In this document: positions 1 through 64,000 of the stretch, in pieces
How positions within the stretch are numbered: position 1 is the stretch's first letter
Layout of the letters: every line of letters starts with the position of its first letter
Assembly (NCBI GenBank): GCA_902588255.1
Contig: CACIOK010000003.1
Span: 1-64,000, forward strand
DNA length: 64,000 nt
Direction: 5' to 3'
Source: an uncultured Pelagibacteraceae bacterium
GTDB lineage: Bacteria > Pseudomonadota > Alphaproteobacteria > Pelagibacterales > Pelagibacteraceae
The notes under the pieces: model-generated
What the model saw: the letters and a program-made list of their open reading frames with translations, nothing else
Databases searched by the model: none
What the model was told of the DNA's origin: nothing
Translations under genes and position numbers: made by a program

Positions 1-405
1 GAAGTTGAGGGATTATACGAAACCTTAAGTTACTTTGCGGGCATTAATGACTTGGTAATTTCAAAAATAGAGAAAAAACCACCAAAAGCTGTCTACAGAT
101 CTGATATTTTAGAAGAAACAACTGATAAGAAGAAAAAGAAGAAGAAGAAGAAGAAGAAGAAAAAAAAGAAGAAAAAGAAAAGTAAAAAGAAATCAGCTGG
201 AAACATGGCATATTACTCAATTCCCGTTAATTTTGAGATTACTGGTAATTTCTTGGGCTACATTAAGTTTAAAAGATCGCTTTCTATGTCTAAAAAGATG
301 CTTAATTTTGACAAGGAATCAATAAAAGTGGTAAAAGGAGATACAACCGGTGCGATAAAAGTTAATGGAGTATTAACTATAGTAGGATTGGCTGATGAGT
401 TTTAA
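1..405 (+). CDS. PilO/MshJ-like type IV pilus inner-membrane assembly protein, 5' truncated by window edge, with polylysine insert
   Basis: Frame is open from base 1 (EVEGLYETLSYFAGINDLVISK...), so the ORF start at 52 is internal. C-terminal YYSIPVNFEITGNFLGYIKFKRSLSMS resembles PilO; directly upstream of pilP/secretin/pilB/pilC. Confidence 0.6.
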   Translation, partial: EVEGLYETLSYFAGINDLVISKIEKKPPKAVYRSDILEETTDKKKKKKKKKKKKKKKKKKSKKKSAGNMAYYSIPVNFEITGNFLGYIKFKRSLSMSKKMLNFDKESIKVVKGDTTGAIKVNGVLTIVGLADEF

Positions 406-907
406 AAAATTATTAATATTAAGCTTTGTAGCTTCATTTAGCATTTTCAATTTACATGCTGAAAATCATGATACTGAACAAAATATAATTGATAAAGCAA
501 AAGAAATTAATCAAAAAGTTAAAAAGAAACAAGCAGATCAACAATTAAACATTAGTTCGGAGATTGGCAAAGAGGAGCCTCTTCCATTAAACGATCCATT
601 TGTTGGAGATGCATCTTTGGGAGGAGCAAGCACTGTATCTGTAATTACCAACAACGATGAAGAGAGAGCACAAATGAGTTTATATAATTTTAAACTTGTT
701 GGAATAATGAATGGTGAATATGAGAGCTATGTATCTTTAATTAACCCAACTGGAGAAATAGTTACATTGCAGATGAATGAAGAACTTAGCCCAGGTATAA
801 AATTAGTTGCACTTAAAACTGAGCAAGCAATTTTTGAAAAAGGGGATAATTCGTTTTTAGTTATTAATTTTAAAAATCAAATCAAAGAAACCTCGGAGCC
901 ATTTTAA
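395..907 (+). CDS. PilP-like pilus assembly protein
   Basis: Signal peptide, PLNDPFVG motif and YNFKLVGIMNGEYESYVSLINPTGEIVTLQMNEEL, typical of PilP; overlaps the upstream gene. Confidence 0.6.
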   Translation: MSFKKLLILSFVASFSIFNLHAENHDTEQNIIDKAKEINQKVKKKQADQQLNISSEIGKEEPLPLNDPFVGDASLGGASTVSVITNNDEERAQMSLYNFKLVGIMNGEYESYVSLINPTGEIVTLQMNEELSPGIKLVALKTEQAIFEKGDNSFLVINFKNQIKETSEPF

Positions 908-2478
908 TGAATTTTAAGTCATTTCAAATAATAATTTCTTTAATATTCTTATCTTTTGTTTTGAGCGGATGTGCACAACAAATGTCTAAGATCAAAAAGA
1001 ATAAAGGCTTTAAACACGATACACCATTAATTAAAGAAGATGTAAAAAAATTAGGAAAAATAGAAGTTGAAAAAAGTGCAAAAATGGGACCAACACCAGT
1101 TGAAGGTGATATTAAAGTGTTAGAAAAAAGAAAACAAATTTCATCTGTTAAAGAAAAAAATTATTTACTAATTCCAGATGAATATATGCTGCTCAAACAA
1201 GACGTATCATTCAAATTTCAAAATCTAGATTACAAAGAGGCCATGGGTTTAATGGCAAAAATAGGAGATGTTAACATCTTAGTAGGTGATGATGTTGCTG
1301 GTGCAATTTCGGCAGAACTATCAAATGTGCCTTGGGACAAAGCTTTTAATGCTTTATTAGATATGAAAAATTTTGCAGCTGATATTGATGTTGCTAGTAA
1401 TATTATAAGAGTTCATTCCCCAGCTACATTAACCTCACAAGAAAGTTATAAATCTGCAAGAGCTTCAGCAGTTAGAAAAAAAGTTGAATTAGAAAATTCA
1501 GTAGAACCAATCGTTTCAGAAATATTTAGACTTTATTATATAACGCCTGCTGAGGCTAAAGCTACAATATCAGAATTATTTACATCAGTTGGAGAGAGTG
1601 CAACTTATTCACCAATACAGGTAACAGAAGAAAAAACTACAAGATCTATTATTGTAAGAGGAAAAGAAAAAGACTTGGATGTAGTTGATAAAGTTATAAG
1701 AGAAATTGATGTTAGAACTAAACAAGTATTAATCGAAGCTTTTATTGTTGAGGCAACTTCTACTTTTGAAAGAGCATTAGGAAATAAACTTGGTGGAGCT
1801 TATACAAGAAAGTCAGATAGAATTGGCGGTACAGTTGGAGGAACAACTGTTGGAGCAGCATCCGGATCAGGTGCAGAAATTTCTTCAGGTACAGCTGGTA
1901 TTAGTGCTGCAGGAAGTGCTGGTTCTGACGGTATATATAATTTCAATGCAATTGGTGCGACAAGCGGTATAGGAGTTCTTAAAAAAACAGGTTCAGCTGT
2001 TTTAAAACTTCAAATAGAAGCTTTAGAAAAAGAAGGTTTAGGAAAAACTATTTCTAATCCTAAATTATTTACATTAGATAATCAGGTTGCGTCTATCACT
2101 CAAGGTGTTCAGATACCTGTTGCAGGTACAGATAATACAGCACCTACATTTAAGGATGCTGCTTTAAAATTAACTGTAACTCCGAGTATAATTGGTGATG
2201 GTAACGTACTTTTAGAGGTTCAGGTTAATAATGATACCCCAGATAGGACAGACCCAGCGGCAGTAGGTATTAACAAAATGGAAATCGCGACAAAACTCTT
2301 GATAGCTGATGGAGATATCGTTGTAATCGGTGGAATTAAGAAAAATGACATCTCAAACGCAGCAGAACAAGTCCCTGGAGTAAGTAAAATTCCTATTATA
2401 GGAAAAATGTTTAAAGGAACAACGAAAAGCGATAGAATGAATGAACTTTTAGTGTTTATCGCTCCAAGGATTTTATAA
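907..2478 (+). CDS. Type IV pilus / MSHA-type secretin (PilQ/MshL-like) with lipoprotein signal
   Basis: LSGC lipobox at the N-terminus; secretin domain (TKQVLIEAFIVEAT..., GVQIPV, KLLIADGDIVVIGGI, VPGVSKIPIIGKMFKG, LLVFIAPRIL). Confidence 0.88.
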   Translation: MNFKSFQIIISLIFLSFVLSGCAQQMSKIKKNKGFKHDTPLIKEDVKKLGKIEVEKSAKMGPTPVEGDIKVLEKRKQISSVKEKNYLLIPDEYMLLKQDVSFKFQNLDYKEAMGLMAKIGDVNILVGDDVAGAISAELSNVPWDKAFNALLDMKNFAADIDVASNIIRVHSPATLTSQESYKSARASAVRKKVELENSVEPIVSEIFRLYYITPAEAKATISELFTSVGESATYSPIQVTEEKTTRSIIVRGKEKDLDVVDKVIREIDVRTKQVLIEAFIVEATSTFERALGNKLGGAYTRKSDRIGGTVGGTTVGAASGSGAEISSGTAGISAAGSAGSDGIYNFNAIGATSGIGVLKKTGSAVLKLQIEALEKEGLGKTISNPKLFTLDNQVASITQGVQIPVAGTDNTAPTFKDAALKLTVTPSIIGDGNVLLEVQVNNDTPDRTDPAAVGINKMEIATKLLIADGDIVVIGGIKKNDISNAAEQVPGVSKIPIIGKMFKGTTKSDRMNELLVFIAPRIL

Positions 2479-4232
2479 TGCTCAAAATAAGTAGAGAAAG
2501 TGAAATAAATTTAATTAATGTCTTAATTGACCATGACATTATTTCAGGAAAAGATTTAGCAAATATAAAGAAGGTAAGTACTGAAAAAAATTCATCACAG
2601 ATTGATGCAGTATTTGAATTAAAACTAACAGATGAAAATAAAATTTTAGATGTTTTAGTTAAGGAACAAAATTTAGAAGTTGTTGATCTTACAAAAAGTG
2701 AAATTACTGATGAGATAAAAGCAGTTCTACCATCGAATTATATTAAAATGAATTTTGTTGCTCCGTTTAAAGTCGAGGGAAAAAATTTACATATAGCAAT
2801 TTCAGATAGTTCAAAACTTGGTTTAATGAGAAATCTTAAAGCAATTACAAAAAAAAATATAGAATTACATGCTGCAAAGGTTACACAAATTTCTAATTTC
2901 ATAGATAAGCTATTAAGTGAGTCAGGCGATGTAACTGCACAGTCAATTAGAAAAGAAAATGTTAGTAAAGAAAAAACAAAAACTTTTGACTCTGATTTAG
3001 GAGATGCAGGAGAAGTTTTAGAAAAACCACCCGAAGAAGATATAGAAGCGCTAGAAAATGAGTCAGAAGTTATAAAATTTAGTACAGCCGTTGTTGCTGA
3101 TGCAATCAAATCAGGAGTGAGTGATATCCATATCGAACCATATAGATTTTCTTCAAGAGTTCGTTATCGTCAAGATGGTATGTTGCAAGAGCAAGAACAG
3201 TACAGAAAATTCCTTCATGATAATTATGGCGCAGTAGTTACTCGTTTTAAAATTATGGGTAAGTTAGATATCGCTGAAAGAAGATTGCCACAAGATGGTG
3301 CAATTAATTTTAAAATAGATGGTAAAGTTGTTGATTTACGATTGTCTATTTTGCCAACTGCTAGCAATGAAAGAATTGTAATGCGGGTTTTAAACAAAGA
3401 TGCAGGAGACATAACTTTAGAACAATTAAATTTTGAAGATGCTGATTTAAAAAACTTAAGAAAAGCAATTCATAGTACGCAAGGCTTAGTACTTGTTACA
3501 GGACCAACAGGTTCAGGAAAGTCAACAACTTTGTATAGTATTCTTAAAGAAGTAAGCAAACCACATTTAAATATTTTAACAGCAGAAGATCCTGTAGAGT
3601 ACGAACTAGATGGAGTAGGACAAGTTCAAATTAAAGATGATATAGGACTAACTTTTTCTGCCGCGCTGAGATCATTTCTTCGTCAAGATCCAGAAATAAT
3701 ATTAGTAGGTGAGATGAGGGATAAGGAAACAGTTGATATTGGACTAAAAGCTGCACTTACTGGACATTTAGTATTTAGCACACTGCACACTAATGATGCA
3801 CCAAGTACAATTACCAGATTACAAAACATGGGAACACCAGATTACTTAATAAGTGCTGCAACCCAAATGGTCCTAGCGCAAAGACTTGCACGAAGGAACT
3901 GTAAAGATTGCAGAGTACCAGACGAAGACGTTAATCCAAAAGTTTTAACTGACTTAGGTTTTACTCCAGAAAAAGCATCAAGAGTAAAAGCAATTAAGGG
4001 AAAAGGCTGTCCAAAATGTAAAGACTCTGGTTACAAAGGACGTCAAGGTATTTATGAAATTTTAGTAGTTACCAAACCAATTAAAGAAGCTATACTTAGA
4101 CAAGCTACCACTCCTGAATTAAAAGAAATTGCAGTAAAGGAGGGTTTTCAAACTATGCAAGATATGGGAAGAAGAATGATCGCAAATGGTGATCTTAATT
4201 TTAGAGAGTTTGAGCGAGTTTTATCCTCATAG
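2478..4232 (+). CDS. pilB: Type IV pilus / type II secretion assembly ATPase PilB/GspE
   Basis: Walker A GPTGSGKSTTLYS, Asp box, Walker B EIILVGEMRD, tetracysteine CKDC...CPKC, N-terminal T2SSE_N-like region. Confidence 0.92.
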   Translation: MLKISRESEINLINVLIDHDIISGKDLANIKKVSTEKNSSQIDAVFELKLTDENKILDVLVKEQNLEVVDLTKSEITDEIKAVLPSNYIKMNFVAPFKVEGKNLHIAISDSSKLGLMRNLKAITKKNIELHAAKVTQISNFIDKLLSESGDVTAQSIRKENVSKEKTKTFDSDLGDAGEVLEKPPEEDIEALENESEVIKFSTAVVADAIKSGVSDIHIEPYRFSSRVRYRQDGMLQEQEQYRKFLHDNYGAVVTRFKIMGKLDIAERRLPQDGAINFKIDGKVVDLRLSILPTASNERIVMRVLNKDAGDITLEQLNFEDADLKNLRKAIHSTQGLVLVTGPTGSGKSTTLYSILKEVSKPHLNILTAEDPVEYELDGVGQVQIKDDIGLTFSAALRSFLRQDPEIILVGEMRDKETVDIGLKAALTGHLVFSTLHTNDAPSTITRLQNMGTPDYLISAATQMVLAQRLARRNCKDCRVPDEDVNPKVLTDLGFTPEKASRVKAIKGKGCPKCKDSGYKGRQGIYEILVVTKPIKEAILRQATTPELKEIAVKEGFQTMQDMGRRMIANGDLNFREFERVLSS

Positions 4233-4242
4233 TTGATTAATA

Positions 4243-5487
4243 ATGGAATTATATACATACAAAGGTATTGCTGAAGGTAAATATGTTGAGGGTGAAATTG
4301 AAGCTCTTAATCAAGATGAAGCATCCCATAAGTTAAAAGAGCAAAAAGTAATAATTACAAACTTAGCAAAAAGTAAGAAAAAAAAGGCTGAAGCAAAAGA
4401 TAAAGGTAAAAAAAAATCTAGCTTTTCACTTTTTGGAGGTAAAAAAAAAGCTAAAACAGAGGACATACTTATTTTTTCAAAACAATTTGCAACGATGGTA
4501 AAAGCTGGTTTACCTATACTTGAGGTTTTAGGCATGTTGAGAGATCAGCTTGAGAACCCCGGTATTAAAGAAATTATTGAAGATATAAGAAAAAGCTTAG
4601 AGGGTGGTGTTACGTTATCAAAATGTTTTGAAAAGTATCCACAATATTTTGATAATGTTTATTGTAACCTTATAAAAGCGGGAGAGGCCAGTGGTAAGTT
4701 AGACGTTTTCTTATTAAAGATTGTTGAGTCATTAGAAAAAAAGGAAAAAATCAAAAAAAAAATTAAAGGTGCTTTAATGTACCCATCTATAATGTTTACA
4801 GTTGCGATTACAGTAAGTGCTTTCATGTTAGTTAAGGTAGTTCCAGTTTTTGCTAAAATGTATGATGGAATGGGTATCGAGCTTCCAAAAGCTACAGCAA
4901 CGATTATGTCTATGAGTGATTTTTTAAGAGGTACAGGAGGAATGGTATTATTATTTGGGGGTATCGGTGGCTTTTTTATTTTTAGATATTTAACAACTAA
5001 AAACGCACTTGTAAGATATAAATGGCATAATCAAGTTTTAAAGTTACCAGTATTTGGAGACATGATTTTAAAATCACTTCTTGCAAGAATTTCACTAATT
5101 TTAGGAAATCTTAGTGCAGCTGGAGTTAATTTATTAGAAAGTTTAGAAATTGCAAAATCAGTAAGTAACAACGTTGTAGTTACAGAAGCTCTTGAGAATG
5201 TAAAGAAAGGAGTTTTTTCTGGTGATACTTTAACAAAACTTTTTTTGAAAGAACCTTTGTTTCCTCCTACATTTAGCCAATTGATTTCTGTTGGTGAACA
5301 AACTGGACAATTAGATGAAATGTTTGGATCTGTTGCTATGTATTATGAGGAGGAATTTGATAACTCTGTAGAAAATATGTCTAGCTTAATTGAACCAATC
5401 ATGATTGTTTTTATGGGAGTGATGATAGGTGGATTAATGATAGCAATGTACTCACCAATCTTTAACGTTGGTGCAATTATCGGTTAA
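4243..5487 (+). CDS. pilC: Type IV pilus inner-membrane platform protein PilC/GspF
   Basis: Duplicated T2SSF domain (FSKQFATMVKAGLPILEVL...; LARISLILGNLSAAGVNLLESLEIA...; IEPIMIVFMGVMIG). Confidence 0.92.
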   Translation: MELYTYKGIAEGKYVEGEIEALNQDEASHKLKEQKVIITNLAKSKKKKAEAKDKGKKKSSFSLFGGKKKAKTEDILIFSKQFATMVKAGLPILEVLGMLRDQLENPGIKEIIEDIRKSLEGGVTLSKCFEKYPQYFDNVYCNLIKAGEASGKLDVFLLKIVESLEKKEKIKKKIKGALMYPSIMFTVAITVSAFMLVKVVPVFAKMYDGMGIELPKATATIMSMSDFLRGTGGMVLLFGGIGGFFIFRYLTTKNALVRYKWHNQVLKLPVFGDMILKSLLARISLILGNLSAAGVNLLESLEIAKSVSNNVVVTEALENVKKGVFSGDTLTKLFLKEPLFPPTFSQLISVGEQTGQLDEMFGSVAMYYEEEFDNSVENMSSLIEPIMIVFMGVMIGGLMIAMYSPIFNVGAIIG

Positions 5488-5897
5488 ATCTTTTTGGTTA
5501 ACACAAGATGGTTTACCCATCCCTCTTGATCTTTTTTGAATACAGCGTTATCCATTATTTGCTTTATAAAAAAAGTTCCTAAGCCACCAGGTTTGATATC
5601 ATCCAGTTTTCTATGTTTTACATTTTCAGGAACAACAGCTTTACCTTTATCAAAAAAACCTATTTCAAGATTATTTTCTTTTAAGGAAATTTTAATTTCC
5701 ATTCTATCGGTAGTTTCTTCAACTCCTTTATAGCCGTGTTTAACTATATTTTGTGCCGCTTCGGCTATAGCTAAAACTAATTCATCTTTTTGTTCTTGAG
5801 GTAAATTTATTTTTTCAAAAATTTCTCTACAAAAGACCCTTACATCTTTTAAGCTTGCAGTACTTACAGCAAAATCTTTTGACTCTGATAAATTCAT
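5484..5897 (-). CDS. RsbW/SpoIIAB-like anti-sigma factor histidine kinase-like ATPase
   Basis: N-box LVLAIAEAAQNIVKHGYKG and G-box PGGLGTFFIKQIMD of the HATPase_c_2 family. Confidence 0.85.
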   Translation of the reverse strand: MNLSESKDFAVSTASLKDVRVFCREIFEKINLPQEQKDELVLAIAEAAQNIVKHGYKGVEETTDRMEIKISLKENNLEIGFFDKGKAVVPENVKHRKLDDIKPGGLGTFFIKQIMDNAVFKKDQEGWVNHLVLTKKI

Positions 5898-6196
5898 TAT
5901 TCAAGGTTTAAAATCTGTTCAAGTTTAGCCATCATAATTACTTTTAAAACAGACTTACTTACTTCTTTAACAACCACTTTAGTATTTTTTTCTAGGGCTT
6001 TTTGATGACTCTCAATTAAGACTGATATTCCTGATGAGTCCATATACGACACATCTTTTAAATTCAAATGAACTTCTTTTCCTGACTCTACTATAGGTAA
6101 TATTACTTCTTTTGCTTTTTCAGTAACATCCATATCGATTTCTCCATTAAGAAAAACCGTACTTATATTGCCTTCTTCTGTAACCTTGTATGACAT
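5897..6196 (-). CDS. STAS-domain anti-sigma factor antagonist (RsbV/SpoIIAA-like)
   Basis: LKDVSYMDSSGISVLIESHQKA with a conserved Ser; adjacent to the RsbW-like gene. Confidence 0.88.
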   Translation of the reverse strand: MSYKVTEEGNISTVFLNGEIDMDVTEKAKEVILPIVESGKEVHLNLKDVSYMDSSGISVLIESHQKALEKNTKVVVKEVSKSVLKVIMMAKLEQILNLE

Positions 6197-6368
6197 TGGA
6201 CTTTATAGATAACACATAAATTTATTATTAAAATCAATAATTAAGACCCAATATGGGCAATACTTCATCATATTAAAGAATATTAGTAAGTTTTTTAGTG
6301 TTTACTTAACATATTATTTTATATTAAATAGAGTATTACTTAAAAAAAAATATTAAAAAGGGATAAAA

Positions 6369-6818
6369 ATGAAAAATAATAAAGGATTTACTCTTATAGA
6401 ATTATTAGTTGTGGTAGCAATTATTGGTATTCTTGCCGCTGTAGGTACAGTTGCTTACCAAGGTTACATTGAAGGTGCAAATAAAAGTGCAACAAAATCA
6501 AATCACGCATCAGCAGTAAAATATATTGCAGCAGAAACTGCAAAATGTTCAATTGATCCTGACGCAGATGCAATGGGTGGTGATCTTGATTGTAGTACAA
6601 GAAAAACTGCTCCAAACACGGCTGAGGCAGCTCAAAGTGCATTGTCAGATTTTAAAAACTCATTCGACTCTGATAAAGATGCAATAATAACTTCTGGTAC
6701 TCCAGAACAAGGTCAAGTAGCTATCGTACAAACAGGTAGTTCGATAAAAGTTACAACTTGTTTTGAAGAAGATTGTGCTTCAGATAAAATGATGACGAAC
6801 AACGTTTCTATAGAGTAG
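6369..6818 (+). CDS. Type IV pilin (prepilin)
   Basis: Class III signal MKNNKGFTLIELLVVVAIIGILAAVGTVAYQGY. Confidence 0.93.
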   Translation: MKNNKGFTLIELLVVVAIIGILAAVGTVAYQGYIEGANKSATKSNHASAVKYIAAETAKCSIDPDADAMGGDLDCSTRKTAPNTAEAAQSALSDFKNSFDSDKDAIITSGTPEQGQVAIVQTGSSIKVTTCFEEDCASDKMMTNNVSIE

Positions 6819-6848
6819 TTATCGGATCTTAAGAGCAATTTAAAATTT

Positions 6849-7271
6849 ATGATTACTAGAAGCTCGGGTTTTAGTTTGATCGAGCTTTTAGTAGTTATTG
6901 CAATTATCGGAGTTCTTTCATCTGTTGGACTTATTGCTTACAATGGTTATGTGGATGGAACCAAACAAACTAGTGCAAAAAATATGATGCAACAAATATC
7001 TTTAGGACAATCAGATTATCTATCAAGCTTCGGAGAATATTTTTTTACTCTTGATGGAGGTGCAGCTTGCACTATAGACGAAAACAATGGAGAGGGTGCC
7101 ACTTCTACAGAGATTAATAGTGAATTATTTTCTGGCGGACAAATAATTACACCAGAAACTGGCTGGGATATGTGTATAGAGAGCGGCTCAGGAGGCTATC
7201 TCATTAAAGCAACAGATGGTGAAAGTAAATTAACATTAGACCAAAATGGTACTTGGGGAGACGATTTTTAA
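6849..7271 (+). CDS. Second type IV pilin-like protein
   Basis: MITRSSGFSLIELLVVIAIIGVLSSVGLIAYNGY prepilin motif. Confidence 0.9.
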   Translation: MITRSSGFSLIELLVVIAIIGVLSSVGLIAYNGYVDGTKQTSAKNMMQQISLGQSDYLSSFGEYFFTLDGGAACTIDENNGEGATSTEINSELFSGGQIITPETGWDMCIESGSGGYLIKATDGESKLTLDQNGTWGDDF

Positions 7272-7296
7272 AATTTAAATTTGATGGTTTTATTTT

Positions 7297-9018
7297 ATGA
7301 AAAAAGTAAGAAAAAAAGGAAAAAGAAAAATAAACTATCTTTTAAAAAATAAGTCTAAAAAACAATCAATTCTCCCTGTTTTATTCGCTATTGGATTATT
7401 ATCTTTATTTTCAGAAACAGTACGAACAGTTCCTGCTGGAGCTAAAAGTGAAAACTTTAGCAATTTACCTTTTGAATTACCAAACTTAAATTCGGATATT
7501 TTTGAAGAAAAATTTATAAATAAAAATTTAATTGTCGATGAAAATTCAAAAAATTACGATTTTTTAATTGAAGAAAATTTTACTATAGACAATGAATTAG
7601 TTGTTTCAAAACTAGTTGAAAAAGAGATTAAAAAAGTTAAGCCAAAAATAGTTAGTGAAGAAATTGTTGACGTTCCAAAAGTTGAAGAAACAATTAAAGT
7701 TGCATCTACATTAAAATTAACTCAAGCCGATACCAGTACAAAAACTATCATAGTTGACGGTGAAGAAAAAATTATCCCGGGCTCAAATGATAAAAATATT
7801 ACTTATATACAAATTTTACAAAACCCAAATGATATTGATTTAAATTTAAAATATGCAAGACAACAAGGAAAAGCCGGAAATTTTAAACAAACAATAGCAA
7901 CACTTGAAAGATTAAATATGCTTTATCCAGATAACGTTGAAATAAAATTATATTTACTTTCAGTTTTAGTACAGGCTGACTCACCAGATAAAGCATTAAC
8001 TGTAATTGAAGAAATTAAAAATAGTGAGGATTTAACCCCAGAAGACTTAGAAACAGTAAATGAAATTGAAGAACAAATGAAAGAAAGAAAAGCACCTAAG
8101 CTTTGGAATTTTTATGCAGATCTTGGTGGTGGTTTCATACAAAATAATAATGTTGGGAGTGTTTCTAAAAATAGATTGCAAGTAAGCTCTGATGCTATCG
8201 TTCCTTTCAATTCAGCTATGCATGATAGAACTTATAGTAGTAACGTTGGCTTAACTGCACTTAGATCTGTTGGGGAAGGATCTTCATTCATGATTAATGC
8301 AGGCTTTTCAGATTCAAGACAAGTAACTGATACATCAGATGATTTTGACAGTTATAGCTTAACATTTGCTTTTGATACAACAATAGGCAATCAAAGTCTC
8401 AGCCCATACTTATCATTAAGTAAAACTGATAACCAAGATGATGCTGACAATTTTGCTACAGGAGCTGGAATTGGAGGTTTCTTTCCTGTAGGTGATCGTA
8501 ATTCTTTTAGTTATGGTTATGCTTACTCAGAGTCTAAAAATAATCGTAATCTAAATGACACAACTGCAGATGAGACCAATGCAATTGGTCACAACGTTTC
8601 TTTGGGACATGATTTTGCATTAAATGAAATAATTTCAACATCAACGGGTTTAGGGTACAGTATTTCCGAAGCAAAAGTTGGCTCAAACGATTTTCACACT
8701 TATGAGTTTAGTTTAAGATTAAATTTAGCTTTTCCTTGGGCTTATATTTCAGTTGGTGATGCTTTAAGTTTTAATGATTACATACACCAAGACACAAGTG
8801 TAATTTCAAATATTATAAGATCTGATGTAACAAATACTATGGATATTATGGTTACTAAAGCGCTTGGTGATTTTATTCCTTTTTTAGATCCTAATAAAAA
8901 TCTATTTTTAAACTTAGCTTATGAGAAAGTTATTTCTGAAGCTAATATAATGAACTATGATTATATTGCTGATTCTTACTCATTTAGTTTTTCAAAAGCA
9001 TTTCAACTAAACAAATAA
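7297..9018 (+). CDS. TPR-containing protein with C-terminal outer-membrane beta-barrel-like region
   Basis: TPR-like NPNDIDLNLKYARQQGKAGNFKQTIATLERLNMLYPDN; C-terminal half has alternating aromatic strands, ending SYSFSFSKAFQLNK. Confidence 0.6.
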   Translation: MKKVRKKGKRKINYLLKNKSKKQSILPVLFAIGLLSLFSETVRTVPAGAKSENFSNLPFELPNLNSDIFEEKFINKNLIVDENSKNYDFLIEENFTIDNELVVSKLVEKEIKKVKPKIVSEEIVDVPKVEETIKVASTLKLTQADTSTKTIIVDGEEKIIPGSNDKNITYIQILQNPNDIDLNLKYARQQGKAGNFKQTIATLERLNMLYPDNVEIKLYLLSVLVQADSPDKALTVIEEIKNSEDLTPEDLETVNEIEEQMKERKAPKLWNFYADLGGGFIQNNNVGSVSKNRLQVSSDAIVPFNSAMHDRTYSSNVGLTALRSVGEGSSFMINAGFSDSRQVTDTSDDFDSYSLTFAFDTTIGNQSLSPYLSLSKTDNQDDADNFATGAGIGGFFPVGDRNSFSYGYAYSESKNNRNLNDTTADETNAIGHNVSLGHDFALNEIISTSTGLGYSISEAKVGSNDFHTYEFSLRLNLAFPWAYISVGDALSFNDYIHQDTSVISNIIRSDVTNTMDIMVTKALGDFIPFLDPNKNLFLNLAYEKVISEANIMNYDYIADSYSFSFSKAFQLNK

Positions 9019-9037
9019 TAGAAAATGTTAAAATTTT

Positions 9038-9118
9038 ATGGAATTAAAAAAAAAATTGTCTAAAAAACGCCCATTTTGGTTAAAATTGGACTTTAAAGAT
9101 TTGATAATTTATATATAA
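9038..9118 (+). CDS. Candidate 26-aa small protein MELKKKLSKKRPFWLKLDFKDLIIYI
   Basis: ATG-to-TAA ORF filling most of the TPR-barrel/FecR intergenic gap; no clear RBS. Confidence 0.2.
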   Translation: MELKKKLSKKRPFWLKLDFKDLIIYI

Positions 9119-9126
9119 ATTTTGTT

Positions 9127-10611
9127 ATGAAGAGAATTTTATCACTAATTACAGGAATATTCCTGTTGATCAATACTTCTCAAGCACAAGAATTAAGTAT
9201 TGAAAAACAATTAGTTGGGATTGTTGGGGCAGTATCTGGAACTGTTAAAACAGAAAATAGAACACTTAAAGCTGGTGATAAAATTTATCTAAATGAAACT
9301 ATTTACGCTGGTACAGGATCAGGAACACAACTATTATTATTAGACCAATCTACATTTACTATTGGCGCGGATTCCGAAGTTTTAATGGACACTTTTATAT
9401 ATGATCCAGCAACAAATGATGGAAAGATAGTTGCTACAGTTAAAGAAGGAAGTCTAAAAGTTATATCTGGTCTAATAAGCAAAAAAAATCCAGAAAGTTT
9501 AACGGTTAAAGTTCCCGAAGGAACTTTAGGTTCAAGAGGTACAGAATTTCAAACGATTGTTTCTAGAAAAAACAAAAAAACAGATACATTATTAATAGGA
9601 CCTGGAAAAAATAATACACTAGGTTTAAGACCAGGAGCAGTTCTTGTTGGTAACAAATTTGGAAATACAATGCTGAACAATCCTTATACTTTTGCAAGTA
9701 TGACATCTGGTAAAAAACCGGGTAAAGCAAAACAAATTTCACAAGGTCAGCTTAAAAAATTTAAAAAAAGAATGAAAGCACTGAGAGTGGCTAAACTTGA
9801 TGGCGCTACAAAGGAAGAGAAAAAAGCAATTAGAAAAAAAATTAGAAAAGAACTTAAAGAAGCTGGTTTAGATAAAGAAGAAATTAAAACTTTAATTAAA
9901 GAAAATATAAAAGTAGATAAAGAAAAAAGAATTGTTTTACTAAAAGAAAGAGGCGAGGACGTTTCAGATTTAGAGACGATTGATGAAAGTATAATTGAAG
10001 AAGGAGCCGAAATAGAAGAAGTAGCAACTGAGCCTGAGATTGCAGAGCCAGAAACTCCTGATGTTGAGCAGCCTAAAATTGTAGAACCAAAAGTAACAGA
10101 GCCAAAAGAACCTAAAAAAGAAAAAGCTGATAAAAAGAAAAAGAAAAAGAAAAAAGTAAATAAGAAAAAAAATAAAAAGAAAAAAGAAAAAGCTAAAAAG
10201 AAAAAAGGAAAAAAGAAAAAAGAGAAAGCTAAAAAGAAAAAAGATAAAAAGAAAAAAGCAGTAAAGAAAAAAGCTACTAAAAAGAAAAAAGAAAAAGCTA
10301 CAAAGAAAAAAGCTAAAAAGAAAAAAGCTGTGAAGAAAAAAGCAGCTAAAAAGAAAAAGGCTGTTAAGAAAAAAGCAGCTAAAAAGAAAAAAGTAGTTAA
10401 GAAGAAAAAGAAAGTAAAGAAAAAAGTAGTTAAGAAGAAAAAGAAAAAAGTAGTTAAAAAGAAAAAGCCTAAAAAGAAAAAGGTAGTTAAGAAGAAAAAG
10501 CCTAAAAAGAAAAAAAAGGTAGTTAAAAAGAAGAAAAGAAAAAAAGTAGTTAAGAGAAAAGTTGTAAAGAAGAAGAAAAAAGCTAGAAAGAAAAGAGTTA
10601 ATAAGAAATAA
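9127..10611 (+). CDS. Exported FecR-domain protein with long polylysine C-terminal tail
   Basis: Signal peptide MKRILSLITGIFLLINTSQA; FecR core (GDKIYLNETIYAGTGSGTQLLLLDQSTFTIGADSEV, VPEGTLGSRGTEF); residues ~330-494 almost only K with A/V/P. Confidence 0.85.
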   Translation: MKRILSLITGIFLLINTSQAQELSIEKQLVGIVGAVSGTVKTENRTLKAGDKIYLNETIYAGTGSGTQLLLLDQSTFTIGADSEVLMDTFIYDPATNDGKIVATVKEGSLKVISGLISKKNPESLTVKVPEGTLGSRGTEFQTIVSRKNKKTDTLLIGPGKNNTLGLRPGAVLVGNKFGNTMLNNPYTFASMTSGKKPGKAKQISQGQLKKFKKRMKALRVAKLDGATKEEKKAIRKKIRKELKEAGLDKEEIKTLIKENIKVDKEKRIVLLKERGEDVSDLETIDESIIEEGAEIEEVATEPEIAEPETPDVEQPKIVEPKVTEPKEPKKEKADKKKKKKKKVNKKKNKKKKEKAKKKKGKKKKEKAKKKKDKKKKAVKKKATKKKKEKATKKKAKKKKAVKKKAAKKKKAVKKKAAKKKKVVKKKKKVKKKVVKKKKKKVVKKKKPKKKKVVKKKKPKKKKKVVKKKKRKKVVKRKVVKKKKKARKKRVNKK

Positions 10612-10670
10612 CCTTTAAAAACTTAATCAAGTTTTATTTACTTTAATTATATTCCGGTTAAATTCATTGT

Positions 10671-12728
10671 GTGCGTTCTATATTATTAAAATATAATAAC
10701 TATTTAATTTTTTTTATTCTATTGATTTTTTTAATAGCTTTAAAAATTGTTAATCCAAGTTTTATTAAATCAATTTCTTACTTAAGCTTTGATCTATATC
10801 AAAAAGTTTTTCCACTAGAAAAACGAGAAACTGATGTAATTATTATAGATATTGACGAAAAAAGTTTAGGAAAGTTTGGTCAATTTCCGTGGAGTAGATC
10901 AGTTTTTGCAAAGATTATTGAAAATGTTCATGCCTCAAATCCTAAAGCAATTGGTTTCGATGTATTTTTTAGTGAAAAAGATAAGCAATCTCCAGAGGAG
11001 ATAATTAAAGCATACAATTTAATTCCAACAGATATAAGCGATCTTCAAAATATTAAAGGACATGATGAAATTTTTAGAGAACAATTAGAAAAATCAAAGT
11101 CAGTTATTGCAGTTCTTGGTAGCAGTGTTCCTTCACATTCAACTCACGACAGATCTCCAAAAGCAAGATTTCTATCTAAGGGAGGTGACCCAAAAAATTT
11201 TACATATGCATATCCATATTCAATAGGTTCACTTGAAAAATTAGAAAAAAGTGCAAAAGGTTTAGGTTCAATTTCTTTTCTAGACCAAACCGATGGTATA
11301 ATTAGATCTTTACCATTAGTTGTTCGTTTACAAAATAAATTGTATCCAACCATGGGACTTGAAATGGTTCGTATAGGATCAAATCAAAAAAATCTTTATT
11401 TAGAAATGAATGAGATCGGTATTGATAGAATAAGTTCTAGACCGTATAAAATTAACTCAGATCCTAACGGAATTATTTGGATTAGATATAAAAACTCATT
11501 AAAGAGTCAGTATATTTCAGCAAGTTCAGTTTTTGATGGAAAATTTGATGAAGCAAGATTTAAAGATAAATATGTTTTGATCGGCGCTTCCGCACAGGGG
11601 TTATTCGATTTAGTGAAAAATCCTTTAGGAGTGACAATCCCAGGAGTTGAAGTTCATGCAAATGTAATAGAAAATATTTTAGATCAGTCTTATCTTATTC
11701 GTAATCCCAACACATATATATTTGAACTTTTATTTTCAATTCTTGTAGCATTTATAACTTTTTTTCTATCTCAAAAGATGAAACCAAAATATAGCTTATC
11801 AGTATTTTTTGGTAGCATAGTTACAGTTGTAATAATCGGTTTTAGTGTTTTTTTACTAAGGTCAGAGCTTGTTGATATTAGTTACCCAATATTTATGCTT
11901 ACATTAACTTTCTTAACTGGACTTTATTTTAGATTTATTGAAGAAAATAAAATAGCACTTTCAAATCTTCAAAAAGAGGCAAAATTATTAAAAGAAAGAG
12001 AACTGGCAGCAGGAGTTCAAAAAAGTCTATTTCCAGATATTTCAAAATTTGAAAATTTTATTTACGCTAAAAATGTCCCTGCAAGAGATGTGTCAGGAGA
12101 TTATTTTGATGTAGTAAGAGCCACACCTGAGGAATATTTCTTTACCTTGGCCGATGTTTCGGGAAAAGGTGTTAAAGCAGGAATGTATATGGCTAAAGCT
12201 TCTTCAATTTTTAGAACGCTTACCAATCTAAAATTCCCAATTGAAAAGGTTGTATTTGGTGTAAACAATGAACTTGTAGAAGCTAAATTTAAAGGAATGT
12301 TTGTAACGGCTGTTTTTGGCAAATTAAATATAAAAACTGGAGAATTAATATTTATTAATGCAGGTCACGAAAGCATTCTAACATTCGATCAAGATAAAAA
12401 TTATGAATATATAAAATCAGAAATGCCTCCTATTGGAATTGTAAAATATTTTACTGAGTCAATGATAAAATCAAGCTCAATAAATATTAAAGATAAAACA
12501 TTTATAGTTTATACTGATGGCGTAACCGAGGGGTACTTAAAAGATGGTAAAGAATTAGGTGCCGAGGGAGTTCAAAAAATTATAAATAATATTTCTGAAA
12601 TCACTCCCAAAACTATTGTAGAGTCTATTGAAAAAGAACTCAATTGGGGAGCTGAAAAATTAAGAGATGATATTACCTGTATGGCAATTAATATTAAAAA
12701 TACTGAATTAATTAAAAAAATAAAATAA
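10671..12728 (+). CDS. CHASE2-domain membrane sensor fused to SpoIIE/RsbU-type PP2C phosphatase
   Basis: CHASE2 VIIIDIDEKSLGKFGQFPWSRSVFAKII...KAIGFDVFFSE; transmembrane segments; PP2C DVSGDYFDV, LADVSGKGVKAGMYMAK, INAGHE, YTDGVTEG. GTG start. Confidence 0.9.
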   Translation: MRSILLKYNNYLIFFILLIFLIALKIVNPSFIKSISYLSFDLYQKVFPLEKRETDVIIIDIDEKSLGKFGQFPWSRSVFAKIIENVHASNPKAIGFDVFFSEKDKQSPEEIIKAYNLIPTDISDLQNIKGHDEIFREQLEKSKSVIAVLGSSVPSHSTHDRSPKARFLSKGGDPKNFTYAYPYSIGSLEKLEKSAKGLGSISFLDQTDGIIRSLPLVVRLQNKLYPTMGLEMVRIGSNQKNLYLEMNEIGIDRISSRPYKINSDPNGIIWIRYKNSLKSQYISASSVFDGKFDEARFKDKYVLIGASAQGLFDLVKNPLGVTIPGVEVHANVIENILDQSYLIRNPNTYIFELLFSILVAFITFFLSQKMKPKYSLSVFFGSIVTVVIIGFSVFLLRSELVDISYPIFMLTLTFLTGLYFRFIEENKIALSNLQKEAKLLKERELAAGVQKSLFPDISKFENFIYAKNVPARDVSGDYFDVVRATPEEYFFTLADVSGKGVKAGMYMAKASSIFRTLTNLKFPIEKVVFGVNNELVEAKFKGMFVTAVFGKLNIKTGELIFINAGHESILTFDQDKNYEYIKSEMPPIGIVKYFTESMIKSSSINIKDKTFIVYTDGVTEGYLKDGKELGAEGVQKIINNISEITPKTIVESIEKELNWGAEKLRDDITCMAINIKNTELIKKIK

Positions 12729-12781
12729 ATTAACTTAATAATACTACTTGCAAAAAAGCATAAATTTTTTTATTGTTTTGA

Positions 12782-13663
12782 GTGAAAAAATTTTTACTCA
12801 TATTTTTTATACCTTTAATGAATTGGAGCTTTAATGCTCTTGCGGTTGAACAAATCGTAATAGATAATTTATCAGGAAAAATTTCAGAGAAAGTTGCAGG
12901 ATGGATCCCTGGAGAAGGCCATACCGAAGCATCAATTGAGCTTAGAGATGAGGGAAATCCAGATTTTGAAATTTTAGCTGTTAGAGATATTTTAGCGCAA
13001 ACTAACTCAAATTATTTTACTCAATTTAGTCTTCATAATGGAGAAGTAGATAGCAACAATCGATTTATTGGAAATATTGGATTGGGTTATAGATTTTTAA
13101 CTGATGATAAATCGACAATGCTAGGTATTAATTCATTTTTTGATACCGATTTTCTTGAGGGTCACAGAAGAGGAAGTATTGGTCTTGAAGCAAAAAAATC
13201 AATTTTGGATTTTACATTTAATGAGTATTTTAAAATATCAAATCAAAAATTTCCAAATAGCAATAAAGAACAAGTCTTAAGTGGTAGAGAGTATAATCTT
13301 AGCTCTCAAGTGCCACATATGCCATGGGCAACTTTTAATTTGCAAGGATATTATTGGGAAAATGAAAAAGCAACAAGAGACACAAAAGGAAATGTATATT
13401 CATTGGAAATGATGCTGAACCCTTCTTTGCAATTAGATTATAATTATGATGAGTCAAGCAATGCCAGTATAGACGATGAACAGTGGGTTAAGCTTTCATT
13501 TTTATATCCTCCAAAAGAAACGAAACCAACATTGGCTGACGGATTTATCTCCGAAGAACAATTTGTAAAAGAAAATATGGAAGAAAAATTAAAAGAAAAA
13601 GTAAGAAGAAACAATGATCTTGTAGTTGAGATACAAGGCTCAGTAATAATAACGAGTAAATAA
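12782..13663 (+). CDS. Inverse autotransporter (intimin/invasin-type) beta-domain protein
   Basis: RFIGNIGLGYRFLTDDKSTMLGINSFFDTDFLEGHRRGSIGLEAKKSILDFTFNEYFKIS matches the IAT_beta pattern; GTG start. Confidence 0.75.
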   Translation: MKKFLLIFFIPLMNWSFNALAVEQIVIDNLSGKISEKVAGWIPGEGHTEASIELRDEGNPDFEILAVRDILAQTNSNYFTQFSLHNGEVDSNNRFIGNIGLGYRFLTDDKSTMLGINSFFDTDFLEGHRRGSIGLEAKKSILDFTFNEYFKISNQKFPNSNKEQVLSGREYNLSSQVPHMPWATFNLQGYYWENEKATRDTKGNVYSLEMMLNPSLQLDYNYDESSNASIDDEQWVKLSFLYPPKETKPTLADGFISEEQFVKENMEEKLKEKVRRNNDLVVEIQGSVIITSK

Positions 13664-13665
13664 TT

Positions 13666-14385
13666 ATGAAAAAAATATTTTTATCAATCTTATTCTTTTT
13701 CTTTTGGAATACTTCTTTACAAGCAGTTCAATTCACGGGTGAAGCAACTGAATATGGAATTACAATGACATATGCTGAGTTATGCGAGACAGGAAGTACA
13801 GTTTCAAATTGCGTAAATCCTGTTGTACTTGGATCAGGAGACTCGGGAACAATTGATATTGCAAATACTACCGCTGGAGCAGCTGCAGCTTCATACGGAG
13901 ACCTAGGTACAGTAAAATTTGGAACAGTATACACTCACATGCAAGTTACATTGAAAAGACAAATTACTATTGCTGGTACAGTAAGTGATGGCTCTAACAC
14001 ATGCAGAACAACAAGTAATAATGGAAACATTGCAAAAAATGTAGCAGGTGAAGTGTCAGGAGCTATTAATACAATAACTTTATATATGGCAATGGTTGGA
14101 AGCGATATGGGAAATGAAATTAATAGTGTTAGCGCTGGGGATGGAACAGGAACCTCACAGAGTGTAGGGGTTGTTAATGCTACAGATGAATATTTAGAGT
14201 GGAGAGGAGCTTTATCATCTTCATTTACAGCAACACCAGGAGTAATGCCAACAATGAAAGTTGCATTTGGAACTGCTAATGCATTGGGCTATATAGGAAC
14301 AAGTGGAGCATGCAAAACTGGAACTGCTGCTGCTGACCAGGGTTTATATGGTTCTGCACCTGATGTAACAATTACTATTGAATAA
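13666..14385 (+). CDS. Secreted protein of unknown function
   Basis: Signal peptide MKKIFLSILFFFFWNTSLQA; G/T/S/A-rich body with three apparent Cys pairs. Confidence 0.6.
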   Translation: MKKIFLSILFFFFWNTSLQAVQFTGEATEYGITMTYAELCETGSTVSNCVNPVVLGSGDSGTIDIANTTAGAAAASYGDLGTVKFGTVYTHMQVTLKRQITIAGTVSDGSNTCRTTSNNGNIAKNVAGEVSGAINTITLYMAMVGSDMGNEINSVSAGDGTGTSQSVGVVNATDEYLEWRGALSSSFTATPGVMPTMKVAFGTANALGYIGTSGACKTGTAAADQGLYGSAPDVTITIE

Positions 14386-14386
14386 T

Positions 14387-14641
14387 TTATTTTAACAGAC
14401 CTTCTAATTTTTCTTCTTTTTCTAGAGCCCTTAATTCTTGATAGCCCCCTACATGATGATCATCAAAAAATATTTGAGGTATAGTTCTTCTTCCATTTGA
14501 TTTTTTTATCATTTCATCCATAAGACCAGCTTTTGATGAAATATCTATTTCTTGATATTCTATATTATTTCTAGAAAATAATCTTTTTGCAGCATCACAA
14601 AAATTACACAACGGACCTGTGTACATAATTATTTTTTTCAT
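14387..14641 (-). CDS. grxC: Glutaredoxin (GrxC-like)
   Basis: MYTGPLCNFCDAAKRLF...RRTIPQIFFDDHHVGGYQELRALEK. Confidence 0.9.
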   Translation of the reverse strand: MKKIIMYTGPLCNFCDAAKRLFSRNNIEYQEIDISSKAGLMDEMIKKSNGRRTIPQIFFDDHHVGGYQELRALEKEEKLEGLLK

Positions 14642-14780
14642 ATTTTATATATAACCATTTTCTCACTTTTTTCCACCAATGACAATATGACCCAAATTGA
14701 TCATATAGATTTTTCAAAATTCAAGGATTTTCAAAAAAAATTTCAATGGAAAAAAATTGAGGCTCTGATATTATATTGTT

Positions 14781-14830
14781 TAGATAGTCCTATCTAACCA
14801 TCTTTAGCTCCCGGTTTTTTTAGGACTATC
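14781..14830 (+). promoter_or_regulatory. Candidate leader switch/hairpin upstream of the LysE-family gene
   Basis: Local hairpin tagata-gtcc-tatcta (14781-14796) competes with a perfect 10-bp pairing gatagtccta (14783-14792) / taggactatc (14821-14830), which contains the AGGA RBS-like sequence before the ATG at 14838. Confidence 0.5.
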
Positions 14831-14837
14831 CCAAAAA

Positions 14838-15452
14838 ATGCTCCCCCTAGAATACTTCCTTTTTTTACAAATAATTTTGTTTTTATTTATTACTCCAGGA
14901 ACTCCAAGAGTAGTAATTATTTCATACTCAATGAACTATGGTATTAAAAGTTGTATTTGGACAGCTTTAGGAGATGTAACTGCAAATTTAGTTCAAGGTA
15001 CTTTAGTAATTTTTGTAATCGGATCTTTTTTTTTAGATAATCCAAATTTTTTAAATACATTTAAGTGGATAGGAATATTTTATTTACTATATTTAGCTTA
15101 TGATATTTATAATAGCGCACCTAAAAACATTAATTCCTCAGTAAAAAACGAAAAAAGTATAATTTCTTTCTTTAAAGATGGTTTTCTAGTTGCGGGAACA
15201 AGTCCAAAAGCATGGATGTTTTTTCCATTAATATTTCCTCAGTTTATTGACTTTAATGCAAACTACATCGCACAATTTTTAATATTAATTACAACTTATA
15301 TTGTATTAGATTTTTTATCTTTAATTGGTTACGCTATACTTGCTAATAAATTAATAATTTGGATTAAAGCAAATCCAAGAGTAATAAACACAATTTCAGC
15401 GTGTGTATTAATAATAATCGCTATAATAATTGCAATTACCCAACAATATTAG
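14838..15452 (+). CDS. LysE/RhtB family amino-acid exporter
   Basis: FITPGTPRVVIISYSMNYGIKSCIWTALGDVTANLVQG and transmembrane pattern. Confidence 0.8.
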   Translation: MLPLEYFLFLQIILFLFITPGTPRVVIISYSMNYGIKSCIWTALGDVTANLVQGTLVIFVIGSFFLDNPNFLNTFKWIGIFYLLYLAYDIYNSAPKNINSSVKNEKSIISFFKDGFLVAGTSPKAWMFFPLIFPQFIDFNANYIAQFLILITTYIVLDFLSLIGYAILANKLIIWIKANPRVINTISACVLIIIAIIIAITQQY

Positions 15453-15504
15453 TTTTTGATGAGTCTCTTAATCAAATTTAGTGATAATAATTAAGAAATT
15501 TATT

Positions 15505-16275
15505 ATGAAAATTGGATTTATTGGAACCGGACAAATTACCAAAGCAGTTGTAACTGGAATACTCAGTGCGAAATTAAAAGTAAATAAAATTTATTTGTCT
15601 GAACGGAATAAAAAAATATCTAAAGGTTTAAAATCTAAAAGTAAAAAAATTACTATAATTAAAAATAATCAAGAAATAATAAATAAATCTAACTGGGTTT
15701 TTTTAGCAGTTACTCCAAAAGTAGGTGAAAAAATTTTGCATAAATATCATTTTAAATCTAATCAAACAATAATTAGTTTCATTTCAACAATAAAAATGAA
15801 ACAACTTAAAAAAATTGTTAAAGTTAAAGCTAGCATAGTAAGAGCTATACCTTTACCGCCTATTTCATTAAGAAAAGGGCCAGTTCCAATATTTCCACCA
15901 AATAAGAAAGTTAAAAATTTTTTTAATCAACTTGGTACAACTGTTGAAATTAAAAAGGAAAACTCTTCTTTAAACTTTTGGTCGACCTCTGGGATGATGG
16001 CACCATTTTATGAAATGTTAAATCATATGTCTAACTGGCTTGTCAAACGAGGAATTAAAAAGGATGATGCTCAAAAATATATAACATCACTATTTGTTGC
16101 ATTATCAGAAGATGCAGTTGTTAAATCAAAAAAAGATCTAAAGTATTTAGTTAAAGAGTCACAAACGCCTGGTGGTTTAAATGAACAGGGGGTTAAAGAA
16201 TTTAAGAGAGTTGGATTTTATAGATCTATTGATAAAACATTAAACAGTATTCTTAAAAGATTAAACAAAGTATAA
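15505..16275 (+). CDS. Pyrroline-5-carboxylate reductase-like (ProC family) oxidoreductase
   Basis: MKIGFIGTGQITKAVVTGIL Rossmann start and C-terminal ESQTPGGLNEQG. The upstream GTG at 15481 is the ORF-track start. Confidence 0.75.
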   Translation: MKIGFIGTGQITKAVVTGILSAKLKVNKIYLSERNKKISKGLKSKSKKITIIKNNQEIINKSNWVFLAVTPKVGEKILHKYHFKSNQTIISFISTIKMKQLKKIVKVKASIVRAIPLPPISLRKGPVPIFPPNKKVKNFFNQLGTTVEIKKENSSLNFWSTSGMMAPFYEMLNHMSNWLVKRGIKKDDAQKYITSLFVALSEDAVVKSKKDLKYLVKESQTPGGLNEQGVKEFKRVGFYRSIDKTLNSILKRLNKV

Positions 16276-16281
16276 TTTTCT

Positions 16282-17079
16282 ATGCAGTCAGATTCAAATA
16301 TCCTGCAAATAGATAATCTTTCAAAATATTTTGGAGGTCTTGCAGCTGTAGCAGACTGTTCATTAAAAATTAAAAAAGGAACTATCACTGGCATAATAGG
16401 TCCAAATGGTTCTGGCAAAACAACATTATTTAATTTAATTGCTGGGAACTTGAAGCCAAATAAAGGAAAAGTTTTATTTAATAATGAGGATATAACTTCT
16501 ATGCCTTCATATGAATTATTTTCTAAAGGCATTTTAAGAACATTTCAAATTGCTCATGAATTTACAAACCTGACAGTTTTAGAAAATTTAATGATGGTCC
16601 CAGGAAATCAATCAGGTGAAAACCTCATGACAGCACTTTTAAATCCGAAGCTAATAAAAAAAGAAGAGGATAAAATCAGAGATAAAGCATATGGAGTAAT
16701 TGATTTTTTAAATCTTAAACATCTTGCAAATGAACTTGCTGGAAATTTATCAGGTGGTCAAAAGAAACTTTTAGAACTTGGAAGAACCATGATGGTTGAT
16801 GCAAAGTTAGTTTTATTAGATGAAGTGGGGGCGGGGGTAAACAGAACTTTGTTAAAGGATCTAGGAACTGCAATCTTAAGATTAAATAAAGAAAAAGGAT
16901 ATACTTTTTGTATGATTGAACATGATATGGATTTTATAAGCAGAATGTGTAATCCAGTAATTGTAATGTCAGAAGGATCTGTATTATTTGAAGGAACTTC
17001 TGAAGAAGTTAAAAAAAATGAAAAAGTTATAGAAAGTTATTTAGGTCGGGCAAATAAAAATGATGGAGTAGATAATTGA
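16282..17079 (+). CDS. livG: Branched-chain amino acid-type ABC transporter ATP-binding protein LivG
   Basis: GPNGSGKTTLFNLIAG, NLSGGQKKLLELGR, EHDMDFISRMCNPVIVMSEG. Confidence 0.85.
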   Translation: MQSDSNILQIDNLSKYFGGLAAVADCSLKIKKGTITGIIGPNGSGKTTLFNLIAGNLKPNKGKVLFNNEDITSMPSYELFSKGILRTFQIAHEFTNLTVLENLMMVPGNQSGENLMTALLNPKLIKKEEDKIRDKAYGVIDFLNLKHLANELAGNLSGGQKKLLELGRTMMVDAKLVLLDEVGAGVNRTLLKDLGTAILRLNKEKGYTFCMIEHDMDFISRMCNPVIVMSEGSVLFEGTSEEVKKNEKVIESYLGRANKNDGVDN

Positions 17080-17786
17080 TGGCATTTTTTGAGGGAAATA
17101 AAATGACAGCTGGATATGGCAATGGTCCAGATATTATAAATTCTTGCTCTATCAATGTTAATAGAGGAGAGATCGTTGCTATTTTAGGTCCCAATGGTGC
17201 GGGAAAATCTACTGCAATGAAAGCTATGTTGGGTCTATTAAATTTAAAATCTGGATCAATACTAATAGATGGAAAAAACATCTCTGGTCTTTCTCCTCAA
17301 GACAGAGTTAAACATGGAATATCATTTGTTCCACAAACTAAAAATGTTTTTGCGGGTTTAACAGTTAGAGAAAATTTAGAAATAGGTGCATTTTTAAGAG
17401 ATGATGAATTAGATAAAGTTATTGATGAAATTTATGAATTATTTCCTGTTTTAAAAGAAAAAAAATCTCAAATTGTTGGTGAGCTATCTGGAGGGCAAAG
17501 ACAACAAGTTGCCCTTGGTAGAGCATTAATGATTAAACCATCTGTTTTAATGTTAGATGAACCTACAGCAGGTGTTTCCCCAATAGTAATGGATGAACTT
17601 TTTCAACATATTATTAAAGTAAAGGAAACTAATGTAGCTATTATAATGGTAGAACAAAATGCAAAACAAGCATTAAGCATATCCGACCGAGGCTATGTAC
17701 TGGTAACTGGACAAAATAAATTTGAGGGATCTGGAAGTGAATTGCTTAGAGATCCTGAAGTAAGAAGATCATTCTTAGGAGCATAG
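17076..17786 (+). CDS. livF: Branched-chain amino acid-type ABC transporter ATP-binding protein LivF
   Basis: GPNGAGKSTAMKAMLGLL, ELSGGQRQQVALGRALM, VEQNAKQALSISDRGYVL. Confidence 0.87.
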   Translation: MMAFFEGNKMTAGYGNGPDIINSCSINVNRGEIVAILGPNGAGKSTAMKAMLGLLNLKSGSILIDGKNISGLSPQDRVKHGISFVPQTKNVFAGLTVRENLEIGAFLRDDELDKVIDEIYELFPVLKEKKSQIVGELSGGQRQQVALGRALMIKPSVLMLDEPTAGVSPIVMDELFQHIIKVKETNVAIIMVEQNAKQALSISDRGYVLVTGQNKFEGSGSELLRDPEVRRSFLGA

Positions 17787-17787
17787 C

Positions 17788-18798
17788 ATGGATTTCTTAA
17801 ACGCATTAATTTTGTTATTAAATTATACAATCATACCGGCATTAACTTATGGTTCACAATTAGCCCTGGGAGCTATTTTTGTTACATTAATTTATGGAGT
17901 TTTAAGATTTGCAAACTTTGCCACTGGAGACATGATGTCTTTTGGAACAATGTTTGCAGTATTGCTTACTTTTTATTTTCAATCTCTAGGAATAAGTTTA
18001 GGAGTATTACCAACGGCATTACTCACAATTCCTTTTGCAATTGTAATGATGATTTTATACATGCTAACAATAGATAAATTTGTTTTCAGTTATTACAGAA
18101 TTAAAAAAAGCCCACCTGTTCAGCTAGCTATGGTTAGTGTAGGTGTAATGTTTGTAACACAGGCAATTATAAGAATAATCATAGGACCATTTGATAGAAG
18201 GTTTCTTGATGGTGAAAAATTTATTTTAAAAGCTATAGAATTTAAAGAAATGACAGGATTAAATGAAGGATTGACTATAAAATCTACTCAATTAATTACA
18301 ATAATTGTTACGTTAATTGTAGTTTCAGTAATGTTTTGGTTTTTAAACAAAACTAAAACAGGCACAAGCATGCGAGCTTATTCTGACAATGAAGATCTAG
18401 CTTTATTATCAGGTATAGATCCTAAAAAGGTTGTAATGTTAACTTGGATTATAGCTGGAGTTTTAGCTACAGTTGGAGGCGTATTATATGGGCTAGATAA
18501 AAGCTACAAGCCTTTTGTGTATTTTAACAACATGCTTCCTATATTTGCTGCCGCTATTGTTGGAGGAATTGGAAATCCGTTTGGTGCATTCCTAGGTGGT
18601 TATGTAGTAGCTTTTGGGGAAATATTTATAACTTACGCTTATAAAAAATTTTTCACATATATACTTCCAGAACATTTAGAGCCAGATTCTCTTATGCAAT
18701 TGCTATCTACAGATTATAAGTTTGCAGTTTCATTTTCTATTTTAGTAGTTGTTTTACTTTTTAGACCTTCGGGTATTTTTAAAGGCAAAATTTTATGA
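17788..18798 (+). CDS. livH: Branched-chain amino acid-type ABC permease LivH
   Basis: ALGAIFVTLIYGVLRFANFATGDMM; MRAYSDNEDLALLSGIDPKKVV. Confidence 0.85.
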   Translation: MDFLNALILLLNYTIIPALTYGSQLALGAIFVTLIYGVLRFANFATGDMMSFGTMFAVLLTFYFQSLGISLGVLPTALLTIPFAIVMMILYMLTIDKFVFSYYRIKKSPPVQLAMVSVGVMFVTQAIIRIIIGPFDRRFLDGEKFILKAIEFKEMTGLNEGLTIKSTQLITIIVTLIVVSVMFWFLNKTKTGTSMRAYSDNEDLALLSGIDPKKVVMLTWIIAGVLATVGGVLYGLDKSYKPFVYFNNMLPIFAAAIVGGIGNPFGAFLGGYVVAFGEIFITYAYKKFFTYILPEHLEPDSLMQLLSTDYKFAVSFSILVVVLLFRPSGIFKGKIL

Positions 18799-20165
18799 AG
18801 AAGTATTTAAATGTAATCGCTGCGTACTCAATAATGTTATTGCTAATTATTTTAGTGGGAATATTTCAATCTTGGACCACAGCATTAACTATTTTTAATT
18901 ACTGCATGATATCAGCAGTGATGACAATGGGTGCAAATATTCAATGGGGTTATGCGGGTTTAATCAATTTTGGAATTATGGGATATACCGCATTGGGTGG
19001 ACTTGCGGTTGTATTAGTTTCAGTTGCTCCTGTTCCTGAGGCTTGGGAAGCGGGCGGATTAAACATGATGTTTTGTATTTTAGTTATAGCGGGAATAGTT
19101 TTTTCAATACGCTATGTTTTGAAAAAAATTAAGAATTCAAAGCAAAGAAATTATTTAGTAGCTGCAATTATAATAGGTGGCTTGATACTTATTAGAATAA
19201 TATCTGGTCCTGCAATTGAAAGTATTGAGGCAGTTGAGCCTGCCAAAACAGGTTTTTTAGGTGGACTTGGAATGCCAGTTTTATTTTCTTGGATTGTTGG
19301 AGGTCTTTTCGCGGGAGGCCTTGCTTATATTGTGGGTAAAATTGCTCTTGGACTAAGAGCAGATTATCTTGCAATAGCAACTTTATTAATTGCTGAAATT
19401 GTAGTTTCGGTTATTAAACATGAAGACTGGCTAGCAAGAGGAGTAAAAAATGTTATTGGTTTGAAAAGACCAGTGCCTTATGAGGTAGATCTTCAAGGTA
19501 CGCCATGGTTTATAAATTTGGTTGAAAAATTTAATTCAGGTAAATTAAATTTAATTAATTCAGTCGCAGAAAAACAAGATGTTTTAAAGCAATTAGTTAT
19601 TGATGCTTCTTCAGTTTATGTAAAGCTTTGTATGGCAGGTTTATTTTTGTCAGTTGTTATTGTTTTATTAATTATAACGCAAAAAGCTTTATATTCTCCA
19701 TGGGGAAGAAAAATGAGAGCCATACGAGACAACGAAGAAGCAGCAAGCGCAATGGGTAAAAATATTGTTAAAGAGCATCTTTTAATTTTTATACTAGGCT
19801 CAGCAGTTGTTGGTATAGCTGGTGCCATGATGGTAACGAACGATGGTTTATTTACACCAGGAAGCTATAGACCCATGAGATATACATTCGTAATTTGGGT
19901 AATGGTAATTGTAGGTGGAACAGGAAATAATTTTGGAGCTATATTAGGTGGATTTTTTGTTTGGTTTTTATGGGTTCAAGCTGCACCAATAGCTTTATTT
20001 TTAATTAATCTTTTTACTGCACACCTGCCCGAAACAAATGCTTTAAAAATTCATTTAATAGAAAGCGCTCCGTACTTTAGATTTTTAATGATTGGAATAG
20101 GATTATTAGTTGTAATGCGCTATAGGCCGCAGGGAATTTTACCAGAAAAAATTATAAAACAATAA
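18795..20165 (+). CDS. livM: Branched-chain amino acid-type ABC permease LivM (large form)
   Basis: NIQWGYAGLINFGIMGYTALGG; MRAIRDNEEAASAMGKN; RPQGILPEK. Confidence 0.85.
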   Translation: MKKYLNVIAAYSIMLLLIILVGIFQSWTTALTIFNYCMISAVMTMGANIQWGYAGLINFGIMGYTALGGLAVVLVSVAPVPEAWEAGGLNMMFCILVIAGIVFSIRYVLKKIKNSKQRNYLVAAIIIGGLILIRIISGPAIESIEAVEPAKTGFLGGLGMPVLFSWIVGGLFAGGLAYIVGKIALGLRADYLAIATLLIAEIVVSVIKHEDWLARGVKNVIGLKRPVPYEVDLQGTPWFINLVEKFNSGKLNLINSVAEKQDVLKQLVIDASSVYVKLCMAGLFLSVVIVLLIITQKALYSPWGRKMRAIRDNEEAASAMGKNIVKEHLLIFILGSAVVGIAGAMMVTNDGLFTPGSYRPMRYTFVIWVMVIVGGTGNNFGAILGGFFVWFLWVQAAPIALFLINLFTAHLPETNALKIHLIESAPYFRFLMIGIGLLVVMRYRPQGILPEKIIKQ

Positions 20166-20169
20166 GCGT

Positions 20170-20541
20170 ATGATAAAAAAATTTTTAATAATATTTTTAA
20201 TTCTTTTGCCTTTTAATTCTTTTGCAATAGAAAAAAAAACTACTTTTAATGAAGAACTTTTCAAAAAAGCACAATCAGATGGTAAATTAGTACTCGTAAG
20301 TTCTTGGACTGAATATTGTTATTCATGTGCAAGTCAAATGAAAGTTTTAGATAAAGCAAAAAAAGAATTTGAAAATCTTGAGTACTTTGCTTTTGACGTT
20401 ACAAATAAAGAAATTTCATCTTTATTTAATGTGCAATACCAGAGTACAATTTTAATTTTTAAAGATAATAAAGAAATTCACAGAAGCATTGGCATAACTA
20501 ATAAAGACGAGATTTATAAAATTATAAAATCTTATATATAA
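20170..20541 (+). CDS. Exported thioredoxin-fold protein
   Basis: Signal peptide; SSWTEYCYSCASQMKVLDKA (CxxC) and thioredoxin-like C-terminus. Confidence 0.7.
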   Translation: MIKKFLIIFLILLPFNSFAIEKKTTFNEELFKKAQSDGKLVLVSSWTEYCYSCASQMKVLDKAKKEFENLEYFAFDVTNKEISSLFNVQYQSTILIFKDNKEIHRSIGITNKDEIYKIIKSYI

Positions 20542-20657
20542 AAAAAACTTTGTTTCTCGTTTTAAATTATTTCCTTATTAAATTGGGTGTTCGATTTATT
20601 ATTCTTTAATTAAATACATATTTTTTCATTACAAAAAAGGTATAGTGTATCTATACA

Positions 20658-21827
20658 ATGAATAAAAATCTTCTAATTTTAACATTAAGTCAGATTTTTA
20701 GTTTTACTGCAGCTCCGGTAACAGTATTTTTAAGTGGGATTATTGGATCTCAAATTAGTCCAGTTAAATCCTTAGCAACTTTGCCAATGTCGATATCCGT
20801 AGTTGGTATTGCCATCGGTGCGATAATTGCCACTAAAGTAATGAGTTTAATTGGAAGAAAGTATGGTTTCATCTCTGCATCAATAGGAAACCTATTATTT
20901 TCAATTTTAGCAGCATATTCAATAATGTACCAAAATTTTATCTTATTTTGCTTTGCAAACTTTTTTATTGGTATTGGAATGGCATTTACTCATCAATATC
21001 GTTTTGCTGCTGCTGAAAGTGTAGAACAAAGCATGGCTCCAAAAGCTATTTCAATAATATTATTCGGTGGAATTATTTCGGCCTTTTTAGGTCCAAGTTT
21101 AGCAAACTATTCAAAAGATTTAATAAGTGAAAATTTATATGTTGGATCTTACTTAGCTCTTGCCCTGTTAACTTTTATACCAGCAATTCTTTTTTTATTT
21201 TATGAAAGTAAATCAAAAATAGATACTAATGTTGAATATAAAGGAAGAAATTATTTAGAAATAATTTTACAGCCTAGATTTATTCAAGCCATAGCAGCGT
21301 CAGCATTTGGATATGCAATAATGACTTTTTTAATGACAGCGACGCCAATTAGTATGCATGTAATGGAAAATATGAGTTTGAATAAAACAAGTATTGTTAT
21401 TCAATTTCATGTTGTTTCAATGTTTTTACCTTCATTAGTAACTGGACACTTAATAAAAAAATATGGCCATAGTAATGTAATTTATGCTGGTGTATTTCTT
21501 TATAGCATTACAATAATAGCAAGTATTTTTGAGCAAAGTTTTTTTAATTATATGTTTGCATTAATCTTTTTAGGTTTAGGTTGGAACTTTTTGTTTATAT
21601 CCGGAACTAGTTTGCTTGTCTTAACCTATAGAGAAGAGGAAAAATATAAAGCACAAGGATTAAATGATTTTATTGTTTATTCTGTTCATGCCATTGGAAG
21701 CTTATCTGCTGGTATTTTCATAACATTAACTAATTGGAAAATAATGAATTTTATTTGTATTCCATTTATGATTTTAATTATTTTCGCAACTATTAGAGCT
21801 GAAATTTTGGATAAAAAAAAATCCTAG
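20658..21827 (+). CDS. MFS transporter
   Basis: About 12 hydrophobic segments; KVMSLIGRKYGFISASIGNLLFS and LIKKYGHSNVIYAG loops. Confidence 0.8.
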   Translation: MNKNLLILTLSQIFSFTAAPVTVFLSGIIGSQISPVKSLATLPMSISVVGIAIGAIIATKVMSLIGRKYGFISASIGNLLFSILAAYSIMYQNFILFCFANFFIGIGMAFTHQYRFAAAESVEQSMAPKAISIILFGGIISAFLGPSLANYSKDLISENLYVGSYLALALLTFIPAILFLFYESKSKIDTNVEYKGRNYLEIILQPRFIQAIAASAFGYAIMTFLMTATPISMHVMENMSLNKTSIVIQFHVVSMFLPSLVTGHLIKKYGHSNVIYAGVFLYSITIIASIFEQSFFNYMFALIFLGLGWNFLFISGTSLLVLTYREEEKYKAQGLNDFIVYSVHAIGSLSAGIFITLTNWKIMNFICIPFMILIIFATIRAEILDKKKS

Positions 21828-21854
21828 CGTAATAAAATACGCTAGGATTTTAAA
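21819..21854. terminator. Bidirectional Rho-independent-type terminator between MFS gene and livK-like gene
   Basis: aaatcctagcgta-ataaaa-tacgctaggattt, 13-bp stem with A tract on the left and T on the right; overlaps the MFS stop codon. Confidence 0.85.
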
Positions 21855-21863
21855 AATTAAATT

Positions 21864-23054
21864 TTATCTTTGTTTTTTAGTTTTAAATTTACCACCTTTT
21901 ACTTCTTTTTCTAAGAAAGAACCAAAAGCTTCTCCAACATCAGTGAATTCAACACCTGTTGCACCTTCGTAGTTAATAGCTTTACCTTTAGCTAATAAGT
22001 CTAGTGCTTTTTTTAATTCACCTGGATAAATTTTCTTACCTGGGGCATTAGCAACAGACATAACATTTTTTTGAATAGTAGCTCTATCAGCTTTTCCACC
22101 AGCTTGCATAGCAAGAGTGATTAAGGCAGCAGCATCATAAGATTCTGAAGTGTATGGTCCTGAAGAGTCTATACCACCTGCTTTAGCAACTTTAGCAAAT
22201 ATACCTGCTCCTTTACCTGTAGATCCAGGAAGAGAACCAAAAGATTTACTTAAGCTTTTTCCAAAAGCATCAACAAGAGATTGACCAATCATACCATCAG
22301 ATAAAATAAAAGTATCAAAAGCACCTGAATCTAAAGAGCCTTGTATAATTCCTTTACCACCTTGGTCTAAGTAACCAATTACCGCAACCGCATCTCCACC
22401 CGCAGAAGCTAATGTAGCAACTTCAGCAGAATAGTCAGCTTTGCCATCTTCGTGAGCAGCAACTGCTGTTACTTTAATACCATGGGCTTTCACTGCAGCA
22501 GCATAAACATCTGCTAGGCCTTTTCCATAGTCGTTATTTGTATAAGTAATTGCTACACTTTTAACTTTTCTATCTTTAGTAATATCAGCTAAGATTTGTC
22601 CACCTCTAGCATCTGAAGGAGCTGTTCTAAAAAAGAACCCTTTATCATCTAGAGTAGTTAAACCAGGAGAAGTTGCTGAAGGTGAAATCATTACAACGCC
22701 ATTAGGAACTGCAACGTTTGTTGCAATTGCACCAGTAACACCTGAACAGTCTGCACCCATGATTGCAACTACGCCACCTGAAACTAAACCTTCTGCAGCA
22801 GTAGTAGCAGCAGCAGAGTCAACACAAGTTGAGTCAGCTCTTTCTACTGATATTTTTTTTCCCCCAAGTAACGAACCTGAATCTGATGCCTCTTTAAAGG
22901 CAAGCTCTGCAGACGCAGCCATTGCTGGAGTTAGAGATTCAATTGGACCTGTAAATCCTAAAATAATTCCCATTTTTATTGAATGTCCATCTGAGAATGC
23001 TTTTGTTGTAAAGCATGACACAAATACGAACATTGCGATTAATATTTTTCTCAT
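21864..23054 (-). CDS. livK: Branched-chain amino acid-type ABC substrate-binding protein (LivK-like)
   Basis: Signal peptide; IKMGIILGFTGPIESLTPAMAASAELAFKEA; TTAAEGLVSGGVVAIMGADCSGVT. Confidence 0.85.
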   Translation of the reverse strand: MRKILIAMFVFVSCFTTKAFSDGHSIKMGIILGFTGPIESLTPAMAASAELAFKEASDSGSLLGGKKISVERADSTCVDSAAATTAAEGLVSGGVVAIMGADCSGVTGAIATNVAVPNGVVMISPSATSPGLTTLDDKGFFFRTAPSDARGGQILADITKDRKVKSVAITYTNNDYGKGLADVYAAAVKAHGIKVTAVAAHEDGKADYSAEVATLASAGGDAVAVIGYLDQGGKGIIQGSLDSGAFDTFILSDGMIGQSLVDAFGKSLSKSFGSLPGSTGKGAGIFAKVAKAGGIDSSGPYTSESYDAAALITLAMQAGGKADRATIQKNVMSVANAPGKKIYPGELKKALDLLAKGKAINYEGATGVEFTDVGEAFGSFLEKEVKGGKFKTKKQR

Positions 23055-23134
23055 ATTTTTCCTTTAATTGTTAACAATTTATAAAAAGAAAATTAAATAG
23101 TATTAAATAATAAATTCAATAGAAAATTTACCGC

Positions 23135-24616
23135 TTATCTCATAGAGAAAGGGTCCATTGTGGGCTCATCAGAGGTATAGTACCATGTTGTTTTAACTCT
23201 AGTGTAATCTTTTATGGATTCTATCCCAGCTTCTTTACCGTAACCGCTATCTTTCATCCCACCAAATGGAGCAGATGGAGATATTAGCCTATAAGTATTT
23301 ACAAATGTAATTCCCGCTCTAATTGCTTTTGAAACTCTCATGCCTCTTGAAAAATCGCTAGTATAAACTCCAGATGATAAACCGTATTGGTTATCATTCA
23401 TCTTATTTATTACTTCTTCTTCATTTTCAAATTTCATTACAGAAAGCACTGGTCCAAAAAGTTCGTTTTCTGCTACAGGAAGATTATGATTATCACATTC
23501 AATAATTGTTGGGGGAAAATAGTATCCATCATTTGAAAATGGATGTCTTTTACCTCCACATTTAATTTTTCCACCTTGTTCTACAGTTAATTTTATATTT
23601 TTTTCTATTATTTCTAATTGTTTAAAATTACCAATTGGTCCCATTTCACTTTCAGGATCCATAGGAGCCCCAATTTTTATTTTTTCTGCTCTTTTAGTAA
23701 GCTTATCTAAAAATTCCTTATAAATTCCTTTTTGTAAATATAATCTTGAGCCAGCAATACAACTTTGACCGCTTGCACCAAAAATTCCTGCAGTAATTCC
23801 ATTTATTGCATTTTCTTGATGTGCGTCATCAAATACTGCTACTGGACTTTTTCCCCCAAGCTCCAAGCTTACTTCAGATAAATTTTCAGCTGAATTTCTA
23901 ATTATATGTCTTGCAGTTTCAGGACCCCCTGTAAAAGCAATTTTTTCAACCAAGTTATGTGTTGTTAGAGCCTTTCCACATGGATCTCCAAAACCTGTAA
24001 TGACATTTACAACACCCTTTGGTATTCCTGTTTCTTCAATTAATTTTGCAAACTCGAATAATACTGCTGGAGCTAGCTCAGATGATTTTATAACAACAGT
24101 ATTTCCCATCGCTAGAGCAGGAGCTAATTTAGTTACGGTCAATAACATCTGTGAGTTCCAAGGAATAATCGCAGCTATAACACCAATAGGAACTCTCGTG
24201 GTTATTGCTTGAATATTTGGTTTATCTATAGGTAAAACTGTTCCTTCAACTTTATCTGCCATACCAGCATAATAGTCATAATATTCTGCTATATAGTTTG
24301 CTTGTTTTTTTGTTTCTCTAAATAATTTTCCAGTATCAATAGTTTCTATTTCCCCAAGTAACTCTGCATTCTTTCGAAGCTTATCTGCTATTGCTCTTAA
24401 ATATTTACCTCTTTCTCTTGGTAACAACTTTGGCCATTCTCCTTCAAATGCTTTCTGTGCTGCCTTCACTGCTTTATCAACATCATTTGCGCTTGCTTCA
24501 GGAACTACAGCCCATGGCTTATTATTTTCTGGATTTAAAGTTTCAAAAGTTTTTTTAGTTTCAGAGTCTACCCATTCTCCATCAATAAACATTTTATATT
24601 GTTTAAGTTTAGTCAT
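23135..24616 (-). CDS. NAD(P)-dependent aldehyde dehydrogenase
   Basis: SLELGGKSPV, GQSCIAGSRLYL, NELFGPVLSVMKF, PFGGMKDSGYGKE. Confidence 0.92.
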   Translation of the reverse strand: MTKLKQYKMFIDGEWVDSETKKTFETLNPENNKPWAVVPEASANDVDKAVKAAQKAFEGEWPKLLPRERGKYLRAIADKLRKNAELLGEIETIDTGKLFRETKKQANYIAEYYDYYAGMADKVEGTVLPIDKPNIQAITTRVPIGVIAAIIPWNSQMLLTVTKLAPALAMGNTVVIKSSELAPAVLFEFAKLIEETGIPKGVVNVITGFGDPCGKALTTHNLVEKIAFTGGPETARHIIRNSAENLSEVSLELGGKSPVAVFDDAHQENAINGITAGIFGASGQSCIAGSRLYLQKGIYKEFLDKLTKRAEKIKIGAPMDPESEMGPIGNFKQLEIIEKNIKLTVEQGGKIKCGGKRHPFSNDGYYFPPTIIECDNHNLPVAENELFGPVLSVMKFENEEEVINKMNDNQYGLSSGVYTSDFSRGMRVSKAIRAGITFVNTYRLISPSAPFGGMKDSGYGKEAGIESIKDYTRVKTTWYYTSDEPTMDPFSMR

Positions 24617-25382
24617 TTTTTATATGTTCCTTAATAGCGTTATTTACATCATCTGCACACTCAATACTACAGAGATGTTTTCCATTGCTTACTATTTTAA
24701 CTTTAGAATTAGCGATTTTTTTACTTAAATTTTTAGACATTTCTGGGGTTGATCCAATATCATTTTCTCCAGTCATAACTAATGTTTTAGTTCTTATATT
24801 TTCAAATATTTCATTATCCTGATGTTTAACAAACAGCTCATAAACTTTTAAGAAATTTTCCATATCATTTTCTTCAAGCATGGAACAAATTTTTTCATAA
24901 ATATTTGGATTTTTATTTATATAGTCATCTGTAAACCATCTCTGAAGGGCTTGTTTCGATAAAGATCTACTTTTTTTTGATAATTCAAATCTGTCATTAA
25001 CTATTTCTTCTTGTTCCTTACTTCTTTGAAAAACCGAGCAAAGTAAAGTCAAAGACACTAGTCTATTATTATATTTGGATGCAAAATTTCTTGCTATTAA
25101 TGAACCAATTGAAAAACCAACCAAATGTATTTTTTCGAATTTTAATTCATCAATCAAATTTAATAATTGTAATGAAAAATCATCGAAACTTATCTGTGAT
25201 TTTTTTAATGGTGTGTTTCCATGTCCTAAAATATCATATGCCAAGACAGTATTGTCAAATGAATTGATCTGAGGCTCCCAAATTTTATGATTAAGTCCTA
25301 CACCGTGAATTAAAACTATTGGAGTATTCTTTTTTTTATTTAGAATATAGAAAGTATTTTTAGAGTCTTTAGCATTGATCAT
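24609..25382 (-). CDS. Alpha/beta-fold hydrolase
   Basis: VLIHGVGLNHKIWEPQ, HLVGFSIGSLIARNFA nucleophile elbow, GKHLCSIE. Confidence 0.87.
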   Translation of the reverse strand: MINAKDSKNTFYILNKKKNTPIVLIHGVGLNHKIWEPQINSFDNTVLAYDILGHGNTPLKKSQISFDDFSLQLLNLIDELKFEKIHLVGFSIGSLIARNFASKYNNRLVSLTLLCSVFQRSKEQEEIVNDRFELSKKSRSLSKQALQRWFTDDYINKNPNIYEKICSMLEENDMENFLKVYELFVKHQDNEIFENIRTKTLVMTGENDIGSTPEMSKNLSKKIANSKVKIVSNGKHLCSIECADDVNNAIKEHIKND

Positions 25383-25386
25383 TTAT

Positions 25387-25974
25387 TTATTTAGGTTCAA
25401 TGCCCATTTCTTTCATATCTTGATATCTGTCACCTGTTCTTGCATGTGCTCTTCCACTAGAAGCTCCACCAATAGCAATTACTATTTCATTATCGAATGG
25501 AGCATCATGAATAGTAAATTCATGCGTTAGATAATATGGTCTTAAACCAGAATCTGTTTTATGCATCATTGGTATAGAAATTTTTGATCCTGCAGGTCCT
25601 CTCGTATTGGTAAAACTTAAATAAGATGTTCCACCCACTGCATCTCTAAACTTATTTCCAAATCTTAAAGTATGAATAAATGCAGATGCATGCTCTATCT
25701 CTCCGTTTAAACCTACAATTCCCGCTTTACCATAAGCTAGAATTTTATCAGGTGAACCAATTTCTTTTATCAATTCTGGAACTAAAATATCACCAAGTTT
25801 TGGAGCTAAATCTAAAATCGTAGGTTTTAGATCTTCAACAAATCCTTGACCATCCCAAGGATTTTTAAAAACTGCCGCAACAGAAACAAGCAAGACAGGT
25901 TCTTTTGCTTCTTTTCCACCTTCAACAAATGTCTTATCAACAAATTTTGTAAATTTTCTTAATTCTAATTTCAT
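25387..25974 (-). CDS. AA_synth/DUF1185 ('amino acid synthesis') family protein
   Basis: AVFKNPWDGQGFVEDLKP...GSPDKILAYGKAGIVGLNGEIEHASAFIHTLRFGNKFRDAVGG...GRAHARTGDRYQDM. Confidence 0.75.
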   Translation of the reverse strand: MKLELRKFTKFVDKTFVEGGKEAKEPVLLVSVAAVFKNPWDGQGFVEDLKPTILDLAPKLGDILVPELIKEIGSPDKILAYGKAGIVGLNGEIEHASAFIHTLRFGNKFRDAVGGTSYLSFTNTRGPAGSKISIPMMHKTDSGLRPYYLTHEFTIHDAPFDNEIVIAIGGASSGRAHARTGDRYQDMKEMGIEPK

Positions 25975-27668
25975 TTTTTTGATCTATGTTTAAAACTATC
26001 TCTTCTAAAACTGTATAGTGCTTTTGGGTCTACATCAACATCAATGACTACAGGTTTGTTTATTTTTAAAGCTTCTCTAACTGCTTGATTTATTTCTGAA
26101 ACTTTTTTAACCTTAAAACCTTTAGCGCCATATAGCTCTGCAACTTCATCAAAAGGTGGACTACTAATATCAGCTCCTAAGTATCTTTTTCCATAAAAAT
26201 CTTTTTGATAAGCCTTTTCAGCACCCCAACTTTTATTGTTCATTACTATAGTTATTGTGTTAATCTTATAATCAACAGCTGTGCTTAATTCTGAAATTGT
26301 CATTCCAAAACCCCCATCTCCCATAAGGCTAATTACTTTTTTATTAGGTTTTGCAATCTTTACACCCAAACCACATGCAAAAGAAAAACCAACCAAACCA
26401 AAGTCTAAAGGAGTAAATAAAGATGGAGGATCATAATATTCAAGAGCATCAGTAGCCTGTAAACAAAGTGTACCTGCATCTAAAGTTATTGCAGAGTTTT
26501 TAGGGAGTACTTGTCTTAGTTGTTTAAACAAGCTATTTGGCTGAATAGGGAAATTTTTCTGTTTAAATTTTTCTCTACTAAGTAAAAAATTTTTTCTTTC
26601 ATTTAAGTAGTTATTGGTCCATTTTTTTATATCAAGAGTAATATTTTGCTTCTTGATTTCTTTATATAATTGGTCAGCTATTGTGGCGGCGTCTCCATAA
26701 ATTCCTACTGCTACAGGAAAATATCTTCCAATCATTCTTTTTTCCAGTTCAACTTGTATGATCTTTGCATTTTTATTTATATTTTCGAAAGAATAAAAAG
26801 TTGAATTAAATCCTAGTCTTGTTCCAAGAGCAATTATAACACTTGCTTCTTTAACTAATTTGGATGCAACTGGATTACCCCTTGGACCCATTTGTCCAGC
26901 ATTTAGTTTATGATTGAATGGTATAGCATCCCCATGACCAGCTGCGGTTACTATTGGGACATTTAATAATTCTGCCAATTTAAGTACATTTTTATATTTT
27001 GATGGATATTTAATTCCACCACCAGCAATAATAACAGTCTTATTTGAATTGCTGATAATCTTTACAGCTTTTTTTATATAGTTAGATTTTGCTTTAGTTG
27101 AGTTTTGATTATCAAAAGATTGATTTTTATCGTTGATTTTAAAATTTACTTTATGTGCCAAAATATTTCTTGGTAAATTAATACATACAGGTCCCCTTCT
27201 GGGTGACATTGCTAAGTTAAAAGCATCACTAAAAGTTTCTGGAATTTTTTTAGTATTTTTTACTGTCCAAGTTTTTTTTGTTACTGGTTTAAATAAAGAT
27301 TGTTGGTCAAGACCTTGAAAAGCATCTTCCATTTTATCTTTTGTAGAATATGAACCAGCAATAGAAACAACAGGAGAAAAGGCTGCTTTCGCTTGTGCAA
27401 GGCCTGTAACTAAATTTGTAGCACCAGGACCATTTTGTCCAGCAAGGATTATACCTGGTTGGTTAGAAGCTCTTGCGTATCCATCCGCCATATGTGTTCC
27501 AGTTCTTTCATCACGAACACCAATAAATTTTATACTTTTTTCATGATAAAGAGCATCAAACATTTCCATTGTAGCAGAACCAATTAAACCAAAAACATGT
27601 TTAACTTTTTCTTTTTTTAAAGACTTAATTGCAGCTTGGCCGCCGGTTAGGCTCTTTGATTTGTTCAC
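25971..27668 (-). CDS. Thiamine pyrophosphate-dependent enzyme (acetolactate synthase/decarboxylase family)
   Basis: HVFGLIGSATMEMFDAL...FIGVRDERTGTHMADGYAR; GDGGFGMTISELSTAVDYKINTITIVMNN TPP motif. Confidence 0.88.
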   Translation of the reverse strand: MNKSKSLTGGQAAIKSLKKEKVKHVFGLIGSATMEMFDALYHEKSIKFIGVRDERTGTHMADGYARASNQPGIILAGQNGPGATNLVTGLAQAKAAFSPVVSIAGSYSTKDKMEDAFQGLDQQSLFKPVTKKTWTVKNTKKIPETFSDAFNLAMSPRRGPVCINLPRNILAHKVNFKINDKNQSFDNQNSTKAKSNYIKKAVKIISNSNKTVIIAGGGIKYPSKYKNVLKLAELLNVPIVTAAGHGDAIPFNHKLNAGQMGPRGNPVASKLVKEASVIIALGTRLGFNSTFYSFENINKNAKIIQVELEKRMIGRYFPVAVGIYGDAATIADQLYKEIKKQNITLDIKKWTNNYLNERKNFLLSREKFKQKNFPIQPNSLFKQLRQVLPKNSAITLDAGTLCLQATDALEYYDPPSLFTPLDFGLVGFSFACGLGVKIAKPNKKVISLMGDGGFGMTISELSTAVDYKINTITIVMNNKSWGAEKAYQKDFYGKRYLGADISSPPFDEVAELYGAKGFKVKKVSEINQAVREALKINKPVVIDVDVDPKALYSFRRDSFKHRSKK

Positions 27669-28834
27669 GAAACTTTTTTTACTTCAGTACTTAGATCATC
27701 TTTAAAATGAGGCATTACTTTTTCTGTGAACATTTTGATACTTTTCATGCAGTCTTCGTGTTTGACACCTGGAAAATTTGACCAAACTTGTAAGTTTTGT
27801 AAATTTAACTCTGCTTTAAGTTCGTGTATTTTGTCTATTACATATTCAGGAGTTCCAAAAAGCATATTTCTTTTATGTAAAAAATCGTAACTTAGTAAAT
27901 CTAACTTACCTTTTGTTACTGGTAATTCTTCACCCGGATCCATATGGTTACCCAAACCTCTCCAGTGGCATACCCATCTCATGTAGTTTACCATATGCTC
28001 ACCTGCTTTCTCTTTTGCCTCTTCCATTGTATCTGCAACAAACATATCTCTTACCAATGAAATGCCTTCCCCCATCGGGACATTTCTTTTTTCTGCTTCA
28101 GACTTAGCGTTTTTAAATGCTTCAAATTTTATTTTTAAAGCCTTAACGGTCGGTATCCACATTATAATATTCAGACCTTGTTGTGCAGCCCACTCAATAG
28201 ATCTAATTCCATCTACTACCTGATGAATTGGTGGGTGGGGCTCTTGATAAGGTTTTGGAACAACGCTAATATTTTCCATAACATTTGTTTTAAGATTAAC
28301 CAAATCTTTATTTGGTGGACTCATGTCGTGCTGCCAAACATAATCTGGTGCAGGGTAAGTATAAAACTCACCTTTATGATTGAAAAATTTTTCTTTCCAA
28401 GCTTTTTTTAAAATTGTTAAAGTCTCTTCAAACAACCTGAAGTTTTTTGCTTGGTCTTTCATATCTGCTTCTTTATTTAAATTAATTGCTTCTCTTCCAT
28501 AAATTCCTCTTCCTATTCCAATTTCAACTCTTCCTTTTGATAATTGATCCAAGAGAGCAATATCTTCAGCCATTCTTATTGGATTGTGAAAAGTAATTAC
28601 ATTACAAGCTTGGCCAATTCTAATATTTTTTGTTCTAGCGGCAGCATCAACGCCCATCATAAGTGGGTTTGTTAGAGATTCCATTCCCTCATGGTTAAAA
28701 TGATGTTCGGTATACCATATTGAATTCCATTTATTCTGATCACAGTATTCTGTAATTTCTCTAGCTTCATCTAAAAGTATATCGTAAGGTTTATGTGTCC
28801 AGTTGGTAGTGTTACAAAAATAACCAATTTTCAT
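27665..28834 (-). CDS. LLM-class (luciferase-like) flavin-dependent oxidoreductase
   Basis: WYTEHHFNHEGMESLTNPLMMGVDAAARTKNIRIGQACNVITFHNPIRMAEDIALLDQLSKGRVEIGIGRG. Confidence 0.88.
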   Translation of the reverse strand: MKIGYFCNTTNWTHKPYDILLDEAREITEYCDQNKWNSIWYTEHHFNHEGMESLTNPLMMGVDAAARTKNIRIGQACNVITFHNPIRMAEDIALLDQLSKGRVEIGIGRGIYGREAINLNKEADMKDQAKNFRLFEETLTILKKAWKEKFFNHKGEFYTYPAPDYVWQHDMSPPNKDLVNLKTNVMENISVVPKPYQEPHPPIHQVVDGIRSIEWAAQQGLNIIMWIPTVKALKIKFEAFKNAKSEAEKRNVPMGEGISLVRDMFVADTMEEAKEKAGEHMVNYMRWVCHWRGLGNHMDPGEELPVTKGKLDLLSYDFLHKRNMLFGTPEYVIDKIHELKAELNLQNLQVWSNFPGVKHEDCMKSIKMFTEKVMPHFKDDLSTEVKKVS

Positions 28835-28935
28835 AAAAGCCTCCTTTAAAAATTAATTTAAAGACGACCGATCCCACTTTCGTATTTTAAACAACGACGA
28901 GTTATGTATCGCTTTATAAGTTGATATTATTATTG

Positions 28936-29904
28936 TTATCTTTGATATTCAATGAATTTTTTTAAAGATTGGTTGAGGAATTTTTCATAGATTAGAGCAT
29001 TATCTGTTGTTGTGCTTCCGTTTAAAAACGATTTACTCATTTTAAAATCATATGATGGCTCAAAGAAGAAAGGTATAGACATCCTTTTTTTTTTGTTCCA
29101 TAGCACTCTATGGTTTGTTGCTTTAAACTTACCTTTGCTTAAAAATTGAAGAGCCCTTCCTGTATTTACAACTAAAGCATTTTTATTAAAAGGTACATCA
29201 TACCATTTTTTATTCTTTCTATTTTGAACTTGTAAGCCACCTTTTTTATCTTGATAAAGAATTGTAAATATTCCACTGTCAACATGAGTTTCACACCCTA
29301 AAGCAACACCGTCCTGCCTAGAAATTTCTACTGGTTTGCTTTGGTTTGGATAAAAATTAAATCTTAAAGTGCTTAAAGTTTTAAACCTAGAAAAAGCCTT
29401 CTTTGAGTTGTTGATATCATTTTTATATAATTTAATTATGCATTTGAACAAAGTTTCCCCTAAAAAAAATAAATCATCAAAATAATTTGATAAAATTTTA
29501 ATTGATTTTTTGTCTATAGATTTTTCTAGATTTAAATATTCTATATATTGATTTTTAGTTAAATCAGCATATTTTTTTGTTACCTTCAAATCTCCAATAT
29601 CTAAACCTTCTTTTCCATTTACATCATTAGGAAAATATCCTCTATAAATATTTTTATTTTTAAAATTCCATTTTTTCGGAGCGAGTTTTATTTTATTTTT
29701 TTTAGATGAATTAAAAAATTTGTTACCAATATTACAAATATCTTTAATTTTTCTTTGACTTATCCCGTGCCCAGTAACTTGAAAAAAACCAATATCAATA
29801 CAAGCTTTTTTAATGCTATTTATAGTATTAATTGACTTTTTATTTTCAAAATTACTTTTTACTATTGATGAAATATTAATAGTAGGAATTAAATTCTTTG
29901 TCAT
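28936..29904 (-). CDS. 2-oxoglutarate/Fe(II) dioxygenase, isopenicillin N synthase-like family
   Basis: GFFQVTGHGISQRKI; HVDSGIFTILYQDKKGGLQVQ (HxD); TNHRVLWNKKKRMSIPFFFEPSYD (distal His, RxS). Confidence 0.85.
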   Translation of the reverse strand: MTKNLIPTINISSIVKSNFENKKSINTINSIKKACIDIGFFQVTGHGISQRKIKDICNIGNKFFNSSKKNKIKLAPKKWNFKNKNIYRGYFPNDVNGKEGLDIGDLKVTKKYADLTKNQYIEYLNLEKSIDKKSIKILSNYFDDLFFLGETLFKCIIKLYKNDINNSKKAFSRFKTLSTLRFNFYPNQSKPVEISRQDGVALGCETHVDSGIFTILYQDKKGGLQVQNRKNKKWYDVPFNKNALVVNTGRALQFLSKGKFKATNHRVLWNKKKRMSIPFFFEPSYDFKMSKSFLNGSTTTDNALIYEKFLNQSLKKFIEYQR

Positions 29905-30855
29905 TTATCTTAAAGGTTTTTCTGTAGCTATAAGTTGGTCTTGAGCTTTTTCACGTATAAATATATAAACACCACTAGATACAATTATTAATATTCCAAA
30001 AATTGTATTTAAAGAAGGTATTTCTTGAAAATAAATCCAACCTATTAGCGGTGACCATAATAGTATAGAATACTCAAAAGGCGAGACTACCGCAGGAGAA
30101 GCAATACTATAAGCTGTAAACAAACATAAAAAAGCAAGCGTGGCAGTAATTCCGGTCGCGATCATTAACCAAATAGACTCTTCCAAATCGACAAACCATT
30201 TTCTTAGTATGAACTGTGAAGCTGGATGATCTATAGTATTATATTGTCCATCGCCAATAATAAAATAAAAAATTATGCTAAAAAAAATTGCCCCAATGTA
30301 AAAAGTAAATGTTTGAGTGTAAACACTATCTTTGTCTGATGTCATTTTAATTATTATCATTGATAATGAATAACAAAGTGCACATAAAATTGGTAACAAA
30401 CTTAAATAATTGAAATTACTAAAATCAGGATTAAGTGTAATGTACACACCAATAAATCCCACAGCAACTGCCGCCCACCTTCTTGGTCCTACTTTTTCTT
30501 TTAAAATAAAATATGCAAATATTGTAATTAAAAATGGTGTAACGAAAAATAATGCGGTAGCTGTTCCTAGAGGTAATACTGTTAAAGAAACATAAAAAGT
30601 ACTAAAACCAAAAAAGAAAAGTATTACACGACATAGTGTTAAAATCGGATATTGGCTTTTAAACACTATTTGTTTTTTTGTAATCTTCAAAAATATTAGT
30701 ATAAGAGCAAAGCTTACAACAGTTCTTATTAAATAAATTTCGTATAAAGAAACAAAATTAAAAATGTGCTTCATAATCCCGTCTTGCACAGAAAAAACCA
30801 TCATTGCTAACAATATGAGAATTATTCCTCTGGTATTATTATTTTTTGAAGCCAT
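29905..30855 (-). CDS. DMT-superfamily (EamA) transporter
   Basis: Two EamA-like repeats; FFVTPFLITIFAYFILKEKVGPRRWAAVAVGFIGVYITL; SPFEYSILLWSPLIGWIYFQEIP. Confidence 0.83.
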   Translation of the reverse strand: MASKNNNTRGIILILLAMMVFSVQDGIMKHIFNFVSLYEIYLIRTVVSFALILIFLKITKKQIVFKSQYPILTLCRVILFFFGFSTFYVSLTVLPLGTATALFFVTPFLITIFAYFILKEKVGPRRWAAVAVGFIGVYITLNPDFSNFNYLSLLPILCALCYSLSMIIIKMTSDKDSVYTQTFTFYIGAIFFSIIFYFIIGDGQYNTIDHPASQFILRKWFVDLEESIWLMIATGITATLAFLCLFTAYSIASPAVVSPFEYSILLWSPLIGWIYFQEIPSLNTIFGILIIVSSGVYIFIREKAQDQLIATEKPLR

Positions 30856-30880
30856 TAGCTTCTATATCACATACTATTAT

Positions 30881-31990
30881 CTATTGCTTAGGAAAATAAT
30901 CTTGTAATTTTCCTTCCCTATGAACATCTGTTGTGCTGCAATGTAAACTTCCTCCAAACCCATAAGCTTCCCTAAAATCTACAGGCAAAACTTCCATACC
31001 TAGTTTATCAAGTTGCTCAGCTTGATACACTTCGCTTTTTTCTACACATACTGTTTTTGGATCTAAAACTAAAATATTCATTGATAACCATATTGAATAG
31101 TAAGTAAGAGGAGGTGGAGAATTATGCGCTGGTTGTGCTGCTTCAATAATTTGCCAACCGTTATCCTCAAAAAGTTTTCTTTGCTCTTTAGGAATTTTTC
31201 TTACAGGGTTATTCAATATTAGACCAGGTCTAATGGGAGTAAAAGTTGCATCTATATGAATAGGGTAAGGATCGCCTGGGAAATTTACAGTATGTACACG
31301 GTGATCAGGAAAATGTCTTTTTAACCAATCTATTCCTTTTAAATTTGTAGTAAAACCATGTTGAACAATTAAGTCTTTACCAAACCTTAAAATATCTGCA
31401 GCATCGAAAAGAGGCTCCTCTTCAGTTGTTACAAAATATTTTTTTTCAGCCCATTCTAATCTTTGCTCTATACTTACCTCATCTGATAAATAATTTTTAT
31501 GATAGTCTTTATCTGTTAATCTAGGTTTTGGTGCAGATTCATGTTTCATACCCGGATCTTCAATAAAATATTTTTGCAATAAAGGTCTGTAAGCTAGATA
31601 TTCAAACCATCTACATCGAAAGCTCATCGTTGCTTCTAGCATTTCTTTTCCAACAGTAATAATTACATCTCTCGATGGCATACATCCAAACATATGTTCA
31701 GCTTTCCAATCAGGCGTTGCAATTTTTTCATCAAATTTCAAAGGAGTTGGCCTATCTACTCTGACTCCTCGACTCTCCAATGTTTTTACAAACTTATCTA
31801 AGAGTTCATTTGCTTTATCTATAGAGTCTTGAGTTCTTCTACCATGCTTTCCTTTCATAACTGAGTCAGGAGGAATCTTAACATCCACTGCAGGCTCAGG
31901 AGCGGGTATACAACAATTATCTGCTCTACCAACAATTACATGTTTTAAGGGGTCCCATTCATTCCAACTACTTACAATAGTTTTTTTCAT
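30881..31990 (-). CDS. Amidinotransferase (glycine/inosamine amidinotransferase-like)
   Basis: SSWNEWDPLKHVIVGRAD; FDAADILRFGKDL; PIHIDATFTPIRPG; GGSLHCSTTDV with candidate catalytic Cys. Confidence 0.87.
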   Translation of the reverse strand: MKKTIVSSWNEWDPLKHVIVGRADNCCIPAPEPAVDVKIPPDSVMKGKHGRRTQDSIDKANELLDKFVKTLESRGVRVDRPTPLKFDEKIATPDWKAEHMFGCMPSRDVIITVGKEMLEATMSFRCRWFEYLAYRPLLQKYFIEDPGMKHESAPKPRLTDKDYHKNYLSDEVSIEQRLEWAEKKYFVTTEEEPLFDAADILRFGKDLIVQHGFTTNLKGIDWLKRHFPDHRVHTVNFPGDPYPIHIDATFTPIRPGLILNNPVRKIPKEQRKLFEDNGWQIIEAAQPAHNSPPPLTYYSIWLSMNILVLDPKTVCVEKSEVYQAEQLDKLGMEVLPVDFREAYGFGGSLHCSTTDVHREGKLQDYFPKQ

Positions 31991-32119
31991 ATAATTAAGA
32001 TAAATAATTTAATTAATATATATTTTCAATAATAATAATTTTAGTTTAGTGTCTGAAAAATGGAAGAAAAAAAAAATAAAAACAAGTCTAAAGAGAATTT
32101 TTAAAAAATTAGATAAATA

Positions 32120-32896
32120 ATGAACTGCACAATTAAATCTATAAATTATTGTCCAGTAAAATCTTTATCATTTGAAAGCATTGAGACGTGTAATATTAAA
32201 AAAAATCTCGGTATGCCAAATGATAGAATTTTTGCTTTTTCTAGAGGTATTAATATTGAAGATGCAAAATCGATCGAAAAGAATCCAAATGAAAGAAAAT
32301 TAAATAATTTCTTAACTTTAAAAAACTCACCCGCTTTAAACAAATACAACTTCTCATATATCAAAAATAAACTTACTTTAATTTTAGAAGGTAAAGAAAT
32401 AATTTCTATTTCACCAGATAATACTGAAGAAAGATCTTTACTTATTGAAAAATTAGTAGAATTAGAAAGCAGTCTAATAAAGCCTATTTCACTTTTGTAT
32501 AATGAAGATTTCCCTTTTTATGATACCTCACATTCAAATAACGTTTTTAACTCTATGTCATTAATAAATCTTAGTAGTGTTAAAGATTTTGAAGAAAAAA
32601 TTGCAGAAAAAATAGAACCTCAAAGATTCAGGGGCAATTTTTATGTTGAGGGTATTGATGCATGGGAAGAACGCAAATGGATTAATAAAATTATAAAAAT
32701 AAATAATATTTCTTTTAAAGTTGAAAAAAATATTCCCAGATGTGTTGCCATTAATCTTAAACCAAAAACTGATGACAATTCTCTAAATTTACTTCAATCA
32801 TTAAAAAAAAGCTATAATCATTTTGATATGGGTATTTATTTAAGAGCAGAGAGTGATGGTAAAATAAGTTTAGGTGACAAGTTAGAATTAACTTAA
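32120..32896 (+). CDS. MOSC-domain protein
   Basis: INYCPVKSLSFESIE N-terminal; RFRGNFYVEGIDAWEERKWINK...NIPRCVAINLKPKT. Confidence 0.75.
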   Translation: MNCTIKSINYCPVKSLSFESIETCNIKKNLGMPNDRIFAFSRGINIEDAKSIEKNPNERKLNNFLTLKNSPALNKYNFSYIKNKLTLILEGKEIISISPDNTEERSLLIEKLVELESSLIKPISLLYNEDFPFYDTSHSNNVFNSMSLINLSSVKDFEEKIAEKIEPQRFRGNFYVEGIDAWEERKWINKIIKINNISFKVEKNIPRCVAINLKPKTDDNSLNLLQSLKKSYNHFDMGIYLRAESDGKISLGDKLELT

Positions 32897-33008
32897 AAAA
32901 GATAATTTTAATTAAATAGAGTCAACCTTAGATTGAATAATTTCTTACTATACAAATACCTTTTTTTTTAGTTAAATTATTTTTTAAATTAAATTAATAG
33001 GGGAGATT

Positions 33009-33854
33009 ATGAGAAAATATATTAAATCAATTACAGTTCTTCTTGTTATTCTTTTTGGCGTTTCTTCTGTTAGTGCAGCGACGCTAACTCAAAGATTGGC
33101 AGATGGACATAAATTAAGATTAGGCTTTGGTACAGCAGTGCCGTGGGCTTACGCAGGAGACAATGGAGAAGCATTAGGTTTTGTTAACATGATTGCTTTA
33201 ACTGTTTTAGAAGAAATGGGAATTACAGAGCACGAAACTAAAGTTTTTGAGTGGTCTGGACTAATTCCAGGAATAAACGCAGATCGTTCAGACATGATAA
33301 CGGGCGGTATGTATATCTTGAAAAGCAGATGTGAAAATATTAATTTTTCAGATCCGATAGGAGTTTTTGGTGATGCAATGCTAGTTCCTAAAGGGAATCC
33401 TAAAGGAATTAACAACTATGCTGACGTTATCAGAACAGGAGCTACACTCGTAACTGGTACTGGTTTCAATACAGTAGAAGCTGCTAAAAAATTTGGTGTA
33501 CCTGATAGTCAAATGTTATTAGTAGAAGGTGAAGTGGGAATACTTGCTGCTATGAAAGCAGGAAGAGCCGATGCAGCAGTTCAAACATTTTTTGGTGCAA
33601 AAGAGCATGAAGAAAAAACTGGTGGTGCATTTGAAGTAACTGATCCTAAGCTTATGCCAAAAGAAACTGTAAATGTAGTTGGAATTGGTTTTAGAAAAAG
33701 CGACAATGAATTTAGAGAAGCATTCAATGCTGCTTTAGCTAAAGTTTTAGCTAATCCCGCTAAAATGTTAGAAAGAGCTGGTGAGTATGGGTATGATAAA
33801 GCTCAACTTCCACCTGCAGATATGACTACAGAGTGGGCTTGCTCAACTAAGTAG
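33009..33854 (+). CDS. Amino-acid/ectoine-type ABC substrate-binding protein (EhuB-like)
   Basis: SBP_bac_3 pattern: LRLGFGTAVPWAYAGDNGEALGFVNMIALTVLEEMG; ADRSDMITGGMYILKSRCENINFSDPI; followed by two permeases and an ATPase. GGGGAG RBS. Confidence 0.7.
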   Translation: MRKYIKSITVLLVILFGVSSVSAATLTQRLADGHKLRLGFGTAVPWAYAGDNGEALGFVNMIALTVLEEMGITEHETKVFEWSGLIPGINADRSDMITGGMYILKSRCENINFSDPIGVFGDAMLVPKGNPKGINNYADVIRTGATLVTGTGFNTVEAAKKFGVPDSQMLLVEGEVGILAAMKAGRADAAVQTFFGAKEHEEKTGGAFEVTDPKLMPKETVNVVGIGFRKSDNEFREAFNAALAKVLANPAKMLERAGEYGYDKAQLPPADMTTEWACSTK

Positions 33855-33873
33855 TATAAAATCATAATTTATT

Positions 33874-33912
33874 AATCAGGCGACAAAAAATTAAAGTCGC
33901 CTGATTTTTTTT
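33874..33912 (+). terminator. Rho-independent terminator/attenuator between SBP and permease genes
   Basis: aatcaggcgac-aaaaaattaaa-gtcgcctgatt followed by TTTTTT. Confidence 0.88.
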
Positions 33913-33933
33913 AACTTTATTTAAGGTCATACA

Positions 33934-34605
33934 GTGAGCTATTTTGCATTTTTAGCTGAACACGGAACGACATTACTTCTAGGAACAGTCACTACTATAA
34001 AAGTTTTGATATGTTCTATGATTTTGTATGTGATTATTTCAATGATTTTCGGCTTGATGCGTTTATCTAAAAATCTAATTATTCAAGGAATTGCTACTGT
34101 ATATATAGAATTTTTTAGAGGAACTTCATTATTAGTTCAACTTTTCTGGGTATATTACGTGTTACCATTTTTTGGAATTTCATTAGAAGCATTTGTTGCA
34201 GGAGTAGTTGCCTTAGGTTTGAACTTTGGTGCATATGGTGCAGAGATAGTAAGAGGTGGAATACTAGCTGTACCGAAGGGTCAATGGGAAGCTGCTCATG
34301 CTCTTAATTTTAGTCCAGCAAAAAGAATTAAAAGAATAATTATTCCACAAATTTTTCCTATAATTTTGCCACCAGCAGCAAATTTGACAGTAGAACTTTT
34401 AAAAGCAACTGCTTTAGTAGCTCTTGTGACAGTTGTTGATTTAACTTTTGAGGCAAAACAAATTAATTCCATTACTTGGCTTTCTGCACAATGTTTTGGA
34501 ACAGCCTTATTAATTTATTATATCATGGCTAGGTTAGCGCTTGTTCCATTTTTAAGATGGTTAGAAGTTTTAGCTGCAAAAAAGGTTGGGAGAGGAAACG
34601 TTTAA
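33934..34605 (+). CDS. Polar amino-acid/ectoine-type ABC permease (EhuC-like)
   Basis: EFFRGTSLLVQLFWVYYVLP; GAYGAEIVRGGILAVPKGQWEAAHALNFSPAKRIKRIIIPQ. Confidence 0.77.
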   Translation: MSYFAFLAEHGTTLLLGTVTTIKVLICSMILYVIISMIFGLMRLSKNLIIQGIATVYIEFFRGTSLLVQLFWVYYVLPFFGISLEAFVAGVVALGLNFGAYGAEIVRGGILAVPKGQWEAAHALNFSPAKRIKRIIIPQIFPIILPPAANLTVELLKATALVALVTVVDLTFEAKQINSITWLSAQCFGTALLIYYIMARLALVPFLRWLEVLAAKKVGRGNV

Positions 34606-34609
34606 TATT

Positions 34610-35287
34610 ATGGAAATGGGTTTTAGATGGGATTTTGCTTATGAAATATTACCTCAAATGTTATGGGCAACCTTAAATACTATAATTGCAGCAGGAGTAG
34701 GGTATGCAATAGCACTTGTTGTTGGACTTTTTTTTTTATTAGGTCAAAGAACACCGTCAAAAATTATAAATGGAATAAATAGAGAAATTGTTGAATTTAT
34801 TCGCTCGACACCATTATTGATTCAATTATTTTTTGTATATTTCGTTTTACCTCAGTTTGGAATAAAATTATCAGCCTGGGTTTGTGGAATGATAACAATT
34901 GGTTTACATTTTGGAACTTATCTTTCAGAAGTTTACAGAGGAGCTTTAGAAGGTGTTTCAAAAACTCAATGGGAAGCATGTAGAGCACTAAATTTTTCCA
35001 CAGTTTATACCTACAGAAGAATTGTCCTACCACAAGCTTTTCCAATTGCTATTCCAGGAATGGGAAACTATTTAGTAGGTATTTTTAAAGATACACCACT
35101 TTTGTCGACAATAGGGGTTGCTGAGTTATTCCACGCAGCAACAGCAGTTGGGGGCTATAATTATAGATATTTGGAACCTTACACAATGGTTGGTATAATA
35201 TTCTTAATTCTTTCTATTCCAGCAGCTATGTGGGTTAGAAAGTTGGAAAGAAGAGTTAATGTTGCTCAAGGAAAAATAAAACAATAA
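34610..35287 (+). CDS. Polar amino-acid/ectoine-type ABC permease (EhuD-like)
   Basis: EFIRSTPLLIQLFFVYFVLPQFG; YLSEVYRGALEGVSKTQWEACRALNFS. Probable ATG at 34610 inside the tracked ORF (34586). Confidence 0.77.
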   Translation: MEMGFRWDFAYEILPQMLWATLNTIIAAGVGYAIALVVGLFFLLGQRTPSKIINGINREIVEFIRSTPLLIQLFFVYFVLPQFGIKLSAWVCGMITIGLHFGTYLSEVYRGALEGVSKTQWEACRALNFSTVYTYRRIVLPQAFPIAIPGMGNYLVGIFKDTPLLSTIGVAELFHAATAVGGYNYRYLEPYTMVGIIFLILSIPAAMWVRKLERRVNVAQGKIKQ

Positions 35288-35299
35288 AGAATTTAAATT

Positions 35300-36091
35300 A
35301 TGCAAAATAAAAAAACTGATGAAATTATTGTAAAATTCGAAGAAGTAACAAAGCAATATGGCGATCTAGTAGTTTTAGACAAGTTGAATTTAGAGATTAA
35401 AAAAAATGAAATGGTATCAATCATTGGACCATCAGGCTCAGGAAAAACTACTGTTTTAAGAGTTTTAATGACATTAGAAAAAATTAATGGAGGTGTGATC
35501 CATTTAGATGGCGAGTCATTAACACATATGAATTCAGACGGAAAGTTAGTCGAAGCAAGTGAAAAATACTTAAGAGAAAGACGTTCAAAAATTGGAATGG
35601 TATTTCAACAATTTAATTTATTTCCACACATGACAGCTCTTCAAAATTGTATCGAAGCACCCATAGAAGTTCTCGGAATGAAAAAAGAAGAGGCGGAACA
35701 AAGAGCGCTTGAATTATTAGAATTAGTTGGTTTAACAGATAAGAAAGATCAACATCCAACAAGATTATCAGGAGGACAACAGCAAAGGGTAGCTATAGCA
35801 AGAGCTTTGGCAATGAGACCAAAAGTAATGCTTCTGGATGAGATTACTTCAGCGTTAGACCCTGAGGTAGTAGGTGAAGTCTTAAATGTAATTAGATCTT
35901 TAAATAAAGAACATAGTTTAACAATGATAATGGTAACACATCAAATGGGATTTGCTCGAGAAATATCAGATCGTGTATGTTTTTTTAATGAAGGAAAAAT
36001 TTTTGAACAAGGTCCACCCGAAAAATTATTCGGTGACCCACAAAATGAAAGAACAAAGCAATTTTTACATGCAGTTTTGGATGCAAATTAG
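35300..36091 (+). CDS. Amino-acid/ectoine-type ABC ATP-binding protein (EhuA-like)
   Basis: GPSGSGKTTVLRVLMTLE; RLSGGQQQRVAIARALAMRPKVMLLDEITSALDPEVVGEVL. Confidence 0.8.
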   Translation: MQNKKTDEIIVKFEEVTKQYGDLVVLDKLNLEIKKNEMVSIIGPSGSGKTTVLRVLMTLEKINGGVIHLDGESLTHMNSDGKLVEASEKYLRERRSKIGMVFQQFNLFPHMTALQNCIEAPIEVLGMKKEEAEQRALELLELVGLTDKKDQHPTRLSGGQQQRVAIARALAMRPKVMLLDEITSALDPEVVGEVLNVIRSLNKEHSLTMIMVTHQMGFAREISDRVCFFNEGKIFEQGPPEKLFGDPQNERTKQFLHAVLDAN

Positions 36092-36174
36092 AGAATGAGT
36101 ATCAAATTAATGCATAACTGATTTCCTTAAATAACATTATTAAAAAACAGTAATATTATTAAAAATCACGAAAT

Positions 36175-36738
36175 ATGATAGAGAATAACAAAGAAAAAAT
36201 TAAAACAAGAATAAAATCTGGAATTCAAAAAAATAGACAGATTATAAAAGATAAATTTAATAATTTTTTTGAATGGGTTAAAGGTGCAGACCTAGTAAGC
36301 TTGAAAGAATGTAATACAAATGAAGATCCTGTAAGACCCGAGCTAGATAATGAATTTAGAACAAGCTATGGAAGAAAAATTTATGGCGTTCAATATAAAA
36401 ATGAAATTCATGCAATAATGTGTTTTGCATTTACAAACGAAATTCCTAAATCAGTTGATGAGTTAGATAAATTAAGCAAAGATGCTTTTTTACAAAGTAC
36501 TCTTAGAGGTCAAAAAGTTGGAAAAATAGCCATCGCCTACACAGTTTGGTCTAAAAAAAAAGGAGGAGGTAAATTAATTGTAAAAGAAGTATTTAAAATG
36601 ATTAAAAAATCAAATCATCTTAATAGACTTGTGACACTCTCTCCTCTAACTGATATGGCGACTAAATTTCATTTAAGAAACAAAGCAAAACTTGTAAGAG
36701 TAAATGAAACGACACAAAACTTTGAATATATAAAATAA
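36175..36738 (+). CDS. Conserved-looking hypothetical protein, possibly GNAT-like
   Basis: Full-length ORF with normal codon usage; no firm motif recognised. Confidence 0.4.
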   Translation: MIENNKEKIKTRIKSGIQKNRQIIKDKFNNFFEWVKGADLVSLKECNTNEDPVRPELDNEFRTSYGRKIYGVQYKNEIHAIMCFAFTNEIPKSVDELDKLSKDAFLQSTLRGQKVGKIAIAYTVWSKKKGGGKLIVKEVFKMIKKSNHLNRLVTLSPLTDMATKFHLRNKAKLVRVNETTQNFEYIK

Positions 36739-36746
36739 ATAAACTA

Positions 36747-38327
36747 TTAATTTAATATCAGGTCAGATGCTTTTTCAGCAATCATCAAGGTAGGTGCGTT
36801 TAAGTTTCCACTTGTTATTTCGGGCATAACAGATGCATCTACAACTCTAATATTCTGAAGACCATGAATTTTTAATTCTTGATCTACAACAGCCATTTTA
36901 TCAACTCCCATTTTTAATGTACAGGAAGGATGATATGCCGTTTCAGCTTTAGATCTTATATATTCTTCAAATAACTCATTTGTTTGAACATTGTCGCCTG
37001 GACCAATTTCTTTACCAGCAAAGGGTTTTAATGAATTTTGACCAAGTATTTTACGTGCAACGTGTATGCTTTCTATTGTTTGTTTTAGATCGTCCTCGTG
37101 TTCTAGATAATTAAATTGTATTTTTGGATATTCGTAAGGGTTAGAACTATTTAATGTAATGTGCCCTCTACTCTTTGGATGATTTGGACTTGCGTGTAGT
37201 TGATAACCATGTCTATCAGGCTCAACCAAGCCATGATCAATTACAAATGCTGGAAAAAAATGAAATTGAATATTTGGATATTCTCTTTCTGGAGATGATT
37301 TACAAAATCCACCAGCTTCTAAAAATGAACTGGCACAAGGACCGCCTTTAGTTAAAAACCATTGAATCCCAACTCTCAACATATTCAACTTATTAATATA
37401 AGAATATAAAGTATCACTGGTTCTACATTCTTGCTGAATGTATGTTTCTAAATGATCTTGTAAATTTTTTCCAACACCATCAAGATTATGAATTACCTCA
37501 ATACCTTTATCTTTTAAATGTGAGGAAGGGCCAACTCCAGAAACCATAAGTAATTGTGGAGAATTTATTGAACCAGCGCTTAATATTACTTCCTTATTTG
37601 CGAGCATTTTCTCTTTTTTGTTTTTAATTTTGACTTCAATACCAATTGCTTTTTTTCCATCAAAAATTATTTTTTCTACAAAAGAATCGCTAAACACTTT
37701 TAAATTTTTCCGTTTTTTAGCTGGATTTAAATAATATTTAGAAATACTTGCTCTTTCACCTTTATGAATTGTTACATCATACATTCCAAACCCTTCTTGA
37801 TCCTTGCCATTCATATCTTGATTAATTTTGTAGCCCGCTTCTCCAGCAGATTTAACAAAAGCATTAAACAAAGGGTTTTTATTTTTTGATTGATTGACTG
37901 GCAGTATTCCTGTTCCACCTCGATATTCATTTTGACCTTCAGACCAAGTTTCAATTTTTTTAAAATACGGCAATACTTTTTCGTACGACCAATCTTTTAA
38001 TCCAAAAGAGGCCCATCTTTGATAATCATTTGGATTACCTCTAACATAAACCATTCCATTATGCGCAGAACACCCACCAATCATTTTTCCTCTTGGGCAA
38101 AAAAGTTTTCTATTATTCAAATGTGGTTCTGGTTCAGAGTAATATTTGTAATTATATTTAGGATCATGCATTGTATATAAAATTGCTAGCGGCATATTAA
38201 CTTTCCATATATCGCTTGGTCTACCAGCTTCTATTAGGGCCACATTATATTTCCCATTTGCTGTCAATCTATTTGCAAGCACGCATCCTGCAGTACCTGC
38301 TCCGATTATTATGTAATCAAATTTCAT
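36747..38327 (-). CDS. GMC-family FAD oxidoreductase (choline dehydrogenase-like)
   Basis: FDYIIIGAGTAGCVLANRLTANGKYNVALIEAG; GGCSAHNGMVYVRG; SAGSINSPQLLMVSGVGP; AYHPSCTLKMG. Confidence 0.9.
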   Translation of the reverse strand: MKFDYIIIGAGTAGCVLANRLTANGKYNVALIEAGRPSDIWKVNMPLAILYTMHDPKYNYKYYSEPEPHLNNRKLFCPRGKMIGGCSAHNGMVYVRGNPNDYQRWASFGLKDWSYEKVLPYFKKIETWSEGQNEYRGGTGILPVNQSKNKNPLFNAFVKSAGEAGYKINQDMNGKDQEGFGMYDVTIHKGERASISKYYLNPAKKRKNLKVFSDSFVEKIIFDGKKAIGIEVKIKNKKEKMLANKEVILSAGSINSPQLLMVSGVGPSSHLKDKGIEVIHNLDGVGKNLQDHLETYIQQECRTSDTLYSYINKLNMLRVGIQWFLTKGGPCASSFLEAGGFCKSSPEREYPNIQFHFFPAFVIDHGLVEPDRHGYQLHASPNHPKSRGHITLNSSNPYEYPKIQFNYLEHEDDLKQTIESIHVARKILGQNSLKPFAGKEIGPGDNVQTNELFEEYIRSKAETAYHPSCTLKMGVDKMAVVDQELKIHGLQNIRVVDASVMPEITSGNLNAPTLMIAEKASDLILN

Positions 38328-38863
38328 AAGAGTTGAGAATGAAGTAGTTTTTCGTATTGATTGATTGATTTCATTTTAATATTATTTTTTTTTGCTAATT
38401 CGTCAAATTTTCTTAGTTTAACTGCATCTATAAAAAATTTATTTTTTTCAAAATCCTTACTTTCTTTTTTATTTAGTATTCCACCTTGTAATTCTAAACT
38501 AATTTTAGAAGCTTTAGATAGTTGATTATAATATTTTTTACTTCTAGCTAAATATCTTTTTGCTTTAACATGATATTTAATAGGCTCAACAACATCTTCT
38601 TTGAAGAATTTCTTTAAATATTCATATCCTATTTCCTCGTGCTTTCCGTCTAATTTCTTTTTAACCAAATCACTAGGGTCTTCCAAAATAAAATGTCCAT
38701 AATCATGAAGTAAGCATGCGCATATCAAACTTTTTGATGATTTTTTTTTCTCAGCTATCATTGCAGCCTGTATCATGTGTTCAGACATAGTTACTTTTTC
38801 TCCGATATATAAAGATTTATTATTTATAAAATTAGAAATAATTTTATAGATTATTTTCATCAA
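38324..38863 (-). CDS. PhnZ/TmpB-type HD-domain di-iron oxygenase (phosphonate-associated HD protein)
   Basis: YIGEKVTMSEHMIQAA, LLHDYGHF, GKHEEIGYEYL, IKYHVKAKRYL, LSKASKISLELQGG, DAVKLRKFDE: pattern of the phosphonate-degradation HD oxygenase family. Confidence 0.8.
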   Translation of the reverse strand: MMKIIYKIISNFINNKSLYIGEKVTMSEHMIQAAMIAEKKKSSKSLICACLLHDYGHFILEDPSDLVKKKLDGKHEEIGYEYLKKFFKEDVVEPIKYHVKAKRYLARSKKYYNQLSKASKISLELQGGILNKKESKDFEKNKFFIDAVKLRKFDELAKKNNIKMKSINQYEKLLHSQLL

Positions 38864-38865
38864 TT

Positions 38866-39699
38866 TTAATTTGGACGATCACCTTCGATCGCAATTCGAT
38901 CCATAACCCTTTCATGTCCAAGACCTCTTCCTGGATAAAAATCAGCAATAGCAAAGTGAATAACACTCCTATTATCCCAGATACAAACAGTATTTTCTGT
39001 CCAGGTGAAACGACAAGTTAATTCTAATCTGGCTTGATGTTCAAATATTTTTTTTAAAATCTCATCACTTTCTTTTTTATCTAAACCAATAATATTTTTT
39101 GTATAAGTCCAATTTACATATAATATTTTTTTTCCAGTCTCAGGATGAGTTCTAACCATGGGATGTTCATTAGAATATTCATCATAATTTTTTTTTTTAT
39201 TACCTTCCATTTTTTTATAATTATCCAAAAAAAATTCTGCTCCTAATGAACTATGAATAGCGGTTTTGTCTTTTATTTTATCTTTTATATCTTTGTCTAA
39301 AGTTTCCCAAGCAAGTTCCATATTAGAAAAACAGGTATCTCCTCCAACTGGAGGAATTTTAATTGATTTTAATATTACAGCCTTAGTAGGTTTAGCGTTA
39401 TAACTAACATCGCTGTGCCAATTTTCTCCCCACTGGTTTTGTTCATCTTCAGCTTTAATTATTCTAACAATTTCTGGATATTTTTCTAATCCTTTTACAT
39501 ACGCATGAGTCTCTAAAGGACCAAATTTTTCTGCAAGGGCTATATGTTCGTCTGCATTAATTAATTGGTCTCTAAAGAAAATTACCTTATGTTCTAGTAG
39601 CAAATCGTTAATTTTTTTAAAATTCTCATCTGATGTATCTTTAAGATTTATACCTTTAATTTCTGCACCCAAAGCACCTGAAAGTAGTTTTATTTCCAT
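38866..39699 (-). CDS. TauD/TfdA-family 2-oxoglutarate dioxygenase
   Basis: HKVIFFRDQLINADEHIALAEKFGPLE; WHSDVSYNAKPTKAVIL (HxD); CIWDNRSVIHFAIADFYPGRGLGHERVM. Confidence 0.88.
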   Translation of the reverse strand: MEIKLLSGALGAEIKGINLKDTSDENFKKINDLLLEHKVIFFRDQLINADEHIALAEKFGPLETHAYVKGLEKYPEIVRIIKAEDEQNQWGENWHSDVSYNAKPTKAVILKSIKIPPVGGDTCFSNMELAWETLDKDIKDKIKDKTAIHSSLGAEFFLDNYKKMEGNKKKNYDEYSNEHPMVRTHPETGKKILYVNWTYTKNIIGLDKKESDEILKKIFEHQARLELTCRFTWTENTVCIWDNRSVIHFAIADFYPGRGLGHERVMDRIAIEGDRPN

Positions 39700-39751
39700 T
39701 AATATAATTTATATCTAGAAATTAATTTTGTCACTATATATAAGGTTGAAT

Positions 39752-40093
39752 ATGAATCTTACTTGGGCATATATACTTTTAGTTTTGGCAATTTTGTTTG
39801 AATTAATTAGCACAAGCTTTTTAAAAGATACTAATGGCTTTACCAGACTTTACCCTTCGTTGATTGTCGTGGTTTCTCTGTGTGTTTGTCTCTACCTTAT
39901 ATCTCATACAATGAAAGTTATTCCTGTAGGAATAGTTTACGCCAGTTGGGCTGGGCTAGGTATTGTTGGTATAACAATTATCGCTTCTATTAAATACAAT
40001 CAAGTTCCAAACATACCTACTATAATTGGACTTTTATTTATAGTAATAGGAGTTGTTATTGTTCATTTAATGAATGATATAAAAGTAGATTAA
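39752..40093 (+). CDS. SMR-family multidrug/quaternary ammonium transporter
   Basis: TWAYILLVLAILFELISTSFLK; VIPVGIVYASWAGLGIVGITII. Start likely at 39752 rather than 39728. Confidence 0.85.
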   Translation: MNLTWAYILLVLAILFELISTSFLKDTNGFTRLYPSLIVVVSLCVCLYLISHTMKVIPVGIVYASWAGLGIVGITIIASIKYNQVPNIPTIIGLLFIVIGVVIVHLMNDIKVD

Positions 40094-40096
40094 TAA

Positions 40097-40567
40097 TTAT
40101 TTTTTTAACTTTGATGAAAATTTTAAGTCTTTATTATTAAAATCGCTTTTATTTTTTTCAATATAATCATCCATTATTTTAATTTTTTCATCTTCGAATT
40201 CAGCAACTTTTCTTTGACCTAAATCAACGTATAAAGCTAAAATTTCTATAGTAGATGCAAGATATTTTTTTTCTTTATGGATCATCTCCATTTTATATAA
40301 AAGCCTTTTTTTATCGTGATCAAAAAAAGTTAAATTAACATCTACTTCATCTCCCTCGCTTACTTCTTGATTGTATGTAATGTGAGACTCTACCACCATA
40401 GTGCTCTTTTTAGTTGTCTTTGCCGAATGTTCTCCCATTTTAAATTTATTCATTAAAACTTCAGCACCATGAACATCAAAAATCAAGACATAATACGCAA
40501 CATTCATGTGATTATTATAGTCTGTCCATTCTTTTATAATTTTTTGAGTTGTTAGATGTACTGACAT
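40097..40567 (-). CDS. Hotdog-fold thioesterase (candidate betainyl-CoA thioesterase)
   Basis: EWTDYNNHMNVAYYVLIFDVHGAEVL YbgC-like active-site motif; divergent from a BKACE gene. Confidence 0.72.
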   Translation of the reverse strand: MSVHLTTQKIIKEWTDYNNHMNVAYYVLIFDVHGAEVLMNKFKMGEHSAKTTKKSTMVVESHITYNQEVSEGDEVDVNLTFFDHDKKRLLYKMEMIHKEKKYLASTIEILALYVDLGQRKVAEFEDEKIKIMDDYIEKNKSDFNNKDLKFSSKLKK

Positions 40568-40616
40568 TTTTTTATTTTAAATAATTTTTTTAGATAGTAT
40601 AAATCTATTAATTAAA

Positions 40617-41504
40617 ATGAACAATAAAGTATTTATATCTTGTGCAGTAACTGGTTCTGGAGATACAGCCAGCAAGCATCCTGATTTACCAAAGACTCCT
40701 GAGCAAATTGCAAAGGCTTCAATTGAAGCTGCCAAAGCAGGTGCTGCGATCGCACACATTCATGTCAGAGAGGAAGATGGAAAACCAAGCAGGAGATTAG
40801 AATTATATAAAGAGGTTGTTGATCGTGTAAGATCAAGCGATACAGATGTAGTTTTAAATTTAACAACAGGAATGGGGGGAGACTTAGATATAGGACAAGG
40901 AAAAAATCCTCTAGATTTTGGCCCAATGACAGATATGGCAAATGTAATGGAAAGAATTGCAAATGCAGAACAGTTTTTACCCGAGATATGTACATTGGAT
41001 TGTGGAACTTTAAATTTTGGTGATAGTTCAGTTATTACAGTTAATACACCAAATGATTTAAGAAAAGCCGCTAAAAGGCTACAAGAAATAAATGTCAAAC
41101 CAGAAATAGAAGCTTTCGATTTAGGAAACATGTGGTTTGGGGCTCAATTATATAAAGAAGGATTGCTAAGTGATCCACCAATGTTTCAAATGTGTTTGGG
41201 TATTCCATGGGGAGCGCCAGCAACACCTTTAGCTATGCAGGCTATGAAAGATATAATGCCTAAGGAAGGTATATGGTCTGGTTTTGCAATTTCAAAAAAT
41301 GAGATGCCATTTGTTGCTCAAACTGTAATTATGGGAGGAAATCCAAGAGTAGGCCTTGAAGATAATCTATATTTAGAGAAAGGAAAGTTGGCAACAAATG
41401 CTCAACTAGTTGAAAAAGCAATTAGAATTGTTAATGATCTTGGTGTTTCTATAATGACTCCTGCAGAAACTAGGGAAAAACTTAAATTAAAAAATTACAA
41501 ATAA
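40617..41504 (+). CDS. BKACE (beta-keto acid cleavage enzyme; candidate 3-dehydrocarnitine cleavage)
   Basis: VFISCAVTGSGDTASKHPDLPKTPEQIAKASIEAAKAGAAIAHIHVREEDGKPSRRLELYKEVVDRVRS, NLTTGMGG, EDNLYLEKGKLATN. Confidence 0.9.
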   Translation: MNNKVFISCAVTGSGDTASKHPDLPKTPEQIAKASIEAAKAGAAIAHIHVREEDGKPSRRLELYKEVVDRVRSSDTDVVLNLTTGMGGDLDIGQGKNPLDFGPMTDMANVMERIANAEQFLPEICTLDCGTLNFGDSSVITVNTPNDLRKAAKRLQEINVKPEIEAFDLGNMWFGAQLYKEGLLSDPPMFQMCLGIPWGAPATPLAMQAMKDIMPKEGIWSGFAISKNEMPFVAQTVIMGGNPRVGLEDNLYLEKGKLATNAQLVEKAIRIVNDLGVSIMTPAETREKLKLKNYK

Positions 41505-41507
41505 AAT

Positions 41508-42296
41508 TTAATCTAATCTAATAGCGTTACCATCAACTGCTATAGTTTGACCAGATATTCTTTCTCCATCATTTGAAATTAAAAAGGAACATGTTTTTGC
41601 TATATCTTCTTCATAAATCCAACAATTCATTGATGCCATAGATACAAATTCTTTTTCTATATTTTTTTTAGAAATATTTAAAAAATTTGCTTTATCTCTA
41701 ATAACTCTTACCATTCTATCTCCTTTAATAGTTCCAGGACAAATTGCATTAACTCGAATTTTAAATTTGCCAAGTTCCATCGCTAGAGTTTTTGTTACAC
41801 CTATTACTGCCCATTTACTTGCGGCATAAGGAGATCTTAGAGGAAAACCCATTATGCCTGCACCAGAAGAAAGATTAATTATTGATCCACCCTTATTTTT
41901 TTTAAGCATTGGTATAGCCAATTTTGAAAAATAAAAATGGCTTATAACATTTATTTTTAAAGTTTTTTCCCAATCATCAGACTCAAGCCTTTCTAAATTG
42001 CCAGTAGGTCCAGCAACACCGACATTATTGATTAGTGCATCTATTTTTTTTGTTTTCTTTTTTATTTCCAAAAAAAAATTTGAAACATCATACTCATTAG
42101 AAGCATCACATACATATGCAAATAATCTTTTATTTTTTAGAGGATGTTTTTTTAATTTTGCAATATACTTTTCATTTAAGTCACAAAGGTAAACCGTTGC
42201 TCCTCTTGAAAGACAAACTTTTGCTGTGGCAAGACCAATTCCAGATGCACCAGCAGATATGATTATTTTTTTATTCTTAAGAGACTGATTAGCCAT
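41508..42296 (-). CDS. Short-chain dehydrogenase/reductase
   Basis: IISAGASGIGLATAKVCLSRGATVYLCD; NNVGVAGPTG; SSGAGIMGFPLRSPYAASKWAVIG (Ser/YxxxK). Confidence 0.9.
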   Translation of the reverse strand: MANQSLKNKKIIISAGASGIGLATAKVCLSRGATVYLCDLNEKYIAKLKKHPLKNKRLFAYVCDASNEYDVSNFFLEIKKKTKKIDALINNVGVAGPTGNLERLESDDWEKTLKINVISHFYFSKLAIPMLKKNKGGSIINLSSGAGIMGFPLRSPYAASKWAVIGVTKTLAMELGKFKIRVNAICPGTIKGDRMVRVIRDKANFLNISKKNIEKEFVSMASMNCWIYEEDIAKTCSFLISNDGERISGQTIAVDGNAIRLD

Positions 42297-42299
42297 TAA

Positions 42300-43325
42300 C
42301 TATGACTTAGTTAAAGATTTTTGTAATTCTTTGTTTGTAATATATCCTTTAACATTTCCTTGTTTGTCAATCACTTCACAATTTGCATTATTGCAAACAA
42401 CCTGGGGTAAAAATTCTTCAATAAATTGATCTTCTTGTACTTTAACAAGGTTTGTTTTATCAACGCCATTAGCTTCATTTGCTGGTTTCATTATAATTTT
42501 TGCTTTGATAACTTTAGCTCTATTAACATCTTTTACGAAAGCGGTCACATAATCATCGGCTGGGTTCATTATAATATCAACAGGTGTACCTACTTGAACT
42601 AATTTTCCGCCATTTAAAATTCCTATATGATCACCTAATCTCAAGGATTCATCTAAATCATGCGTTATAAAAACTATTGTTTTTTTTAGTTCGCTTTGTA
42701 AGTCCATTAATTGTTTTTGCATGTCACTTCTAATAAGAGGATCTAATGCAGAAAATGCTTCATCCATTAACATTATATCTGTATTTGTAGCCAAAGCTCT
42801 TGCTAAGCCGACTCTTTGTTGCATTCCTCCAGATAATTGATTTGGATATTGATGTTCAAATCCATTTAAACCAACTGCTTCAATTTTTTCCATTGCAGTT
42901 TTGTTTCTTTCTTCTGGTTTTTGACCTTGAACTTCAAGTCCATATCCAACATTTTCTAAAACTGTTTTATGTGGAAATAAACCAAATCTTTGAAACACCA
43001 TACTCATTTTATGTCTTCTGAACTCAATTAATTGTTTTTGATCAAGATTCATAACATTTGTTCCCTCGACAGAAACTTCTCCTGATGTTGGATCTATTAA
43101 TCTATTAATATGACGAATAAGCGTAGATTTTCCTGAGCCAGATAAGCCCATGCAAACAAAGGTTTCTCCTTCTTCGATAGATAAAGATACATTATCTAAA
43201 CCAATAGTGTGTCCTGTTTTTTCTAATACTTCTTCTTTTGTTGCACCATCTTTAACCATTGGAAGTACTTTTGAAGGCTGATCACCAAAAATTTTATATA
43301 CGTTTTTTATTTCAATTTTGCTCAT
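42300..43325 (-). CDS. proV: Glycine betaine/proline-type ABC ATP-binding protein (ProV/OpuAA-like)
   Basis: IFGDQPSKVLPMVKDGATKEEVLEKTGHTIGLDNVSLSIEEGETFVCMGLSGSGKSTLIRHINRLI. Confidence 0.9.
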   Translation of the reverse strand: MSKIEIKNVYKIFGDQPSKVLPMVKDGATKEEVLEKTGHTIGLDNVSLSIEEGETFVCMGLSGSGKSTLIRHINRLIDPTSGEVSVEGTNVMNLDQKQLIEFRRHKMSMVFQRFGLFPHKTVLENVGYGLEVQGQKPEERNKTAMEKIEAVGLNGFEHQYPNQLSGGMQQRVGLARALATNTDIMLMDEAFSALDPLIRSDMQKQLMDLQSELKKTIVFITHDLDESLRLGDHIGILNGGKLVQVGTPVDIIMNPADDYVTAFVKDVNRAKVIKAKIIMKPANEANGVDKTNLVKVQEDQFIEEFLPQVVCNNANCEVIDKQGNVKGYITNKELQKSLTKS

Positions 43326-43332
43326 ATTTTTT

Positions 43333-44349
43333 TTATAAAATTAATTTTTTTTTATTGTGTGTTCTTGCTTGAATTTTTTCACCATAAGATTGAGTAATTC
43401 GATCGAATATAATAGCTAGCAATACAATTGCAATACCTGCTTCTGTAGCCATACCAACGTTTAATTGTTGTAAACCAAGCAATACTTCATCACCAATTCC
43501 TCTTGTGCCTATCATTGATGCAATTACTACCATTGCTAATGACATCATTGTACATTGGTTGACACCTTGCATTATGTTGGGTAATGCCAATGGCAATTGT
43601 ACTCCCCATAATTTTTGTTTTTTACTTGCACCAAAAGCTTCTGCTGCTTCAACGACTTCTTTATCAACCAATCTAATTCCAAGGTCTGTTAATCTTATTA
43701 AAGGAGGAACAGCATAAACAAATATAGCAAATATTGCTGGAACTGCACCCAAACCAAATAATAATATTCCTGGAATTAAATAACAAAAACTAGGAATAGT
43801 TTGCATTAAATCTAAAATCGGTAGTATAGCATTTCTTACTTTTTTGTTTCTTGCCATTAAAATTCCTACAGGAATACCAATAATTAGACAAAGCAACATT
43901 CCTATAACTACTATACAAGTTGTCATTATACATTTATCCCAATATCTAGGACTTAGAAAACCAAGAAAGAAAACACAAAATGCAACCATAATTGTTGTAC
44001 CAGTATTTCTTCCGCTTACAAAATAACATAAAGCAATTACCGATATCATTAATACTGGCCAAGGTAATCCGACCATAAAATTTTTCATATCTGTATAAAG
44101 GCCAAGTAGGAAATTATTAATTCCTTCAAAAAACATTCCATATTCTCTTATAAGCTTATCAAATCCATCATTTAAGAAGGGCATTAATGGAAGGTCTAGC
44201 CATTTAGGCCAGTTTCCTAACCATGAAAAATCTGTAAATAAAACTGAAACACTTTCAGGTCTATATTTTGAGGTCGTATACGCAACAACAACCATAGCAA
44301 TAAAAGCTATCAAATAAACTAAATTGAAATATTTTTTATACTTCTCCAT
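43333..44349 (-). CDS. proW: Glycine betaine/proline-type ABC permease (ProW-like)
   Basis: IPVGILMARNKKVRNAILPILDLMQTIPSFCYLIPGILLFGLG; VQLPLALPNIMQGVNQCTMMSLAMVVIASMIG. Confidence 0.9.
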   Translation of the reverse strand: MEKYKKYFNLVYLIAFIAMVVVAYTTSKYRPESVSVLFTDFSWLGNWPKWLDLPLMPFLNDGFDKLIREYGMFFEGINNFLLGLYTDMKNFMVGLPWPVLMISVIALCYFVSGRNTGTTIMVAFCVFFLGFLSPRYWDKCIMTTCIVVIGMLLCLIIGIPVGILMARNKKVRNAILPILDLMQTIPSFCYLIPGILLFGLGAVPAIFAIFVYAVPPLIRLTDLGIRLVDKEVVEAAEAFGASKKQKLWGVQLPLALPNIMQGVNQCTMMSLAMVVIASMIGTRGIGDEVLLGLQQLNVGMATEAGIAIVLLAIIFDRITQSYGEKIQARTHNKKKLIL

Positions 44350-44361
44350 TAATACTTCCCT

Positions 44362-44392
44362 AAAAAAGCTAAGAGCCCTCGCGGGCTCTTAG
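44362..44392 (-). terminator. Terminator/attenuator between proX-like and proW-like genes
   Basis: Minus strand: ctaagagccc-gcga-gggctcttag followed by cTTTTTT. Confidence 0.88.
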
Positions 44393-44412
44393 TTTTAATA
44401 TTTGTTTTAAAA

Positions 44413-45438
44413 TTAAAGCGAAGCTTTAACTTTTTTTGCAACATCTGCAGGAACCCATTTAGTCCAAGAGCTAGACCCTTGTAAAAAGTTCTTAGCAGTT
44501 GCTTCCATATCTCCACCTGATTCATCCATGTAAAAAGCAAGAGATTTGTTCACTTCAGCAGTCGGCAAAGTGTATGCTTTTACAAAGTCAATAACTGGTT
44601 TATTTGCTGGATTGTTAGCAAAAGTAGTTGATGCAGATTTTGTCAAAGCCATATCTACGTATGCACTTGCACAAGTTTTTGTGTATGCATCTGGGCCATC
44701 AGCTTTAATCTTCTCAACAACTGCCATCATTTCTGTCCAGCATTTATTTTCATAGGCAGGTTCTTTAAGTTGAACTAAATCAACTTTTCCCATCAAACCT
44801 GTTGGTGTCCAGTAGTAAGAAAATACTGGCTTGCCTTTTTTGAATGCACCTGCAATAGCCGCATCTAAAGCACCACCAGATCCTGGATCAAAGTTAGTAT
44901 AGTATTTATCTAGACCATAAACTTTGTGCTTAACTAAGTTAATAGTGTAGCAAGTCCATCCAGAAATACAGCTTGTCATTCTACCTTTTCCTGGAGCTTC
45001 AGGGTCAGCAAATAATTTTGCTATTTCTGGCTTCATCATGTCTTCAACACTTACTAAACCATATTTGTCTGCTGTTGGTTTATCTACATAAAATCCTTGA
45101 GTAGATGATGGAGTGTTAACTCCTAGCTCAACAATTTTACCTGCTGCTACAGCTTCCTCATGCATTTGAACAATATTATCTCTCCATACCTCAGTTATAA
45201 TATCAAGCTGTTGGTCGTAATGAGCAGCCATAATCGGACTAGTACTACCTTTTGTTACTTCAACCTGGCAGCCATATCCTTTTTCAAGAATATAACCAAC
45301 GATTGCAGTGTGAACGTTTGCACTGTCCCAGTCAAAATCTCCCAAGTGTACTTTGCAAGCAGCATTAGCACTTGTTGTGCCTAAAGACGTTACTGCTATA
45401 AAAGCTATTGAAAGAAATATTTTTTTAAGAAATCTCAT
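44413..45438 (-). CDS. proX: Glycine betaine/choline/carnitine-type substrate-binding protein (ProX/OpuAC-like)
   Basis: Signal peptide; VHLGDFDWDSANVHTAIVGYILEKGYGCQVEVTKGSTSPIM; VFSYYWTPTGLMGKVDLVQLKEP. Confidence 0.88.
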   Translation of the reverse strand: MRFLKKIFLSIAFIAVTSLGTTSANAACKVHLGDFDWDSANVHTAIVGYILEKGYGCQVEVTKGSTSPIMAAHYDQQLDIITEVWRDNIVQMHEEAVAAGKIVELGVNTPSSTQGFYVDKPTADKYGLVSVEDMMKPEIAKLFADPEAPGKGRMTSCISGWTCYTINLVKHKVYGLDKYYTNFDPGSGGALDAAIAGAFKKGKPVFSYYWTPTGLMGKVDLVQLKEPAYENKCWTEMMAVVEKIKADGPDAYTKTCASAYVDMALTKSASTTFANNPANKPVIDFVKAYTLPTAEVNKSLAFYMDESGGDMEATAKNFLQGSSSWTKWVPADVAKKVKASL

Positions 45439-45615
45439 GAATTTCCCCCTTGTGTTAAGTTTAAACTTGGAGCATTAAAACTTGATAAGAAGAAAAACAC
45501 AACCTTAATTAAGTTTTATATAGATCAATAAATCCTTAAAAAAAGTATTTAAATTGCTTAGATTCAATTATAAATTGAATTGAAAATTAAATTAAATAAA
45601 ATAACAATTGTTAAT

Positions 45616-46743
45616 ATGTCGGTAGAAATTTCAAAAGTTTCAAAAAATGGCTCAGCACTGAATATTGAGTGGAGTGATGGAGAAAAAAGTAATTTTAATT
45701 TTTTATGGCTAAGAGACAATTGCCCGACAGCACACGATAAAGACTCTAGACATAGAATGTTTAATATACTCGAAGTTTCAACAAATATTGAACCAAAGAC
45801 ATATAAGGTAAACGATGAGGGAAAATTAGAAATAGCTTGGAGTGAAGGAAACCATATCAGTTTATATGAACAAGCATGGCTCAGAAAAAATTGTTACACT
45901 ATAAATAATAATAAAAAATATGTTTCTCCTTATCATTTATGGGGTAGCTCTCTACAAGAAAATTTAAAATCTATTAGTATTGAACATGATGAAATTATAA
46001 ATTCAGATGAAGGCCTTATTAAGTGGTTAGAACTTTTACATCATGAAGGAATTGCAATTGTAAAAAATACACCAATTGAAAAAGAGTCTGCCTTTCCAGT
46101 TTTAAATAGAATAAGTCATACAAGAGAAACTTTTTTTAAAACACCATTTGAAGTTATAAATGTTCCAAAACCAAATAATTCCGCATATACGGCGCACGCT
46201 CTTAGAAATCATATGGACTTACCTTGGTTTGAAAATCCTCCAGGTTATCAATTTCTTCATTGCTTAATAAATTCTACAGAAGGCGGCAATTCTTCAGCTG
46301 TAGATGCTTTTGCTGTTGCTGATTATTTGAGGAAAAATGAAAAAAAAATTTTTGAAACTTTAGTAAATGTTCCCCTTAAATTTAGAGACAAAGATTATAC
46401 ACAAGATGCACATAGAAGCTTTTACGGATCAGCAATTTCTTTAACTAAAGATGGCGATTATAACGATATAAGATTTAGTGTTGCAACTATGGATGCACTA
46501 GATTGTCATCCTGACCTTATGGATAAAGTGTATAAAGCTCATCATAGATTTGGAAATCTTTTACACGATGATAGATTCCAAATAAAATTTAGACTTGAAC
46601 CGGGAGATATTTTTTCTTTTAACAATAGAAGGATTTTACATGGTAGAACAGAATTTAATCCAAATTCAGGGCATAGACATTTGCAGGGATACTATATGGA
46701 CCGTGATGAAATTATTGGAAGATTAAATTATTTAAAAAAGTAA
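45616..46743 (+). CDS. Gamma-butyrobetaine hydroxylase/TmpA-like 2OG dioxygenase
   Basis: N-terminal LNIEWSDGEKSNFNFLWLRDNCPTAHD (GBBH-like N domain); RNHMDLPWFENPPGYQFLHCLINSTEGGNSSAVDAFAVA; FNNRRILHGR. Start likely 45616 (tracked from TTG at 45580). Confidence 0.88.
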   Translation: MSVEISKVSKNGSALNIEWSDGEKSNFNFLWLRDNCPTAHDKDSRHRMFNILEVSTNIEPKTYKVNDEGKLEIAWSEGNHISLYEQAWLRKNCYTINNNKKYVSPYHLWGSSLQENLKSISIEHDEIINSDEGLIKWLELLHHEGIAIVKNTPIEKESAFPVLNRISHTRETFFKTPFEVINVPKPNNSAYTAHALRNHMDLPWFENPPGYQFLHCLINSTEGGNSSAVDAFAVADYLRKNEKKIFETLVNVPLKFRDKDYTQDAHRSFYGSAISLTKDGDYNDIRFSVATMDALDCHPDLMDKVYKAHHRFGNLLHDDRFQIKFRLEPGDIFSFNNRRILHGRTEFNPNSGHRHLQGYYMDRDEIIGRLNYLKK

Positions 46744-46745
46744 TT

Positions 46746-47387
46746 TTATAAATTTTCAAGTATTAAATTATTATTTTCATTGTATTTATTAAATTCCAAT
46801 TTACTTTTGATTGTATAATAATATTTTTTTATTTTTAAATCTTGAATGTTTTTACTTTTTATAAAAAACTTATCTAGTATTAAAGTATAAATTTTTTTAT
46901 TATTAGATTTTTTAATAATTGTCTTAATGCTTGTAGGCGGTGAAAAGGATAATCCTACTTTTACTTTTTTTTTTATTTTTAACAAATTATAAATATTTTG
47001 ATGTTTAAAAGAAATAAATACACATTTTGAAAATTTAGATGTTTCTTTCAATAATTTTTGCAATAGGCTTTTAGAAAAAGTAGGTTTTATTTCAATAAAC
47101 AGTGGATATTTATTTTTTGATGCTTTAAGTAAATCTTTTAAAAGTGGAATTGGTTTTTTATTTTGAGTACTTATTTTTTTAATTTGAGAATATTTCATGT
47201 TTTTTATACTTCTTTTTTTTTTGAAAATTCTATTTAAAGTAAAATCGTGAAAACATATAAATTCTCTATCTTTTGTAGCATGAATATCAGTTTCAATTCC
47301 GTAGCCTCTTTTAAATGATTGATTAAATGATTTTAACAGGTTCTCTTTATATTGTTTGCTAACAACCCCTCTGTGGATTAAATGCAT
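46746..47387 (-). CDS. Glycerophosphodiester phosphodiesterase family protein
   Basis: HLIHRG, GIETDIHATKDREFICFHDFTLNRI, PLFIEIKP. Confidence 0.82.
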   Translation of the reverse strand: MHLIHRGVVSKQYKENLLKSFNQSFKRGYGIETDIHATKDREFICFHDFTLNRIFKKKRSIKNMKYSQIKKISTQNKKPIPLLKDLLKASKNKYPLFIEIKPTFSKSLLQKLLKETSKFSKCVFISFKHQNIYNLLKIKKKVKVGLSFSPPTSIKTIIKKSNNKKIYTLILDKFFIKSKNIQDLKIKKYYYTIKSKLEFNKYNENNNLILENL

Positions 47388-47409
47388 AAATAAATTTAAG
47401 TAATAATAA

Positions 47410-48840
47410 CTATTTCCAACCTGTCACTGTTTTTATTTCTAAATATTCTTCAAGACCCCAATTGCCACCTTCTCGTCCATTTCCAGATTGTCTATATCCT
47501 CCAAATGGGGTTCCGGGATCTGCGCCATTACCATTTATATAAACAATTCCCGATCTTAATTTTTTTGCAACTCTTTTAGCTTTCTCTTTATCATCTGTTT
47601 GCAAATAATTTCCTAGGCCATATTCAGTTTCGTTAGTAATTGATATTGCTTCCTCTTCTGTTTCAAATGGAATTATTGAAAGAACTGGTCCGAAGATTTC
47701 TTTTTTAGCAATTTGCATGTTGTTTGTAACATTTGTGAATAAAGTTGGTTTAATAAAATAACCTTTATCCAAACCACTTGGAAGTTCTGGACCACCTGCA
47801 GCAAGCGTTGCTCCTTCACTTATTCCATCTTTAATTAAATTGATTATTTTATCGTACTGAACTTTTGAAACTACCGGTCCTATATGATCACCTTTTTTTG
47901 ATGCAATATCTACTTTAATTTTATTTGCTTCATCAACTGCTTCTTTAATAGCTCTTTCATAAATTGATTTTTCAACAAGCATTCTAGTTGGTGCATCACA
48001 TGATTGGCCAGAATTACTCATTACATTTCTAATCCCATCCCTAACTGCATTAGCGTAAGAATCTGCAAAAACTATATTTCCCCCTTTACCTCCCAGTTCT
48101 AAACAAACTCTTTTAATTGTATTGGCAGCATTTTTTGTAATTAATTTTCCTGCCCTTGTTGATCCTGTAAAAGAAACCATATCAATGTCAGAATGACCAG
48201 ATATTTGCGAACCAACCCCATCTCCATCTCCATTAACTAAATTAAAAACTCCTGCAGGAAAACCAGCTTCATCTATCATTTCAGTAAACAACATTGCTGA
48301 GATAGGAGCAATTTCAGATGGTTTAAGTATCATTGTACAACCAGTTGCAAATGCTGGAATTACTTTTAATGCTATTTGATTGATGGGCCAATTCCAGGGA
48401 GTGATTAGACCACAAACTCCAATGGGCTCACGAGCTATATAGTTATTAGAATTAGAATTGAAATATTCTTCGAATTTAAACTCTTTAAGTCTTAATATGA
48501 AATCTTCTAAATGAGCTTGTCCTGATGCTGTATGTGTTGATGTTGCAAAATCAATAGGAGACCCCATCTCATTTGACATAGCTTCAGCCATCTCGTTAAA
48601 TCTTTTTTTATAAGTTGCTAATAATTTTTCCAGAAGATTTATTCTTTCTTCTTTTGTGGTTTCTTTCCAAGTAGCAAACGCATTTTTTGCTGCTTTTACT
48701 GCAGCATCAGTATCTTCTTTTGAGCCAAGGGAAATAGTTGCAAAAGCTTCTTCGTTAGAAGGATTAATTACTTCTAGGTCATTTGGCTTAGTAGGTTTAA
48801 CCCATTTACCGTTAATATAAAAATTTCTTTTATCAATCAT
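47410..48840 (-). CDS. Aldehyde dehydrogenase
   Basis: CLELGGKGGNIVF, NSGQSCDAPTRMLVE, KEIFGPVLSIIPF, PFGGYRQSGNGRE. Confidence 0.92.
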   Translation of the reverse strand: MIDKRNFYINGKWVKPTKPNDLEVINPSNEEAFATISLGSKEDTDAAVKAAKNAFATWKETTKEERINLLEKLLATYKKRFNEMAEAMSNEMGSPIDFATSTHTASGQAHLEDFILRLKEFKFEEYFNSNSNNYIAREPIGVCGLITPWNWPINQIALKVIPAFATGCTMILKPSEIAPISAMLFTEMIDEAGFPAGVFNLVNGDGDGVGSQISGHSDIDMVSFTGSTRAGKLITKNAANTIKRVCLELGGKGGNIVFADSYANAVRDGIRNVMSNSGQSCDAPTRMLVEKSIYERAIKEAVDEANKIKVDIASKKGDHIGPVVSKVQYDKIINLIKDGISEGATLAAGGPELPSGLDKGYFIKPTLFTNVTNNMQIAKKEIFGPVLSIIPFETEEEAISITNETEYGLGNYLQTDDKEKAKRVAKKLRSGIVYINGNGADPGTPFGGYRQSGNGREGGNWGLEEYLEIKTVTGWK

Positions 48841-48861
48841 AATTGATTATTAACATATTAA

Positions 48862-49803
48862 TTAAATTTCATATCCTTTTTCTTCTTTTTCATTATCGGT
48901 TAATTCATCAGGAAATCCTGAAGCTCTAAATTCTAGACCAAATTTATCTTCAAGCCTTTTAACCACCATCGATGACCAAGCTCTAGAACCATATTTTTTT
49001 TGTGCATCTTTAAATATATCTAATACGAATGGTGATATTTCTAGAGGTGTATTAAGTTTTTTTGAAAGTTGATTAAAAAGACTCATATCTTTTTGAACTA
49101 AATCCATTGTAAAATTAATATTATAAGATCCATTTAAGATTACCTGACTTTCGGTTTCATGAACAAATGAGTTTCCTGAAGAAACAGCAATTCCTTTAAA
49201 AGTTTTATTAAGATTTAATTTAGATTTTTTTGCTACTGTCCATGCTTCTCCAAGAGCAGCCAAATGTACAGAAGCTAGATAGTTTGTAATTACTTTTAAA
49301 ATAGAAGCTGTTCCAAGCTCTCCAGTATGAAGGATTTTCCTACCCATAGTAGTTAAGACTGGTAAAATTTTTTCAAAACTTGTTCTTTCACCACCAACAA
49401 AAATAGCGATGTTTCCTGTTGCCGCTCTGTGACATCCACCACTAACTGGGCCATCTAAAGGAATAGCTTCCTTATTTGAAACTAGCTTGCCTAACCTCTT
49501 GACCTCAGACTCATCAGTTGTACTCATTTCCAACCATATCTTATCTTTTGATAAACCATGAATTACGCCATCTTTAGACTCCATTACATCCGCGCATATT
49601 TCAGGCGATGGGAGACAAGTTATAATTAAATCTGTTTGCTCAGCTAATTCTTTAGCACTATTTGCTATCTTCGAGCCTTTGTTTTTAAATTTATCTGTTA
49701 AATTTTTATCTAAATCTCTTACAGTTAAATCAAACTTATTTCTCAATAAACTGCTTGCTAATTTGCCTCCAACATTTCCAAGTCCTATAAATCCTATTTT
49801 CAT
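48862..49803 (-). CDS. NAD(P)-dependent beta-hydroxyacid dehydrogenase (HIBADH family)
   Basis: MKIGFIGLGNVGGKLASSLLRN; LDGPVSGGCHRAATGNIAIFVGG; KVITNYLAS. Confidence 0.9.
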   Translation of the reverse strand: MKIGFIGLGNVGGKLASSLLRNKFDLTVRDLDKNLTDKFKNKGSKIANSAKELAEQTDLIITCLPSPEICADVMESKDGVIHGLSKDKIWLEMSTTDESEVKRLGKLVSNKEAIPLDGPVSGGCHRAATGNIAIFVGGERTSFEKILPVLTTMGRKILHTGELGTASILKVITNYLASVHLAALGEAWTVAKKSKLNLNKTFKGIAVSSGNSFVHETESQVILNGSYNINFTMDLVQKDMSLFNQLSKKLNTPLEISPFVLDIFKDAQKKYGSRAWSSMVVKRLEDKFGLEFRASGFPDELTDNEKEEKGYEI

Positions 49804-49861
49804 AACAACCTTTTAATTATAGTGAATATTAAATACTTTATGATATATTTTTTTTTTAAAA

Positions 49862-50608
49862 ATGTATTCTACAAAAATAGAACCAAAATATAAAGTAAGC
49901 TCTAATTCTAGAGTAGGTTTAATTACTTTAGCTACAGATTTTAGAATTGAGAAGGATTTTAATGATGTTATTAAAAATATGGATATCGATCTATTTGTAA
50001 ATAGAATTCATTGTTATTTTCCTTTAACAAGTGAAAATTTAATTAAAATGTCAAACACCGTGACAGAAGTTTCGGAGGATATTCTTCCTAATGAGAAACT
50101 AGATTGCGTTGTTTACGGGTGTACATCAGGAACAGTTGCTGCTGGATATGAAAATATTAAAAATAAAATTAATCAAGCAAAACCAGAAGCCAAGGTCACA
50201 ACACCAAGCACAGCAGCATTAAATGCATTAAAAAAAATGAATATTAAAAAAATATCAATTTTTACACCATACTCAAAAGTTTTAAATGATGACGTTTTAA
50301 ATTATTTTAAAAAAGAAAATTTTACTGTTACTTCAAACTCATATTTTGACATTACTAATGATTTAGATATTGGCAAAGTAGATCCAGATTATTTATATGA
50401 AACTCTTTGTAATATGGATTTAGGAGATGCAGATGCTTTATTCGTTTCTTGTACAGCATTACCAGCCTTGTCAATAATAGATAAACTGGAAAAGAAATTA
50501 AAAAAAACTGTGCTTTCTAGTAATCAGGTTTTAATTTGGGATACTTTACAAAGTATAGGCAAAACTCAAACCATTGAAGGATTTGGTAAACTATTTAACC
50601 CAAGTTAA
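49862..50608 (+). CDS. Asp/Glu racemase superfamily, maleate isomerase/EutA-like
   Basis: Twin Cys motifs VVYGCTSGTVAAG and LFVSCTALPALSIID; adjacent M24 peptidase-like gene as in eut/doe ectoine-degradation loci. Confidence 0.75.
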   Translation: MYSTKIEPKYKVSSNSRVGLITLATDFRIEKDFNDVIKNMDIDLFVNRIHCYFPLTSENLIKMSNTVTEVSEDILPNEKLDCVVYGCTSGTVAAGYENIKNKINQAKPEAKVTTPSTAALNALKKMNIKKISIFTPYSKVLNDDVLNYFKKENFTVTSNSYFDITNDLDIGKVDPDYLYETLCNMDLGDADALFVSCTALPALSIIDKLEKKLKKTVLSSNQVLIWDTLQSIGKTQTIEGFGKLFNPS

Positions 50609-50610
50609 TC

Positions 50611-51777
50611 ATGTTATTTTCAAAAGAAGAGTATAAAAATAGATTAAAGAAAGTTCAAAAATCAATGCAAGAAAAAGGTATTGAGCTTTTAATTTCTCAA
50701 GATACCAATAATATGAATTATCTAACAGGTTATGATGCTTGGTCATTTTACTATACTCAATGTGTAATAGTTCATGTTAATGCAGAAGAACCATTATGCT
50801 TTGTTAGAGCTCAAGATGCTGGGGGTGCATATATTAAAACTTACTTAAAAAGAGAGAACATCATTATTTATGAAGAAAAGTATATCCATACATGGCCGAT
50901 GCATCCATATGATCCTTTAATTGAGTTAATAAAAAAAAATAAATGGGAAAAGTTAAATATTGGGGTTGAAATGGATAGTCACTATTTCACTGCTTATTGT
51001 TATGAAAAATTAAAACAAGGTTTGCCAAATGCAAAAATTAAAGACTCTGATAGATTGGTTAATTGGGCAAGATTAGCAAAATCTGAAGCAGAAATAAATC
51101 TTATGAAAGGTGCAGCGTTAATATCTCAACAAGCAATGAAAGTTGCAATTGAAAGTATTAATCCTGGAGTTAGACAGTGTGATGCTGTTGCTGAAATTCA
51201 AAGAGCTCTTTTTAGAGGAACACCGGAAATTGGTGGTGAATATGCTAGTATTGCAACATTATTGCCAACCGGCAAAGGAACATCAGCCTCACATCTAACT
51301 GCAACTGATGAAAAATTTGTTGAGGGAGAAGCAACAATAATTGAATTATCAGGAGTTAACAAAAGGTATCACTGTCCAATGGCAAGAACAGTTCAATTAG
51401 GAAAACCAGAACAAAAAAAAATAGACGCTATGAATGCGACTAATGAAGCACTAGACGCAGGTATTTCCGCGACAAAACCAGGAAACACTGCAGATGATGT
51501 AGCTCAAAAGTTTTGGGGAGTTTTGGATAAATATAAAATTAAAAAAGAATCTAGGACTGGATATTCAATTGGAATTGGTTACCCACCTGATTGGGGAGAG
51601 CACACATTAAATATTTATAAAGGTGATATGACAGTATTACAACCTAACGTTTGTTTTCATATGATTGCAGTGATGCAATTTGGAGAATGGGGCGTAGAAG
51701 CTTCTGAGTCAGTACGTGTAACAGAGAATGGTAGTGAGCTATTCTGCAATTTTTCAAGAGAATTACATATAAAATAA
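50611..51777 (+). CDS. M24 metallopeptidase-like hydrolase, ectoine hydrolase DoeA/EutD-like
   Basis: MNYLTGYDAWSFYYTQCVIVH; RLAKSEAEINLMKGAALIS; M24 fold features (IIELSGVNKRYHCPMART, GIGYPPDWGEH). Confidence 0.72.
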   Translation: MLFSKEEYKNRLKKVQKSMQEKGIELLISQDTNNMNYLTGYDAWSFYYTQCVIVHVNAEEPLCFVRAQDAGGAYIKTYLKRENIIIYEEKYIHTWPMHPYDPLIELIKKNKWEKLNIGVEMDSHYFTAYCYEKLKQGLPNAKIKDSDRLVNWARLAKSEAEINLMKGAALISQQAMKVAIESINPGVRQCDAVAEIQRALFRGTPEIGGEYASIATLLPTGKGTSASHLTATDEKFVEGEATIIELSGVNKRYHCPMARTVQLGKPEQKKIDAMNATNEALDAGISATKPGNTADDVAQKFWGVLDKYKIKKESRTGYSIGIGYPPDWGEHTLNIYKGDMTVLQPNVCFHMIAVMQFGEWGVEASESVRVTENGSELFCNFSRELHIK

Positions 51778-51819
51778 GAACTTGAAATATACCTCTACAA
51801 ATGTTTTAAAACTCTTCCT

Positions 51820-52908
51820 ATGTCAAAAAATTCAGAATTTGTTAAATTCGATAAAGTAGACAAAAGTTATGATGGTAAAGTTCTAGTCGTTAAAGATCTA
51901 AACTTAGATATTGCTGAAGGTGAATTTATTACAATGCTTGGACCATCTGGTTCAGGAAAAACAACTTGCTTAATGATGTTAGCCGGATTTGAAACTCCTA
52001 CCAATGGAGAAATATATTTAGACAAGAATCCTATATCAAACATTCCACCTCACAAAAGAGGAATTGGAATGGTTTTTCAAAACTATGCATTATTTCCTCA
52101 TATGACAGTTTACGAAAACTTGGCTTTTCCACTAAGAGTTAGAAAAATTTCTAAAGAGGATATAGATAAAAAAGTTGATAAGGCTCTATCAATGGTTTCA
52201 CTTTCAGGATTTGAAAATAGAATGCCCGGACAACTATCTGGAGGTCAACAACAAAGAGTCGCTGTAGCAAGAGCTTTAGTTTTTGATCCAGCGGTAGTTT
52301 TAATGGATGAGCCATTGGGCGCTCTTGATAAAAATTTAAGAGAGAGCATGCAATATGAAATTAAACATATTCATGAGAGCATTGGAGTTACAGTTGTGTA
52401 CGTTACTCATGATCAAGGAGAAGCTTTAACGATGTCAAATAGAATAGCTGTATTTAATGATGGAAAAGTTCAACAGTTATCCTCACCAGACAAATTATAC
52501 GAAGAACCAGTAAATTCCTTTGTAGCAGAATTTATAGGAGAAAATAATAGATTCTCAGGACAAGTCACAGATGTTTCAAAAGATAAGTGTAAAGTAAAAT
52601 TAGATGATGGCTCAGAAATTTTAGCAAATCCAATAACAGTAAAGTCAAATGGAGAAAAAACAATTGTATCATTAAGACCTGAAAGAGCTTTAATTAATAC
52701 TAAAGATAAAATGGAAAATAATTTTAAAGGAAAAATTGAAGAAATAATTTATCATGGAGATCATACAAGAGTGAGATTAAACTTACTTGGAAATAAAGAT
52801 TTTATATTAAAAGTTCCAAATAGTTCTGCTAATATGGATATAAAGCTTGGTAACCAAATTAATGTTAGCTGGAATAGCTTTGACGCTAGGGCATTAGACC
52901 CAAAATAA
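51820..52908 (+). CDS. Spermidine/putrescine-type ABC ATP-binding protein (PotA-like)
   Basis: GPSGSGKTTCLMMLAGFETPTNGEIYLD; QLSGGQQQRVAVARALVFDP; C-terminal TOBE region. Confidence 0.88.
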   Translation: MSKNSEFVKFDKVDKSYDGKVLVVKDLNLDIAEGEFITMLGPSGSGKTTCLMMLAGFETPTNGEIYLDKNPISNIPPHKRGIGMVFQNYALFPHMTVYENLAFPLRVRKISKEDIDKKVDKALSMVSLSGFENRMPGQLSGGQQQRVAVARALVFDPAVVLMDEPLGALDKNLRESMQYEIKHIHESIGVTVVYVTHDQGEALTMSNRIAVFNDGKVQQLSSPDKLYEEPVNSFVAEFIGENNRFSGQVTDVSKDKCKVKLDDGSEILANPITVKSNGEKTIVSLRPERALINTKDKMENNFKGKIEEIIYHGDHTRVRLNLLGNKDFILKVPNSSANMDIKLGNQINVSWNSFDARALDPK

Positions 52909-52971
52909 ACAACTAGCAAAAAATACCTACTCTAATGTAGTAAATTAACGTAATTTTAATTAAATGGATTG

Positions 52972-53000
52972 TTGACTCCTTTATTATATCTTGCTGTAAT
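52972..53000 (+). promoter_or_regulatory. Sigma70-type promoter upstream of PotD-like gene
   Basis: TTGACT (52972-52977), 17-bp spacer, TGTAAT (52995-53000); RBS GGAGGA at 53025-53030. Confidence 0.6.
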
Positions 53001-53033
53001 CCTGTTTTTAAAAAACGATTAATCGGAGGATAA

Positions 53034-54149
53034 ATGAAAAAATTAAGTAAATTATTACTTACTCTATCTTTTGTACTTTCTATTACTTCATCAGCATTTG
53101 CAGTTACAGTTGCATCTTGGGGTGGAGCTTATACAGAGTCTCAAAAGCTAGGATATGGTGATCCTACAGCTAAGAAACTTGGAATTGAAATTAACTGGGT
53201 TGATTATTCTGGTGGATTATCAGAAGTTAAAGCACAACAAGAAGCAGGCGCAGTCGTTTGGGATATAATGGACGTGTTTGCTATGGATACTATCACAGGA
53301 TGTGACGAAGGTATCTTTGTAGAATTTGATTTCGACAAAGACTTTCCTGCGGCACCAGATGGAACTCCAGCGAGTAAAGACTTCTTTACTAGCATGCCTT
53401 CTAAATGTGCAGTAGGAAACATTTTATATTCTTGGAACTACGCTTATAATAGCGACAATGTTAAAGGTACTCCAAAAACTATAAAAGATTTCTTTAATAC
53501 TAAAAAATTCCCTGGAAAAAGAGCTATCTACAAAAGCGCTCTAACTAATTTAGAGATTGCTTTAGCTGCTAGCGGAACAAAACCAGGAAAAGGTGGAGCA
53601 AATATCTATAAAGCTTTGGGTACTGAAAAAGGTGTTCAAAAAGCAATGGATAAGATCAAAAAACTTTGCACAGATCCTAAAGGTGGATGTGTATTTTGGT
53701 CTGCAGGTGCTCAACCACCAGAATTGTTAATGAGTGGAGAAGTTGTTATGGCAACTGGTTGGAACGGAAGATTCTTCAACGCTACTGTTGGTGAAGGTGC
53801 TCCAATCGTTCAAGTTTGGGACGCACAAGGTCTTGACTATGAATATTTTGCACTTGTTAAAGGTGGACCAGACGAAGCTAACGCTAAAAAAGCTCTTGCT
53901 ATGATGACTAACACTGAGATGTTAGCTGGAAGCGCTAAGTATATTGCTTACGCTCCTTGGAGAAAATCATCTATAGAAGTTATGAAAGCAGGGGAGCCTT
54001 GGTATAAAGATGGTAAAACGAACATGGTACCACATATGCCAACAGCGCCAGCAAACACTAAAAACTACTTCCTAGTTGACCCAATTTTCTGGGCTGATAA
54101 CGGCACAGAGCTTGGTGAAAAATGGGAAGCTATGAAAGCTGGTCTATAA
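53034..54149 (+). CDS. Spermidine/putrescine-type substrate-binding protein (PotD-like)
   Basis: Signal peptide; VASWGGAYTESQKLGYGDPTAKKLGIEINWVDYSGGLSEVKAQQEAG. Confidence 0.85.
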   Translation: MKKLSKLLLTLSFVLSITSSAFAVTVASWGGAYTESQKLGYGDPTAKKLGIEINWVDYSGGLSEVKAQQEAGAVVWDIMDVFAMDTITGCDEGIFVEFDFDKDFPAAPDGTPASKDFFTSMPSKCAVGNILYSWNYAYNSDNVKGTPKTIKDFFNTKKFPGKRAIYKSALTNLEIALAASGTKPGKGGANIYKALGTEKGVQKAMDKIKKLCTDPKGGCVFWSAGAQPPELLMSGEVVMATGWNGRFFNATVGEGAPIVQVWDAQGLDYEYFALVKGGPDEANAKKALAMMTNTEMLAGSAKYIAYAPWRKSSIEVMKAGEPWYKDGKTNMVPHMPTAPANTKNYFLVDPIFWADNGTELGEKWEAMKAGL

Positions 54150-54186
54150 TTTTAAGTTTTAAAGACTAAAATTATATATTATATTT

Positions 54187-54217
54187 AAGGGCGGTTATTT
54201 AATAACCGCCCTTTTTA
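54187..54217 (+). terminator. Terminator/attenuator between PotD-like and permease genes
   Basis: aagggcggttatt-t-aataaccgcccttttt, 13-bp complementary arms then T run. Confidence 0.88.
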
Positions 54218-54220
54218 TTT

Positions 54221-55474
54221 ATGAGCAGCGAAAAACAAAAAATTTTAACGACTGATGGAATTCCTTTAGAGGTAAGTCTAAAAAAAGCTGAAAAAAAAAA
54301 TAAAATTAAAGCCTTTTTACTTGTATGTCCTCTTTTACTATTTTTAATAATTACCTATGTTTTTCCAATTGGCGACATGCTTTATAGAAGTGTTGATGAC
54401 CGTATGGTTACTAATATGCTTCCTAAAACATACAAAGCAATGGAGCAATGGGATGGAAAAGATCTTCCTGAGGAAGAAGTTTTTGAAGCTTTTTATTTAG
54501 ATTACAAAAAATTAGTTGAAGAAAAAACATTTGGAAAATTAGCTACTCAACTTAATTTTGAAAAGAATGGTTTCAAAAGCATTCTTAAAAAATTAAAAAG
54601 AAAAATGAAAAAATTTGAAGAAGGTAATTACAAAGAACAAATTATGGAAGTTCACAAAAGATGGGCTAACGTTGAATATTGGAGAGCGCTTAAAAGAAGA
54701 GCTCCTTCATATACATATGCTAAATATTTAAAAGGAATAGATATGTATGAAAATGAAGATGGTAATATAGTTCAGGTTCCTGAAGATAGAAGAATTCATA
54801 AAATATTATGGTTAAGAACTTTAGAGGTGGCTCTTTTTGTAACAATTTTTTGTTTTTTAATGGCTTACCCAATTGCACATTTACTAGCAACACTTCCAAT
54901 GAAATATAGTAACTTATTAATGATCTGTGTTCTTCTTCCTTTTTGGACATCTCTTCTTGTAAGAACAGCAAGTTGGATGATTTTGTTGCAACAACAAGGA
55001 ATAGTAAATGACTTTTTTGTCATGATAGGCTTAGTATCCGACGATAATAGACCTGAGATGATGTACAATAAAACAGGCACTTATGTAGCTATGACACAAA
55101 TTCTGTTACCTTTTATGGTTTTGCCATTGTATAGCGTCATGAAAACCATTTCACCAAGCTTGATGAGAGCAGGAAAATCACTGGGCGGCACGCCTTTCGT
55201 TGCGTTTTGGAAAGTTTACTTTCCTTTAACTATACCAGGTATTGGAGCAGGTTGCCTGTTAGTATTTATACTTGCTATAGGTTATTATATTACTCCTGCT
55301 TTAGTAGGAGGAGCATCAGGAACACTTATTAGTAACCAAATAGCTTTTCATATGAAGAGTACACTTGATTGGAGTTTTGCATCAGCAATGGGGCTAATGT
55401 TGTTGGCTGGAGTACTGGCTATTTATTGGGTTTATAACAAACTTGTTGGAGTTGATAATATAAAATTAGGATAA
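54221..55474 (+). CDS. Spermidine/putrescine-type ABC permease (PotB-like) with ~120-residue N-terminal insert
   Basis: First TM FLLVCPLLLFLIITYVFP, then a hydrophilic K/E-rich segment, then MetI-type core SPSLMRAGKSLGGTPFVAFWKVYFPLTIPG. Confidence 0.85.
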   Translation: MSSEKQKILTTDGIPLEVSLKKAEKKNKIKAFLLVCPLLLFLIITYVFPIGDMLYRSVDDRMVTNMLPKTYKAMEQWDGKDLPEEEVFEAFYLDYKKLVEEKTFGKLATQLNFEKNGFKSILKKLKRKMKKFEEGNYKEQIMEVHKRWANVEYWRALKRRAPSYTYAKYLKGIDMYENEDGNIVQVPEDRRIHKILWLRTLEVALFVTIFCFLMAYPIAHLLATLPMKYSNLLMICVLLPFWTSLLVRTASWMILLQQQGIVNDFFVMIGLVSDDNRPEMMYNKTGTYVAMTQILLPFMVLPLYSVMKTISPSLMRAGKSLGGTPFVAFWKVYFPLTIPGIGAGCLLVFILAIGYYITPALVGGASGTLISNQIAFHMKSTLDWSFASAMGLMLLAGVLAIYWVYNKLVGVDNIKLG

Positions 55475-55477
55475 ATT

Positions 55478-56332
55478 ATGGCTTTACCAAAATATACAGA
55501 ACCACATTATAGAATTTGGCACTACTTTTATTTATTTATATGCGGTTGTGTATTTTTCTTTTTGATAGCACCACTTTTTGTAATTTTCCCATTATCTTTT
55601 AATGCAGAAGAGTTTCTAGTTTTTTCAGAAGGAATGAAGAGACTTGATCCAGATGCATTTTCATTAAGATGGTACAAAGATATGATTTATGGAACCAAAA
55701 ATCCTTGGGGACTTGCTGCAAAGAATAGCTTTATTATAGCTTTATTTGCAACTTTGGGATCAGTTATATTAGGAACAGTAGCAGCACTAGGCTTAAGCAG
55801 TAGACATATGCCTTACAAAGGAATTATTATGGCAGCTTTAATATCACCTATGATAGTTCCACTTATTATTTCAGGTGTTGCTATATTCTTTTTTATGGCA
55901 AAAGTCGGGTTAGCAGCGACTCACACAGGTATAGTTCTTGCGCATATAATATTAGGCACTCCATTTGTTGTAATTACAGTTACAGCAACACTCTCAGGAT
56001 TTGATCATAGTGTTACAAGAGCAGCATCTAGCCTTGGAAGTGACCCAGTTAACACATTTATGAAAATAACTTTACCTTTAATTTTGCCAGGGGTTATATC
56101 TGGAGGCTTGTTCGCTTTTGTTACTTCATTTGATGAAGTAGTGGTTGTATTATTCTTAGCAGGACTTGACAACACAACAATACCAATTCAAATGTGGACA
56201 GGTTTAAGAGAACAACTTAGCCCAACTATACTTGCCGTAGCTACTTGCTTAATAGTTCTTTCAACGTTAATACTTGTTACTGCAGAACTTCTAAGAAGAA
56301 GATCTGAAAGAATAAGAGGCATTAACAGATAA
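55478..56332 (+). CDS. Spermidine/putrescine-type ABC permease (PotC-like)
   Basis: RAASSLGSDPVNTFMKITLPLILPGVISGGLFAFVTSFDEVVVVLFL. Confidence 0.88.
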   Translation: MALPKYTEPHYRIWHYFYLFICGCVFFFLIAPLFVIFPLSFNAEEFLVFSEGMKRLDPDAFSLRWYKDMIYGTKNPWGLAAKNSFIIALFATLGSVILGTVAALGLSSRHMPYKGIIMAALISPMIVPLIISGVAIFFFMAKVGLAATHTGIVLAHIILGTPFVVITVTATLSGFDHSVTRAASSLGSDPVNTFMKITLPLILPGVISGGLFAFVTSFDEVVVVLFLAGLDNTTIPIQMWTGLREQLSPTILAVATCLIVLSTLILVTAELLRRRSERIRGINR

Positions 56333-56354
56333 TTTTAAATTAAGTTTTAATATT

Positions 56355-58577
56355 ATGGAAATTAAAAAAGTTGTCATAATAGGATCAGGAACAATGGGAA
56401 GCGGTATTGCTGCACACTTATGTAATGCCAATGTGCCAGTGACTTTATTAGATTTAACTACAGAGATAAGCGAAAAAGCCAGAGAAAGGATTTATAAATC
56501 CAGACCACCACTTTTAATTGACAAAACGAAAATAGACAAAATCGAAGTGGGAAATATAAATGATGATTTTGATGTAGTAAAGGATGCTGATTGGGTTGTA
56601 GAAGCTGTTGTTGAAAGAATAGATATTAAGCATAATATTTATGAAAAAATTTTTAAATCAAGAAAGCCTGGCGCAATAGTCTCCTCAAATACTTCATCAA
56701 TCCCAATTAAAATTTTGTCAGAAAAATTAACAGATGATGAAAAAAAAGATTTCTGTATTACACACTTCTTTAATCCCGTTCGTTATATGGGGTTACTAGA
56801 AATTGTTAAAAACGAGAATAATGATCTTGATAAAATTAATTCTTTAAAAAAATTTTGCGAGCACGAGCTAGGCAAAGGAGCAATTGTTTGCAATGATACT
56901 CCAGGTTTTCTTGGAAATAGAGTAGGCGTTTTTGCTATGCAGGTTGCAATGACCGAAGCATTCAGGATGAAATTATCAATAGAAGAAGCAGATGCAGTTT
57001 TTGGCCGTCCAATGGGTATTCCAAAAACAGGAGTATTTGGCCTATATGATTTGATTGGTATTGATTTAATGGCCGATGTATTAAAAAGTTTCATAAAAGA
57101 ACTTTCAAAAAAAGATCCATTCCAAGAAGTTGCTAAAGAAATTCCATTAATTTCAAACTTAATTCAAACTGGTTATACGGGTAGAAAAGGAAAAGGTGGT
57201 TTTTATAGAATGAATAAACAAAACAATCAAAAAATTTTAGAAGCAATTAACCTTGAAACTGGTGAGTACTCACCTACAAAGAAAATTGACCTTGGTATTG
57301 AAACTGTTAATTTAAAATTATTAATTGAAAGAAAAGACAAATATGGGGAATATGCATGGTCCGTTATTTCAAAAATAATTAAATATGCATCTTCGCTAGT
57401 TCCAGCAATTACAGATAAATTTAATGACATTGATGAAGCGATGAGACTTGGTTTTAATTGGGCCATGGGACCTTTTGAAATGTTAAAATCAATTGGGGTT
57501 AAAAACTTTTTTAATCGGATTGATAGCTTTGAAAATAATAATTTTTTAGAAAATTTATCGAAAAATAAAGATGAAAATTTTTACGGGGAGAGGCAAAAGT
57601 ATACAGATATTGAAACACTAGGAAAAATTAAACCTAAAGCAATTAAAGTTGATAAAAATAAATCTGCTGACATTTATAGATTTAAAGATTTTAATATTGT
57701 TGAATTTACAACAAAAGCATGTGCTCTAGACTATGATTCAATGGATGCATTAAAAAATGCAACAGATAAGCCCTTAATAATTATAAATGAAAGTATGCAG
57801 TTTTCTGCAGGTGTAAATTTAACTTATACCATGAACTTTGCTGACAAAGGGGATTTTAAATCTATCGAAAAATTTATTAAATATTTTCAAGACACGTGTA
57901 AGCACTTAAAATATTCAGATCATCCAGTTATATCTGCTCCATCAGGTTTAGTTTTAGGTGGAGGAGAAGAAGTAGCAATTCAATCTAATTTTGTAGTTTC
58001 ACACACAAATATTGTAATGGGATTGGTTGAAACAGGTGTAGGCTTAGTACCTGCTGGTGGAGGATGTAAAGAAGTTTTATGGAGATGGTCGCAAACAGAG
58101 GAAGCAAAAAAAGATCCTGATTACGCTCCTTTGGAAGTATTTAACATAATTGGCTATGCAAAAACAGCAACATCAACAGTTGAAGCTGAACCTTTAAAGT
58201 TTTTAAAACCGGAAGATAAAAAGATAATGAATAGAAATAGTTTATTTGAGGTTTCAAAAAGATTAATTGATGAAAATAGAAAATTTACTCCACCAAAAGA
58301 ATGCTTTTTCAATCTGTCGGGAAAACCTCTTAAAGAAAAAATGATAAAAATTTTAGAAAAATTATATAATGAAAAAGTTATATTCGACCATGGTATGGAG
58401 GTTGGCAAAGAACTAGCAAATGTTTTAAGTGGTGGAAATACAACTTTAGACAAGACTTTAACTGAAGATGATTTGTATAAGCTGGAATTAGAATCTTTTA
58501 TGAGACTTATTCAAACTAAAAAAACCCAGGATAGAATTAAATATACTCTTGCAACTGGAAAACCATTATTTAATTAA
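56355..58577 (+). CDS. 3-hydroxyacyl-CoA dehydrogenase (N) / enoyl-CoA hydratase-like (C) fusion, FadN-like order
   Basis: KKVVIIGSGTMGSGIAAHLCNANVPVTLLDL; ITHFFNPVRYMGLLEIV; C-terminal VISAPSGLVLGGGEEVAIQSNFVVSHTNIVMGLVETGVGLVPAGGG. Confidence 0.85.
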   Translation: MEIKKVVIIGSGTMGSGIAAHLCNANVPVTLLDLTTEISEKARERIYKSRPPLLIDKTKIDKIEVGNINDDFDVVKDADWVVEAVVERIDIKHNIYEKIFKSRKPGAIVSSNTSSIPIKILSEKLTDDEKKDFCITHFFNPVRYMGLLEIVKNENNDLDKINSLKKFCEHELGKGAIVCNDTPGFLGNRVGVFAMQVAMTEAFRMKLSIEEADAVFGRPMGIPKTGVFGLYDLIGIDLMADVLKSFIKELSKKDPFQEVAKEIPLISNLIQTGYTGRKGKGGFYRMNKQNNQKILEAINLETGEYSPTKKIDLGIETVNLKLLIERKDKYGEYAWSVISKIIKYASSLVPAITDKFNDIDEAMRLGFNWAMGPFEMLKSIGVKNFFNRIDSFENNNFLENLSKNKDENFYGERQKYTDIETLGKIKPKAIKVDKNKSADIYRFKDFNIVEFTTKACALDYDSMDALKNATDKPLIIINESMQFSAGVNLTYTMNFADKGDFKSIEKFIKYFQDTCKHLKYSDHPVISAPSGLVLGGGEEVAIQSNFVVSHTNIVMGLVETGVGLVPAGGGCKEVLWRWSQTEEAKKDPDYAPLEVFNIIGYAKTATSTVEAEPLKFLKPEDKKIMNRNSLFEVSKRLIDENRKFTPPKECFFNLSGKPLKEKMIKILEKLYNEKVIFDHGMEVGKELANVLSGGNTTLDKTLTEDDLYKLELESFMRLIQTKKTQDRIKYTLATGKPLFN

Positions 58578-58578
58578 A

Positions 58579-59223
58579 TTATTTAAGCATTTTAAAAGAA
58601 TTAATAAAATCAGGCCTTAAAACAAATTCAACTTTATCGTTATACTTAATTTTCTTAAGGACATCTAAGCCATAAATCACTTTTCCAAGCGGGGAATATT
58701 CACCCTCAAACAGAGGAGCATCTTTGAGTAGAATAAAAAACTGACTATCTTCAGTATTTTTTTCGCTGGTTCTAGCTAAAGCAACACTTCCTTTTTTAAA
58801 ATCAAAAGGTTTATCCAATTCAGAATCTATTGTTCCCAAACTAGATTTTCCAGTTCCAATATATGAATAGTTTAAATTATCTTTTTTCCCAAACTCTAAA
58901 TCACCAGCTTGAACTAAGACATTTTTAATTACTCTATGAAAAGCTACATTATTATATTCACCGGATCTAATTAATATTTTAAATCTCTTAACAGAATTAG
59001 GAGCAACATTAGGGTTCAATTCAATAATAACGTTTCCACAGGGAACATTAAGTATTGCAATATTTTCTGGTTTTTCAAATTTAAGTTTTTGGGGGTCATA
59101 TTTTTTTACAAATAAACATTTATTTTTAATTAAGCCGTAAGATCCAAAAAATCCAATTCCAAGCAAAATAAGAAAAGTTAATAAAATTTTTTCTGAAATT
59201 GTTTGTTTAATTTTTTTTATCAT
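58579..59223 (-). CDS. Cyclophilin-type peptidyl-prolyl isomerase, membrane-anchored
   Basis: N-terminal TM; VAFHRVIKNVLVQAGDLEFG; GSVALARTSEKNTEDSQFFILLKDAPLFEGEYSPLGKVIYGLDVLKKI. Confidence 0.88.
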   Translation of the reverse strand: MIKKIKQTISEKILLTFLILLGIGFFGSYGLIKNKCLFVKKYDPQKLKFEKPENIAILNVPCGNVIIELNPNVAPNSVKRFKILIRSGEYNNVAFHRVIKNVLVQAGDLEFGKKDNLNYSYIGTGKSSLGTIDSELDKPFDFKKGSVALARTSEKNTEDSQFFILLKDAPLFEGEYSPLGKVIYGLDVLKKIKYNDKVEFVLRPDFINSFKMLK

Positions 59224-59963
59224 TTACTAAAAGAAAAATTATTACTGATTTTTAGAATATTATTTTTAATGAAAGAAGTTTTATTTTTTAATATTGCATC
59301 ATTAATTAATTTTTCATCAACCTTCTTTTTATCATAAACTAAAAAAGAAAATACTTCTGCCATATCTTCTGAGGCAGTTGACATTGAGTATTCTGTTAAA
59401 AAACCATTTGTTTTTTTAATAGTAGATAAATTTATACGATCTGTACAAGTTGAACATTCCGCATATTCAAAGTTTTTTGGATTGTAACTTTTCCATTCTT
59501 TTTCATTAAAATAATCTTTAAAACTATCATTTATTATATGGAATACTTCATGATGGACTATTCTTTCAAAATATTTTTTATTAAAATTGATATCAATTAT
59601 TAAAGTTTTCATTTTAAAATTTGGAACACCGGCCGCATCAATTTCTGAAACGGAGAGATTTTCACATAATACAATATATTTTAGATTAATTTTTTTTAAA
59701 AAATTTGGTTGATATATATTTAAATTTTTCTGTATTAACTGGAATTTTTTTTCTATATTTTTTATATCTGAATTAAAACATGTGACGTTGTCATTCCTGA
59801 TACCTACCTGAAATGGCTTTGTAGCCCTTAAATATTTTAAGCCATTTGAATTATCGATTTTGTAAATTTCTAAATTAGGTATTTTAATAATATTATAAAT
59901 TGTGTCAGCTTTAGTCGAAGAAATCGAAATTAAAATTATTATTGTAGATATAAATAATCTCAA
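59220..59963 (-). CDS. Exported putative zinc metallopeptidase of unknown family
   Basis: Signal peptide; HHEVFHIINDSF (HExxH); downstream ASEDMAEVFSFL. Confidence 0.62.
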   Translation of the reverse strand: MRLFISTIIILISISSTKADTIYNIIKIPNLEIYKIDNSNGLKYLRATKPFQVGIRNDNVTCFNSDIKNIEKKFQLIQKNLNIYQPNFLKKINLKYIVLCENLSVSEIDAAGVPNFKMKTLIIDINFNKKYFERIVHHEVFHIINDSFKDYFNEKEWKSYNPKNFEYAECSTCTDRINLSTIKKTNGFLTEYSMSTASEDMAEVFSFLVYDKKKVDEKLINDAILKNKTSFIKNNILKISNNFSFSK

Positions 59964-59971
59964 CTGGATTT

Positions 59972-62747
59972 TTATAACGGTGTAACTTCAGCTTGATCTT
60001 TTTCTGCTACAACTTCAGTCTTAAATTTATTTGATATTTTTTGGACTTCTACAGAAGAAACCTTGTACTCTGCGCACTGTGTTTCTTCATCCTTACCATG
60101 ACCTGTCACCATATTGACCATATGTTCTGGAAAATGGAACGTTGTAAATACTATTCCTTCTTTTACTTTATCGGTCACTTCAACTTTAAGTGAAACTTCA
60201 CCTCTTCCCGAATAAAGTCTAGCTATATCACCATCATTTAACTCTCTATATTTTGCATCTTTAGGGTTTATTAAAAGTATATCTTCATCGACAATGTCAA
60301 TATTGTTTGTTCTTCTTGTCATTGTAGCTGCATTGTAATGTTGTAAAACTCTACTTGTGGTCAAAATAAGTGGAAAATCTTTTTTATTTTTTTCTACTTC
60401 ACTACTTTCTTTCCAATCAAAATATTTGATTCTACCTTTACCCAATTTAAACTCTTTTTCATGCAATATCTTTGTATCGGTACCATCCTCTTTTACAGGC
60501 CATTGTAGACCAAGTTTTCCAAGCCTTTCTCTTGTAATTCCTTTAAAGAATGGAACAATATCAGAAATTTCTGCTAAAACTTCATCAGCATCATATGATT
60601 TTTGATTAGAGCCAAGTTTTTGCATCATTTCAGTTACTATTAAACCATCAGGTTTAGTTCCTGGAAGAGGTTCTGCTGCTTTATTAACTCTTTGCACTCT
60701 TCTTTCTGTATTAGTGAAAGTTCCATCTTTTTCTAAAAATGTTGTGCCAGGCAAAACAACATCTGCATGTTTTGCGGTTTCACTCATAAATATTTCTTGT
60801 ACGACTAAAAGATCTAATGCATTCATTGCTTTTACTACATGAGCACTGTTAGGATCCGTTTGAACAACATCTTCTCCAATAATCCATAGAGCTTTTACCT
60901 CTTTATTAATAGCTGCATCAAAAATTTCTGGGATTTTCAAACCAGCTTTTGTTGGATGAACCACGCCATATTTTTCTGTATAAAAATCTTGAATTTTTTT
61001 ATCTGCAACTGGAAAGTAACCAGCTCCTTGATGAGGTTGACAACCCATATCAGCTGCTCCTTGAACATTATTTTGACCTCTTAAAGGATTTACACCAACT
61101 CCTCTTCTTCCAATATTTCCAGTTATCATTGCTAGGTCTGCTATTAACATTACAGTTTTAGAACCTTGTTCTTGTTCTGTAACTCCCAAACCATGAAATT
61201 CCATTGAATTTTTCGCAGTCGCATATGCAATTGCCGCCTCTTTCACTTGTTGTTTATCCACTCCAGCTACTTTAGCCAAATGATCGACATCTAATTTTTT
61301 AATTTCTTTTAAGAAATTTTCAAAACCTTCTGTTCGCGATGTTATAAAGTCTTCTTTATATAATTTAGAATTGATTATAAAATATAGCATCATATTTAGA
61401 ACAGCCACATTCGTTCCTGGTCTAACTTTAATATGATAATCTGCTAGTTTTGCTAAATCAGTTGTTATGGGGTCAAGTACGATCAATTTTTTACCCTTCA
61501 TAACTTGTTGTTTAATTTTAGCACCGGTAACTGGGTGAGCGTTAGTTGGATTTGCACCTATAACTAAGAAAAGGTCCGCAAAATATATGTCTTCAGTAGA
61601 GTTAGTCGCTGCTCCAGTTCCAAATGTTTGTTGCATTCCCCATGCCGTTGGTGAGTGACAAATTCTAGCGCAACAATCAATATTGTTTGTTCCAATAGTA
61701 GCTCTAATCATTTTTTGAAATACATAATTTTCTTCATTAGTACATCTTGCAGAGGAAATACCAGCGATTGCATCAGGACCATTTTGTTTTTTTATTTTTT
61801 CAATTTTATTTTTTATATAGTCGTATGCTTCGTCCCAAGAAGCTTCTTGAAATTTTCCACCTCTTTTAATTAATGGTGACCTCAATCTATCTTTATGATC
61901 ATAAAAACCAAATGCATATCTACCTTTTAAACAAGTATGTCCAGCATTTACCTCAGTTTCTTTTGGAGTATCTATTGAAACAACTTTACCATCTTTTATT
62001 GAAGCCTCTAAATTGCATCCAACCCCACAGTAAGAACAAGTGGTTCTAACTTTTTTATCGTAGTCCGCTGATTTAGATGCAAATACATCTGAAATTGCAT
62101 CAGTTGGACAAGTATGTGCGCAAGCTCCACACGATACACATGAAGAGTCACCAAACAACATATCATTATCAGTTGTAATTCTTGACTCAAAGCCTCTACC
62201 GCTCATTGTTAAAACAAAAGAACCTTGTATTTCATCACAGGCTCTTACACACCTTCCACAATTAATACAGTTATCCAAATTCATTCTCATGTAAGAATGA
62301 GAGGTATCTTTAGGTATCCCTTTATTTTGTTTTGGGTTATTATATCTATGTTCTTTAATACCAAGGTCATTAGCTACATCTTGAAGTTCACAATTATTAT
62401 TAACTTCGCACGTGCCACAGTTCATCGGATGATCAGTTAATACTAACTCGACAATGTTTTTTCTTAAATTTTTTAGATCATCATTATTTGTAAAAATATG
62501 TTGATTTTCTCCAACTGGAGTATGACAAGAAGCAACGACTTTAGTTGGTCCATCTTTTTGTAAAGCAACTTCTACAGAACAAACTCTGCATGCTCCATAT
62601 GGAGCCAAATTTGGATCATCACATAAAGTTGGAACTTTTTTTTCTCCTAAGTAACTTTTTACGAATTTTAATATAGAAGTGTGGTTAGGTCCTATTTCAT
62701 AGGGTTTACCATCAATATATGCAATTTTTCTTTTTTTCTGAGCTCAT
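59972..62747 (-). CDS. fdsA: NAD-dependent formate dehydrogenase alpha subunit, apparent frameshift near 5' end
   Basis: NuoG-like 2Fe-2S and 4Fe-4S motifs (CDDPNLAPYGACRVCSVEV; CINCGRCVRACDE; CVSCGACAHTCPTDAI), molybdopterin oxidoreductase core (CSYCGVGCN, CARICHSPTAWGMQQTFGTGA). Tracked ORF begins at a TTG (62608) inside the first Fe-S motif; a coupled ATG is at 62747-62745 in another frame. Confidence 0.85.
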
Positions 62748-64000
62748 TAATTTTCTTTAACTATATCATCTTTCATTTCATCACCAAAATATTTTAAGAT
62801 ATTCATGATAGGAGTTGGTATTGCACCACAAAGAGCACATAAACACCCTTTTTTCATGGTAATTAAAAGTTCATTTAATAATTTTAAAGGAATTTTTGCA
62901 GATTTATTCTTCACTTGGTCAAACATTTCTTTACCTCTATAAGAACCAAGTCGTCCTGGAAAACATTTTCCACATGATTCTTCAGCTGTAAATTCAAATA
63001 GATGATGAATATAATCAATCATACTAAAATCTTTTGGTATACTAACTACACTTGCATGTCCAAGCATAAATCCAGCTTCTGTAAATTCTTGAAAGTCTAA
63101 ATTTAATTTTTCTATTTCTTGTGAAGGAACTACACCTCCTAAAGGTCCACCAATTTGAAACGCTTTAACAGGCTCTTTAAGTCCACCCCCGATTTCATAA
63201 AACACTTTTTTCATTGGTGTTCCCATGTCAATTTCATATACGCCAGGTTTTTTAAAAAAACTATCTAAGCACACAAGTTTTGTCCCAGCAGATTTTTTAT
63301 TTCCAATAGCTGCAAATTTTTCTGGACCGTTAAGTAAAATTCCGGTCGCCGCCGCAAGTGTTTCTACGTTATTCACCACTGTTGGTTTTTTGTAAAGTCC
63401 TTCAGTTACTGGAAAGGGCGGTCTCACATCTACCTCAGCTCTTCTACCTTCTATAGAAGCAATCAGGGCAGTTTCCTCTCCACATATATATGCACCTTGC
63501 CCAATACAAATATTTAAATCAAAAGAAAAATTACTCTCTAAAATATTTTTTCCTAATAATCCTGCTTTCTTTAAAGAATTAATAGATCCATTTAAGGCTT
63601 CGATTGATTTTGGGTATTCTCCTCTAATGTAAAGAACACCTTCGTCGCCTCCAATTACATAACCGCAAATCATCATTCCAAAAATAACTTTAAGAGGCTG
63701 GTCTTCTAAAAGATATCTATCAGAAAACGCACCAGAGTCACCTTCGTCAGCATTACAAATTACGTATTTTTTATCTGACTTAGCTTTACTGCAAAAATCC
63801 CATTTCATCCCTGTTGGAAAGCCAGCACCACCTCTTCCTGTAAGATTAGAAGATAGCAATGATTTAATAATTTCTTTTTTATCAGTTTTTAAAAAATGTT
63901 TAAGGTTATCTTTAAATTGATCTAAATTAGATAACTTGTCATCCATTAAAAAACTAGTTTTTGCAAAACTTTTTGAAGTAAATTTTTCTTGAATTATTTC
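62747..64000 (-). CDS. fdsB: NAD-dependent formate dehydrogenase beta subunit (NuoF-like), truncated by window edge
   Basis: LTGRGGAGFPTGMKWDFC; NADEGDSGAFSDRYLLEDQP; YIRGEYP; ESCGKCFPGRLG. Frame remains open from 63946 to 64000. Confidence 0.88.
   Translation of the reverse strand, partial: EIIQEKFTSKSFAKTSFLMDDKLSNLDQFKDNLKHFLKTDKKEIIKSLLSSNLTGRGGAGFPTGMKWDFCSKAKSDKKYVICNADEGDSGAFSDRYLLEDQPLKVIFGMMICGYVIGGDEGVLYIRGEYPKSIEALNGSINSLKKAGLLGKNILESNFSFDLNICIGQGAYICGEETALIASIEGRRAEVDVRPPFPVTEGLYKKPTVVNNVETLAAATGILLNGPEKFAAIGNKKSAGTKLVCLDSFFKKPGVYEIDMGTPMKKVFYEIGGGLKEPVKAFQIGGPLGGVVPSQEIEKLNLDFQEFTEAGFMLGHASVVSIPKDFSMIDYIHHLFEFTAEESCGKCFPGRLGSYRGKEMFDQVKNKSAKIPLKLLNELLITMKKGCLCALCGAIPTPIMNILKYFGDEMKDDIVKEN

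Follow-up and report, generated by a model that had tools for sequence, protein, structure and literature searches.

Results

The genes of the locus

The window, that is, the whole stretch of 64,000 nucleotides analyzed here, belongs to contig C3 of a Pelagibacteraceae (SAR11) genome that is 73% complete, and the public single-cell contig AG-430-G21 is near-identical to that contig. Three tandem genes lie on the minus strand, exactly where the first-pass annotation had placed them: a dioxygenase gene (TauD, 39699-38866), a gene for an HD-domain protein (HD, 38863-38324) and a GMC oxidoreductase gene (GMC, 38327-36747), which overlaps the HD gene by 4 bp (ATGA). The HD protein has 179 aa when counted from a TTG start; since the next codon is an ATG and most relatives have 178 aa, translation likely begins at this ATG (38860). 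The dN/dS ratios are low (0.09-0.31 over 21 pairs for HD, 0.04-0.06 for TauD and 0.05-0.07 for GMC), which, as far as substitution patterns can tell, shows that all three are protein genes under purifying selection.

The surrounding genes bear out the quaternary-amine context that had been supposed for this operon. A thioesterase of the carnitine pathway type (40097-40567, minus strand) was assigned by PF13279, by its resemblance to the C-terminal portion of PRK07531, a fusion model for carnitine 3-dehydrogenase, and by synteny; it is often found directly upstream of the TauD, HD and GMC run in relatives. It is followed by a beta-keto acid cleavage enzyme (BKACE; 40617-41504, plus strand; PF05853, 311 bits) and by a short-chain dehydrogenase (SDR; 41508-42296, minus strand; PF13561), which is kept in the locus among relatives. 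The carnitine pathway runs through a BKACE and a thioesterase. Next to these genes lies a ProVWX-type (ProU-like) quaternary-amine ABC importer (42300-45438, minus strand), a candidate uptake route that is kept in relatives; its ProX-like binding protein (44413-45438) matches PF04069, and its ATPase and permease ORFs were assigned from sequence without a family search. A gamma-butyrobetaine-dioxygenase-like protein (45580-46743, plus strand) was considered as a TmpA and rejected, as the gamma-butyrobetaine dioxygenase model fits it better (TIGR02409, 314 bits, vs. TmpA, 264 bits, both under the cut-off). The set is completed by an aldehyde dehydrogenase of the betaine-aldehyde/aminobutyraldehyde type (47410-48840, minus strand; TIGR01804, 422 bits, under the cut-off), and ectoine-type genes are found farther out. 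A promoter scan of the operon vicinity gave no excess over shuffled sequences, and the Rfam scan of the window found no riboswitch. The same scan placed an rhtB sRNA at 14765-14843 (75 bits). Two further ORFs of the window, 30881-31990 (369 aa) and 36175-36738 (187 aa), match no Pfam family, yet are conserved in relatives.

The HD protein

The motifs quoted for the HD protein in the first-pass annotation are present, and its assignment there to the PhnZ/TmpB-type HD oxygenases is upheld by ligands, YxxE loop, fold and the gene context of its relatives. The metal ligands H29, H53, D54, H75, H98 and D154 are invariant in all 18 SAR11 proteins of its group (group A), so that the loss of a di-iron ligand, which would have spoken against the assignment, is not seen on alignment. 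Y19 and E22 of the YxxE gating loop (PMC8177086) are equally invariant, and the pocket residues H57, K102, S116, S119, Q126 and R151 are kept in 18 of 18 proteins. The wider alignment of 26 members shows the same conservation of ligands, YxxE loop and remaining family-invariant residues, except that the last Asp is nearly invariant there.

The profile scores, 174.4 bits with the mixed-valent di-iron HD oxygenase model TIGR03276, 157 bits with the TmpB equivalog NF049941 and 129 bits with the PhnZ1 (methylphosphonate) model, all stay below the curated cut-offs, which are 214.6 bits for TIGR03276 and 300 bits for NF049941. The cut-off of TIGR03276 is strict, because a group C relative located beside phnCDE misses it too (201 bits), and group B proteins that adjoin a true TmpA reach only 154-158 bits with the TmpB model. 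Among PDB sequences, the HD protein matches TmpB with 111 bits and PhnZ with 94 bits. Its AF2 model (pLDDT 94) has as its best Foldseek match TmpB, the (R)-1-hydroxy-2-trimethylaminoethylphosphonate oxygenase of Leisingera caerulea (6npa; TM 0.89); 4n6w likewise gives 0.89, and the TmpB and PhnZ structures together span 0.87-0.89. All ten matches with E<0.001 are TmpB or PhnZ, with TmpB first, and MIOX appears only at E 0.9. The residues near the active site of group A are closer to TmpB than to PhnZ, but the same positions vary among TmpA-linked proteins; as a marker of TmpB versus PhnZ substrates these residues are suggestive only. Our best reading is that the HD protein is a phosphonate-cleaving di-iron oxygenase closest to TmpB.

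SAR11 HD proteins fall into at least three groups with different contexts. Group A overlaps GMC and has group B as its sister (support 100/99). In the HD tree, where TmpB and PhnZ are represented, as in the alignment, by the matched stretches of PDB chains and not by full chains, group A and TmpB 6npa are not grouped together, although the deep branches are weak. Two group B members adjoin a true TmpA (532-542 bits vs. a cut-off of 400), the group C paralogue lies near phnCDE and the C-P lyase protein PhnJ, and HD relatives from other Alphaproteobacteria adjoin TmpA (nine loci), PhnM, PhnW and PhnY*. Within the group C set (L039-L041), phnCDE and arsenate-reductase-like genes are located near the HD gene in L040 and, as gene order indicates, in L039, and PhnJ is found near group C HD genes in G035 and G140. 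SAR11 genomes also harbor a second pairing of a 2OG oxygenase with an HD protein: the gene for a divergent HD protein (184 aa, with an apparent H..HD..H..H..D arrangement and no YxxE seen) is overlapped by a TmpA-like gene, with a homocysteine methyltransferase close by (L065:11224-12875, L157:4276-5927, L158:6877-8528, L159:10050-11701, L160:5429-7077 and L161:4270-5921); the TmpA-like protein of the L065 pair scores 334 bits with TmpA, under the cut-off. In L042-L045 this divergent family lies between GATase/phosphoribosyltransferase-like and glutamate-cysteine-ligase-like genes (flanking families checked in L044 only), and no phosphonate gene was seen there.

The GMC and TauD proteins

The GMC protein scores 740 bits with the choline dehydrogenase subfamily model NF002550 (cut-off 605) and 675 bits with the betA equivalog TIGR01810 (cut-off 732), and its closest PDB entry is an oxygen-dependent choline dehydrogenase (514 bits). 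It is thus a likely choline dehydrogenase that resembles BetA while remaining under the equivalog cut-off. The other GMC protein found in the genome reaches 588 bits, which makes the protein of the locus the stronger of these two candidates for a choline dehydrogenase.

The TauD protein is an Fe(II)/2-oxoglutarate dioxygenase of the TauD/RdpA type. It matches PF02668 with 197 bits and the taurine dioxygenase model with 221 bits, under the cut-off of 313, and its closest PDB entry is RdpA. Residues H95, D97, H248, R264 and R268 are invariant in 25 orthologues. The TmpA/gamma-butyrobetaine dioxygenases share PF02668 with this protein; however, it matched neither the TmpA nor the PhnY models, only those of PF02668, taurine dioxygenase, ScoE and PtlD. 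PhnY itself is a PhyH-family enzyme. Outside SAR11 the best relative has 45% identity and lies among generic TauDs in an uninformative context. The AF2 model had a mean pLDDT of 54 and was left out of the structural comparison.

Presence, absence and gene order

Among 197 genomes of the family we count GMC in 38, TauD in 27, group A HD in 18 and true TmpA in 6, these being raw co-occurrence counts that include contig-edge fragments and ignore kinship. GMC is present in every TauD genome (27/27) and every group A HD genome (18/18, always adjacent). The first-pass annotation had regarded GMC as an addition to a phn-type pair; of the three genes, however, GMC occurs in the largest number of genomes, and HD is the add-on. 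TauD-HD-GMC is the commonest arrangement, with TauD found in 16 of the 18 HD genomes. The fixed TauD-HD pair proposed earlier does not stand, as 7 of the 27 TauD genomes, all at least 94% complete (G105, G127, G152, G170, G178, G180 and G190), yielded no PhnZ/TmpB-type HD; the short HD match in G180 (E 8.5e-4) is a distant paralogue. In ten genomes TauD directly adjoins GMC without HD (G035, G057, G105, G127, G152, G166, G170, G180, G190 and G130, the last read only up to the contig end). Conversely, G069 (99% complete) and G123 (97%) have HD-GMC without TauD, and neither TauD nor a true TmpA was found in these two genomes. In G123 a gamma-butyrobetaine dioxygenase gene is apparently broken (L061:1019-2142).

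The slot between thioesterase and GMC occurs in four states: empty (G101, G109, G158), HD only (G069, G123), TauD only (G127, G152, G166) and TauD plus HD (G043, G088, G196), which require 9 changes on the GMC tree. A clean insertion or deletion of HD is seen between L060 (HD) and L172 (empty), with 92-93% identity on both sides. On the TauD tree HD was gained or lost at least three times, and no residue was found that distinguishes HD-linked from HD-free TauDs. Class II aldolase-like and RipC/CitE-like lyase genes come and go in the same carnitine locus (L053:11491-12213, L060:10727-11593, L077:9788-11372), another sign of its gene-by-gene turnover.

No tmpA lies beside the HD gene of the window. 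A true TmpA occurs only in genomes with a group A or B HD, and in four of the six (G073, G092, G116 and G122) group A is the sole PhnZ/TmpB-type HD found, although three of these are 55-63% and one 76% complete and a second HD may be missed. By this co-occurrence, which comes from one genus and mostly incomplete genomes, the group A protein plausibly acts as TmpB there. G073 has a disrupted TauD reading frame but still carries HD and a true TmpA. Most group A genomes also carry a TmpA-like paralogue.

As had been noted for the operon, no C-P lyase or phn transporter is visible: a PhnD-type binding protein and PhnJ were not found in the window genome (73% complete), and closed G043 (99%) and near-complete G083, G088, G069 and G123 yielded neither PhnJ nor any PhnD-type protein above its curated cut-off. 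The ProU-like importer would therefore be the likely entry route.

Discussion

Our data indicate that a locus forming glycine betaine may carry HD and TauD separately, each as an optional gene, and that the two are not a fixed PhnYZ/TmpAB pair. The HD protein shares with TmpB the fold, the six iron ligands, the YxxE loop and the KRYL and LxLQGG motifs at about 36% identity, yet it scores under the curated level, its neighbour is not a TmpA and its gene overlaps GMC in a carnitine/betaine locus. PhnZ, the (R)-2-amino-1-hydroxyethylphosphonate oxygenase (4mln, 4n71), is alike in fold, ligands and phosphonate-site residues; however, the sequence score is lower than with TmpB, and the locus has neither an adjacent PhnY nor a primary-amine context. 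Glycine betaine is the product of TmpB (PMC10574752) and the metabolite on which the routes of such a locus converge; SAR11 is a glycine auxotroph in which glycine betaine can replace glycine (PMC12478193).

We consider it probable that the HD protein is a TmpB/PhnZ-type C-P cleaver, optional in the glycine-betaine locus, which acts on an alpha-hydroxylated 2-aminoethylphosphonate, probably one with N-methyl groups. The most likely substrate would be 1-hydroxy-2-(trimethylammonio)ethylphosphonate, and cleavage of its C-P bond would yield phosphate and glycine betaine. Glycine betaine would then be formed in the locus from carnitine via BKACE and thioesterase, from choline via GMC and an aldehyde dehydrogenase, and from the phosphonate via HD. 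The simplest view of GMC is that its role is independent of HD and that it would convert choline to betaine aldehyde or betaine. The hydroxylated substrate may be supplied by a 2OG hydroxylase of the genome, a true TmpA in some and the neighbouring TauD or the TmpA-like paralogue in others; alternatively, the hydroxyphosphonate may come straight from the environment through the ProU-like importer. This reading is supported because the ligands and the pocket are kept, the fold is that of TmpB/PhnZ and relatives lie beside TmpA, PhnM, PhnW, PhnY* and phnCDE. The earlier guess of a methylated aminoethylphosphonate gains strength from the TmpA-linked relatives and from betaine-demethylation-type genes: L048 and L059 each have an unbroken series of genes on one strand that comprises a homocysteine methyltransferase, an FAD-GcvT dehydrogenase, TauD, HD and GMC. 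The substrate itself we infer from this context. We count against our reading the lack of a canonical phosphonate transporter in near-complete group A genomes, the missed TIGR03276 and TmpB cut-offs, the position of group A outside 6npa, the two near-complete HD-GMC genomes with neither TauD nor true TmpA, the restriction of the TmpA link to one genus and the variability of the TmpB-like residues among TmpA-linked proteins.

One could argue that TauD and HD together are a two-enzyme pathway dedicated to phosphonates, with TauD as the PhnY/TmpA hydroxylase and GMC as an accessory, as the first-pass annotation had it. Such a pathway would agree with the commonest arrangement, with the presence of TauD in nearly all group A genomes (16/18) and with its intact catalytic residues. 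However, TauD is of the taurine/RdpA type and adjoins GMC without HD in ten genomes, seven TauD genomes are devoid of any PhnZ/TmpB-type HD, two HD genomes lack TauD, no residue marks the HD-linked TauDs, HD came and went at least three times on their tree, and G073 retains HD and a true TmpA although its TauD frame is broken. On co-occurrence and synteny we reject TauD as an obligate partner of HD, and we regard the dedicated pathway as unlikely. From TauD-GMC without HD, HD-GMC without TauD, the four slot states and the absence of a TauD residue that tracks HD, it follows that TauD has an HD-independent role and that HD is optional. A TauD gene adjoining an HD gene does not by itself make a PhnYZ pair.

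Rather less credit can be given to the notion that the HD protein is PhnZ proper, turning 2-AEP into glycine and phosphate, or of the methylphosphonate type, with the betaine context being incidental. SAR11, being auxotrophic for glycine, would profit from this product too, a primary amine could be bound by E22 of the YxxE loop, and a published count of 2-AEP phnZ includes Pelagibacterales HDs (PMC9381506). Against this, sequence comparison favours TmpB, as does the fold score by a narrow margin, the sister group is linked to TmpA, and almost all group A genomes read show the same quaternary-amine locus. It is very doubtful that the HD protein cleaves the C-C bond of a phosphorus-free hydroxylated quaternary amine, like myo-inositol oxygenase, as an extra betaine-forming route: the quaternary-amine context, the missing phosphonate transporter and C-P lyase and the scores under the phosphonate-family cut-offs would suit it, but the pocket residues common to all phosphonate-linked relatives are invariant, the fold is far nearer to TmpB/PhnZ than to MIOX, and sister group B members are TmpA-linked. 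There is, finally, a slim chance that TauD places a hydroxyl group on C1 of quaternary-amine acids with two carbons regardless of the leaving group, and that HD is an upgrade which adds phosphate harvest to the operon. With a sulfonate of the trimethyltaurine type as substrate, the product would then collapse to betaine aldehyde, on which GMC and the aldehyde dehydrogenase would act, and TauD-GMC without HD would be accounted for; the hydroxylated phosphonate analogue would be stable and need HD. If this were true, TauD would be a further, separately recruited type of hydroxylase serving the PhnZ/TmpB reaction.

Published estimates of phnZ at the ocean surface disagree widely: one survey finds phnZ in about 20% of bacteria, with Pelagibacterales providing 45% of marine phnZ, read as 2-AEP catabolism, and another puts 2-AEP-type phnZ at <0.01% and tmpB- or G. 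maris-type at <1% (PMC9381506, PMC8316502, PMC10574752). With our reading of the HD protein as a TmpB/PhnZ-type C-P cleaver, the existence of at least three SAR11 HD groups and the placement of group A in a glycine-betaine locus without phn transporters suggest that part of the SAR11 phnZ signal may reflect the metabolism of trimethyl-AEP rather than that of 2-AEP.
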